Origin: Ignavibacteria bacterium
Lineage (GTDB): Bacteria > Bacteroidota > Ignavibacteria > Tepidaquicellales > OLB5
Reading direction: 5' to 3'
Assembly: GCA_014879675.1 (NCBI GenBank)
Contig: JACSRQ010000123.1
Location: 1-42,761 of the forward strand
DNA length: 42,761 nucleotides
Shown: piece after piece, positions 1-42,761 of the stretch
How positions within the stretch are numbered: position 1 is the first letter of the stretch
How the letters are laid out: the number at the start of each line of letters is the position of its first letter
Notes under the pieces: generated by a model
The model's database searches: none
Told to the model about the DNA's origin: nothing
Seen by the model: the letters and a program-made list of their open reading frames with translations, nothing else
Position numbers and translations under genes: made by a program

Positions 1-234
1 ACATATATCTTTGCCAAAAGCATTTGAAATCAACTGGATTAATTTTTGCTGAAAACCATCTTTATTTTTTCTTTTTAACGTCCAGTAGTCTTCTGTAAGA
101 CCAAGTATCTCTCCAGAATCATCTACCCCTAATATCAATGTGCCTCCTTTTGCATTCAAGAAACCTGCAATTGATTTTAAAATGATGTCTTCCAGGTTTT
201 TATCTGTTTTTACTTGCCTGTAATCATAGGATAT
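1..234 (-). pseudogene. AlbA_2/Schlafen-type domain fragment, 5' end missing
   Basis: Reading the minus strand from 234 down to the contig edge gives an open frame with Y-D-Y-R-Q, then an IAGFLNAKGGTLILGVDD core and a G-F-Q-Q-K-L segment. This is the heart of the AlbA_2 (Schlafen AlbA-like, divergent AAA-4) putative nucleic-acid-binding domain, usually at the N-terminus of predicted transcriptional regulators. In that family an E-F-K-S-S-L type segment precedes the Y-D-Y-R part; here an in-frame TAA lies directly upstream, no start codon is found before the domain, and no other frame upstream carries the missing segment. It therefore looks 5'-truncated or decayed and also runs off the contig. 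The domain call is firm; pseudogene status is an inference and a rare start codon cannot be excluded. Confidence 0.6.
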
Positions 235-259
235 TTATGATTTTGACATTTATTTTGTA

Positions 260-278
260 ATACAGGGTAATACTGTAT
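260..278. promoter_or_regulatory. dyad ATACAG-N7-CTGTAT upstream of the small exported protein
   Basis: A perfect 6-bp inverted repeat with a 7-bp spacer lies 28 bp before the start at 307, between it and the broken AlbA_2 fragment. The position suits an operator or promoter-proximal site. It could be chance in AT-rich DNA. Confidence 0.25.
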
Positions 279-306
279 CTATTGCCAAATTTAACAAAAA
301 AAAGAG

Positions 307-666
307 ATGAGAAAAAGAAATCTGACTTCGGTTGCTGCTGTATTGGTCGTTTTGTTTTCATTTTCATTCACAAGTGCACAGAATAATGATGACGCAGCGA
401 AGCTGAAGCACTTCAAGATCAGCGCTGTTACTACTGATGACAGCTTATTCTACAAATTGCAGGTTGAAATGGACATTAAGCCCATAATGGATACTTATAT
501 CGTGATCGTAAATATTACTTCTGAGGATGCAGACAAACAGAAAATTATGATAAGTGATGTAAGTGAAAAATCTGCAATAGTTATGAAATGGACCGATATT
601 TCACAGGAGTTAAGAGATGGATTAATAGCGTGGACAAAACCCAACAAAGTGCCGGTAGATAAATAG
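307..666 (+). CDS. small exported protein of unknown function
   Basis: A 119-residue protein with a clear Sec signal peptide: basic MRKRN start, hydrophobic stretch from about residue 8 to 22, and an S-A-Q cleavage site near residue 25. The mature part of about 95 residues is polar, begins N-N-D-D, and looks beta-rich (alternating I/V stretches around residues 60-70). It has no Cys, no metal motif and no sorting tail, so it is probably soluble in the periplasm. I do not recognise the family. The start is preceded by an A-rich stretch rather than a Shine-Dalgarno, as is usual in Bacteroidota. It appears to be monocistronic; the next gene is convergent. Confidence 0.6.
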   Translation: MRKRNLTSVAAVLVVLFSFSFTSAQNNDDAAKLKHFKISAVTTDDSLFYKLQVEMDIKPIMDTYIVIVNITSEDADKQKIMISDVSEKSAIVMKWTDISQELRDGLIAWTKPNKVPVDK

Positions 667-713
667 CCGTAAATGTGCCGTTATCGTTAAGGCAATTTTA
701 TACTACTGTGAAG

Positions 714-1769
714 CTAGGGGGCAAGTCCGATAGGAGATCCCTGCTGTAACTGTGCAGTCAGCTTAACGCTGTACCTGTTATCCCTGAAATTTGTTTCCAG
801 GCTGTAGTTATTTCCAAACTGCAGATCAAGGAAATGTTTTATGGTCTCACTGCTGAATGGTTTATCTTCTGCGGCTATGTTGCCAATATCCTTTACATGA
901 TCTGTTATCCCGAAAGTAAGCTCACCGCCGTTAACCTCAAGAGTAATCTCTATGCTGCCGGGATTGGTGGTGATCACACTTGCTCTGAATGCATTTTCCA
1001 GAAATGGCATGAACAGAAGCGGGGGGACTTCTACACCCGATGTAACACCAGTGACCTCAAAATTAACCTGCCCCTGCCGGAATCTGACTCTCTGCAGGTT
1101 TAGATAATTGCCTATGTATTTGATCTCATCATCTATTGGCACCTTATCAGCCGATGTTTCATAAAGCATATAGCTCATAATTTCCGAAAGATTTTCAATG
1201 CTGTAAACGGCTTTATCGGGCTGCTTGCCTATCAGCGATTTGATATTGTTGAGTGTGTTTGAAAGGAACCGCGGATTTATCTGTGAACGCAGCAGAGCAA
1301 GCTCACCTTGTAATAGCTGTTTTTCAGCTTCCTTGCGTTCCATGATATTTTCATACCACAGCAGTGCAAGCTTAAGCAATGAACCCGACATCGCATACAT
1401 GAAATTTGCTTCAAGAACCCTGAAATAGAACCTGCCGGAATTTAGCACTATCTTTCTCGGGATCAAAGTAAATACAATATCATACAGGAAATAAATATAG
1501 ATGAACGTTACCGGTATTGAATAAAGAACTGTGAATGCCAGTCCCATAAAAATGAGCCCGGCGGTTTTTCTTTTTGCAAGGTGTTCTTTTGTGATGTAGA
1601 AGTAACATAAATAGAAGATAGAAACATTTGAAATGGCAAATATCAGGATATCAGATGCTATGAAGCCTGCTGAGTATTCGCCCATTCCGGGAATGATCCG
1701 CAGCGCTGTGGTAACCAGTATAACAGACCAGAAAATTACATGGATCAGTATTATGTGTTTTCTCTTCAT
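714..1769 (-). CDS. LytS-type histidine kinase-like protein, probable pseudokinase
   Basis: 351 residues with about four membrane segments in the first 135 residues, then a His_kinase (PF06580) region. The region that normally reads Q-I-N-P-H-F-L-F-N reads QINPRFLSNTLNN, so the phospho-acceptor His is Arg167 (codon CGG, two substitutions from a His codon). The N-box is partly kept (FMPFLENA, residues 254-260), but the G-box G-x-G-L-x-N-x-x-x-R-L is missing; residues 300-318 carry an unrelated sequence. It is a paralogue of the kinase at 2495-3532 and sits 12 bp after the response regulator gene, so the three genes form one operon. I infer a non-catalytic partner, for example one heterodimerising with the active kinase or sensing for it. 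Frame and length are intact, so this is not an obvious pseudogene. Confidence 0.8.
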   Translation of the reverse strand: MKRKHIILIHVIFWSVILVTTALRIIPGMGEYSAGFIASDILIFAISNVSIFYLCYFYITKEHLAKRKTAGLIFMGLAFTVLYSIPVTFIYIYFLYDIVFTLIPRKIVLNSGRFYFRVLEANFMYAMSGSLLKLALLWYENIMERKEAEKQLLQGELALLRSQINPRFLSNTLNNIKSLIGKQPDKAVYSIENLSEIMSYMLYETSADKVPIDDEIKYIGNYLNLQRVRFRQGQVNFEVTGVTSGVEVPPLLFMPFLENAFRASVITTNPGSIEITLEVNGGELTFGITDHVKDIGNIAAEDKPFSSETIKHFLDLQFGNNYSLETNFRDNRYSVKLTAQLQQGSPIGLAP

Positions 1770-1781
1770 AAAAAATCTGTA

Positions 1782-2498
1782 CTAAACGCTTTTGCCTTTA
1801 AGCGAGATAGTATCAAAGAACCTGTTTTTGTATTTGCTGCCAATGGGCAGTTCTTTATTCGCTATAATTACGTTTTGACCTTCAATGCTTTCGATTTTAT
1901 CTAGGGCAACAAGGTATGACTTGTGTATCCTTGCAAAACCTGAAGCAGGCAGGGTTTTTTCGATATTTTTAAAGCTTTGCAGGGTGATAATATTCGCAGC
2001 CCTTGTTTTTATTATAATATACTCGCTCATGCCTTCTATATAAAGTATATCGGCAAAATTTACCCGCAGCATCTTGTAGCCTGATTTTACAAAGAAGTAC
2101 TCTTTATCATCCGCAGCTGGCTCGTGCTCTTTTTGCCCCTCCTTCAATATGCTGCATGATTTTTCCACCGCTTTAAGGAAGCGCTCAAATGAAAAGGGTT
2201 TCAGCAGGTAATCAGTAACATCCAGATCAAAAGCATCTACTGCGTATTTCCTGTAGGCTGTAGTCATTATTACCATAGGCTTTTTGGGCAGGGTTTTCAG
2301 GAGCTGCGTTCCTGTTAATCCGCCCATTTCTATATCAAGAAAGATCAGGTCACATGTATTTGATGAGAGATATTCAGCAACGCTCATGCCGTCTTTAAAT
2401 GTCTTAATCAGCTTTAAGAACGGAACGCGTGAGATATAGTCTTTTATTATATCCAGCGCCAGCGGCTCATCATCTACTGCGATACATTTTATTATCAT
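1782..2498 (-). CDS. LytTR-family response regulator
   Basis: 238 residues. The receiver domain (about 1-120) has the acidic pair D9/D10, the phospho-acceptor D55 in L-I-F-L-D-I-E-M, and K100 in L-L-K-P-F. A LytTR DNA-binding domain follows (about 135-236), with ILYIEGMSEYIII and F-x-R-I-H-K-S-Y-L-V hallmarks. Its ATG overlaps the stop of the upstream kinase gene by 4 bp (ATGA), which implies translational coupling and a cognate pair. LytTR regulators bind pairs of short direct repeats upstream of their targets; no such target is evident in this window. The family call is safe; the signal is unknown. Confidence 0.92.
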   Translation of the reverse strand: MIIKCIAVDDEPLALDIIKDYISRVPFLKLIKTFKDGMSVAEYLSSNTCDLIFLDIEMGGLTGTQLLKTLPKKPMVIMTTAYRKYAVDAFDLDVTDYLLKPFSFERFLKAVEKSCSILKEGQKEHEPAADDKEYFFVKSGYKMLRVNFADILYIEGMSEYIIIKTRAANIITLQSFKNIEKTLPASGFARIHKSYLVALDKIESIEGQNVIIANKELPIGSKYKNRFFDTISLKGKSV

Positions 2499-3532
2499 GA
2501 TAAGAATAGATTTAGCTTCACAGAAAATTGATCATTTATTGTATCGATCTCAAGGCTGTATCTTCTTTCAAACAGGAGGTCAAGCCTTCTGCGGATATTG
2601 GGCAGCCCGAATCCGCTGTTCCTGCTTTTAACTTCATCGCTCTCTTTTATGAAATTTATTATTTCGAAAAATATCCTGCTCTTCTCAATATTGAGCCTGA
2701 TAGTGATCCCCGGGTCCGGTTTCATTTTATCCCCGTGTTTGAAAGCATTTTCTATAAACGGCATAAAAATTAATGGGGGAACGTGGATACCGGAGAAGTC
2801 ACCGGAAATGCTGAAATCAATAAAACCGGGTGTGCTGTACCTTATCTTCTGCAGGTCGAGGTAATTATTTATGTAACCTATCTCGCTTGCAAGCGGAACC
2901 TGTTCCATCGATGATTCATAAAGCATATAGTTCATTATGCTGTTAAGCTTCTCTATGCTTAGAATTGCTTTTGATGGAAGGCTGATAGTCAGCGATTTGA
3001 TATTGTTGAGCGTATTGAACAGGAAATGAGGATTTATCTGCGCCCTTAGCATAACAAGCTCATTATACATGTTTTGCTTTTCGGTTTCCATTTGTTTCAG
3101 CTTATTCCTGTACCATATCAGCGAGAGCTTTGAGAGCGAACCCAGAATTGCAAAAATTATGGCGGCTGTGATAACTTCAAAAATGTAACTGCTTATCCAC
3201 TTTCCCCTTGTCAATTCAGCGGGAACCGGGGGCGGGTACAGGTAAATATAGGGATAGTACGCGGCGAGTGTAAACAAGTAAGTGCAAACAACCAGGTAGA
3301 GCAACCCGAACAGCACGTAGAGAATGATACCTTTCTTGCTAAAAAAAGCGGGTGATAGAACCCTGTAAAACAGGTAGAATGTAAAACATACATATGAGTA
3401 TATCATTAAGGAGCTCGCAAGCAGTGGTATGAATAGAGGGTTTTCTATATACGTTAACGAACCCAGTACATAGATGGCTAATACAATTATCCAGAAGATC
3501 AGATGAAGCTTTATTACAGTCCTGGTTTCCAT
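2495..3532 (-). CDS. LytS/YehU-type sensor histidine kinase (active form)
   Basis: I place the start at the ATG at 3532 (METRTVIK), which aligns with the start of the paralogue at 1769; the frame is open 11 codons further upstream. The 345-residue product has four or five membrane segments (about residues 10-135), a short coiled linker, and a His_kinase domain with AQINPHFLFNTLNN, where His169 is the expected phospho-acceptor. The ATPase part keeps the N-box (FMPFIENAFKHG) and a G-box (SGFGLPNIRRRLDLL). No separate periplasmic sensor domain is seen, so sensing is probably by the membrane segments. It is first in the operon with the LytTR regulator and the degenerate paralogue. Confidence 0.9.
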   Translation of the reverse strand: METRTVIKLHLIFWIIVLAIYVLGSLTYIENPLFIPLLASSLMIYSYVCFTFYLFYRVLSPAFFSKKGIILYVLFGLLYLVVCTYLFTLAAYYPYIYLYPPPVPAELTRGKWISSYIFEVITAAIIFAILGSLSKLSLIWYRNKLKQMETEKQNMYNELVMLRAQINPHFLFNTLNNIKSLTISLPSKAILSIEKLNSIMNYMLYESSMEQVPLASEIGYINNYLDLQKIRYSTPGFIDFSISGDFSGIHVPPLIFMPFIENAFKHGDKMKPDPGITIRLNIEKSRIFFEIINFIKESDEVKSRNSGFGLPNIRRRLDLLFERRYSLEIDTINDQFSVKLNLFLS

Positions 3533-3789
3533 AAATTCCAACAGCTGAAAAATAACTAATAACATCCTGCCAAAATATCCAAATTAAATGAACCTGCCGG
3601 AATATTAAGCCAAATGAATCAATTACGCGGTGAATTGTTCCAAAAACAACCTGATTTTTTGCTTAACGATTCATACGGTTTGCTGATTAATAAATGCGGT
3701 TTACAGGAAATGATTTTTCCTCATGGTTTTTTCAGTTTATATTTATGAAAAATTCAAAACAACATTTTTTCAATTACTCAATCAATACT

Positions 3790-5259
3790 ATGAAAACAAT
3801 AATCGTTTCAGTCCTTTTTATGATATTCTGCACTCCGCTTTTTACGCAGCCCATTCCAAACGATAGCCTGTACCTCGGCCAGGTGCCGCCGGGCTATATG
3901 CCTAAGGTATTCGTTCTGCCGATCAACGGCGCGCTGCGTCCCATTGAGAGGATAACCATTTCCGCAGACGGCAAAGAAATATATTTCGGCCAGTTGAATA
4001 CATATCCGCCAAGTGTTTCAAAAGTACTTTATTACAAGTATAGTGATAACAGGTGGCAAGGACCGACTGAATTGTTCAGCGGATTTATGGCTCCATCTTT
4101 ATCGCCCAATGACAGTATATTGATAACACAGGCAAGCGTGAATTATTACACCGCTATTTCGTATTATTCCCGCAGAACAGCCTCAGGGTGGACAGCCCCT
4201 GTGCAAATGTTCCATTTCAGCAATCAATCACATTACACAATGTTTACAAGCCTGAATAACATTTACACTTCAACAAGTTATGGCGGCTCTAATTATAGAG
4301 ATGTAAGCAGGGTAATAATATCAGGCGGTGATACTTCTGTAGTTAGCCTGGGTATGCCCATTTGCACTGATATAGATGAAAGCGATTTCTTTGTTGCAAG
4401 GGATGAATCATACATTATACATGCCAGGCATACTGCTTCAATAGCAGGCGATCTGCTGATAAGTTATAAGAAGCCAAACGGCGGCTGGACTAATTCAAAA
4501 TCGCTTGGAAGCCATATTAATCTCCCAAACCCGACATGGGAATACGGCCCGTTAGTTACGCATGATGGTAAGTATCTCTTTTTCACGCGCGGTGATAATG
4601 CATGGAATTCATACCTCACATACTGGGTCAGGATCGATAATATTATCGACAGTCTAAAACATACGAACTATGCTCCATACATGAAGTACCAGATACCGAA
4701 CCAGAGTGATTCAGTGAACAGGCCTTTTTCATACACATTTGCAGATACAACTTTTATAGATGATGACGGCAACAATACACTTTCATACTCAGCAACGTTA
4801 GGCAATGGCAGCAATTTGCCCTCATGGCTGAATTTCGATCCGCAGACCAGAACACTTTGGGGTACCCCTACATCTGGCGGACCAGTTAGTTTGAAGGTAA
4901 CCGCAACGGATACTGCCGGAGCTTCTGCTTCATGCACTTTTACTCTGAATGTATTAGGTCCCATCGGAATCGAGCCTATCAATTCCGAAGTCATAACCAA
5001 ATACTGCCTTCAACAAAATTATCCTAATCCGTTCAATCCTGAAACGGAGATATTATTTGATATTGCGTTTACAGCATTTACTAAGCTTACTGTATATGAT
5101 ATCACGGGAAGGGAAGTACGGTGCGTAGTGGATCAATTGCTGAAAAGCGGCAGGTATAAGGTTGAGCTGAATGCCGGAGATCTGGGCAGCGGTATATATT
5201 TTTACAGGCTGGAATCAGGCAACTTTGTACAAACCAGGAAAATGATAATACTAAAGTAG
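3790..5259 (+). CDS. T9SS-exported beta-propeller / Ig-like protein
   Basis: I chose the ATG at 3790 because it gives a normal signal peptide (MKTIIVSVLFMIFCTPLFTQ); the frame is open from 3694 but would add 32 unconvincing residues. The mature protein has WD40-like/PD40 propeller blades (SADGKEIYFGQL, SLSPNDS, THDGKYLFFTRG) over about 300 residues. A cadherin-like putative Ig domain follows (SYTFADTTFIDDDGNNTLSY, then L-P-S-W-L-N-F-D, then L-W-G-T-P). The end is a type A T9SS C-terminal domain: QNYPNPFNPET, a V-Y-D-I-T-G-R segment and a final R-K-M-I-I-L-K. It is expected to cross the outer membrane by T9SS and be anchored at or released from the surface. The ligand is unknown. Confidence 0.85.
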   Translation: MKTIIVSVLFMIFCTPLFTQPIPNDSLYLGQVPPGYMPKVFVLPINGALRPIERITISADGKEIYFGQLNTYPPSVSKVLYYKYSDNRWQGPTELFSGFMAPSLSPNDSILITQASVNYYTAISYYSRRTASGWTAPVQMFHFSNQSHYTMFTSLNNIYTSTSYGGSNYRDVSRVIISGGDTSVVSLGMPICTDIDESDFFVARDESYIIHARHTASIAGDLLISYKKPNGGWTNSKSLGSHINLPNPTWEYGPLVTHDGKYLFFTRGDNAWNSYLTYWVRIDNIIDSLKHTNYAPYMKYQIPNQSDSVNRPFSYTFADTTFIDDDGNNTLSYSATLGNGSNLPSWLNFDPQTRTLWGTPTSGGPVSLKVTATDTAGASASCTFTLNVLGPIGIEPINSEVITKYCLQQNYPNPFNPETEILFDIAFTAFTKLTVYDITGREVRCVVDQLLKSGRYKVELNAGDLGSGIYFYRLESGNFVQTRKMIILK

Positions 5260-5274
5260 AATACTTAGCCTAAT

Positions 5275-5314
5275 GTTTCTTTCAAATTTATTATTACTTA
5301 AATTTGAAAGAAAC
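5275..5314. terminator. 15-bp perfect inverted repeat after the T9SS gene
   Basis: Arms GTTTCTTTCAAATTT and its exact complement are separated by 10 bases. It lies 16 bp beyond the stop of the T9SS gene and 54 bp before the next start. It is AT-rich with no T-run after the second arm, so it could be a weak or bidirectional terminator, an RNA-stabilising hairpin or a small palindromic element. Confidence 0.5.
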
Positions 5315-5367
5315 GCGGGCTGAAATAATCTCTTAGCTAAAAAAAAACGATGAAGCGAAATGGAAAA

Positions 5368-6297
5368 ATGAAAGCGGTAATTTGCACTAAATACGGTCCG
5401 CCCGAAGTACTCAAGATTGCAGTACTGCCAAAGCCGGTGCCCGGGAATAAAGAAGTACTGATAAGGATAAAAGCAACTACGGCACATATAGGTGATACCA
5501 AAATAAGGCGTTTAGAGCCGGGTTTGGGCAGAGTGAAAGACTTCTTTTTTAAACCCCTGATGAGGTTCATGGTTGGATTCCGCGGACCGAGGAATAAAAT
5601 CCTTGGAATGGAGCTGGCAGGCGATATTGAAGCAATTGGTAAAGATGTTACCATGTTCAAGCCGAGCGATGCCGTATTTGCTACAACGGAATTCAGTATG
5701 GGAACATATGCTGAATACAGGTGCATGCGCGAGAGCAGCATGCTGGCTTTAAAATCTGTAAATATGACCTATGAAGAAGCCGCACCGGTATCCAATGCAG
5801 GTATCACAGCTTTGGTTAATCTGCGAAAAGCTAATATTCAGAAAGGGCAAAAGGTGTTGATCTACGGTGCATCCGGCAGTGTGGGTATATATGCTATACA
5901 GATTGCGCGCGAAATGGGAGCTGAAGTTACCGCGGTGTGCAGTACCGGTAACCTGCAGATGGTTTCAGAGCTTGGGACAGTCGATGTGATAGATTATACT
6001 AAAACCGATTTCACAGAATCCGCCGCTAAATACAATGTGATATTCGACGCTGTAGGTAAGATCCCGCGCAGGAAAAGAAAAATGGCGCTGGTAAAAGGTG
6101 GATTTTATTTATCCTCCCTTGCAATTTCCGGAAATGTTAAATTAAATATAACAGACCTTAATTATCTGAAAGAGCTCTGCGAAGCAGGGAAGCTAAGGAC
6201 TGTTATTGACAGGGTATATAAAATGGACCGGGTAATTGAAGCGCACGGTTATGTGGATAAGGGCCACAAAAAAGGGAATGTAGTCCTTGTATGGTGA
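5368..6297 (+). CDS. zinc-less MDR-family NAD(P)H:quinone reductase-like oxidoreductase
   Basis: I prefer the start at 5368 (MKAVICTKYGPPEVL), the usual N-terminus of this family; an ATG 18 bp upstream is also in frame. About 309 residues: a GroES-like N-terminal domain with G-M-E-L-A-G-D-I-E-A-I-G, then a Rossmann fold with the nucleotide-binding stretch YGASGSVGIYAIQIAREMG. The catalytic and structural zinc Cys clusters of alcohol dehydrogenases are absent, placing it with the quinone oxidoreductase/zeta-crystallin branch. It probably uses NADPH to reduce quinones or enones in the cytoplasm. It stands alone; the substrate cannot be read from the sequence. Confidence 0.85.
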   Translation: MKAVICTKYGPPEVLKIAVLPKPVPGNKEVLIRIKATTAHIGDTKIRRLEPGLGRVKDFFFKPLMRFMVGFRGPRNKILGMELAGDIEAIGKDVTMFKPSDAVFATTEFSMGTYAEYRCMRESSMLALKSVNMTYEEAAPVSNAGITALVNLRKANIQKGQKVLIYGASGSVGIYAIQIAREMGAEVTAVCSTGNLQMVSELGTVDVIDYTKTDFTESAAKYNVIFDAVGKIPRRKRKMALVKGGFYLSSLAISGNVKLNITDLNYLKELCEAGKLRTVIDRVYKMDRVIEAHGYVDKGHKKGNVVLVW

Positions 6298-6361
6298 TAA
6301 TTGCGGAAGAAATTTGTACACAATCAAATATGAGATAACATCAGCGAATTAATTCTATATA

Positions 6362-6934
6362 ATGAAAGAAAACAAGAACACTAAGAAAAAAAATCAGCCG
6401 GAGCAGGAAGAACTGCTTAAAATTTTGAAGGCACGTTTTGAGAAAAACATGAATCGACACAAGGGGCTGGTATGGGAAAAAGTGCAGTTAAAGATTGAGG
6501 CTAATCCACAAAAATTATTTTCACTGGCAGAGATGGAACAAACCGGCGGTGAACCTGATGTAATTGGATTTGATATAAAAGCGGGTGAATTCATTTTTTG
6601 CGATTGTTCAGCTGAGAGTCCCGCCGGCCGCAGGAGCCTGTGTTATGACCACGAAGCGCTTGAAAAAAGGAAGGAACATAAGCCAAAAAGCAGCGCGAAA
6701 AAAATGGCTGAGGAAATGGGTATTGAGTTGCTAAGCGAAGAGCAATACCATGAATTACAAAAGCTTGGTGAGTTCGATACCAAAACCTCGAGCTGGATCG
6801 AAACTCCGCCTGAGATAAGAAAACTTGGCGGCGCAATTTTTGCCGATTACCGCTTCGGCAGGGTGTTTGTATACCATAACGGGGCTGAATCATATTACGC
6901 CGGCCGCGCATTCAGGGGAATGCTGAAAATATAG
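6362..6934 (+). CDS. DUF4256 family protein
   Basis: 190 residues with the strongly conserved DUF4256 pattern: L-K-A-R-F-E-K-N-M-N-R-H-K-G near residues 22-36, EMEQTGGEPDVIGFD, then DCSAESPAGRRSLCYD, and near the end KLGGAIFADYR with VYHNGAESYYAGRAFRG. The length is normal for the family. It is soluble with no signal peptide or membrane segment. No function is established to my knowledge. It sits 64 bp after the MDR gene on the same strand and may be co-transcribed with it; the next gene is convergent. Confidence 0.85.
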   Translation: MKENKNTKKKNQPEQEELLKILKARFEKNMNRHKGLVWEKVQLKIEANPQKLFSLAEMEQTGGEPDVIGFDIKAGEFIFCDCSAESPAGRRSLCYDHEALEKRKEHKPKSSAKKMAEEMGIELLSEEQYHELQKLGEFDTKTSSWIETPPEIRKLGGAIFADYRFGRVFVYHNGAESYYAGRAFRGMLKI

Positions 6935-7007
6935 TTAATTTTAATAATGTAGAATACTCCCTTGGGAATCAAAGTCCGCGCGAAAGCTTTTTGTGTTTTT
7001 AGAACAT

Positions 7008-8432
7008 TCAGGAATGACTGCTGACATCCTCAATTGCTTTTGCTACTGCGGCAACACTTCTTCCCACATCACGTTCATTTGTTTGCCATCCGCTTACCGA
7101 GACCCGCATACAGCGTTTACCCCGCCAGTTTGTTCCTCCGAAAAATGCTTCCCCGTTTTTGAGAATACATGCCATTACATCATCTGAAAATTTATCGTTA
7201 TCTTCTTCACTTGCATTCGGCGATGGATGTTTGAATCTAACCAGCCCCTGGTTGATCTGCGGTTTCCAAATTACTTCCGCACCATCTAATTCACCTATTC
7301 CCGAAACAATATCTGCGGCATATTGGCAGCAGCGGTTAACAAGATCTTCGATGCCATCTCTGCCTAATTGGCGGATTGCGGCATAAACGGGAAATCCGCG
7401 CCCACGCCTCGACCATTCAGGATTCCAGTCCATCTGGTCGCGGGCATCTTCTGCATGGGTTAAATAACTTGCACGGTGGCTCATTGAAGCTTTGTGTGTG
7501 TTTGCATCTGCAACAAACGCAAAGCCGCAATCGTATGGAACATTCAGCCATTTATGTCCGTCAACTGCCCATGAATCAGCCTTATCAGCTCCGTGAAGCA
7601 GGTAAGAGTATTTGTTGCTTGCCGCTGCCCACAAGCCGAAAGCCCCATCGATATGAACCCATGCATTGTGTGAATGTGCTATCGGGATTAATTTTTCAAA
7701 CTCATCATAGGCGCCAATATTCAGATCGCCTGCCTGCAGCAGAACAATTACAGGCTTTCCTTTTAGAGCTTCCAGTGCTTCAGCCAGCGCATCAGGCAGC
7801 ATTCTGCCTTCATCATCTTCTGCGAGGTGAGTCACGCAAGCTGTGCCGAATCCCAGAAGCCGGGGTGCACGGTCAATAGTGCCATGCTTCTGCCTGGTGC
7901 TGAGTATATGTACTTTTGGTGAGCCCGTCAGACCGTTCACTTCAACATCCCATGAGTGATTTGCGAGCACAGAGTTCCTTGCCGCTGCAAGGCATGTTAC
8001 ATGCGCCATCTGGCAGCCTGTAACAAGTGCGAAGCTGGAATCTTTTGGCAGCTTCAGCAGATCTTTCAGCCATATGCCACAAACTTCTTCAACTACAGCG
8101 GCAGCGGGGGCGGTGGCGTATAGCGCCGCGTTTTGATCCCACGCGGAAGTGAGCATATCTGCCGCCAAAGCAGCGGGCACCGAGCCGCCTATGACCCAGC
8201 CGAAAAATCTTCCGCCTGCGCTTCCAAGTAATCCGCCTTTTGTATCGTTAACAAGTTCATTTATTATTGTAGTTGATTCGATCCCGGTATCCGGCAAAGG
8301 TTTATAAATTTTGGATCTGAGTTCATCCAGCGAAGCAGTCGCGGATACGGGTGATTCATCCAGATTATCGAGGTAGCTCAATGCATGTTTAAGAGCAAGC
8401 TCTAGCGGGGGCTGAAATAAATTTTTCTTCAC
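7008..8432 (-). CDS. PLP-dependent group II amino-acid decarboxylase
   Basis: 474 residues of the pyridoxal-dependent decarboxylase family (aromatic-L-amino-acid/glutamate decarboxylase superfamily). Visible landmarks are the cofactor region VTGCQMAHVTCLAAARN, the D-x-A motif VHIDGAFGLWAA whose Asp pairs with the pyridine nitrogen, and SWAVDGHKWLNVPYDCG, where the Lys near residue 294 forms the Schiff base. The N-terminus (PPLELALKHALSYLDNLDE) and the length agree with the family. It should decarboxylate an amino acid, or act as a related PLP lyase, in the cytoplasm. The substrate cannot be assigned: aromatic amino acids are plausible, but many bacterial members are uncharacterised. It is convergent with the DUF4256 gene and appears monocistronic. 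Confidence 0.88.
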   Translation of the reverse strand: MKKNLFQPPLELALKHALSYLDNLDESPVSATASLDELRSKIYKPLPDTGIESTTIINELVNDTKGGLLGSAGGRFFGWVIGGSVPAALAADMLTSAWDQNAALYATAPAAAVVEEVCGIWLKDLLKLPKDSSFALVTGCQMAHVTCLAAARNSVLANHSWDVEVNGLTGSPKVHILSTRQKHGTIDRAPRLLGFGTACVTHLAEDDEGRMLPDALAEALEALKGKPVIVLLQAGDLNIGAYDEFEKLIPIAHSHNAWVHIDGAFGLWAAASNKYSYLLHGADKADSWAVDGHKWLNVPYDCGFAFVADANTHKASMSHRASYLTHAEDARDQMDWNPEWSRRGRGFPVYAAIRQLGRDGIEDLVNRCCQYAADIVSGIGELDGAEVIWKPQINQGLVRFKHPSPNASEEDNDKFSDDVMACILKNGEAFFGGTNWRGKRCMRVSVSGWQTNERDVGRSVAAVAKAIEDVSSHS

Positions 8433-8677
8433 AGTTTACAAATATAAACCAAAGATAAATATCCTTCCACCGAAAACTGTACATGGAATTTTTGTTCGCG
8501 ATGGTTTCCTGCTCCGCCAGGCAAGTATCCTGCAGATATATGAATATTCACCAAAGATCAGTTATCCTAATGATATTAATCTCTTGTTAAAACAAATAGT
8601 TTGTATAGAATTTTCCTTACTTAACTACATCTTTTTTAGTATATTGTAATACACACAATAAATTCAGGGGGAATACT

Positions 8678-10090
8678 ATGCAGAAGATAATTAAAAAAGT
8701 TCTATTTGCTTTAATTCCGGTTGTCGTCATTTTTTTAATTGGTGCGGGTGATTGCAGCCAAAAGAACATAAAGTACAGATGCGGAAGCGTTACACGTACG
8801 GCGACAAACTCAAAAGATACATTGTATTCAGGAACTACAAAAGATCTGTTTGGAGTTGACTTTTACAGCCCGGGAATAGGATCAATTGTTGGGCAATCTG
8901 GTACAATACTCAAGACCTTTAACGGCGGGTTGAACTGGTCTCCACAAACTAGCGGTACAGGGATGGATCTTAAAGATATCAGAATGCTCAACAAAGATAC
9001 CGCAGTGGCAGTCGGCAAAAATGGAACTATACTTCGTACTTCAGATAAGGGGATTACATGGGGTGTTGTAACATCCCCTGTTCCCACAGACTTGAATGCT
9101 ATTTGTTTCACAAATTCAGTCACCGGATACATTGCAGGCAATAGCGGTGTATTACTCAAAAGTGTGAATTCCGGATTAACATGGGTACAGTTGACATCAA
9201 ACACCACGAAGCACCTTTATGACGTTGATTTTTCAGATGCAACCACTGGCTGCGCAGCCGGCGAAACCGGAAGAATTATGCGTACAACAAATGCAGGGGC
9301 GACCTGGGATACTGCTTCAAGTACTGTATCAACAGATCTCTACTCCATAGATTTTCTTGATACAAGAGGTATCAGCGTTGGTGCAGGGGGAAAGATAGTT
9401 AGTACTACTGATGCAGGGGCGAATTGGGTCGGCGTTGCATCCCCAACCACAAACAATCTAAGGGGGGTCAAATATTGTCTGCCAAAGCTTGCGTATGCTG
9501 TTGGTGATAATGGTACGAACCTTATTTTCAAAACTGGTTGGACAATAATACCGCCCGTCACTACGGTAGATATTTATGGTATCAACTCATGTCGTATTAA
9601 TGTGGGGACGAATAATTACAGCCTTCCTAGCGCTCATGAAATCGGAAAGGATGGTAGAGTTTATATTGCCAATCCAATACCAACAAGTTCAGTGGATACC
9701 TGTCAAAATTCGGCAATATCTTTAGAACATCAGAGCACTTCATGCAAATGGTGTGCAAAGGTAACTGGATTTACACCCTCAACAACAGTTCCAAATCCTT
9801 TTACGCATTTGATTGTTTCGTGCACAATCAATTTTGGATATGCTGCTTGTGAATCCAGTACTGAAGAAATGATCTATGGTGAATCACTTTATGATGTTGA
9901 TGATGTTGTTATGGCCTATGCAATGAATGGTAGTAACTTCAAGCTTCAGCTAAGTCCAACTAACTCTGGTCCGACAAATTACAATACATTTAGATTTTAT
10001 CTTATGAGTGCTGACTATGAAAATGTGTGTTACATTGAACTTGACGATATAGTTTGCTGCGCGGGTTGCGAAAACGAAATAATCGAGTAG
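8678..10090 (+). CDS. exported YCF48/BNR-repeat protein with Cys-rich C-terminus
   Basis: 470 residues starting after a good Shine-Dalgarno (AGGGGGAA). A hydrophobic N-terminal segment (about residues 7-24) signals export; it ends A-G-D-C, which is not a canonical lipobox. Residues of about 45-310 carry at least six tandem blades of the form G-x-x-G-x-I-L-K-T-x-N-x-G-x-x-W (GTILKTFNGGLNW, GTILRTSDKGITW, GVLLKSVNSGLTW, GRIMRTTNAGATW, GKIVSTTDAGANW), the BNR/YCF48-like propeller repeat. The last 130 residues are unrelated, with about ten Cys including C-K-W-C and C-C-A-G-C, suggesting disulfides. There is no T9SS tail. The next gene starts one base after the stop, so the two are probably coupled. 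Confidence 0.8.
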   Translation: MQKIIKKVLFALIPVVVIFLIGAGDCSQKNIKYRCGSVTRTATNSKDTLYSGTTKDLFGVDFYSPGIGSIVGQSGTILKTFNGGLNWSPQTSGTGMDLKDIRMLNKDTAVAVGKNGTILRTSDKGITWGVVTSPVPTDLNAICFTNSVTGYIAGNSGVLLKSVNSGLTWVQLTSNTTKHLYDVDFSDATTGCAAGETGRIMRTTNAGATWDTASSTVSTDLYSIDFLDTRGISVGAGGKIVSTTDAGANWVGVASPTTNNLRGVKYCLPKLAYAVGDNGTNLIFKTGWTIIPPVTTVDIYGINSCRINVGTNNYSLPSAHEIGKDGRVYIANPIPTSSVDTCQNSAISLEHQSTSCKWCAKVTGFTPSTTVPNPFTHLIVSCTINFGYAACESSTEEMIYGESLYDVDDVVMAYAMNGSNFKLQLSPTNSGPTNYNTFRFYLMSADYENVCYIELDDIVCCAGCENEIIE

Positions 10091-10091
10091 G

Positions 10092-13000
10092 TTGTTGAAA
10101 AGCCCATATCCATCAACCGTATTTAACAGGCCGCTTCTGAACAGCACATTCATTCGAAGAAGCGGCCTATTAGATAAGCTGGAGAAATACAATGAAACCC
10201 AGTTCATCATCATTGAAGCCCCGCCGGGTTACGGGAAAACTACGCTAATTTCTTCTTATGCTGAAAGCAGAAATGCCATTTGGCTGAATATGACCAAATA
10301 CAACCGGTCACCTTTGCAGTTTTTTCATTCTTTGGTTGCGGCTATCAATAATCTGTATCCTGCAATAGGCAGAGATCTGCTTCCCTTAATTGAAGAACTC
10401 ATCATTGGCAAGCAGCAGAATAAGGAGCTTTTCGATGCTTTAGAAGATACCTGCCTGCTTTTGGTTAATGAAATAGAAAGCTCGGAAGGTGGAATTACAG
10501 TTATGATTGATGATCTCCAGTTTGCTGACAGGGAAACCGATGCGGACTGGCTCGGAAACCTGCTCACTACTCTGGTCTCTTTGGATGCTTCAAAACTGAA
10601 GCTGATAATTTCTTCACGCCATAAAGTCCCTGTTAATTACCCAGTATTAGAGGTAAAGAACAAAATGGTAACCATTGGTCAGAAAGATATGGAATTTACA
10701 CTTGAAGAAACACGGGAACTTGTGGATTCTTCGTTTCCAATTGTTAACAGTGCAAATTTCATCAGCACTTACTATCATGAACTCTCTGGCTGGCCCGCAG
10801 GTATATATCTTTCATTACAGAAGTTTAAAAATGCTGAAAGCAAACATGCTGATCTTCAGGAATTGAATAGCTACCTTGTAAGCGAATCATGGAATTCAAT
10901 TGATGATGACCTGCGCAGCTTTTTGCTCAAAACATCTATACCTGAAGACTTTACCATAGAATTATGCAATACTGCTTTGGAACTAAAGGAACCGGAAAAC
11001 TATATCCAAAAAACCGGTTCTTTGAATCTGTATCTTGAGAGATCACTTGCAGTTTCAGGCGAAATCCATTACAGATATACCGGCTTCTTCAGAAAGTTTC
11101 TGCTAGAAGAAATTAAACATACATTTTCACCTGCAGAAATGAGCAGCATAAGAGCTTCCCTTGCAGAATATTATCTCTCCAAAGAAAATTACGCTGATTC
11201 ACTGCTTCTGTTTTCAGATGCCGGTGAAATCGGCCCGGCATTAAAGATTTTCAAAGAGAACTTTGAATATCTGTTCAGGAGCTATAAATCCGAGCAAGTG
11301 GTAGATTTCGCTGATAATATTCCGGCAGTTTTGCTGAAAGAAGACTATGAGCTTGTCTATTTTTCTGCGAAATTTTATCTGCATGTTCAAAATAATGCAA
11401 AAGAAGCCGTTAGGATCCTATCGGAATACGGCGATGTTGTTTCTCAAGCTAACAGGGTGAAGCATACCTTGCTGCTGATAGAAGCATATTTTGTACTTAA
11501 AGAATATGATCTCATCAAGGGCGCTGCTGGCGTGCTTGAACAAAATATTTCTGATGCTGAAAAGGGTGCCCTGCTGTTTGTAAAGGGTCGGTTGGAATTC
11601 AAACAGGGATTTGAACATTATAGACTGGCTGCTGTATACATGGAAGAGGCGATTAGTGTTAGCAAAGATGAAGAAATTCAAAATGAAGCAACCCGCATAC
11701 TTGGCCATATTTATCATGATACAGGTATGTTTATCCAGGCATTATTCTACAGGAAAAAGGATGCAGAGCGCTCAAGCACTATAATGAACAGGTTAACGAG
11801 CCTGAACTATCTAATTATTTTGCAGGCGCATCTCTCGATGTTCGATGATGCATTTGAAAACCTGAATGAAATGAAGAAACTATATCGAACGTATCCGCTG
11901 CGGCTATACCAAAGAAAATTTGTGAAAACGGAAGCCGTATTGTACTACGAAACAGGTGATTTTGAAACCAGCGAAGCAAAGTTTAACAAATTGATACGGC
12001 TTGAAGCAGAGGCAGGCATCGTTAATTTTAAATTGTTTAATTTTGCCATGCTCGCTTTTGGCGCATATTTTGCAGGCGACTTGAATAAAGCACTGAACTA
12101 TTTAGAACTGCTAAAACAGGAGTTAACCTCGAAAGATGTATTTTTTACTCAATACCCCCGCTTTTTTGATACTATGATCAGTCTTAAAAATTCCGGTGAT
12201 CTGAGTACCAGCAATCATTTTGATGTCCTTGAATCCTACAATGAGCTTGCTGAAAAGAACAATATGAAACCTGCGTTGATACTTTCTTATTTTCAAACAT
12301 CGTATTGTCTTCTCAAGTTAAAAGAGATCTCCGCTTCAGTAATCTATTTGAAAAAAGCATTGGAATTGAGTGAAGGTTTCAAGCTGTTTACGTATGTTGA
12401 AAAACTATTCCCGATTACACGCGAGCTGTTTGATCTCGCACTATCGCAAAACATAAGTAGAAGTTTTATTCAATCTTCATATTCATCATTGATATCAAGG
12501 AACAACATCCCGTGGCTCTCCGATGAAGCCAAGACAAGGCTGGCTTTGGAAAGCCGGAAGCTTACGGATATCAGGTTCTCGCCGTTCGGCAAAACGGAGT
12601 TTTACCTGCGGGGAGAAAAGATGAGTGAAGATAAATGGATCCGCAAAAAAAGCAAAGTGCTGCTTGCGTATTTAATGAGTGACCCGGGCAGAGTTCATAC
12701 AAAGGACATGATCCTGGATATGTTCTTCGACGATATCCCGCAGGCGAAAGCTGATACAATGTACCACAGCACAATTTACAATATCCGAACAGCATTAAAG
12801 ATCTATGCCGGTACTGGCGAAAAAGCGGCGAAGTCAAAAGCATCTGACATAAATCCGCAGTATATAGTTTACGAAGATAAAACCCTGCGGCTGAATCCTG
12901 ATTTTTATTATGTATCCGAAAACGATGAGTTCGAAAAGTACTGCGCAAAGGTACAGCTTACCCATTCAAGCGACGAAGAAAAGATCACCAATGCTATAAA

Positions 13001-13352
13001 AGCAGCAGAACTGTACAGGGGTGATTTTATGCCGGGATATTATGACGGCTGGTGTGAAGAGCTTAGAGTAAAATATAAAAACCTTTTTATAGATATCTGC
13101 ACTGAATTGGTAAACCTGCTTGAAAAACACAACCGCCCGGAAGATGTTGTGAAATATGCCGCGATGCTGATAAACGAAGATAAGCTTAATGATGCCGCAT
13201 ATATCAAAATGATCAAAGCATACAGCTCTATTGGCAGCAAAGCCATGGCTGTAAGCTGTTACAATACCATGCTCAAAAATTACGAAGAAGAGCTTGGCGA
13301 AAAACCACATTCAAAATCCCTTGCAGAAATTAAATCAATTCTGGATTCATAG
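10092..13352 (+). CDS. large STAND ATPase regulator with TPR-like region, wHTH and BTAD (SARP/MalT type)
   Basis: 1086 residues starting with TTG at 10092 (a second TTG follows directly); no ATG is available before the conserved R-P-L-L...R-R-S-G-L-L segment, so a non-ATG start is likely. Walker A is EAPPGYGKTTLI (about 42-53) and Walker B is TVMIDDLQFAD (about 136-146), in the MalT/LuxR-type STAND arrangement. A long helical TPR-like sensor region follows (about 350-800). The C-terminus is an OmpR-type winged helix (about 825-910) followed by a bacterial transcriptional activator domain (about 935-1080, with G-D-F-M-P-G-Y-Y-D and a final E-E-L-G-E-K-P). It should be an ATP-dependent, ligand-gated transcriptional activator. 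The tight junction with the upstream exported propeller protein suggests a shared task, but no target is evident. Confidence 0.85.
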   Translation: MLKSPYPSTVFNRPLLNSTFIRRSGLLDKLEKYNETQFIIIEAPPGYGKTTLISSYAESRNAIWLNMTKYNRSPLQFFHSLVAAINNLYPAIGRDLLPLIEELIIGKQQNKELFDALEDTCLLLVNEIESSEGGITVMIDDLQFADRETDADWLGNLLTTLVSLDASKLKLIISSRHKVPVNYPVLEVKNKMVTIGQKDMEFTLEETRELVDSSFPIVNSANFISTYYHELSGWPAGIYLSLQKFKNAESKHADLQELNSYLVSESWNSIDDDLRSFLLKTSIPEDFTIELCNTALELKEPENYIQKTGSLNLYLERSLAVSGEIHYRYTGFFRKFLLEEIKHTFSPAEMSSIRASLAEYYLSKENYADSLLLFSDAGEIGPALKIFKENFEYLFRSYKSEQVVDFADNIPAVLLKEDYELVYFSAKFYLHVQNNAKEAVRILSEYGDVVSQANRVKHTLLLIEAYFVLKEYDLIKGAAGVLEQNISDAEKGALLFVKGRLEFKQGFEHYRLAAVYMEEAISVSKDEEIQNEATRILGHIYHDTGMFIQALFYRKKDAERSSTIMNRLTSLNYLIILQAHLSMFDDAFENLNEMKKLYRTYPLRLYQRKFVKTEAVLYYETGDFETSEAKFNKLIRLEAEAGIVNFKLFNFAMLAFGAYFAGDLNKALNYLELLKQELTSKDVFFTQYPRFFDTMISLKNSGDLSTSNHFDVLESYNELAEKNNMKPALILSYFQTSYCLLKLKEISASVIYLKKALELSEGFKLFTYVEKLFPITRELFDLALSQNISRSFIQSSYSSLISRNNIPWLSDEAKTRLALESRKLTDIRFSPFGKTEFYLRGEKMSEDKWIRKKSKVLLAYLMSDPGRVHTKDMILDMFFDDIPQAKADTMYHSTIYNIRTALKIYAGTGEKAAKSKASDINPQYIVYEDKTLRLNPDFYYVSENDEFEKYCAKVQLTHSSDEEKITNAIKAAELYRGDFMPGYYDGWCEELRVKYKNLFIDICTELVNLLEKHNRPEDVVKYAAMLINEDKLNDAAYIKMIKAYSSIGSKAMAVSCYNTMLKNYEEELGEKPHSKSLAEIKSILDS
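10128..10168. repeat. 11-bp inverted repeat just inside the STAND gene
   Basis: Arms AGGCCGCTTCT and AGAAGCGGCCT are exact complements with a 19-base spacer, lying 36 bp into the coding region. They encode parts of two R-x-L-L segments. A stable mRNA hairpin at this position could influence translation from the TTG start or act as an attenuator. It may also be fortuitous. Confidence 0.4.
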
Positions 13353-13389
13353 TCTTAGCTTCAAAAAGCAACCTCAAGATCTTTAAAAA

Positions 13390-13558
13390 CAAACCCCCGA
13401 CTGAATTCTTCGATGGAATTGTTGATGGTGAAAACACCAACAACTGGGAAATTTGTCCCCCCTTCGCTTCTCAGAAGGGGGGAGCAAAGCTGCAGGTTTC
13501 TAAATAATGGTAATAAATCGTTGAGCAATCTCCTGCGTCAATTCAGGTCGGGGGTTTG
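13390..13558. repeat. structured intergenic repeat, copy A (169 bp)
   Basis: The element begins CAAACCCCCGACTGAATT and ends with its near-exact complement (AATTCAGGTCGGGGGTTTG, one extra base), giving terminal inverted repeats of 18-19 bp. The interior has a strong hairpin, CCCCCCTTC pairing with GAAGGGGGG around an 8-base loop (about 13458-13483). The 3' part of about 95 bp is nearly identical to copy B (about five differences). No coding capacity is seen. It could be a MITE-like non-autonomous element or a structured RNA. Confidence 0.7.
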
Positions 13559-13635
13559 CTTTTAGAATTTTTGCAACAGAAGCGATCATAAAAATGCTTA
13601 GCCACGAATTACACTAATTTCACCAAAATTACAAT

Positions 13636-13901
13636 CAAACCCCCGTTCGTATTCTTCGATGGAAATGAATATCGAGTAAACTTCAATTGCCCAATCCTCA
13701 AGTACACCCTCCCCCCTTTTCAGAAGCAAAAGGGGGGACAAAAGCATGAAGCTGAATTTTTGTCCTCCCTCTTGACTGCCATAGCAGTTCGCTTCCCTGA
13801 CTGCCATAGCAGTTCAGAAGGGGGGAGCAAAGTTACAGGTTTCTAAACAATGATAATAAATCGATGAGCAATCTCCTGCGTCAATTCAGGTCGGGGGTTT
13901 G
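13636..13901. repeat. structured intergenic repeat, copy B (266 bp)
   Basis: It shares the outer CAAACCCCCG...TCGGGGGTTTG ends, the ATTCTTCGATGGAA segment near the left end and the last ~95 bp with copy A, but has an expanded middle. That middle adds a hairpin (CCCCCCTTTT pairing with AAAAGGGGGG around a 7-base loop) and two copies of an 18-bp near-palindrome. The differences look like internal growth and duplication, not random drift. Confidence 0.7.
13774..13816. repeat. tandem duplication of an 18-bp near-palindrome, period 25
   Basis: TGACTGCCATAGCAGTTC occurs at 13774-13791 and again at 13799-13816. Each copy contains a 5-bp stem (ACTGC/GCAGT) around the loop CATA. The 25-bp period equals that of an unrelated tandem repeat at 39766-39815. 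Confidence 0.8.
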
Positions 13902-13973
13902 CTTTTGAGGTCATTCGGAGAGAACTGCGACCATATTTCTTGCACCGTAAATGCCAAAAATCTCTTATTGCAT

Positions 13974-13990
13974 TGACCGCGTAGCGGTCA
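13974..13990. repeat. mini-hairpin TGACCGC-GTA-GCGGTCA
   Basis: A perfect 7-bp stem with a 3-base loop, followed by CACAT. There is no T-run, so it is not a normal terminator. It shares outer bases and the CACAT tail with the hairpin 50 bp downstream. Confidence 0.65.
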
Positions 13991-14023
13991 CACATTTATA
14001 GAAGCAGATCCACCTAAAAAGAA

Positions 14024-14040
14024 TGACCCCAGCGGGGTCA
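14024..14040. repeat. mini-hairpin TGACCCC-AGC-GGGGTCA
   Basis: A perfect 7-bp stem with a 3-base loop, followed by CACAT. The difference from the element at 13974 is compensated on both arms (CGC/GCG versus CCC/GGG), which suggests the fold is what is maintained. Confidence 0.65.
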
Positions 14041-14247
14041 CACATGATTCATTAAATCAAAGCCCTTAAATCCAAAAATACTCAAAAAACCACAATTATA
14101 GACCAAAATCTCCAAAAATCGCTCTCTGAATTTTTCTGTCAGATTCGAAAATATGTTTGTATAGTTCCTGTGGTGATGGCCTAAGCCGGCTGAAGCCTGA
14201 ACCCCCGGAATAAATCAAACTAAACCATAAGGAAAGGTCTATAAGAC

Positions 14248-14439
14248 ATGAAAACCAAACACTTTTTGTTATCAGCATTGGCAGTAATCGTTATCACCGC
14301 TGCATCAGTTTCAAATTTATTCACAAGTGAAAGACCCACAACCCTGAAATGTTATGAGGATCTTTCATACAAAGTAACAGAGGATTCAACCGATGGATAT
14401 AACGGCGGGGGACCGAAGAATCCTCCCACGGGCGAATAA
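14248..14439 (+). CDS. 63-residue exported peptide of unknown function
   Basis: MKTKHFLLSALAVIVITAAS forms a typical signal peptide; the predicted mature part is about 40 residues, has one Cys, and ends with a flexible Gly/Pro-rich tail (GYNGGGPKNPPTGE). A Shine-Dalgarno-like AAGGAAAGG lies about 11 bp before the ATG, and a strong terminator (14462-14482) follows, so it looks like a complete monocistronic unit. Family not recognised. The size and tail suggest a small secreted or processed peptide, but nothing shows what it does. Confidence 0.6.
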   Translation: MKTKHFLLSALAVIVITAASVSNLFTSERPTTLKCYEDLSYKVTEDSTDGYNGGGPKNPPTGE

Positions 14440-14461
14440 TCGGATTGCTTCATAAAAATCG

Positions 14462-14488
14462 AGGCGGATCAATGATCCGCCTTCATTT
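14462..14488 (+). terminator. rho-independent terminator of the small exported peptide gene
   Basis: Stem AGGCGGATC/GATCCGCCT with loop AAT, followed by a T-rich tract (TCATTTTTT). It overlaps the last codons and stop (14469) of the convergent gene, so the hairpin is also at the 3' end of that mRNA. Confidence 0.75.
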
Positions 14489-15902
14489 TTTCACGGATCT
14501 TTTCCATAAGCCAGGCACTTGCATACATGGGAGATTCGTTTTTTAGTACAGAGTTCTTTAGAAGATCTAGCTCCATATTCTTTTCAGCACTTGTGAGGTT
14601 ACCCGCTGCAATTTGCGTGAGCCTGTTAAACGCTGAAAGGAAGGTGTTGTATGCCGAAATAAAATGTCTGCCAATATCTGTGTGCTGCTTCAGGAATTTT
14701 TTCACCGTATGCACATATTCAAACACCGTTACGTAATTTCTCAGCTCAAATTCGATCCTGCATGAAATCAGCTTTGCTTCGATGTAATGAATGTAATCGG
14801 TAATTGAAACTTTGTTGAGATATGTTTTGGACATGTTATAGTCCTTTTTAAAAAAGTATATCTTGCCAAGCATCAAAAATGAAATGCTCTCCTTTTGATC
14901 ATGGTTAAGGTAACCGCCGTTTTCCTGCGCAAAAACGAGCGCCTTATCATATTCGCCAATACTGATAGCATTTTCAATGATGATCTTGTAATCGATGTAC
15001 GAAATCCCATGGTTCTTATACAAATTCAGCCGTTGACACTGATCCGATAGCTCAAGTATTTTCGCTTGAAATGAGTGGTCACCGGAATTAACAAATTTTG
15101 AAAGCAGGTTAAGCAGGGATGAATAGTTTGAGTTTATATTCAGCTGCCATGATTGAGCATCAAGTATTTCGAGGTAATCCCTGTATCTTTCTTCGCTGAA
15201 TTCTTCCGTATCAAGCTTCAGCTCAATATAACGCAGGTAAATTTCTGGGTCATATTGCTTCAGCTTATCCCTGTTCACCTCTATAAAATCCGCCAGCTCG
15301 TTATAAAATGTTTTGTGTGTATCAAGGTTGGCACTGAATGTGTACTCAAGGCTCGTCAGTCTCTGGAAGATGAACATCTTCATTGATGCAAAATAACGGT
15401 CGGTGTAATGATTGAGAACAATGGAAGTATCTTTTGAGCTTTCTTTGGTATTAACATCCTCTACAGAGTATTTCATAGAAAGTGCGCTTACCATGTTGCG
15501 GTAATATATCTCGTCTTTAACCGCGCTGCTGCCTAAAAAGCGGATCGTTTCGTTGGCGTGCTTCAGGAAATCTTCCCGTGTTTCAGTTTTCATGTATCTC
15601 TCCAGCAGCATCAGGCTTTGCTCTGCCTGGTTGTTTTCAAACTCGCACTCTGCAAGAAATCGTTTGTACAGTTTCATAAACTCCGATACCAGCTTTCTGA
15701 AACGGTCTTCTGAGGGCTCACTGCCAGGACCGAAAATTTTCTCCGCCAGCTCTTTCCTGCCCGGATTCCCTTCAGCAAGTGCATCATATAATAAAATGAA
15801 GCGCTGCTCCGTATTGAAAAACGGTGAATTCATAAATTTACCAAATTTTTCAAATTCTTTCTTAGAAAGAGCGGATTTTATCTCAGTAATATCAGGTTTC
15901 AT
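14469..15902 (-). CDS. all-helical repeat protein of unknown function (Bacteroidota type)
   Basis: 477 residues, predicted nearly all helical, without signal peptide, membrane segments or catalytic motif. It opens with an LSKKEFEKFGKFMNSPFFN segment that I associate with an uncharacterised family in Bacteroidota/Ignavibacteria. The C-terminal half (about 290-440) has TPR-like pairs of helices, for example ALVFAQENGG and LMLGKIYFFKKDYNMSKTYL. It is probably a cytoplasmic scaffold or interaction protein. The ATG at 15902 is the only sensible start. It is convergent with the small exported peptide gene and divergent from the thioredoxin-TPR gene at 16104. Confidence 0.65.
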   Translation of the reverse strand: MKPDITEIKSALSKKEFEKFGKFMNSPFFNTEQRFILLYDALAEGNPGRKELAEKIFGPGSEPSEDRFRKLVSEFMKLYKRFLAECEFENNQAEQSLMLLERYMKTETREDFLKHANETIRFLGSSAVKDEIYYRNMVSALSMKYSVEDVNTKESSKDTSIVLNHYTDRYFASMKMFIFQRLTSLEYTFSANLDTHKTFYNELADFIEVNRDKLKQYDPEIYLRYIELKLDTEEFSEERYRDYLEILDAQSWQLNINSNYSSLLNLLSKFVNSGDHSFQAKILELSDQCQRLNLYKNHGISYIDYKIIIENAISIGEYDKALVFAQENGGYLNHDQKESISFLMLGKIYFFKKDYNMSKTYLNKVSITDYIHYIEAKLISCRIEFELRNYVTVFEYVHTVKKFLKQHTDIGRHFISAYNTFLSAFNRLTQIAAGNLTSAEKNMELDLLKNSVLKNESPMYASAWLMEKIREKMKADH

Positions 15903-16103
15903 ATTAAGTTCACTAATTGAAGACCTAAAATACTATAAAAACAATAAATATTGTAGCTAATCTGAAGTCAATCAGTTCACTCAAAAAGCACTGCCGCTAT
16001 GCTGCTTCCCCGGGTTCGCAAGATTAATTTCGTGCTTTATAATTCACATACATTGTAGTATTTTTATGAATATACAATTTTACATAACTTAACCCGCATA
16101 ATT

Positions 16104-17297
16104 ATGAGAACAAAAACAATTATAACCTGCCTTATCTTAGCTGCTGCAACTGTTTTTTCGCAGGGCATTCAGTTCACAGAAGGCACATGGCAATCTGTAA
16201 AAGATAAAGCCGCAGCTGAAAATAAGCTGATCATGGTTGATGCATACGCTGATTGGTGCGTACCATGCAAAATGATGGCAAAGGATGTTTTTACTAAACC
16301 TGAAGTAGGCGAGTTTTATAATTCAACATTCATTAACTACCAGATCGATGCTGAAAAAGGTGAGGGCGTTGATTTTGCCAAAGAGTACCAGATCGAATTC
16401 TACCCGACTATACTATATATAGATGGAACCGGTAAGGTTGTTGAAAAGAAGATCGGCGCAATGAGTCCGGAGCTTTTCCTCGCTGCTGGAAAAAATGTTG
16501 CCAACCCTGAAACCAGGTTTTCAACTCTGGAAGAAAAATATAAGGCGGGTGACCGTAACCCGGAGCTTGTGAGGAAATATATGCGCGCATTGGTAACTTC
16601 AATGCTGCCGTATGAAGATGTGATGAATGAGTATTTCAAAACACAGCCGCAGGAAGAATGGGCAAACAGCGAGAATGCTGCACTGATAATTGACCTGGTT
16701 TCCGATCCCAAAAGCGATATGTTCAAGTACATGGTTTCAAACAGGGATAAGTTTGCCGCAGTAAAGAGTGAAAAAGCGGTTAATGACAAGATATTTTATG
16801 TTTACGGCTATGATATTTTTCAGAATGCCTCGATGTGGAGCGAAAAGGACCTGGAAAACTATTTTAAAGGGATTGAGTCTCTTGGGCTGAAGCTGCCCGA
16901 CCAGTTCCGCTACAGGTCATACGTTGATTTTTACCAGGCAAAGGGCGATTGGAAGAAGTTTGTTAAATATGCTGATGAATATATTAATAAATATTTTGAT
17001 TATTCGGATAAACAGGCTGCATCAGGCTCGCTTAATTCATATGCATGGACTGTATACGAAAACCTAAGCGATGAGAAGTCGCTCGAAAAGGCATCAAAGT
17101 GGACTAAGAAATCAATTGAGCTTGATAAAACCTATTATAACCTCGATACCTACGCAGCTATTCAGTTTAAGCTGGGTGATCTTGATGAAGCAGAAAAATA
17201 CTGCAAGCTAGCTATAAAGAAGGGGAAAGAAGATAACCTGGATGTGAGCCCGACCGAAGAAATGCTTAAACAAATACAAAAAGGTCCGAGGATATAG
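16104..17297 (+). CDS. exported thioredoxin-fold protein with C-terminal TPR region
   Basis: 397 residues. A signal peptide (MRTKTIITCLILAAATVFSQ) leads into a thioredoxin domain (about 20-130) with the redox motif D-W-C-V-P-C-K and the cis-Pro region EFYPTILYIDG. The remaining 260 residues are helical and end with TPR-like units (SKWTKKSIELDKTYYNLDTY, LGDLDEAEKYCKLAI). It should act as a periplasmic disulfide reductase or oxidoreductase; the TPR part probably binds a partner. No DsbD-type electron donor is adjacent. A terminator follows at 17320, so it is monocistronic. This is a different protein from the lipoprotein-like thioredoxin at 21660-22118. Confidence 0.85.
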   Translation: MRTKTIITCLILAAATVFSQGIQFTEGTWQSVKDKAAAENKLIMVDAYADWCVPCKMMAKDVFTKPEVGEFYNSTFINYQIDAEKGEGVDFAKEYQIEFYPTILYIDGTGKVVEKKIGAMSPELFLAAGKNVANPETRFSTLEEKYKAGDRNPELVRKYMRALVTSMLPYEDVMNEYFKTQPQEEWANSENAALIIDLVSDPKSDMFKYMVSNRDKFAAVKSEKAVNDKIFYVYGYDIFQNASMWSEKDLENYFKGIESLGLKLPDQFRYRSYVDFYQAKGDWKKFVKYADEYINKYFDYSDKQAASGSLNSYAWTVYENLSDEKSLEKASKWTKKSIELDKTYYNLDTYAAIQFKLGDLDEAEKYCKLAIKKGKEDNLDVSPTEEMLKQIQKGPRI

Positions 17298-17319
17298 ATC
17301 TAAATTAGATATTAAGAAA

Positions 17320-17348
17320 GCCTGCCGCTAACAACGGCGGGCTTTTTT
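17320..17348 (+). terminator. rho-independent terminator after the thioredoxin-TPR gene
   Basis: GCCTGCCG pairs with CGGCGGGC (one G-T) around a 7-base loop, then six Ts. It separates the thioredoxin-TPR gene from the nikR operon. Confidence 0.85.
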
Positions 17349-17414
17349 GTTAGGCAGGCTTTGTTTAAAATTATTCTGGAGTATTATTTTATGCATTGCA
17401 CAGCTTTTTTAATC

Positions 17415-17441
17415 GTGCTATTTTTGTATCAAAAGTAACAC
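17415..17441. promoter_or_regulatory. candidate NikR operator overlapping the nikR promoter
   Basis: GTGCTAT, 13 bases, GTAACAC, ending one base before the nikR ATG. From memory, the operator described for Geobacter-type NikR is GTGTTAC-N13/14-GTAACAC; the right half matches fully and the left half at five of seven. A Bacteroidetes -7 box (TATTTTTG, 17419-17426) lies inside it, consistent with nickel-dependent autorepression. This is an inference from pattern alone. Confidence 0.5.
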
Positions 17442-17442
17442 C

Positions 17443-17853
17443 ATGAGCAAATTAGTACGTTTCGGTATATCAATAGAAAACGAATTACTCCGCCATTTCG
17501 ATACATATAATTCTAAAAAGAAGTATAAAAACCGCTCTGAAGCTATTCGTGACCTTATTCGCGATAAACTTGCTGATGAAAAGATAGTTGATCCCGATGC
17601 CTTTGTATTCGGTATAATTTCGTTCGTTTACGATCATCACAAAAGGGAAATTCAGAAGAATCTGAATACTGTTCAGCATGATTCTTATAAAAGTATCCAG
17701 TTCTCAACTCATATACATCTTGATCACGATAACTGCCTCGAAATAATTATTGTAAAAGATAAGGCTTCAAAAATCAAGCCGCTGGCTGAAAGTATTTTCG
17801 GTTTCAAAGGTGTAAAACAGGGAAAGTTGACGCTCATGGCTTCATATAAATAA
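17443..17853 (+). CDS. nikR: nickel-responsive regulator NikR
   Basis: 136 residues. The N-terminal ribbon-helix-helix (about 1-50; RFGISIENELLRHFD, then NRSEAIRDLIRD) is followed by an ACT-like metal-binding domain with VYDHHKREI, VQHDS, HIHLDHDNCLEIIIV. These contain the NikR nickel ligands: a His in Q-H-D, H-x-H, and the Cys in H-D-N-C-L-E. The length equals that of typical NikR (130-150). It should form a tetramer and repress nickel uptake genes when nickel is plentiful. It heads a probable operon with the TonB receptor 23 bp downstream, and the site just before its ATG suggests autoregulation. Confidence 0.93.
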   Translation: MSKLVRFGISIENELLRHFDTYNSKKKYKNRSEAIRDLIRDKLADEKIVDPDAFVFGIISFVYDHHKREIQKNLNTVQHDSYKSIQFSTHIHLDHDNCLEIIIVKDKASKIKPLAESIFGFKGVKQGKLTLMASYK

Positions 17854-17876
17854 TACTGGAAGGATGAGAATGTTGG

Positions 17877-19700
17877 ATGAAACTCTTTATTGCTTTATTC
17901 TGCTTTATTAGTGCTGTTTCGTTTTCGCAAACTGATTCCGGCAAAACATATTTTACTGATCCAATTGTAGTTACAGGCACAAGGATCGAAACACTTCGCA
18001 AACACATTCCCTTAACAATTTCTACGGTTACAAGAGAAGATATAAATAATACGAACATACCGCAGGTTTTTTCCCTGATACAATCCAGGGTACCCGGCCT
18101 ATTTGTAACCGGGCGCAGTAACCTGGGGTACGGACTTGCACAGGGTTCAGCAGGGCAGTTAACCATAAGGGGTGTTGGCTCGAATCCAAATACACAGGTA
18201 TTGATACTGCTCGACGGAAGACCGCAGTTTATGGGACTCTTCGGGCATCCGCTGCCTGATAACTATATTACTTCCAATGCAGAGCGTATTGAAGTTGTCC
18301 GCGGGCCGTGTTCTTTTCTATATGGTACCAATGCTATGGGCGGCGTGATAAACATCATAACCAGGCGGGAAAAAAATGACGGGTATTCGTTCAATCTCAA
18401 CCAGTCTTACGGAACTTTTGCTTCCCTGATCGGTGATGCGGGTATTGGATACAAAAAAAGTAAGTTTGACGCGTATGTTTCATACAGCCATCAGCAGTCA
18501 AATGGTTCCAGGCCGTATTCAGAGTTTAACCTGAATAATGGTTACCTGAAAACCGGTTATAAAATAAATGATAATTTTGACCTTATTGCGGATGGGAACT
18601 ATACGAAGTTCAGGACCTTTGACCCCGGTTCGCAAAGTGCGCCAAAAATTGATAACTGGGTAGATATTACCCGAATGAACGGCGGCTTCACAATTGAAAA
18701 CCGTAACAATTTTACTGAAGGCGCGTTAAAGCTCATCTATAACTATGGCGAGCACAAAATATACGACGGATTTCATTCCAAAGATAGAGATGTGAATTTA
18801 TCCTTCTACCAGACACTTACTAAAATCAAAAATGCTTCACTCTCGGTTGGAATTGACTACAAAAATTACGGGGGGAATGCTGAAAATACAAAAACGGGCT
18901 TCCAGTTTGGTGAGTACTTTTTGAATGAAACCGGCGGTTACATACATATGCAGTACCTTCTTCTGAAGAAAATTGCAGTTAATGCTGGCTTAAGGTTAGA
19001 GCATAATTCAATATTTGGAAACGAATTGATACCTCAATTCGGCGTTTCTTACAGTGTAAAAGAAAACCTTACTTTCAGAACAAACATTTCGAAAGGATTC
19101 AGGAGTCCGACAATAAGAGAGCTATACCTCTTTCCCGCACCAACTCCGGATCTTAAACCCGAAACAATGTGGAGCCTTGAAGCGGGACTGCAGTACAACT
19201 ACAAAGATATCCTTTCCTTTGAACCGGTTTTTTACTATGAAGAAGGCAGTAACATCATTCAAACCGGCGGCGTTTATCCTAATCTCAAACTCAGCAATTC
19301 CGGCAGCTTTGTTGTGAGGGGAGTTGAGCTTAGCATGGGTATGAAGCCTGTCAAAGGATTTGAGCTCGATCTCTCTGCCTCATATGTAGAGCCTGGGAAA
19401 CTGACTCAAAGCAATCCGCAGCGCAGGATTTTCGCAGAAGCAAAATATCATTACATGGTTTTTGGTATATCCGCATCACTTGAATATACAGAAAAGCTGT
19501 ATGGCGCAAATAATTCAGCAAAAAAACTGCCGGATTATGCATTGTTGAATCTTTCGCTGGCGTATTACCCGGTAAAACAGTTGATGGTTTATCTTGCAGG
19601 AGAAAACCTGTTTGATAGACAATACTTTACTGTTTATGATTACCCAATGCCCGGAAGAACTTTTAAAGCGGGAATAAAATTAAATTATAATATCTTTTAA
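17877..19700 (+). CDS. TonB-dependent outer-membrane receptor, probably for nickel or a nickel chelate
   Basis: 607 residues. Signal peptide MKLFIALFCFISAVSFSQ, TonB-box-like region (DPIVVTGTRIE, about 30-40), plug domain (about 45-165; LILLDGRPQ, then I-E-V-V-R-G-P and G-T-N-A-M-G-G-V-I-N-I-I), then a 22-strand barrel whose last strand ends F-K-A-G-I-K-L-N-Y-N-I-F. The barrel includes the TonB-receptor signature NISKGFRSPTIRELYL. It lacks the N-terminal carboxypeptidase-like domain of SusC-type receptors. Position directly after nikR and before a membrane S-component suggests energised uptake of nickel or a nickel complex, though cobalamin- or siderophore-type ligands cannot be excluded by sequence. 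Confidence 0.88.
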   Translation: MKLFIALFCFISAVSFSQTDSGKTYFTDPIVVTGTRIETLRKHIPLTISTVTREDINNTNIPQVFSLIQSRVPGLFVTGRSNLGYGLAQGSAGQLTIRGVGSNPNTQVLILLDGRPQFMGLFGHPLPDNYITSNAERIEVVRGPCSFLYGTNAMGGVINIITRREKNDGYSFNLNQSYGTFASLIGDAGIGYKKSKFDAYVSYSHQQSNGSRPYSEFNLNNGYLKTGYKINDNFDLIADGNYTKFRTFDPGSQSAPKIDNWVDITRMNGGFTIENRNNFTEGALKLIYNYGEHKIYDGFHSKDRDVNLSFYQTLTKIKNASLSVGIDYKNYGGNAENTKTGFQFGEYFLNETGGYIHMQYLLLKKIAVNAGLRLEHNSIFGNELIPQFGVSYSVKENLTFRTNISKGFRSPTIRELYLFPAPTPDLKPETMWSLEAGLQYNYKDILSFEPVFYYEEGSNIIQTGGVYPNLKLSNSGSFVVRGVELSMGMKPVKGFELDLSASYVEPGKLTQSNPQRRIFAEAKYHYMVFGISASLEYTEKLYGANNSAKKLPDYALLNLSLAYYPVKQLMVYLAGENLFDRQYFTVYDYPMPGRTFKAGIKLNYNIF

Positions 19701-19712
19701 AACGGAGAAAAT

Positions 19713-20252
19713 ATGAATAATACATCTGTTGTTGTGAAACCATTCACACTTGAGCTTAAAGGAGTTAGGCCGTACATGTTTACATCGATGTTTGTGGCAT
19801 TTGCCATAGGATTGCCGGTATTAGCTCACCTGGCAGGCGCGCCGGTAAGATATTTGCTGCCAATGCACTGGACTATTATACTTGCCGGGCTTGTGTATGG
19901 CAAAAAGGGCGGCGCGCTATCGGGATTTGTTGCGCCATCGTTAAGCTTCATGATCTCGGGTATGCCGTATCTTGCTATGCTGCTGCCTATGACAATCGAA
20001 TTGACCGCATATGGTTTCATAGCCGGTTATATGAGAGAAAACCTGAAACTGAATTCATTTGCTGCCATTGTAATCGCTCTGATTGCGGGCAGAATTTTAT
20101 TCCTGCTGACAGTTTTAATTTCAGGTTCATTTGCAGGCAATTTCCCTGATTACACATATAATGCCTTGATGCCGGGCGTATTCGCTGTGCTTGGTCAAAT
20201 TGTTATTCTGCCGTTTGCAGCTAAATGGATCATAGCCAAAGAAAGAGAATAA
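19713..20252 (+). CDS. ECF transporter S-component-like membrane protein
   Basis: 179 residues with five or six hydrophobic segments and short loops. A small-residue-rich pattern (LAGLVYGKKGGALSGFVAPSLSFMISGMP) recalls S-components of energy-coupling-factor transporters. It starts 12 bp after the TonB receptor gene, with AAAACGGAGAAA before the ATG, and abuts the cupin gene. No EcfA ATPase or EcfT subunit is in the window, so it either borrows a housekeeping module encoded elsewhere or acts alone. Substrate by context: nickel or cobalt. A CbiM/NikM-type N-terminal metal loop (M-H-I-M-E) is not present, so metal specificity remains a guess. Confidence 0.6.
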   Translation: MNNTSVVVKPFTLELKGVRPYMFTSMFVAFAIGLPVLAHLAGAPVRYLLPMHWTIILAGLVYGKKGGALSGFVAPSLSFMISGMPYLAMLLPMTIELTAYGFIAGYMRENLKLNSFAAIVIALIAGRILFLLTVLISGSFAGNFPDYTYNALMPGVFAVLGQIVILPFAAKWIIAKERE

Positions 20253-20585
20253 ATGGAAAACACACAAAGCAAACTTATGCCATTCGTTTTGAAGATCAAC
20301 GATGACGGCGGGAAATATTTTAATTTACTGAACAAAGAAAATGCTTCCAAAATGCACTCAGGTTTTGTAACATTAAAACCGGGTGAAACAGTCGGAAGTC
20401 ACACTACCGGAAAAAATGAAGAGATAATTGTTGTAATTGAAGGGTCAGGCGAAATTGAAGCCGGCGGGGTTAAAAGACCTGTTACAAAGGGTGATATTGG
20501 TTACAATCCGCCTGAAACAGAACACAATGTGATAAACAATTCTGACTCTCTGCTAAAATATATTTTTGTTGTTTCGCAATCGTAA
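20253..20585 (+). CDS. small cupin-domain protein
   Basis: 110 residues forming a single cupin barrel: motif 1 is degenerate (PGETVGSHTTGKNEEIIVVIEGSGEIE, retaining one His and the Glu) and motif 2 is GDIGYNPPETEHNVIN. The initiator ATG immediately follows the stop of the preceding gene, indicating translational coupling. Single cupins near metal transport genes may bind the metal or a ligand complex; a metal-chaperone role here is an inference only. It ends the nikR operon, followed by a terminator. Confidence 0.75.
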   Translation: MENTQSKLMPFVLKINDDGGKYFNLLNKENASKMHSGFVTLKPGETVGSHTTGKNEEIIVVIEGSGEIEAGGVKRPVTKGDIGYNPPETEHNVINNSDSLLKYIFVVSQS

Positions 20586-20610
20586 CTGCCGCTGGTTATA
20601 TATTTTAAGA

Positions 20611-20636
20611 AACCCCCTAAACATAGGGGGTTTTTT
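20611..20636. terminator. bidirectional terminator between convergent genes
   Basis: AACCCCCTA pairs perfectly with TAGGGGGTT around AACA, with six or more Ts on the plus side and an A-rich stretch on the other. It ends the nikR operon and the convergent DUF1801 gene. Confidence 0.85.
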
Positions 20637-21024
20637 ATAGCCTTATCAAAACACCCTTTCGTTTTACAATATTTTTGTAGTCCCATTGTATAACGGATGC
20701 TTTTTCGAGCCAGCGTTTCAGGTCATCTTTGTCGATCTGTTTAGATGAAGTATATCGTTTTTCGGCGGCTTTAAATTTACCTTCGTTTACCAGATCCGGT
20801 TCATCGAACGACTGCCCGCTCCAGAACAATAGCCTGATACAATCCTTTAGCTTGCTGTAGCCTGCAATCGGATTCCCATCAATGAACCAAACAGGATGGC
20901 CATGCCACAGCTTACTCTCGGCACCTTCAAGATTTTTATCTATCTCCCTTGAGAGAACATTACATATTTTGCTGTCATTCTCACTTTGAGAGCTGTTGTA
21001 TTCCTTAATTTCTTTATTCAGCAT
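20635..21024 (-). CDS. DUF1801 domain protein
   Basis: 129 residues, soluble, with the DUF1801 pattern: K-L-W-H-G-H-P-V-W-F near residues 38-47 and L-L-F-W-S-G-Q-S-F around 65-73. The family includes YdhG/frataxin-like iron-binding or general uncharacterised cytoplasmic proteins, and no function is secure. It reads convergent to the nikR operon and shares the bidirectional terminator with it. The upstream gap to the DUF6132 gene contains a terminator for that operon, so this gene has its own promoter. Confidence 0.7.
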   Translation of the reverse strand: MLNKEIKEYNSSQSENDSKICNVLSREIDKNLEGAESKLWHGHPVWFIDGNPIAGYSKLKDCIRLLFWSGQSFDEPDLVNEGKFKAAEKRYTSSKQIDKDDLKRWLEKASVIQWDYKNIVKRKGVLIRL

Positions 21025-21101
21025 TTTACTTTGGTTCGAAGTTTTTCAAATTTATGCAGAATAATTTAATTTTCAAAATAGCATTTGAATAGCAGCTGAA
21101 T

Positions 21102-21135
21102 AAAAAAAGCCCTCTTCATATTATTGGAGAGGACT
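21102..21135 (-). terminator. terminator of the thioredoxin/DUF2892/DUF6132 operon
   Basis: On the minus strand AGTCCTCT pairs with AGAGGGCT (one G-T) around a 12-base loop, followed by seven Ts. It lies about 65 bp after the DUF6132 stop. Confidence 0.7.
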
Positions 21136-21198
21136 TTATTCAGAAAGGTATCGGAAGATCCATCCAATCTCCCAATATTCCATTTTTACTACTATATT

Positions 21199-21426
21199 TT
21201 AAGAACCAGGTGCGCTTCCTTCGGGCGGGGTTTGTGATTTCTTTTTGCCCGGAAATGCCATCGTCAGACCCATAAGGAGTCCATACCCCGTTGTAATGTA
21301 CCAGTTTGATGAAAGCGGGCAACCGTTTGTGCATCCTACAAAATAATAATATGCATAGCCAAGCACTGCGCCAATTGAGCTGTAAAGACCTGCTTTAACA
21401 AACTTATTGTTCAAATATATCTTCAT
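21199..21426 (-). CDS. DUF6132-type small membrane protein
   Basis: 75 residues from the ATG at 21426 (the frame continues upstream into the DUF2892 gene, but MKIYLNNKFVKAG is the natural start). Two membrane segments flank VGCTNGCPLSSNWYITTGYG; a C-x-x-x-C-P motif before a small-residue-rich helix is the family's hallmark. The Cys pair would lie near the membrane surface. The 2-bp spacing to the DUF2892 gene and the thioredoxin upstream suggest a role in thiol or sulfur handling, but none is proven. Confidence 0.7.
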   Translation of the reverse strand: MKIYLNNKFVKAGLYSSIGAVLGYAYYYFVGCTNGCPLSSNWYITTGYGLLMGLTMAFPGKKKSQTPPEGSAPGS

Positions 21427-21428
21427 AA

Positions 21429-21650
21429 TTATTTCTGCTGTACTTTTGCTGATTTCCTCAATGTACTTAGTCCAAACGGCAGGTAAAGCGGACATGTTCC
21501 GACGAGGCTTGTTAATACAAATATTACTGCAAAGACCATAAGCAGAATTCCAACTACGCCGGAAATAATGCCGGTGAAGTACAAAACAAATATTCCTGCG
21601 GCAATTACTATCCGTATGGCTTTATCAGCCGAACCCATATTCTTTTTCAT
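21429..21650 (-). CDS. DUF2892 (YgaP-type) inner-membrane protein
   Basis: 73 residues: MKKNMGSADKAIRIVIAAG, two membrane helices and V-G-T-C-P-L-Y-L-P-F-G-L-S-T near residues 50-63. This matches the DUF2892 family, which is also found as the membrane part of YgaP, where it is fused to rhodanese. It lies 9 bp after the thioredoxin gene and 2 bp before the DUF6132 gene. Its conserved Cys and frequent association with rhodaneses point to sulfur metabolism, in agreement with the YeeE and rhodanese genes nearby. Confidence 0.8.
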   Translation of the reverse strand: MKKNMGSADKAIRIVIAAGIFVLYFTGIISGVVGILLMVFAVIFVLTSLVGTCPLYLPFGLSTLRKSAKVQQK

Positions 21651-21659
21651 GATATTAAG

Positions 21660-22118
21660 TTAGTTTTCCTGCTTTACAAGAAGTATTTCATTGATTGCCT
21701 GTACGAATCCTTCTTTGGGAAGTGCGCCTACCGACATTTGCGGCTTTCCGCTCATGGGAATAAAAAGAATTGAAGGGATGCTTTGAATTCCGAACACCGA
21801 AGCAAGTTCCTGTTCTTTTTCTGTATCTACTTTATATATTTGTATTTTACCATCATATTCTTTTGAGAGTTCTTCGAGAACAGGAGCAACTATCTTGCAC
21901 GGTCCGCACCAATCCGCGTAGAAGTCAATAATTACAGGTTTATCACCCGCAAATTTCCATTCTTTTTCCTTTTCGTAGTTAAACACCTTTTCTTTGAATG
22001 CTGCTGCCGTTAAATGTTCCATTTTAGTACCCTTTATTGTGCTTTTTGTCTCTTTATTGCAGCCGGTTCCTGTAGAAACAACTGCCAAAACAAAGAGGAT
22101 TAGTATTAAATTCTTCAT
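21660..22118 (-). CDS. periplasmic thioredoxin, probable lipoprotein
   Basis: I start it at the ATG at 22118 (MKNLILILFVLAVV); an upstream ATG adds four residues. The hydrophobic leader ends S-T-G-T-G-C-N-K-E, an imperfect lipobox, so membrane anchoring is likely. The thioredoxin domain (about 30-150) has F-Y-A-D-W-C-G-P-C-K and the cis-Pro segment IQSIPSILF. It leads a three-gene operon with DUF2892 and DUF6132 and is divergent from the porin/cytochrome run. A perfect palindrome at 22176-22190, about 58 bp before the start, is shared with the OsmC and porin promoters and suggests redox- or sulfur-responsive control. Confidence 0.88.
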   Translation of the reverse strand: MKNLILILFVLAVVSTGTGCNKETKSTIKGTKMEHLTAAAFKEKVFNYEKEKEWKFAGDKPVIIDFYADWCGPCKIVAPVLEELSKEYDGKIQIYKVDTEKEQELASVFGIQSIPSILFIPMSGKPQMSVGALPKEGFVQAINEILLVKQEN

Positions 22119-22175
22119 AATATATAACAATCTTCGGTTCCCTTTGGTTTTTAAAACAACCGCAGGCTTTAATTA

Positions 22176-22190
22176 GTTGCTAATAGCAAC
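22176..22190. promoter_or_regulatory. palindromic operator GTTGCTAATAGCAAC (site 1, thioredoxin promoter)
   Basis: A perfect 7-1-7 palindrome 58 bp upstream of the thioredoxin start. Identical half-sites recur before the OsmC gene (31550) and nearly so before the porin gene (22357). The size and symmetry fit a MarR dimer. Confidence 0.7.
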
Positions 22191-22263
22191 ATAATATATT
22201 TTTTTAGAGAAATCAAGTCATCGGCGCTGCCGGGGATGAAGGTCATATGTAAATATGATTTTG

Positions 22264-22278
22264 GTTGCTAATGACAAT
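22264..22278. promoter_or_regulatory. degenerate operator half-site GTTGCTAATGACAAT (site 2)
   Basis: The left half is identical to site 1; the right half keeps four of seven positions. It lies about 88 bp from site 1 and 93 bp from site 3, spacing that would allow looping. Confidence 0.4.
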
Positions 22279-22280
22279 AA

Positions 22281-22294
22281 ATGACATTTGTCAT
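22281..22294. promoter_or_regulatory. dyad ATGACA-TT-TGTCAT
   Basis: A perfect 6-bp inverted repeat with a 2-bp centre in the divergent thioredoxin/porin intergenic region, right beside site 2. It is distinct in sequence from the GTTGCTA palindromes and may serve another regulator, for example of the CRP/FNR class. Confidence 0.4.
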
Positions 22295-22338
22295 GTTTTC
22301 TGTTGATACAGGACATATTTTATCGCAGGGCATGATAT

Positions 22339-22346
22339 TATCTTTG
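22339..22346 (+). promoter_or_regulatory. Bacteroidetes -7 box TATCTTTG for the porin/cytochrome run
   Basis: Matches TAnnTTTG of the Bacteroidetes primary sigma factor and is 66 bp before the porin ATG. Operator site 3 begins 11 bp downstream, where it would overlap the transcription start. Confidence 0.55.
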
Positions 22347-22356
22347 TATAATAATA

Positions 22357-22371
22357 GTTGCTATTAGCGAC
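22357..22371. promoter_or_regulatory. palindromic operator GTTGCTATTAGCGAC (site 3, porin promoter)
   Basis: Differs from the perfect palindrome at one base and lies just downstream of the -7 box, the classic place for repression. A second small dyad (ATTCG-TAG-CGAAT) follows immediately at 22373-22385. Confidence 0.65.
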
Positions 22372-22411
22372 TATTCGTAGCGAATCTGACAAATTTAACC
22401 TAAAACTGAAT

Positions 22412-23908
22412 ATGAAAAAATATACCATCTTGCTGCTTCTTCTTGCTGCATTTAATTTTTCGTTTGCACAAAACGGTACACGACTCATAGGCTTTGATGC
22501 CAAAACTACCGGCAGGGGAGGAGTTTCTACCGGTTTTTTCGATAATACCAGCCTGCTTATGACAAACCCGGCAGGAATATCTTTCCTTAAAGAAAATATG
22601 GTAACTGCTGATTTTTCCGTAATGATCCCAAAGCTGAAATTTTCCAACAGCATTAATGATGCAGAAGGAAAATCCACGGTTTACCCGCTGCCTTCATTCG
22701 GTGCAACATTCAGGCCGAAGAAATCAAATGTAACCTTAGGACTTGGTTTCTACACAAACGGCGGCATGGGTTCTGATTTCACAATGAATCACCAGTTATT
22801 CAAAGATCAATCAGGCAATTACGTCCAGCAGCCGTACTATTCAAAATTTGCTGTTATGCAGGGCGGACCTTCACTCTCTTACCAATTCAGCAAAAATTTC
22901 TCAGCCGGTTTTTCTGCACACTTGTATTACAGCATGATGGATTTCAAAATGCCGTACAGCTTATCACCAAACGAACTGAAAGGTGTAATTAATCCGCAGA
23001 CCGGAATGACATTCGGCCAGATGTTCGCAGCGCCGCAATCACAGGGCGGGCTGGGCTACAGCGAAGTTACGGCGGCAGCAGATATGAGCGGGCTATCAGC
23101 ATTCGGCTTCGGCGGAAAGCTTGGACTTGCATACAAAGTGAACGATATGTTCTCACTCGGCTTAAGTTACACACTGCCTGTTGATTTCACCTATAAGAAC
23201 GGTACGGCTAATATGGATATGACCTACCAGATGAATGACGCTTTCGGAAGGGTTGTAACAGGCTATATGACAAATTACCCGGGTATAACACAGCAGCAGG
23301 CAATGGATTCGGCTATGACTGCATTTTCACAAATGGGAATTGATCTCTCGCTTGGAGCAAAAGCTACATATGACCTGGAAAACAAACTTTCAATGCCGCA
23401 ATCAATTGGCTTCGGATTTTCTTACGCTCCGAACAAAAAGCTCAGACTGGGTATGGATCTTGAATGGTTAAACTGGAAGAAAGCATTTGAAAAAATGCAG
23501 CTTAATATGTCCGGCGGACAGAATGCCAATATTAACCGCATGCTTGGCAACACCGGTTCATTTTCACTTAACTTCCCGCTGGAGTGGAAAGATACATATG
23601 TAATTCACGCAGGCGGCGAGTATGATTTTTCAAAGCTATTCACATTCCGCGCAGGGTTCACATACGGAACAAACCCGGTACCGGAATCGACAGTATTCCC
23701 TGTATTCCCGGCAATAGTAGAAAATCACATTATGGCAGGCGGAACATTTAACCTGAACAAAAAATTCGCTGTGAACTTTGCGTATGAAATGGCACTGAAT
23801 AAAGAGCTGACAGCTTCAAATCCAAGCACCATTGCTTCGGAATATAACAGCAGCAGATCGTCACTTGAAACAATGCTTTTCCATCTTTCGATTGACTGGA
23901 AGTACTGA
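22412..23908 (+). CDS. OmpP1/FadL-family outer-membrane channel
   Basis: 498 residues from the ATG at 22412, giving the signal peptide MKKYTILLLLLAAFNFSFAQ. The mature N-terminus NGTRLIGFDAKTTGRGG and the following NPAGISFLKEN correspond to the FadL hatch region (N-P-A), and the rest is a beta-barrel rich in G-x-G and aromatic positions, ending L-H-L-S-I-D-W-K-Y. FadL-type channels admit hydrophobic compounds by lateral diffusion. In this setting it may import a hydrophobic or polymeric sulfur compound or an organic donor; that is inference. It probably heads the transcript running through the cytochrome and YeeE genes. Confidence 0.88.
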   Translation: MKKYTILLLLLAAFNFSFAQNGTRLIGFDAKTTGRGGVSTGFFDNTSLLMTNPAGISFLKENMVTADFSVMIPKLKFSNSINDAEGKSTVYPLPSFGATFRPKKSNVTLGLGFYTNGGMGSDFTMNHQLFKDQSGNYVQQPYYSKFAVMQGGPSLSYQFSKNFSAGFSAHLYYSMMDFKMPYSLSPNELKGVINPQTGMTFGQMFAAPQSQGGLGYSEVTAAADMSGLSAFGFGGKLGLAYKVNDMFSLGLSYTLPVDFTYKNGTANMDMTYQMNDAFGRVVTGYMTNYPGITQQQAMDSAMTAFSQMGIDLSLGAKATYDLENKLSMPQSIGFGFSYAPNKKLRLGMDLEWLNWKKAFEKMQLNMSGGQNANINRMLGNTGSFSLNFPLEWKDTYVIHAGGEYDFSKLFTFRAGFTYGTNPVPESTVFPVFPAIVENHIMAGGTFNLNKKFAVNFAYEMALNKELTASNPSTIASEYNSSRSSLETMLFHLSIDWKY

Positions 23909-24115
23909 TATATAGAATGATCATAACGGGGTACATAAAATTCAGAGAAGAAAACTGGAAATTATTGGAAGCTTCGGTTACCGCTATCTAAATTACGGAG
24001 GGCCCCGGTTATTTTAATGCCTCAGAGAATACGAAAGATCTACAAATATGGAATTCAGAATCCGGGGAATCATAGCATGAATTTTGATCTGCAACTAACA
24101 CACTTTGTATTGAAA

Positions 24116-25552
24116 ATGAATAAGATCAAGTCTGTAAATTATTTGTTACTCTATTTGGGAATAGCCATGATATTGCTGATCGCAGTAAGTTCATGCAATA
24201 AGGATTCCCGTTCAGATAACAACCTTGCTCCAAAGCCCGTTAATCCGCTTGAAGGGCGCCTGCTTCCGCATTTAGATCATACCGCCTTTTTCAAGGATTC
24301 AATTGTTACTCCGCAGGAAGTTACTCGTAAGTGTATTGGCTGCCATCCAAACAGCGGCAAGGAAGTTATGAAAACTGCGCACTGGACCTGGATCAGCGGC
24401 GATGTTGTTCGTAACGGCAAGGATATGCCGCTTGGGAAAAAGAACCAGGTAAACAATTTTTGCATCAGCATTGTTGGGAACTGGGCTTCCTGTACAACTT
24501 GCCACGCAGGTTATGGCTGGGGGGATGAGAATTTCGATTTCACAAAGGAAGAGAATGTTGATTGTTTAGTATGCCATGATGGCTCGGGTACATATGTAAA
24601 ATCAAAACGCGGTTTGCCTGATAAAAATGTAAACCTCCGCCTGGTTGCCGGAAGCGTGCATCGCCCCGGCCGCGAGAATTGCGGTGTTTGCCATTTTAGC
24701 GGCGGCGGCGGTATGGGTGTTAAACACGGTGACCTGGATGAATCGCTCCTGAATGCAAATAAAGAACTTGATTTCCATATGGGCAAACTGAATTTTCAGT
24801 GTATTGATTGTCATACTACAAGTGAGCATTTCATATCGGGGAAAGTAAATACAACATATACAGAAAAAACCAAAGAAGTAAGGTTCAGCTGTGAGAAATG
24901 TCATACCGAAAGTCCTCATAAAGACCAGCGGCTCAATAAACATACAGCCCGTGTTGCTTGTCAAACCTGCCACATTCCGGAGTTTGCCAGAAAACTCCCG
25001 ACAAAAATGAACTGGGACTGGTCAAAAGCAGGTGATACGACCAGGAAAGAAAGCACTCATGAATACCTTAAGATCAAGGGTGAATTCCAATATGAAGAAG
25101 GAGTTGTTCCAACCTATGCCTGGTTTAACGGCAGAATGGACAGGTATGTTATTGGTGATGTACTTGATTCAGAAACTGAACATAATATGAATCACCCAAT
25201 TGGTTCACGTGATGACAGGAAAGCAAAAATTTGGCCGTTTAAAGTTCATCATGCAACACAGCCGTATGATATGGTTAACAATATTATCATTCCGCCGCTA
25301 ACAAGCGGTGAAGGCGGCTACTGGACTAAGTTCGATTGGAAATATGCAGTTGAAACGGGGGCAAGACTGAATAACCTGCCTTACAGCGGAAAATATGGTT
25401 TTGCAAAAACAAAAATGTACTGGCCTATCAATCATATGGTAACAACAAGTAAAAATGCATTAACATGCACAGATTGTCATTCTTCCGGCGGGCGTTTGAA
25501 CTGGTTGAAATTAGGATACAAAAACGATCCTGTTCAGGGTTCCAAAAAATAG
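24116..25552 (+). CDS. octaheme c-type cytochrome, tetrathionate reductase (OTR) family
   Basis: The ATG at 24116 yields a lipoprotein leader with lipobox V-S-S-C (Cys27); the frame opens 33 codons earlier without a good leader. The 478-residue product has eight CxxCH haem sites, at C73, C126, C150, C189, C229, C259, C282 and C451. The spacing and the segments VMKTAHWTWISG, DFTKEENVDCLVCHD, CGVCHFSGGGGMGVKHGDL and VACQTCHIPEFAR fit the OTR family. Characterised Shewanella OTR reduces tetrathionate, nitrite and hydroxylamine with an active-site haem bearing a Lys ligand. Here it is probably a lipid-anchored periplasmic or surface reductase fed by the cytochrome at 27381. The substrate is not decided by sequence. 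Confidence 0.88.
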   Translation: MNKIKSVNYLLLYLGIAMILLIAVSSCNKDSRSDNNLAPKPVNPLEGRLLPHLDHTAFFKDSIVTPQEVTRKCIGCHPNSGKEVMKTAHWTWISGDVVRNGKDMPLGKKNQVNNFCISIVGNWASCTTCHAGYGWGDENFDFTKEENVDCLVCHDGSGTYVKSKRGLPDKNVNLRLVAGSVHRPGRENCGVCHFSGGGGMGVKHGDLDESLLNANKELDFHMGKLNFQCIDCHTTSEHFISGKVNTTYTEKTKEVRFSCEKCHTESPHKDQRLNKHTARVACQTCHIPEFARKLPTKMNWDWSKAGDTTRKESTHEYLKIKGEFQYEEGVVPTYAWFNGRMDRYVIGDVLDSETEHNMNHPIGSRDDRKAKIWPFKVHHATQPYDMVNNIIIPPLTSGEGGYWTKFDWKYAVETGARLNNLPYSGKYGFAKTKMYWPINHMVTTSKNALTCTDCHSSGGRLNWLKLGYKNDPVQGSKK

Positions 25553-25563
25553 AATCTATTAAA

Positions 25564-26109
25564 ATGAAAAATTTTATAAAAAATAAACCAAAACCATTTA
25601 AGAACCCATATTTTGCCGGGGCCATTCTTGGTGTGGTTCTTTTCAGCGCATATGCATTAACACACAGCGGCTTAGGTGCATCGGGTGCAATAAGCCGTAT
25701 CCATGTTGCGCTTGCAAAGCTGATCTCACAGTCACATGTTGATGTAATAGGTACTTTTGCTTTGATGGGAGCCGGAGAAACCAATCCGCTCGATCATGCA
25801 AGTGTGTTTCTGCTTATTGGCACATTTGCGGGTGGAATGATCTCGGCATGGTATAATGGCAGGTTGAAACTCGAAATATTCAAAGGCCCGCAAATTTCAA
25901 ATCTTCAGAGGCTGATTTTTGCGTTGTTAGGCGGTATTATTATGGGGTATGGAGCGAGGTTCGCGCGCGGATGTACTTCGGGGCAGGCATTATCAGGCGG
26001 GGCAGTTCTTTCCCTGGGAAGTTGGGCATTTATGTTCAGTGTATTTATCGGTGGGTATGCTGTTGCTTATTTTGTTCGCCGCTTGTGGGCTGAACCATAT
26101 CGATCATAA
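25564..26109 (+). CDS. YeeE/YedE-family membrane protein, N-terminal-half type
   Basis: 181 residues from the ATG at 25564, eleven bases after the cytochrome stop. Four or five membrane helices; the conserved motif RFARGCTSGQALSGGAVLSLGSW (about residues 136-158, Cys near 140) marks the sulfur-transport YeeE/YedE family, in which the full-length thiosulfate importer TsuA carries this motif in one half and G-x-C-P-G-T in the other. Here the two halves are encoded by consecutive genes. It probably conducts thiosulfate or another sulfur species across the inner membrane through a relay of Cys residues. Confidence 0.85.
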   Translation: MKNFIKNKPKPFKNPYFAGAILGVVLFSAYALTHSGLGASGAISRIHVALAKLISQSHVDVIGTFALMGAGETNPLDHASVFLLIGTFAGGMISAWYNGRLKLEIFKGPQISNLQRLIFALLGGIIMGYGARFARGCTSGQALSGGAVLSLGSWAFMFSVFIGGYAVAYFVRRLWAEPYRS

Positions 26110-26164
26110 GTTTTTGATCCGGTTGGCTCCGGTTCAAATCAATTAATAAAAAAATTAGTTCATT

Positions 26165-27361
26165 ATGTTACCTATAGATGTTATTGCAGTACTCGGAAAA
26201 TTCGGCGGATATGCCGTGTTTGTGCTAATTGGTATCGGATTTGGTGTCTCGCTGGAATTGGCGGGATTTGGTGACTCACGCCGGCTGGCCGCACAGTTCT
26301 ATCTGAAAGACATGACTGTTTTGAAAACAATGTTTACCGCCATCATAGTAGCCGCCATTTTAATATTTCTTTCAGCAGCTATCGGGATACTTGATTTTTC
26401 GCAGATATCAGTAACACAAACATTCCTTTGGCCGGGAATCGTTGGCGGACTCATTATGGGTGTAGGTTTTATAGTTGGCGGTTATTGCCCGGGCACTTCG
26501 TTAGTTTCGGTAGCCAGTCTTAAAATTGACGGACTCTTCTTTCTTATCGGCACCGTTTTAGGTGCAGGATTTTTTGGCGAATCACTACCGGCTTTTGAAG
26601 ATTTCTGGAATTCTTCATTCACGGAAAGATATCTTCTATCCGACTGGCTTGGCTGGTCAATTGGTGCAACATTATTTGCTGTAACGCTAATGGCACTCGT
26701 TATGTTTTACGGAGCCGAAAAAACCGAAGAGTTTTTCAGAACAAAAGGTAAAGATCTAAGCTGGTCATGGAAGATCACTAAACGCTCTTATGTTTATGGC
26801 GCCGCAGCATTAGTAGTTTCTGCTTCTCTGGTTTGGTTCATCGGTCAGCCTGATCCTGTTCGTAAATGGAGCCTGATGGAAAACAAGTATTCAGGTCAGC
26901 TTGCATCACGTGATGTATTTATTCATCCGCTTGAGTACGTTAAAACATACAATGATGCTTCTATCAAATTGGTTACGCTGGATCTTCGTTCAGATAGTGA
27001 ATTCAAAACTTTCCATCTCAGCGGCTCAGAAAATACAAAACCTGAAGATATTCTGGTTCCCAAGTTTATCGCACCGCTTGTGCAGCTTCCTGCCCAGGGT
27101 GTAGTAGTTTTGATCGCTGATAATGATTCCGTTTCTACCCTGGCATGGAAGTATTTAAAAGTTCAGGGTGTAAGCAATGTTTATATTCTTGAAAATGGTT
27201 TACATGACTGGAATACGCTTTTCGGGGGCAAAACGGTATCCGGAAAAACTTTTAATTTAGATTCGCCGCCAGCGGAAGTACTTCAATTGTTTCCCAAGGA
27301 TGCTTTTACTCCAAAAATAAAGATCAGCACAAAAAAACGGTCCGGCGGGCTGTGCAGCTAA
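26165..27361 (+). CDS. YeeE/YedE half-transporter fused to a Cys-less rhodanese domain
   Basis: 398 residues. The N-terminal 225 residues have five or six membrane helices and the YeeE second-half motif VGGYCPGTSLVS with Cys108. Residues of about 260-360 are a rhodanese fold (LVTLDLRSDSEFKTFHLSGS, then VYILENGLHDWN), but the loop that should carry the catalytic Cys (C-x-x-G-x-R-S type) reads LIADNDSVSTLA, so no persulfide can form there. The C-terminus ends G-G-L-C-S, with one Cys near the end. The fusion ties sulfur import to a sulfane-sulfur-binding fold, perhaps as a sensor or docking module. It pairs with the preceding YeeE half. Confidence 0.82.
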   Translation: MLPIDVIAVLGKFGGYAVFVLIGIGFGVSLELAGFGDSRRLAAQFYLKDMTVLKTMFTAIIVAAILIFLSAAIGILDFSQISVTQTFLWPGIVGGLIMGVGFIVGGYCPGTSLVSVASLKIDGLFFLIGTVLGAGFFGESLPAFEDFWNSSFTERYLLSDWLGWSIGATLFAVTLMALVMFYGAEKTEEFFRTKGKDLSWSWKITKRSYVYGAAALVVSASLVWFIGQPDPVRKWSLMENKYSGQLASRDVFIHPLEYVKTYNDASIKLVTLDLRSDSEFKTFHLSGSENTKPEDILVPKFIAPLVQLPAQGVVVLIADNDSVSTLAWKYLKVQGVSNVYILENGLHDWNTLFGGKTVSGKTFNLDSPPAEVLQLFPKDAFTPKIKISTKKRSGGLCS

Positions 27362-27380
27362 ATCCTAAAAGAATGATTTT

Positions 27381-29273
27381 ATGAAATTACTATCTGATAT
27401 ACTTAAAGTAATAACCTTCCTGCTGATCCTTGGAACAGCAGCCGGGCAGGCAGATGCACAAACTTCTACAGTTTCACCATTGGCTAACAGTGAGTGCATG
27501 AAATGCCATGAAAAACATGTTTCAGCAGAAAAATTGAGTTCATCTGTACACAAAACGTTAACGTGCACTGCTTGCCATATCCAAAATGGGGAAAGTTCGG
27601 TAAACAAATTGAATTCAGGAAAAAATCCCTGTATAGTTTCGTTTAAAAAAACGGACTGTGCCGGCTGTCATAGCACAATTTCAAAAGAGCATGAAACCAG
27701 TATCCATAATTCAGCTCGACTTCCCGTTTCATGCTCAAAATGCCATGCGGATATACACTCGATCACTTCGATCAAAAACGATAAAAAAGCTGCTGCCAAA
27801 TTATGCAGCCAGTGCCACGAAAATGAATCAGCTTACTTTAGATCTGTTCACTTCACGGCATTGGAAAAAGGTAACAACGATGCACCTACCTGCACAGATT
27901 GCCATAATAAGCATGCCATAAACAAAATTGATGATGTATCCCGGGGCAGGATATTCCACACGCAGGCATGTATGAAATGCCACGCAGATACCAGCCTGAT
28001 GTTCAAAAACAAGGTTACAACAATTGCCGCCAAAACATACTTTGAAAGCTACCACGGAAAGAACATGCGCTTAGGATATCCCGAAAAGGTCGCCGGATGT
28101 TCTGATTGCCATAGCTCGCACAATATTCTCCCGAAAGAGGATACTGCATCCAGTGTTAATGCATCTAATCTAACAAACACATGCAGAAAATGCCATGCTA
28201 ATGCGGGCAGCGGGTTTTCGAAGTTCATTGCTCATGCGGAACCCAATAACAGGGAGAAGTACCCGGTACTCTTCTGGGTTACTTTGTTCATGAACCTTCT
28301 TCTGGCAGGCACATTCCTCTTCTTCTGGTTCCATTCACTTCTATGGTCATTCCGTGGATTTGTTGAAAAGAAGCAAAAACGTGATGCTGCAAGTTTCTCA
28401 GGTGCGGGCAAAACAACTGCTGTAAAAATAAAACATAAAGTTTACAGGCGCTTCAAACCTGTACATATTACATTACATCTTTTTGTGGTATCCAGCTTTC
28501 TCGCGCTTGCACTAACCGGACTACCTTTGAAATTTAACTATACCTCGTGGGGCAAAGCTTTGATGGATTACCTTGGCGGTATAGGCAGTGCAGGTATTAT
28601 ACATCGTATTGCTGCCGTGATAACATTCGGGTATTTCTTTGTTACTTTGGCAATGAGTATCCGGTTTTTATTTTCCAAAAAGCGCTCAAAGGAGGGCTTC
28701 TGGAAACGGCTGTTTGGCCCTGACTCTTTGTTCATAAACCGGAAAGATATTCAGGATACTAAGGCGATGTTCCGCTGGTTCTTTTTCCGCGGACCTAAAC
28801 CCGCATTTGACAGGTGGACCTATTGGGAGAAGTTTGACTTCCTCGCGGTCTTTTGGGGAGTAGCAATTATCGGCTCAAGCGGGCTTGTTCTTTGGTTCCC
28901 TGAATTCTTTGGTTATTTATTGCCTGGCTGGATCTTCAACCTCGCTACAATAATTCACTCTGATGAGGCACTTCTGGCTGTTGGTTTTATTTTTACTGTC
29001 CACTTTTTTAATACACATCTCAGGGCAGAAAAATTCCCGATGGACTTTGTTATATTCAACGGGCAGGTAACCGAAAAGGAAATGATACATGAGCGCGGGG
29101 CACAGTGGGATCGTTACAAAGAGCAGGGGATAGCCGAAGAATTTGAAGTTAAAAAGCCAACACCGCTCGTGTGGGATATTTCACTGCGAATATTTGGACT
29201 ATTGGCTGTTCTTACCGGTACCATTCTGGCGGTATTGATCTTTTATTCTATAATAGAGCACGGTATGCACTGA
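27381..29273 (+). CDS. nonaheme cytochrome c fused to a cytochrome-b-type membrane domain
   Basis: 630 residues: signal peptide (about 1-26, A-D-A-Q), then nine CxxCH sites at C39, C62, C93, C118, C142, C171, C197, C240 and C268. A membrane half follows with helices at about 295-320, 362-385, 403-430, 485-508 and 520-545, and candidate b-haem ligands H362, H366, H408, H526, H541. The fold recalls cytochrome b561/formate-dehydrogenase gamma quinol-oxidising subunits. I infer that it takes electrons from menaquinol and passes them along its haem chain to the octaheme enzyme, replacing a NapC/NrfH-type donor. Alternatively it delivers electrons to quinone in the reverse direction. Confidence 0.85.
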   Translation: MKLLSDILKVITFLLILGTAAGQADAQTSTVSPLANSECMKCHEKHVSAEKLSSSVHKTLTCTACHIQNGESSVNKLNSGKNPCIVSFKKTDCAGCHSTISKEHETSIHNSARLPVSCSKCHADIHSITSIKNDKKAAAKLCSQCHENESAYFRSVHFTALEKGNNDAPTCTDCHNKHAINKIDDVSRGRIFHTQACMKCHADTSLMFKNKVTTIAAKTYFESYHGKNMRLGYPEKVAGCSDCHSSHNILPKEDTASSVNASNLTNTCRKCHANAGSGFSKFIAHAEPNNREKYPVLFWVTLFMNLLLAGTFLFFWFHSLLWSFRGFVEKKQKRDAASFSGAGKTTAVKIKHKVYRRFKPVHITLHLFVVSSFLALALTGLPLKFNYTSWGKALMDYLGGIGSAGIIHRIAAVITFGYFFVTLAMSIRFLFSKKRSKEGFWKRLFGPDSLFINRKDIQDTKAMFRWFFFRGPKPAFDRWTYWEKFDFLAVFWGVAIIGSSGLVLWFPEFFGYLLPGWIFNLATIIHSDEALLAVGFIFTVHFFNTHLRAEKFPMDFVIFNGQVTEKEMIHERGAQWDRYKEQGIAEEFEVKKPTPLVWDISLRIFGLLAVLTGTILAVLIFYSIIEHGMH

Positions 29274-29301
29274 AATTGATATTTTAAGAAAATATCATTA
29301 A

Positions 29302-29316
29302 GTTGCGTGTAACAAC
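29302..29316. promoter_or_regulatory. degenerate operator GTTGCGTGTAACAAC before marR (site 5)
   Basis: A GTTG...CAAC dyad with the same 15-bp length as the palindromes at 22176 and 31550, starting 24 bp before the marR ATG. The inner positions differ. It would fit autoregulation. Confidence 0.4.
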
Positions 29317-29325
29317 AATTAATTT

Positions 29326-29745
29326 ATGAATAAAGGTATAGTAGAGCTTATTTTTGAGCTTAAGCTCACATGTATGTCAAAAGAAGAAAGTATCCGCAAG
29401 GATCTGAAGCTTTCACCTGCGGAATATAAGGGTCTCCTTGCGCTGGAGCCCGGTAAAGTATTTTCATGCATGAAGCTATCGGATGAAATGGGACTTTCGA
29501 AATCACGCGGCAGCCGTGTCATCGATAAACTTATAGATAACGGTTATGTGAAAGAGGCAGTTCACAGCGATGATAAGCGCGTATTCAATGTAACGCTTTC
29601 TCAGAAAGGGTTGAACGCGGTCAAAAAGATAAACAGTGTTATGAGTGAGTGTGAACACGCTATTCTGAAGAATGTTTCCGAAAGCGAGCTAAAGGCGTTT
29701 ACCAATACCCTGCATAAAATAACAGAAATAGTAAAGCCTGGATAG
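29326..29745 (+). CDS. MarR-family transcriptional regulator
   Basis: 139 residues: dimerisation helices at both ends and a winged helix (about 35-100) with FSCMKLSDEMGLSKSRGSRVIDKLIDNGYV and the wing S-D-D-K-R-V-F-N-V-T-L-S. It has three Cys (C16, C48, C109), C48 at the start of the DNA-binding motif, so thiol or persulfide sensing is possible, as known for other MarR proteins. It is the last plus-strand gene of the cytochrome/YeeE cluster. I propose it as the protein binding the GTTGCTAWTAGCAAC palindromes around it; the evidence for this is proximity and operator symmetry only. Confidence 0.85.
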   Translation: MNKGIVELIFELKLTCMSKEESIRKDLKLSPAEYKGLLALEPGKVFSCMKLSDEMGLSKSRGSRVIDKLIDNGYVKEAVHSDDKRVFNVTLSQKGLNAVKKINSVMSECEHAILKNVSESELKAFTNTLHKITEIVKPG

Positions 29746-29753
29746 ATATCCTT

Positions 29754-29789
29754 TTTTGCAGAGTCCTCCTTCGTAGAGACTCTGCAAAA
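29754..29789. repeat. 12-bp-stem hairpin after marR
   Basis: TTTTGCAGAGTC pairs perfectly with GACTCTGCAAAA around a 12-base loop. It ends in As, not Ts, on the plus strand, so it works poorly as a terminator for marR but has Ts for the minus strand. It may be one of the small palindromic elements seen in other gaps. Confidence 0.6.
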
Positions 29790-29814
29790 TACTGATCATA
29801 ATAGAGAACTAGCC

Positions 29815-29830
29815 CACGGATTTATCCGTG
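29815..29830. repeat. mini-hairpin CACGGA-TTTA-TCCGTG
   Basis: A perfect 6-bp stem (7 if the loop is TT), with no T-tract. It sits between the 12-bp-stem hairpin and the true terminator, resembling the mini-hairpins at 13974 and 14024 in size. Confidence 0.55.
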
Positions 29831-29846
29831 AATTATTTGTAAAAAA

Positions 29847-29876
29847 AGCCCGGTAAGTTGTTTACCGGGCTTTTTT
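29847..29876. terminator. bidirectional terminator between marR and the T9SS protein gene
   Basis: AGCCCGGTAA pairs perfectly with TTACCGGGCT around a 5-base loop, with seven As before and six Ts after. It serves both convergent genes. Confidence 0.9.
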
Positions 29877-29888
29877 GAATATAATCAT

Positions 29889-31397
29889 CTATTTTATAAG
29901 GATCATTTTTCTTGTTTCTGAATAATTGCTGCCTTCAAGCTTATAAAAATACATCCCCGATGATAGATCTGTGCCATCGAATGATTCCGAATATTCACCT
30001 GCTTTTTTAAATCCATTTACAAGTACTGAAACTACTCTGCCTGATAGATCATAAACTGTAAGTTTATAAATCCCATCGGAAGATATACCATACTGAAGCA
30101 TAGTCTTCGGGTTAAACGGGTTTGGGTAGTTATTCCCAAGCCAGTTCACTAAAGGTACTGAAATACTGATACCATTAACCGGTGTCAATGGCTGCATTAT
30201 TCTTCCCGTACCGCCTGCTGTTGCTGAGCCGCCAACAACATAAATGCTGTTGTCGGTTCCAATATCTATTGCGTTTGCATAGCCGCTGCCGGGTATTGTT
30301 ACAGTCCATCCATTGGAACCGTTACTATTAACCCTGCAAACGCCCATATGCGTCATTAATCCGGCTGCAAGATAGATATTATTGAACTGGTCAAGTTTCA
30401 GCATGGCATGAGATAAGAAAGCAAACGTACTGTCGCCATTCGGGTTTGCCCAAAGCAGGGTGCCGTTTGAGTTTACTTTAATGAATGAAGAACCGGGTGT
30501 GCCGCTGTTGGGGTAACCTGCAATTACCGGAAGATTATCATTTCCCACTTCAATTTTAAATCCCGTAAGATTAAAATTGTTTTGCCATAAAATTGTGCCG
30601 GATGGGTCAGTTTTTGTTACTGTTGATTGGGTGTTTGATCCATATAACCCGCTTACAATATAACTGTTGCCTGAGATATCCCCTGCAATATCGCCAATTG
30701 ATAAACTGTTCATCCCGGGTGTGCTCCATAAATGATTTCCATTGAGATCAAGTTTCGCAAATGCATTTCTACTGCCGGATATTCCCCTGGCTGAAATCAC
30801 TATAGCATTATCAGGAGTAAATTTGAAATTTGAAGGCGCGCCAATACCAACAGGATTGTAGTATGTCCAAATGGTTGATCCATCAGGCGCGAATTTTTTG
30901 ATCTTGATCGCTTGCCCTGTACCGTTGTTGCCAATTCCAAGCACATATATATTATTTGAGCCGTCTACTATACACTTTGTTGTGTAAGAACCGTCAAATG
31001 ATGTTTCATAAACATTTCTCCAAAGCAAAGTACCGGTTGAACTGAATTTCATTACGATGCTTGCCGCATTTACCGGGTTTGAGTAACCCGACATTAACGT
31101 ACCGGTTACAATTGCATCGCCAAGATTATCTGTTTCAACCCAGGTAGCCTTTTCCCATTTGCTGTTATCGGTCTGGTCGTATTTTGCCACCCAAAGAAAA
31201 CTTCCATCAGAACCCCTCTTTATCAGATAAATATCGCCTGCGGGATTGTATTCATAATCCACAGTGTAAACATTGTGTAAGTTATCCACTGCAATTGAAA
31301 TGCCGCCCGTACCATCAACCCATTGTATAACTTGCCCAAAACTTAATGTTGATACCAAAAAAAATGCACAAAATAGATTTTTCATAAAACTCTTCAC
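29889..31397 (-). CDS. T9SS-exported beta-propeller protein
   Basis: 502 residues (or 498 from a second Met at 31385). Signal peptide MKNLFCAFFLVSTLSFGQ; then about 400 residues of SBBP/PQQ-like propeller repeats of the type L-D-x-x-G-N-x-L-W-S and T-D-P-S-G-T-I-L-W-Q (FSSTGTLLWRNV, FAPDGSTIWTYY, VNSNGTLLWANP). The C-terminal 80 residues are a T9SS type A sorting domain (NYPNPFNPKTMLQYGI, VYDLSGRVVSVL, SSGMYFYKLEGSNYSETRKM). It should be secreted or surface-attached. Between marR and the OsmC gene but on the other strand, it is probably not part of the redox regulon, although its promoter faces the same 224-bp gap as the OsmC operator. Confidence 0.85.
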   Translation of the reverse strand: MKSFMKNLFCAFFLVSTLSFGQVIQWVDGTGGISIAVDNLHNVYTVDYEYNPAGDIYLIKRGSDGSFLWVAKYDQTDNSKWEKATWVETDNLGDAIVTGTLMSGYSNPVNAASIVMKFSSTGTLLWRNVYETSFDGSYTTKCIVDGSNNIYVLGIGNNGTGQAIKIKKFAPDGSTIWTYYNPVGIGAPSNFKFTPDNAIVISARGISGSRNAFAKLDLNGNHLWSTPGMNSLSIGDIAGDISGNSYIVSGLYGSNTQSTVTKTDPSGTILWQNNFNLTGFKIEVGNDNLPVIAGYPNSGTPGSSFIKVNSNGTLLWANPNGDSTFAFLSHAMLKLDQFNNIYLAAGLMTHMGVCRVNSNGSNGWTVTIPGSGYANAIDIGTDNSIYVVGGSATAGGTGRIMQPLTPVNGISISVPLVNWLGNNYPNPFNPKTMLQYGISSDGIYKLTVYDLSGRVVSVLVNGFKKAGEYSESFDGTDLSSGMYFYKLEGSNYSETRKMILIK

Positions 31398-31549
31398 AGT
31401 TTATATTATTAATTTAGTTTTTTATGAATCATCCATCTAGTATTCCCTATTACAAACTTAAGTTTATCAATAAAGAGTACCCATGATATATATCAATAAA
31501 TAAAATGATATTTATCGCTGCCAATATATGCAGCCGCATGTCTATTTTG

Positions 31550-31564
31550 GTTGCTATTAGCAAC
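31550..31564. promoter_or_regulatory. palindromic operator GTTGCTATTAGCAAC (site 4, osmC promoter)
   Basis: A perfect 7-1-7 palindrome, identical in both half-sites to the one at 22176, ending 10 bp before the -7 box of the OsmC gene. Binding there should block RNA polymerase. Confidence 0.7.
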
Positions 31565-31573
31565 TAAAACTGT

Positions 31574-31581
31574 TATATTTG
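31574..31581 (+). promoter_or_regulatory. -7 box TATATTTG of the OsmC gene
   Basis: Fits TAnnTTTG; 40 bp before the ATG, next to the palindromic operator. Confidence 0.5.
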
Positions 31582-31621
31582 TTTGATGGATATTTAACTA
31601 CATTAAGCAGGTAATAAAAAA

Positions 31622-32026
31622 ATGAAATTGGAAATATTTTTTGAAGATGGGAAAAAAGTTAATGCCAGGTTTGGCGATATAGTCATAAAAACCGATCAGC
31701 CGGTTGAATCCGGCGGCGAAGGTTCAGCTCCTGCGCCATTCGATCTCTTTCTTGCTTCCATAGGCACATGTGCTGGAATTTACGTCAAATCTTTCTGCGA
31801 CCAGAGGTCAATCCCCACAGATGATATTAAGATCACTCAAAGCGTGAGTTACAATTTCGAAAAGAGGCTGGTTGGAAAGATCACTCTTGATATAAGTTTA
31901 CCGGAAAGTTTTCCGGCAAAGTATAAAGATGCGGTTATTAATGCAGCCAATCTTTGTGCTGTAAAAAAACATCTGCTTGATCCGCCGGAAATTGAAGTTA
32001 ATGCAACAATAGCCGAAATGGTGTAA
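31622..32026 (+). CDS. OsmC/Ohr-family peroxidase-like protein
   Basis: 134 residues matching the OsmC family, with the two catalytic Cys at C50 (FLASIGTCAG) and C112 (NAANLCAVKKHL) and the P-x-P-F-D-L-F-L-A-S core. OsmC/Ohr proteins reduce organic hydroperoxides with thiols, and some members act on persulfides. It closes the set of genes sharing the GTTGCTAWTAGCAAC operator. A good terminator follows (32086), so it is monocistronic. The N-terminal arm of typical Ohr is short here, closer to the YhfA-like subgroup. Confidence 0.88.
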   Translation: MKLEIFFEDGKKVNARFGDIVIKTDQPVESGGEGSAPAPFDLFLASIGTCAGIYVKSFCDQRSIPTDDIKITQSVSYNFEKRLVGKITLDISLPESFPAKYKDAVINAANLCAVKKHLLDPPEIEVNATIAEMV

Positions 32027-32085
32027 CACACACTATATAAGTATTAGATATATCCTTATTTTTTTGTTTCAGTTAATTGAATAAG

Positions 32086-32109
32086 AACCCCCAAAAATTG
32101 GGGGTTTTT
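32086..32109 (+). terminator. rho-independent terminator after the OsmC gene
   Basis: AACCCCC pairs with GGGGGTT around a 7-base A/T loop, followed by further Ts. Confidence 0.85.
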
Positions 32110-32196
32110 GTCTTAAAATTATGAAAAATTCTCTCCATAAATCACCCTTAAATATCATGCAATTATTAAAGTTAGATTAATTTTAAGGTTTTATAT

Positions 32197-32245
32197 ATAG
32201 TTTCTATTTATGATATTTGGGAATAGCTGCAACAATAGAAACTAT
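32197..32245. promoter_or_regulatory. paired dyads ATAG-TTT-CTAT and ATAG-AAA-CTAT before the peptide importer
   Basis: Two 11-bp sites, each internally palindromic and exact reverse complements of each other, centred 38 bp apart and ending 21 bp before the solute-binding protein ATG. They could be tandem operator sites for one regulator or, if transcribed, the two arms of a leader hairpin. Confidence 0.45.
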
Positions 32246-32266
32246 TCACATTTATAGGAGCAAAAA

Positions 32267-34195
32267 ATGAGAAATAAAGCTTTCCTAAGCGCTCTGGCAC
32301 TTATCATAATTTCCGTACTCTTTATTTCCTGCGGAAAATCTACGAAACCCAAAAAACAAATTGATACCAAACCCGTTTCCGTTAAACAATTCGATACACC
32401 TCCCGGCGCAGATCCTTCGGTTTCTGCAGAGCAGGGCGGCGAAGGCTTTAAGGGTGAGGGCTGGGAAACCAAAACCGATTATAATACTTTAGGCGATCCC
32501 AAAGCAATAAAAGGCGGACCGTTCAATATGCGTATCCCTGATTTTCCAAATACACTCAGGATTTACGGTAAGGATGCAAATTCCTACGTGAATAACCTGA
32601 TGGAGAACATGGTTTATGAATCGCTGTTAAGCACAGATCCCGTTACCGAAGACTGGATCCCCGGTCTTGCTACTCACTGGAAGATCAGCGAGGATAAAAA
32701 GCAATTCTGGTTCAGGATAAATCCAAATGCAAGATGGGCTGATGGAAAGCCTGTTGTAGCAGAAGACGTGGTTGCAACATGGAAGCTGCTTGTTGACCCG
32801 GGTATCCTTGAAGCATACTCAAACATACTTTACGGCACATACGAACAGCCTGTTGCCGAAAGTAAATATATAGTATCTGTTAAAACCAAAGAGCTGAACT
32901 GGAGACAGTTCCTCTATTTCGCCGGTTCAATGAGAATTCTGCCTGCGCATCATGTTGGCAATATTAAAGGCAGCGAGTATCTTGAAAAGTACCAGTTTGA
33001 AGTTATCCCCGGTACAGGTCCGTATATTATCTTAAAAGATGATATCAGCAAAGGCCAGTATGTTACAATGAGAAGGAGAAGCGACTATTGGGCTGAGAAA
33101 GAAAGGTTCAATACAGGTATAAATAATTTTGACGCTGTAAAGCTTGATGTAATTACCGATGAATCTCTTGCGTTCGAAAAGTTCAAAAAGGGCGATCTTG
33201 ATATTTATGCTGTAAACCGCGCACAGTGGTGGGCAGAGCGTTTTGATTTCGATGATTACAAACGCGGGCTCGTTATGCGCTACAGGGTATTTAACGAAAA
33301 TCCAAACGGCGTACAGGGACTTGTTTTCAACATGCGTAAACCGCCTTTTAATGATATCAGGATCAGAAAAGCCGTTACATATCTTTGGGATAGGGAGAAG
33401 TTCAATGAGAAGTTATTCTTTTCATCGTACGTGATGGAATACTCTAATTATCCCGGTTCGGTTTATGAAAATCCTTCAAACCCGAGAATCGGATTTAACC
33501 TTGATTCAGCGCGAATGCTGCTTGAAGAAGCCGGCTACAAAGATAAAAATTCAGATGGTTACCTTGTAAAAGATGGCCGCGTATTCGAGCTGGATCTTCC
33601 ATTCGATGGGGGCCCGGGACAGGAACGTTACCTTACTATCTTCCAGGAAGATATGAAAAAGGCTGGTATTAAGCTGAATTTGAAACAGATCGACGGTTCC
33701 ACCAGATTCCAGCTTGGAAATGAAAGAAATTTCACAATGATGGTGACCGCATGGACAGGCTTAAGAATTCCCAATCCGGAGAGCTCACTTAAATCAAACA
33801 CAGCAGATGCACCGAATACCACTAACTGGCCGGGCATTAAGGATCCAAGAATTGATGAGCTTTGCGACAAGTATAATGTTACATATGACAAAAAAGAAAG
33901 AATTAAGATCATAAGAGAAATAGATGCTATAGCATGTTCATATTTCGGATACGGCTTCGGATGGTACGGACCATACCAAAGGATCGCGTTCCAGAACAAG
34001 TTCTCCTATCCGGAGTGGATACTGCCGAGAACAACCGACTGGTTGTTTGCCGCAGTTGTTTGGTACTATGATCCCGAGAAAGCTGCTGAGTATGATGCAG
34101 TGAGATCTGATCCGAACAAAAAAATAGAGCCAAAAGAAGTTGATCAGAAATACTGGATCAAAGTTAAGGAACAGGAAGAAGCTTCAGGAAAATAG
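32267..34195 (+). CDS. peptide ABC transporter solute-binding lipoprotein (family 5, YejA/OppA type)
   Basis: 642 residues with a lipoprotein leader (FLSALALIIISVLFISCGKS, lipid-modified Cys at about residue 22) and the SBP_bac_5 fold: YVNNLMENMVYESLL, P-G-L-A-T-H-W, FRINPNARWADGKPVVAEDVV, GTGPY, VFNMRKPPFNDIRIRKAVTYLWDR and LLEEAGYKDKNSDG. It should bind a peptide or peptide-like ligand in the periplasm. The ligand is unknown; Yej systems take up small peptides and microcin C-type conjugates. It is first in the operon and is separated from the permease genes by a strong hairpin that would keep it more abundant than the membrane parts. Confidence 0.88.
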   Translation: MRNKAFLSALALIIISVLFISCGKSTKPKKQIDTKPVSVKQFDTPPGADPSVSAEQGGEGFKGEGWETKTDYNTLGDPKAIKGGPFNMRIPDFPNTLRIYGKDANSYVNNLMENMVYESLLSTDPVTEDWIPGLATHWKISEDKKQFWFRINPNARWADGKPVVAEDVVATWKLLVDPGILEAYSNILYGTYEQPVAESKYIVSVKTKELNWRQFLYFAGSMRILPAHHVGNIKGSEYLEKYQFEVIPGTGPYIILKDDISKGQYVTMRRRSDYWAEKERFNTGINNFDAVKLDVITDESLAFEKFKKGDLDIYAVNRAQWWAERFDFDDYKRGLVMRYRVFNENPNGVQGLVFNMRKPPFNDIRIRKAVTYLWDREKFNEKLFFSSYVMEYSNYPGSVYENPSNPRIGFNLDSARMLLEEAGYKDKNSDGYLVKDGRVFELDLPFDGGPGQERYLTIFQEDMKKAGIKLNLKQIDGSTRFQLGNERNFTMMVTAWTGLRIPNPESSLKSNTADAPNTTNWPGIKDPRIDELCDKYNVTYDKKERIKIIREIDAIACSYFGYGFGWYGPYQRIAFQNKFSYPEWILPRTTDWLFAAVVWYYDPEKAAEYDAVRSDPNKKIEPKEVDQKYWIKVKEQEEASGK

Positions 34196-34202
34196 AACAT
34201 TT

Positions 34203-34242
34203 AAGAGCTTCTGCATAATAGCATGCAGAAGCTCTTGTTTTT
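34203..34242 (+). terminator. 14-bp perfect hairpin between binding protein and permease genes
   Basis: AAGAGCTTCTGCAT and its exact complement flank a 6-base loop, followed by GTTTTT. In an operon this position suggests partial termination or mRNA protection that favours the binding protein. Confidence 0.8.
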
Positions 34243-34348
34243 ACATGCCGGACCATTGAAACCATTTGATTACTATGTGCATCTAACAGGTAGCCCTTGT
34301 TCAATATCCAATGGCAGCAAAAAAATATGTCTTAAATATTAATATAAC

Positions 34349-35389
34349 ATGACATCATATTTTATCAGAAGGTTTCTGCTCATTATTCCAACATTTCTTG
34401 GAATAACGATCATAACATTTTTCATTTTGCAGATCGTACCGGGCGGCCCGCTGGAGCGCGAGCTGCTTAAGCTGCGTATGGGCGGGCAAACAACAGGCGG
34501 TGAGGTTGGACCCTCAGGAGGTAACCAAACCGGCGGGATCGAAATACCCGAATCTGCATTGCTGGAGATGAAAAAATTCTACGGGTTCGATCTCCCGATT
34601 CACGAGCGCTATTTCAAGTGGCTTGGCAATATGCTTACCCTTGACCTGGGCAAATCATACGTGTATGCTGAACCTGTGTGGGATGTGATCATCTCGCGGT
34701 TCCCTGTATCGATCTATTTCGGGGTGATAGGTTTCCTGCTCACGTATATGATATGTATCCCGCTTGGGGTAATAAAAGCTGTTAAGAACGGCAGCAAATT
34801 CGATTTTGTCTCCTCTATTATAGTATTCATGGGGTACTCAATACCCGGATGGGCATTTGGTACTGTTATGCTTGTTCTGTTCGGCGGCGGAAGCGTGTGG
34901 GATGTGTTCCCCCTCGGCGGATTCCGCGGCGAGGATTTCGACCAGCTTTCAACATGGGGGCAGATCACAGACCAGCTTCAGCATACAATTCTGCCGGTAG
35001 CATCATATCTGGTTGGAAGCTTTGCAACACTCACTATATTAACTAAAAATTCAGTTATAGAAAATCTCAGCCAGGATTATATCCGCACTGCGTTTTCAAA
35101 AGGGCTTTCTGAAAAGCGCGTAATTTTCAAACATGCATTAAGGAATTCTCTTATCCCGATCGCAACAGGGCTTGGGCACTTCCTTTCGCTTGTACTTGCC
35201 GGAAGCTTCCTGATAGAAACAGTATTTAATATCAACGGTATGGGCCTGCTCGGCTTTAAATCAATTGAGCAGAGAGATTATCCTGTAACGATGGGAATAC
35301 TTGTTCTTTCATCAGTTCTGCTGCTGATAGGTAACATTATTTCTGATATGCTGTACGCAATTTTTGACCCAAGGATCCGTTTTAAATAA
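34349..35389 (+). CDS. yejB: peptide ABC transporter permease, YejB-like
   Basis: 346 residues of the BPD_transp_1 family, starting MTSYFIRRFLLIIPTFLGIT as in OppB/YejB. The loop after the first helix is long and Gly-rich (about residues 35-70), as in YejB, and is followed by FYGFDLPIHERYFKWLGNML and LDLGKSYVYAEPVWDVI. The EAA coupling loop is TAFSKGLSEKRVIFKHALRNSLIP (about 243-266). Six membrane helices are expected. It acts as a heterodimer with the next gene's product and the two ATPases. Confidence 0.85.
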   Translation: MTSYFIRRFLLIIPTFLGITIITFFILQIVPGGPLERELLKLRMGGQTTGGEVGPSGGNQTGGIEIPESALLEMKKFYGFDLPIHERYFKWLGNMLTLDLGKSYVYAEPVWDVIISRFPVSIYFGVIGFLLTYMICIPLGVIKAVKNGSKFDFVSSIIVFMGYSIPGWAFGTVMLVLFGGGSVWDVFPLGGFRGEDFDQLSTWGQITDQLQHTILPVASYLVGSFATLTILTKNSVIENLSQDYIRTAFSKGLSEKRVIFKHALRNSLIPIATGLGHFLSLVLAGSFLIETVFNINGMGLLGFKSIEQRDYPVTMGILVLSSVLLLIGNIISDMLYAIFDPRIRFK

Positions 35390-35413
35390 ATATAAGTTTA
35401 AGCTTCTGAAAAT

Positions 35414-36481
35414 ATGAAGAAGGAAAAAATCAAAAAAGATGTTTCAATATCCATCTTCCGCAAAAGATGGCGTAAGTTCCGCACGATAAAACGCGGGTAC
35501 TATGCATTTCTTGTGCTGGTGATATTGTACGCAATTTCATTTCTGCTGCCGCTGTTTATAAATCACACTGCAATAATGGTGAAATACAATGGTGAGTATT
35601 ATTTCCCGATGTTTAAGAGCGGGATATACGAACCCAAGGTGTTCGGGCAGGAAAGTTTTGGCGAAACCAATTACAGGCTGCTGAAAGAGAAATTCAGCCA
35701 GGAATCAGGTGATAACTGGGTATTAATGCCCATCTATCCATACAGTCCCAATGAGAACCTGCTCGATGAAATGGAAGGCTCACCGCCGCATCCGCCTTCG
35801 GCAGGGCATATCTTCGGCACTGATGACAGGGCAAGGGATGTTTTTGCAAGGACGCTTTACGGGTTCAATATCTCTATTTCGTTTGCGCTGGTTGTAACGG
35901 CGTTCGCATACCTGATCGGTGTAAGTATCGGCTCGCTGCTTGGCTTTTTTGGCGGCAAGGTTGATATTCTCGGTCAGAGAGTGATCGAGATCTGGAGCAC
36001 GCTGCCATTCCTGTATGTGATGATCATAGTAAGCTCAATTCTGCAGCCGAACTTCATATTGCTCGTATTGATCCTAACGGCATTTAGCTGGATGGGTATA
36101 ACATACTATGTGAGAGGTGAGTTCTACAGGGAAAAAGCCAGGGATTACGTATCTGCGGCTGTATCTCTTGGTGCAAAAAACCGGACCATAATATTTAAAC
36201 ATATACTGCCTAACTCGTTAACACCGATAATTTCATTCGCGCCGTTTGCCATAGTTGGCGATATCAGCGCGCTTGTATCCCTCGACTTCCTCGGGTTCGG
36301 GCTGCCGCCGCCAACACCAAGCTGGGGACAGCTTGTAAGGCAGGGCATGACGAACATCGAACACTGGTGGCTGGTTGCGGTTCCGCTGACCGCGATGTTT
36401 TTGACGCTTATTGCAATTGTATTTATTGGTGAGGCAATCAGAGAAGCATTTGACCCGAAAGTTTATTCAAGATTGAGGTAA
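35414..36481 (+). CDS. yejE: peptide ABC transporter permease, YejE-like
   Basis: 355 residues. The N-terminus RKRWRKFRTIKRGYYAFLVL and the roughly 100-residue periplasmic segment between helix 1 and the core (VKYNGEYYFPMFK, then GDNWVLMPIYPYSPNEN, then PSAGHIFGTDDRARDVFAR) match YejE better than plain OppC. The EAA loop is SAAVSLGAKNRTIIFKHILPNSLTP, and the C-terminus ends E-A-F-D-P-K-V-Y. It starts 24 bp after the yejB-like gene and lies 4 bp before the first ATPase gene. Confidence 0.85.
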   Translation: MKKEKIKKDVSISIFRKRWRKFRTIKRGYYAFLVLVILYAISFLLPLFINHTAIMVKYNGEYYFPMFKSGIYEPKVFGQESFGETNYRLLKEKFSQESGDNWVLMPIYPYSPNENLLDEMEGSPPHPPSAGHIFGTDDRARDVFARTLYGFNISISFALVVTAFAYLIGVSIGSLLGFFGGKVDILGQRVIEIWSTLPFLYVMIIVSSILQPNFILLVLILTAFSWMGITYYVRGEFYREKARDYVSAAVSLGAKNRTIIFKHILPNSLTPIISFAPFAIVGDISALVSLDFLGFGLPPPTPSWGQLVRQGMTNIEHWWLVAVPLTAMFLTLIAIVFIGEAIREAFDPKVYSRLR

Positions 36482-36485
36482 TGGC

Positions 36486-37565
36486 ATGAAAAAACTTGTT
36501 GAAATAAAAAATCTGCGTACTTATTTTTTTGTTGAAGCTACCGATAAGCAGATAAAAGCACATACTGAATATACACAGGAAGGATTTCTTAAGAAATTCT
36601 ACGATGAAGATAAAAAACTCAAAGGAAAATTCCCCGCTAAGGCAGTAGATGATGTTTCGTTCGATATATACGAAGGCGAAGTGCTTGGTATTGTGGGTGA
36701 ATCCGGTTCCGGTAAATCTGTGACCGCATATTCCATTACCAGGCTTGTACCTGACCCGCCGGGAAAGATAGTAGCCGGTGAGATCTTCTACAAAGGTGTT
36801 GATATGCTGAAGCTGAGCTATGAAGAGATGAAGAAGTACAGGGGATTTGAAATTGCTATGATATTCCAGGAGCCGATGACATCTTTGAATCCGGTTATGA
36901 AGATAGGCGAGCAGATAACGGAAGTTATCACTACGCATGAAAAGATGGATAAACACGAGGCTGAGCAGAAAGCTATTGAAATGCTTGAGGCAGTTGGAAT
37001 TCCCGATGCTGCGAAACGAATGAAAGATTACCCGCACCAGTTCAGCGGGGGTATGAGGCAAAGGGTTATGATAGCTATGGCGCTTTCATGCAACCCATCG
37101 CTGCTCATTGCCGATGAACCTACAACCGCGCTCGATGTAACGATCCAGGCACAGATACTAGACCTGATGCTGGAGATAAAGAAAAAACGCGATGATGCTG
37201 CTATAGTACTTATTACACACAACCTGGGTATTGTTGCCGAAATGTGTGACAGGGTTGTTGTGATGTATGGCGGCAAGGTTCAGGAAATAGGCGGTGTTGA
37301 TGGTATATTCAACGACCCGAAGCATCCATACACTAAGGGATTGCTGCAATCACTGCCTGATCCATACAACGACACACAGGGCAAGCTGAGGGCAATACCG
37401 GGCATTATACCTCATATACTCGAGCTGCCAAAAGGATGCAAGTTCTGCACCCGCTGCACCGAAGTTATGGATATTTGCAGGGAAGTAGAGCCCGAGCTTC
37501 TTGAAGTTGAGCCGGGCAGGACTGTAAGATGCCATCTATACACCATGGAAGAGAAACAACAGTAA
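36486..37565 (+). CDS. peptide ABC transporter ATPase, OppD/DppD-like, with an N-terminal insertion
   Basis: 359 residues. Walker A GESGSGKS (about 76-83), Q-loop FQEPMTSLNP, signature FSGGMRQRV, Walker B LLIADEPTTALDV, switch His in ITHNLG, and the OppD C-terminal Cys set C-K-F-C-T-R-C...C...C that in DppD-type ATPases binds an iron-sulfur cluster. Between strand 1 and strand 2 there is an extra charged segment of about 30 residues (residues 16-50, rich in Lys/Glu/Asp), absent from most OppD proteins. With the next gene it replaces the single fused YejF ATPase of proteobacteria. Confidence 0.88.
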   Translation: MKKLVEIKNLRTYFFVEATDKQIKAHTEYTQEGFLKKFYDEDKKLKGKFPAKAVDDVSFDIYEGEVLGIVGESGSGKSVTAYSITRLVPDPPGKIVAGEIFYKGVDMLKLSYEEMKKYRGFEIAMIFQEPMTSLNPVMKIGEQITEVITTHEKMDKHEAEQKAIEMLEAVGIPDAAKRMKDYPHQFSGGMRQRVMIAMALSCNPSLLIADEPTTALDVTIQAQILDLMLEIKKKRDDAAIVLITHNLGIVAEMCDRVVVMYGGKVQEIGGVDGIFNDPKHPYTKGLLQSLPDPYNDTQGKLRAIPGIIPHILELPKGCKFCTRCTEVMDICREVEPELLEVEPGRTVRCHLYTMEEKQQ

Positions 37566-37629
37566 TTTGTACTAAAACAGATTGTAGGAATGAACAATAT
37601 GTTTCATTTTTAACTGACAACTGAATTTT

Positions 37630-38676
37630 ATGATGGACAAAGATAATATACTCGAAGTAAAAGACCTGCGGGTGAAGTTTCCGGTTCATGGGGGAGTATT
37701 CCTCGGAAAAATAGCCGAAGTAAAGGCTGTGGACGGCATTAGCTTTTCAATAAAGCATGGTGAAACACTTGGCCTTGTTGGTGAATCAGGCTGCGGCAAA
37801 TCAACAGTGGGTAAGGCAATCATAAACATCCTCAAATTTTCCTCGCCTGATGTTATTATAACCGGCGAAGTGTGGCTGCGTTCAGGTGATGAAGAAATTG
37901 ACCTGCTTACGTTCGATAGGAACCATATCCGTAAGTACCGCGGACTTGTACAGATGATATTCCAGGACCCTTATTCATCGCTTAACGCCAGGCTGACCGT
38001 TGGACAGATCATTGAAGAGCCTATGCTTTACCATACCAAAATGCAGAAAAAGGAGCGCCTCGAAAAGATATCGTGGCTGCTTGAAAAAGTTGGACTCCAG
38101 CCGGAGCAATCAAAGCGCTACCCGCATGAATTTTCAGGGGGGCAGAGACAGAGAATTGGAATAGCGCGCGCACTTGCAACCAATCCAAAACTCATTATTG
38201 CCGATGAACCTGTTTCCGCGCTTGATGTATCAATACAGGCACAGGTTATAAACCTGATGCAGGAACTACAATCCGAGTTTGACCTGAGTATATTGTTCAT
38301 TGCGCATGATCTTTCTGTAGTAGAGCATATCAGCTCAAGAATTGCAGTAATGTACCTTGGCAGCATATTTGAGGTAGGACTGGGCAAGGATGTTTACCAT
38401 CACCCGGTACATCCGTACAGCAGGGCGCTGCTATCAGCCGTGCCGCTGCCGAATCCAAAGTTCCGCAATAAACAACGTACAATTCTAAAGGGCGATGTTC
38501 CTACTCCGCTCAGGAAACCAAGCGGCTGCGGCTTCAGGACAAGATGCCCGATAGCGAAGCCTATGTGCGCTGATGCAATTCCACCGCTTGAAGAAAAGAG
38601 CCCGGGACACTTTGCAGCTTGTCCGTACACAACGGTACACGAAGAGACCTTTCAGCAGGAAATAATTCAGAAGTAA
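37630..38676 (+). CDS. peptide ABC transporter ATPase, OppF/DppF-like
   Basis: 348 residues, complete: an H-G-G-V-F-L-G region before the core, Walker A GESGCGKST (about 56-64), Q-loop FQDPYSSLNAR, signature FSGGQRQRI, Walker B LIIADEPVSALDV, switch His in FIAHDLS, and the OppF C-terminus with HPYSRALLSAVPLPNP and a C-G-F-R-T-R-C-P...C...C Cys set. It lies 64 bp after the OppD-like gene without an intervening terminator. A strong terminator at 38787 closes the operon. Confidence 0.9.
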   Translation: MMDKDNILEVKDLRVKFPVHGGVFLGKIAEVKAVDGISFSIKHGETLGLVGESGCGKSTVGKAIINILKFSSPDVIITGEVWLRSGDEEIDLLTFDRNHIRKYRGLVQMIFQDPYSSLNARLTVGQIIEEPMLYHTKMQKKERLEKISWLLEKVGLQPEQSKRYPHEFSGGQRQRIGIARALATNPKLIIADEPVSALDVSIQAQVINLMQELQSEFDLSILFIAHDLSVVEHISSRIAVMYLGSIFEVGLGKDVYHHPVHPYSRALLSAVPLPNPKFRNKQRTILKGDVPTPLRKPSGCGFRTRCPIAKPMCADAIPPLEEKSPGHFAACPYTTVHEETFQQEIIQK

Positions 38677-38786
38677 ATGACACTAAAAAACATTGAGTTG
38701 TTTCAATAAACTGGATTTCCGTTATGTGAAGAGTGCACTTCTGCAGTGAGCAACTTTCCACTTCAATTAAATACAAAGTTCAACAG

Positions 38787-38821
38787 AAAGCCCGTTCCGG
38801 GTTCCCGGAACGGGCTTTTTT
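38787..38821 (+). terminator. terminator of the peptide importer operon
   Basis: AAAGCCCGTTCCGG pairs perfectly with CCGGAACGGGCTTT around GTTC, with six Ts. Confidence 0.92.
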
Positions 38822-38870
38822 GTATGCAAAATTACATATTACATTAAATTTTCATCAATTAAATTAGTTA

Positions 38871-39710
38871 ATGCATGCAATTTGTATAAGTGATGTACAC
38901 GGTAATGAAGTAAATTTCAGGAAACTTTGCGGTTATATCAGGCAGTATTTACCAGAAGCGGTTTTTATTGCAGGTGATATTTTGCCGAATTATTACGTTA
39001 CTGATCCTGAAGAATTTATCAAAGATTTTCTTAAACCCCTTTTTACTGATCTTAAAGAAGAACTCAAACAAAATTACCCTGATATCTATCTTATTCCCGG
39101 CAATGATGATGCTGCTGTAAGCTGTGAGTATTTTGAACTGCTGGAAACCAAGGAACTGCTGTATTTTGTGAACAAAAAGGTTATCAAAAAGGATGAATAT
39201 ACTGTTATAGGGTATCCATATATTCCACCTACCCCTTTTCTGCTTAAGGATTGGGAAAAATACGATATTTCCAGGTTTGTACCCAGGGATACAGTCTCTC
39301 CTGAAGATGGTATAAGATCAATAGAAATTCCCGCCAATATTAAAAAGTATGGTACAATTAAAGATGATCTTGATGAGTTATCAGAGGATATAAATGACTT
39401 CAGCAATACAATATGTCTTTTTCATTCACCACCGGTTGAGACCAATCTTGATAAAATATATGCGAATAATATTAATGGAGATAAAAGGATATTGAGTGTT
39501 GGTAGTTATGCGATAAGGAAATTCATAGAAAAAAAACAGCCGTTGATTACATTTCATGGTCACATACATGAATCTTCAGATATTTCAGGTAAATGGGATG
39601 ATTTTATAGGCGGTACTTATTGCGTCAATGCAGCGCATTCAGGCAATGAGCTGGCTGTAACAGTATTTGATACGGATGATCTTGGGAAGACAAAAAGGAT
39701 TTTGTTGTGA
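38871..39710 (+). CDS. calcineurin-like metallophosphoesterase
   Basis: 279 residues with the standard dinuclear-metal motifs in order: D-x-H in CISDVHGN (about 6-13), G-D in FIAGDIL (about 34-36), G-N-D-D in LIPGNDDA, a His in LFHSPPVE, and G-H-I-H in FHGHIHES near residue 231. No signal peptide or membrane segment, so it is cytoplasmic. The substrate (nucleotide, cyclic nucleotide, phosphoprotein or nucleic acid) cannot be told. It is monocistronic and convergent with the ATP-grasp/nucleotidyltransferase gene, the gap carrying small hairpins. Confidence 0.85.
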   Translation: MHAICISDVHGNEVNFRKLCGYIRQYLPEAVFIAGDILPNYYVTDPEEFIKDFLKPLFTDLKEELKQNYPDIYLIPGNDDAAVSCEYFELLETKELLYFVNKKVIKKDEYTVIGYPYIPPTPFLLKDWEKYDISRFVPRDTVSPEDGIRSIEIPANIKKYGTIKDDLDELSEDINDFSNTICLFHSPPVETNLDKIYANNINGDKRILSVGSYAIRKFIEKKQPLITFHGHIHESSDISGKWDDFIGGTYCVNAAHSGNELAVTVFDTDDLGKTKRILL

Positions 39711-39723
39711 AGAGAATTTAAAT

Positions 39724-39751
39724 CATCCGATGACTCTAAAGTCACCGGATG
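39724..39751. repeat. mini-hairpin after the phosphoesterase gene
   Basis: CATCCG and CGGATG enclose TGACT-CTAA-AGTCA, giving an 11-bp stem with one mismatch and a 4-base loop. There is no T-run. Confidence 0.6.
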
Positions 39752-39765
39752 AATAAGAACATTGG

Positions 39766-39826
39766 GTTAAACCCTGTTTCCCAAACTCCAGTTAAACCCT
39801 GTTTCCCAAACTCCAGTTTGGGAAAC
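39766..39826. repeat. 25-bp tandem repeat ending in an 11-bp-stem palindrome
   Basis: Two identical 25-bp units (39766-39790 and 39791-39815) begin GTTAAACCCTGTTTCCC. The second unit's GTTTCCCAAAC pairs with GTTTGGGAAAC at 39816-39826 around the loop TCCA. The palindrome ends 6 bp before the stop of the next (minus-strand) gene. Sequence and 25-bp period suggest slippage duplication of a small palindromic element. Confidence 0.8.
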
Positions 39827-39832
39827 TATAGA

Positions 39833-42724
39833 TTATTGCTTACCAATTTTAAGCTGTTTAGCAGGATCTGTGATAGCTCCAATTTTGCTTGCAAAGCTTG
39901 TACGCTTTTCAATATCCTCATCAGTTACATAATGCAGATCAAGCAGCCCATCAGACGTGTAACCTGTTTTAAGATAATTAAGCTCACTCAAACACTGGCT
40001 CCATCCGTCAAACCATAAATTCAGCATATCTACATCTGCATCTTCTGCAATATGGATCAAGAGATCAATATCACTTGCGGGTCCGGCATTGGCATTTTTA
40101 GAACTGCCGAAAATATAAAATCCTTTTACGCCGAACTTTTCAGCAGGGATAAGCTCCGCCATTCTTTCGGCCATTTTATAACGCCACTGCCAGTAATTGC
40201 TCGGCTGCCACTCAACATATTCGCTGGTATCCAGAGCAGTGACCTTGGATGCTTTTGGCTCATCAAGAAATGCGATAGCTTCTTCAAGCTCAGCATTGAT
40301 CAGAACTCTCAGTATTTGACCATCGGTAGCATGTGTGACATCAATTACTTTTATTGTTTCACCAAGGTGTTTAAATTCAGGCAGAAGGTGCTCCAGCATA
40401 TTTTCTGACTTACGGAAAAACGGTTCATTGAAGATAACATCTTCGGCATCCGGGTAAAGCGGTAAATACCTGATGGATGCTTCTACAAGATCCTGAAAGA
40501 AATGTGTACCAAATGAAAGATCAGGGGTGTAGTTACCCATTTGCTTGGCTATTTCGATAAGCATTGAAGTATTGTTGATATCAGAATAAGTGACATTTAC
40601 ACCTAACTTAATATCACCGCGGCTGCCCCAACGGCCCGGACCCATAAGAATAAACCTGCGTTTAGGCAGAATTTTATTCAGTTTGCCTACAGCTCTGCCT
40701 ATTTGAACAAGCTCTTCCCTTGAACCAATATTATAATAACTCTGCGGATCAACATAAACAATATGCGAAATTTCAGGAACCTTACCGTTAGAAACATATT
40801 TATTAGCGCTGAATATTACCTTTTTCCTCGGTATATCTCTGGGTATAGGGTCAGGCTGAATCTCCTTTGTCTTAGTTTGCGAGCGGCATTGTAATATGTA
40901 AAAATCAGTTCCGTTAGATGCGAACTCAATATCAACGGGTGAGTGCATTCCTTCCTGCAGTGTATCGAGCAGGAATTTTATCTGGGGAACAAAATTGTTA
41001 TCTGTGATAAGTCCTTCAAATGTTATTATCAGATCATCTGTCTCATAATCCGCTCCTAAGCCCATAGGTTGTGATATATGGTTATCTTTAATGATAGATA
41101 CCATACTTTTTAATCCCGGATATGAAGCACCCGTTTCTTTAATAATGTCGCTTATTTTATGCGTTTCAAATTCATTTGTATTAAGATCAATGAGGTCAAT
41201 ATGCTGCGGTGTATATTTAAGTTTTTCCAAAAAGGATACATTTACCCTGAGGTTTGGCTGACCCGGTGCAAGCAGGATCGGATAATCATCGCCTAATCTA
41301 TCAACGGCACGTGTTCCAAGTCCGGGTACAAGCCTGATAAGACCATCTTCGCGTTTTATGCGGGGTGACCAGCGGAATTCATTGTTGCTGAAAGCAACAC
41401 CTGCATAAGCAGGCATGAAATATTTGCCAATTCTGGTTCCAACAACTTCCTGTATCATAATACCCATTTCTTCATGGAAATCCAGCAGATTACGTTCAGC
41501 CCGGTATTCAATCGGGTCGGGGCCGAATGTAGAAGCATATACTTCTGAAACAGCATCCAGCAAAGCAGAAAGCCTTTCAGATTTAGTGCCCTGGTTAGCG
41601 ATAAATAAACTTTTATACTTGCCCGAAAATGCAGCGCCAAACTGGTCTTCCAGCAAACTGGAGCTTCTTACAACCAGCGGACAGTCACCGAAATCATCGA
41701 GTGCTACTGATACACCATTAACAAAATCGGAAGTAAAATCAGAATTCTTAAATATCTGTACAATGTGAGGGTACTCCCGGCGGATCTCTTCGATATCTTT
41801 ATACTTTTGTTCAATTACTTCTTCAAGCTCGTTGTAATGTAAGAAGTGCATAATTCCATCAGAAGGGATGAACCATGTTTTAGGGATCTTGATGTTTTTG
41901 AATTTGTCTGATGTCCGCGCTTTTTTTTCTATTATCTTGGAAGCAAGGAACATACCTGCCGATTTACCGCCAAGTTTACCATAGCTTTTGGATGGAAGAA
42001 TTATTCTGTCTGTCAGATCATAAAAATCATTTATATCAACAAATTCTTTCGCAATAGAAATAAATTCAGTCTGGTCAGTAAAGAACCTGCGGATAAGTGA
42101 TACCTTCAAACCTTTTTCAATTGAAGGGGAGAGCTCACCGTTTGAAAGCAGCGGATAATATTTTCTTAGCGCTTCTGAAATTTCATTAAGTGATGTTTCA
42201 AGTGTTTCAACCGCTTTTACAAGTCCGCTGCATTTATCTTCATAGATCCATTTCTGGAGCTTTGCTAATATCTCATCATCACTCAGATTTTCATCAGCCA
42301 GTTTTATAACTGACTGCACAAAAATAGCATTATCAAGAGACTTCTTTTTAAGCGGTTTATTATCATCAAATAATGATTCACCATCTTTGTTTTCTGCTGA
42401 CTTTTGTTCGATTCCTGCATCTTTTAACAGCTTTTGCGCTTCTTTATTTTCCTGCCAGCATAAATTATGAAGAAGTTTGCGGATAATCGTATTGAATAAA
42501 GATTTATCGGTCTTATAAAGCATATCAAGCACGACCTGCCATTTATGTTTTAAGTTACCGGTTGTTACATCTCTTATCTCCTGAAGTTCTGAAATGAACG
42601 CAAATGTATCTTTATGCAGAATAAAATGGCTTAGCCGTTCTGATATGGTGTTGAGTAATTTTCTCTCTTCCTTTAGAAACGGACCTTCGTCATAATCTCT
42701 GACAGGCTTTATATAATAAACGGA
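39833..42724 (-). CDS. PEP-synthase-like ATP-grasp protein with C-terminal nucleotidyltransferase domain (5' truncated)
   Basis: About 963 codons of genomic sequence; the true N-terminus is off the contig, and the GTG start with M-Y-K-R-Q that can be read at 42739 is encoded by adapter. Residues of about 240-640 form a pyruvate-phosphate dikinase/PEP synthase ATP-binding domain (GKLGGKSAGMFLASKI, then PLVVRSSSLLEDQFGAAFSGKY, then LVPGLGTRAVDRLGDDYPIL, then PVDIEFA...YILQCRSQ). The phosphohistidine swivel domain and PEP-binding barrel are absent. The last 100 residues carry a nucleotidyltransferase motif (GFYIFGSSKNANAGPASDID, with a later L-D-L-H). It probably uses ATP for a phospho- or nucleotidyl-transfer step; the target is unknown. 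Confidence 0.82.
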   Translation of the reverse strand, partial: SVYYIKPVRDYDEGPFLKEERKLLNTISERLSHFILHKDTFAFISELQEIRDVTTGNLKHKWQVVLDMLYKTDKSLFNTIIRKLLHNLCWQENKEAQKLLKDAGIEQKSAENKDGESLFDDNKPLKKKSLDNAIFVQSVIKLADENLSDDEILAKLQKWIYEDKCSGLVKAVETLETSLNEISEALRKYYPLLSNGELSPSIEKGLKVSLIRRFFTDQTEFISIAKEFVDINDFYDLTDRIILPSKSYGKLGGKSAGMFLASKIIEKKARTSDKFKNIKIPKTWFIPSDGIMHFLHYNELEEVIEQKYKDIEEIRREYPHIVQIFKNSDFTSDFVNGVSVALDDFGDCPLVVRSSSLLEDQFGAAFSGKYKSLFIANQGTKSERLSALLDAVSEVYASTFGPDPIEYRAERNLLDFHEEMGIMIQEVVGTRIGKYFMPAYAGVAFSNNEFRWSPRIKREDGLIRLVPGLGTRAVDRLGDDYPILLAPGQPNLRVNVSFLEKLKYTPQHIDLIDLNTNEFETHKISDIIKETGASYPGLKSMVSIIKDNHISQPMGLGADYETDDLIITFEGLITDNNFVPQIKFLLDTLQEGMHSPVDIEFASNGTDFYILQCRSQTKTKEIQPDPIPRDIPRKKVIFSANKYVSNGKVPEISHIVYVDPQSYYNIGSREELVQIGRAVGKLNKILPKRRFILMGPGRWGSRGDIKLGVNVTYSDINNTSMLIEIAKQMGNYTPDLSFGTHFFQDLVEASIRYLPLYPDAEDVIFNEPFFRKSENMLEHLLPEFKHLGETIKVIDVTHATDGQILRVLINAELEEAIAFLDEPKASKVTALDTSEYVEWQPSNYWQWRYKMAERMAELIPAEKFGVKGFYIFGSSKNANAGPASDIDLLIHIAEDADVDMLNLWFDGWSQCLSELNYLKTGYTSDGLLDLHYVTDEDIEKRTSFASKIGAITDPAKQLKIGKQ

Positions 42725-42761
42725 CTGTCTCTTATACACATCTGACGCTGCCGACGACGGA
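42725..42761 (+). other. Nextera transposase adapter left at the contig end
   Basis: 42725-42743 is exactly the 19-base Tn5 mosaic-end complement CTGTCTCTTATACACATCT, followed by GACGCTGCCGACGA (rest of the Nextera read-1 adapter) and four bases that would be the start of an index. It is synthetic, not part of the organism. Confidence 0.97.

Follow-up and report, generated by a model that had tools for sequence, protein, structure and literature searches.

The window analysed here is a stretch of 42 761 nucleotides from an Ignavibacteria bacterium. Between 13390 and 13901 it holds two structured repeats side by side, and the question raised by the locus is what these repeats are and how they came to lie there. 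In the initial annotation they were described as an undescribed repeat family with terminal inverted repeats; this was borne out, and the family is dispersed in the genome. Coordinates and content were given correctly, as was the statement that neither element encodes a protein. The annotation missed a DUF559 nuclease partner and a larger association between such nucleases and palindromes.

Elements A and B and their repeat family

Element A, the shorter of the two, extends on the forward strand from 13384 to 13564, with TA at both borders; the longer element B, also on the forward strand, extends from 13630 to 13907, with TA at the left border and TG at the right. The region had been placed correctly in the initial annotation, and its limits are replaced here by these TA-bounded borders. 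The terminal inverted repeats were located by sequence comparison at 13386–13401 (forward strand) and 13547–13562 (reverse strand) in A and at 13632–13645 (forward) and 13890–13905 (reverse) in B, and the ends of both elements have the form CAAACCCCCGAC...GTCGGGGGTTTG. The left end of A at 13385–13401 and the right end of B at 13890–13906 are 94% complementary over 17 nt, and within A the stretches 13375–13401 and 13547–13573 are 81% complementary over 27 nt. The sole C6/G6 hairpin of A (13457–13482) was found by exact pattern match and by folding; its counterpart in B is hairpin 1 (13711–13737, exact pattern match). Both the shared inverted ends and this G-tract hairpin had been recognized before. 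Element B contains an extra hairpin (hairpin 2, 13760–13833) with two inserted 18 bp palindromes (13773–13790 and 13798–13815), in agreement with the earlier description of centres that differ by added hairpins. The conserved 3' blocks on the forward strand (13471–13563 in A and 13814–13906 in B) form a direct repeat of 93 nt with 95% identity, close to the previous estimate of about 95 bp and 95%, and the 5' ends (13383–13440 and 13629–13686) are 74% identical across 58 nt. That A and B have just the 3' part in common is not unusual because the middle varies across the whole family. As single strands both copies fold strongly (raw values of −77 kcal/mol for A and −92 kcal/mol for B).

The window's own genome (3.79 Mb in 255 contigs, 95% complete) was searched for further copies, and these were found, so the pair is not a local duplication. 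The family comprises roughly twelve near-complete copies and several partial ones, spread over at least eight contigs; apart from the window, copies occur on contigs C43, C61, C130, C137, C202 and C233 and partial copies on C37, C135, C72 and C212. In an alignment of ten copies, A and B among them, the consensus starts with TA and AAAGCCAAACCCCCGA, continues for about 70 nt to hairpin 1 (TCCCCCCTTTT..AAAAGGGGGGA) and after about 20 nt reaches hairpin 2 (TCCCCCCTTCGGCTTCTATGAAGGGGGGA), which is followed by about 75 nt, ATGGGGGTTCGCTTY and a closing TA. TA flanks both sides in nine of the ten copies checked. Tandem pairs occur at several places and have one TA in common, and the palindromes are dispersed in the genome as inverted pairs. 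A profile trained on seven copies, leaving out A, B and one copy on C233 (C233c), recovered B with an E value of 3.6e-22 and A with an E value of 1.2e-13, and when it was run on 400 kb of control DNA, drawn from this genome and from related ones, its best match had an E value of 0.017. The likeness of A and B is thus beyond chance, since a profile of seven other copies finds both.

Several smaller repeats were observed in and around the family. The left part of A holds a different dispersed palindrome, ATTGTTGATGGTGAAAACACCAACAAC, at about 13420–13446; it has many matches, both here and in genomes across the order, and appears from its sequence to be a separate small repeat family. At one recurrent spot in the loop of hairpin 2 a tiny palindrome, GACTGCCATAGCAGTTC, or a variant such as CTGACTGCTTTAGCAGTT, is present, both at the two 18 bp sites of B and in the C130, C233 and C72 copies (loci L025, L063, L096 and L104), as if very small repeats were inserting into the hairpins of larger ones. 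Another dispersed palindrome lies at 13974–13995 and 14024–14045 and on C137 (L058), in the forms TGACCGCGTAGCGGTCACACAT, TGACCCCAGCGGGGTCACACAT and TGACTCCGTAGGAGTCACACAT; both sides of its stem vary and its tail CACACAT is constant. After the second copy on C43, at 18045–18110 (about 645–705 of L029), three short end-like units in tandem, ATCAATGGGGGTTCCCTCTA, ATCAATAGGGTTTTTCTTTTA and ATCAATCGGGGTTTGCTTTTA, each close with TA, so that right ends are repeated there without bodies. A small open reading frame (14249–14440, forward strand; about 60 amino acids) lies after the repeats and before the gene that comes next in the window; its start is signal-like and its tail is rich in Gly and Pro.

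The DUF559 gene beside the repeats

The domain of unknown function DUF559 is widespread. Copies of the family that are linked to a gene adjoin a DUF559 gene of about 120 amino acids, of the PD-(D/E)XK type and similar to Vsr and homing endonucleases. On C43 two gene-less copies (17547–18045) are followed by the DUF559 reading frame (match at 18164–18469; PF04480, E = 7e-26, above the cut-off) and by another arm of the family. Arms or ends of the window type also lie beside DUF559 in genomes G010 (contigs C154 and C189) and G011 (C117); the link is weaker in G002 (C13) and consists of ends only in G012 (C8). Copies that carry the gene differ from simple full-length elements in that the reading frame often lies between complete elements. 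A profile of 11 diverse DUF559 proteins, which have 17 invariant columns including the core nuclease residues D, E, D-G and H, matches PDB entries 3hrl (8e-30) and 3r3p (4e-6), the latter a mobile-intron protein deposited as a homing endonuclease. By its core residues and family profile the partner is classed as a DUF559/PD-(D/E)XK nuclease, for which cleavage is predicted.

The association of gene and hairpins was examined across the order. A local inverted-repeat score that compares the 250 bp before each gene with the 250 bp after it had a median of 39 in 65 DUF559 genes; in 314 control genes, taken from the same order rather than from each locus, the median was 19 (p = 4e-27). Within 100 bp of DUF559 genes the density of pyrimidine/purine hairpins is 5.9 per kb, and at a distance of 1–1.5 kb it is 0.06 per kb. 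Control regions have 0.055 per kb. At least one side has a hairpin within 300 bp in 57 of 66 DUF559 genes, and both sides do in 45.

At the level of genomes, two exact hairpin patterns, picked after the data had been viewed, were compared with strong DUF559 matches (E ≤ 1e-20). Among the 28 genomes that have a strong match, 26 contain hairpins, and among the 11 that lack one, none does (Spearman 0.88 over the 39 genomes, mostly metagenome assemblies and of common ancestry); within the other family alone the figures are 12 of 14 with the gene and none of ten without it (p = 7e-5). These counts take in gene-adjacent hairpins, which make up less than half of the total in the richest genomes; this genome has 36 hairpins for five DUF559 genes. 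The absence of the hairpins from all 11 genomes without a strong DUF559 gene suggests that the repeats depend on it.

Nuclease and repeat type are also paired. In a tree of 66 DUF559 proteins, five of the six genes linked to window-type repeats form one exclusive clade (91/87), two of the five (G010 C154 and G012) not being independent because they occupy one orthologous site. The sixth, L167, is outside the clade and weakly linked (E = 7e-5). The labels change twice on the tree, against 5.8 changes expected, and none of 500 shuffles gave a number as low. Over all types the similarity of the ends correlates with that of the proteins (Mantel p = 0.001), which common descent alone could partly explain.

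Insertions in genes and occurrence in other phyla

Presence/absence polymorphism was found in sister families, which have other end types than the window family, and was not seen in the window family itself. Within one genus the uvrC gene is without insert in G008 and G012, carries a short palindromic insert in G002 and contains palindrome, DUF559 and palindrome in frame in this genome, G005 and G009. In the same genus leuS is empty in, for example, G006, contains remnants in this genome and G008, has one hairpin in G012 and has a full in-frame DUF559 in G007. The host linkers in uvrC and leuS are hypervariable and the insert junctions are not exact; the pattern could reflect the loss of an ancestral insert just as well as a gain. 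In-frame DUF559 also occurs inside HsdR and a DNA methylase of relatives, and the loci where it is translated together with the palindromes are L195, L198 and L201 (uvrC), L224 (leuS), L130 and L138 (hsdR) and L134 (DNA methylase).

At one orthologous intergenic site DUF559 with window-type ends is present in G010 and G012, gene-less window-type copies in G002 and G008 and a different palindrome family in G005, with an empty allele in none of the five genomes. No exact empty site or target duplication was resolved at uvrC, leuS or this site. The palindrome families found 3' of one small gene differ among genomes of the genus (L338, L340, L342, L123 and L169), and this intergenic site is an insertion hotspot.

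A wide scan covered 84 980 named genomes, from which the best 80 loci were taken. Among these, inverted hairpins were found beside DUF559, often of the type CCCTCTCCC..GGGAGAGGG..GGGTGAGGG, and the groups with flanking hairpins among the best 80 are Bacteroidota, Alpha- and Gammaproteobacteria, Chloroflexota, Cyanobacteria, Planctomycetota, Patescibacteria and Desulfobacterota. At the 57 loci with 2 kb on each side hairpin density falls from 4.2 per kb within 100 bp of the gene to about 0.1 per kb at distances over 500 bp; in this named set only 38 of 57 DUF559 genes have a hairpin within 300 bp. A DUF559 gene of N. gonorrhoeae has triplex-like repeats on both sides. Plasmid carriage was rejected as the main route, DUF559 being found in just 42 of 72 556 plasmid records.

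BoxC/PIT repeats have been known from E. coli since the 1990s. The CCCTCTCCC..GGGAGAGGG..GGGTGAGGG motif is that of the BoxC/PIT/TM_ECO repeat. The end of ycjD, the DUF559 gene of E. coli K-12, falls within a degenerate BoxC, and 168 bp past the end of the gene lies a full BoxC; from sequence and neighbourhood this is a candidate for TM_ECO 9 of PMC4666352. The gene is present in 3366 of 5426 complete E. coli genomes, and two strains that lack it have an efflux-pump islet at its position rather than a clean empty site. Holder et al. (2015) reported no mobility activity near BoxC/PIT/TM_ECO repeats and left their origin open (PMC4666352). The window family resembles these repeats in its pyrimidine/purine hairpins, often in inverted pairs (PMC4666352), but is distinct from BoxC in sequence: the consensus CCCTCNCCC-loop-GGGNGAGGG-N3-GGGNGAGGG has no match in the window, and the window copies have no adjacent third strand because the C5 end tract is about 70 nt from the hairpin.

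Proposed mobilization and alternative explanations

Elements A and B are best explained, with a probability of about 0.6, as gene-less members of a REPIN/RAYT-like system in which the associated DUF559 nuclease would act as the mobilizer. They are probably the non-autonomous members, the gene-linked copies carrying the nuclease between or beside the same arms. What was observed is the family with its dispersal, its link to the gene, the cognate pairing and the sister-family polymorphism. Counting against the reading are the failure to find an exact empty site or target duplication, gene-carrying copies that depart from a simple full-length element, the position of L167 outside the clade and the 38 of 57 genes of the named set with a hairpin within 300 bp. 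We infer that the nuclease moves the repeats in the following manner. The folded ends would be exposed in single-stranded DNA, for instance on the lagging strand, or by extrusion, and would be recognized by the cognate DUF559 PD-(D/E)XK nuclease, which may then cut or nick the border of the element and a TA-like target; host break repair would copy or join the element at the new place. A gene-carrying copy would move itself in cis, and short copies would be moved in trans. The plan would be that of REPINs and their RAYT, with a nuclease of the restriction fold in place of the HUH transposase. A broader reading, in which DUF559 proteins including YcjD mobilize palindromic repeats throughout the bacteria, BoxC/PIT among them, and constitute a third repeat-spreading system, next to DDE-driven MITEs and REPIN/RAYT, with a restriction-fold nuclease that recognizes folded ends, is more tentative and falls a little short of even odds.

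The likeness to REPINs and RAYTs lies in short inverted palindrome pairs spread through the genome, some of them inside genes (PMC3733652, PMC3116915), in a single small gene for a nuclease with these palindromes on either side and in the pairing of gene clade with repeat type. The enzyme differs: RAYT (TnpA-REP, of the IS200/IS605 superfamily) is an HUH tyrosine transposase, whereas the gene here is DUF559. Unlike REP palindromes, which have GTAG at the foot, neither A nor B contains GTAG or CTAC. By the tests made, the family is therefore not REPIN/RAYT, its adjoining gene being DUF559 rather than Y1 and the tag being absent. The MITEs in Thiomargarita hupL embody the same idea of MITEs derived from a nuclease element, as they are tied to a PD-(D/E)XK_2 gene of the Yhg-A type (PMC4853749), but they involve another nuclease family, have 10 bp direct and 19 bp inverted repeats and concern one element in one genome. 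Vsr-like homing endonucleases (PDB entry 3r3p) are relatives of DUF559 in sequence; here there is no intron or intein, and the gene is flanked by palindromes. In Rickettsia, palindromic elements lie in frame inside essential genes (also PMC3733652). The sister families in uvrC and leuS are similar to them in position and probably differ in sequence. The Rickettsia elements are not known to contain a DUF559 gene. In the literature covered (Caulobacter VsrA, a PD-(D/E)XK survey, BoxC/TM, GTAG/CGTC REPs and Thiomargarita; subscription papers were outside the scope) DUF559 and ycjD are not tied to palindromic repeats, and an earlier report is possible.

The chief rival holds that DUF559 is a selfish gene of the homing type which lands in palindromic repeats spread independently by another route: the nuclease would cut the repeats and be copied into them by break repair. 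Its relationship to homing-endonuclease entry 3r3p fits this, as do the reading frames between complete palindromic elements in uvrC and on C43. The absence of both tested hairpin types from all 11 genomes without strong DUF559 speaks against homing rather than refuting it, and nuclease clade and repeat type go together; we consider this account unlikely, at slightly above one chance in five.

IS630-type MITEs have a TA target, a length of about 200 bp and terminal inverted repeats, and the size, inverted ends and prevailing TA borders of the family would suit classical MITEs of such a DDE transposase. The initial annotation had proposed a search for a transposase with matching ends. A search of the 95%-complete genome gave no DDE_3 domain (PF13358), the 27 open reading frames scanned in the window include no transposase, and the linkage to DUF559 would be left unexplained. 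By gene content the family is not an IS630 MITE; that reading, which predicts an autonomous DDE element with AAAGCCAAACCCCC ends in related genomes, is improbable. Movement by an HUH tyrosine transposase, with DUF559 as a mere neighbour, draws on the general resemblance to REPINs and REPtrons and is more improbable still, given the missing GTAG tag and the fact that the genes found adjoining the family (its neighbours only) are DUF559. Least probable of all is an immobile local duplication of structured DNA or RNA that serves the host, for example in termination or as a non-coding RNA. Strong hairpins and tandem pairs would be expected of it, but the copies are dispersed, the sister families are polymorphic inside genes, a search of the window against Rfam gave no match and none of 33 predicted pairs shows a double, compensatory change in eight copies. 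Of the earlier hint at function or recent mobility, the second part is favoured, the dispersed repeats being probably mobile, and an RNA function was rejected on this covariation result.

With DUF559 as the probable mobilizer, the recurrent pairing of gene and palindromes in many phyla and beside BoxC points to this nuclease as the missing engine behind the spread of such repeats. If so, a restriction-fold nuclease would be added to the possible spreaders of short bacterial palindromes, and the in-frame DUF559 domains in UvrC, LeuRS and HsdR would be explained. Linking the origin of BoxC/PIT with the function of DUF559 would give each a testable role, and the E. coli pair of ycjD and BoxC makes the hypothesis testable.
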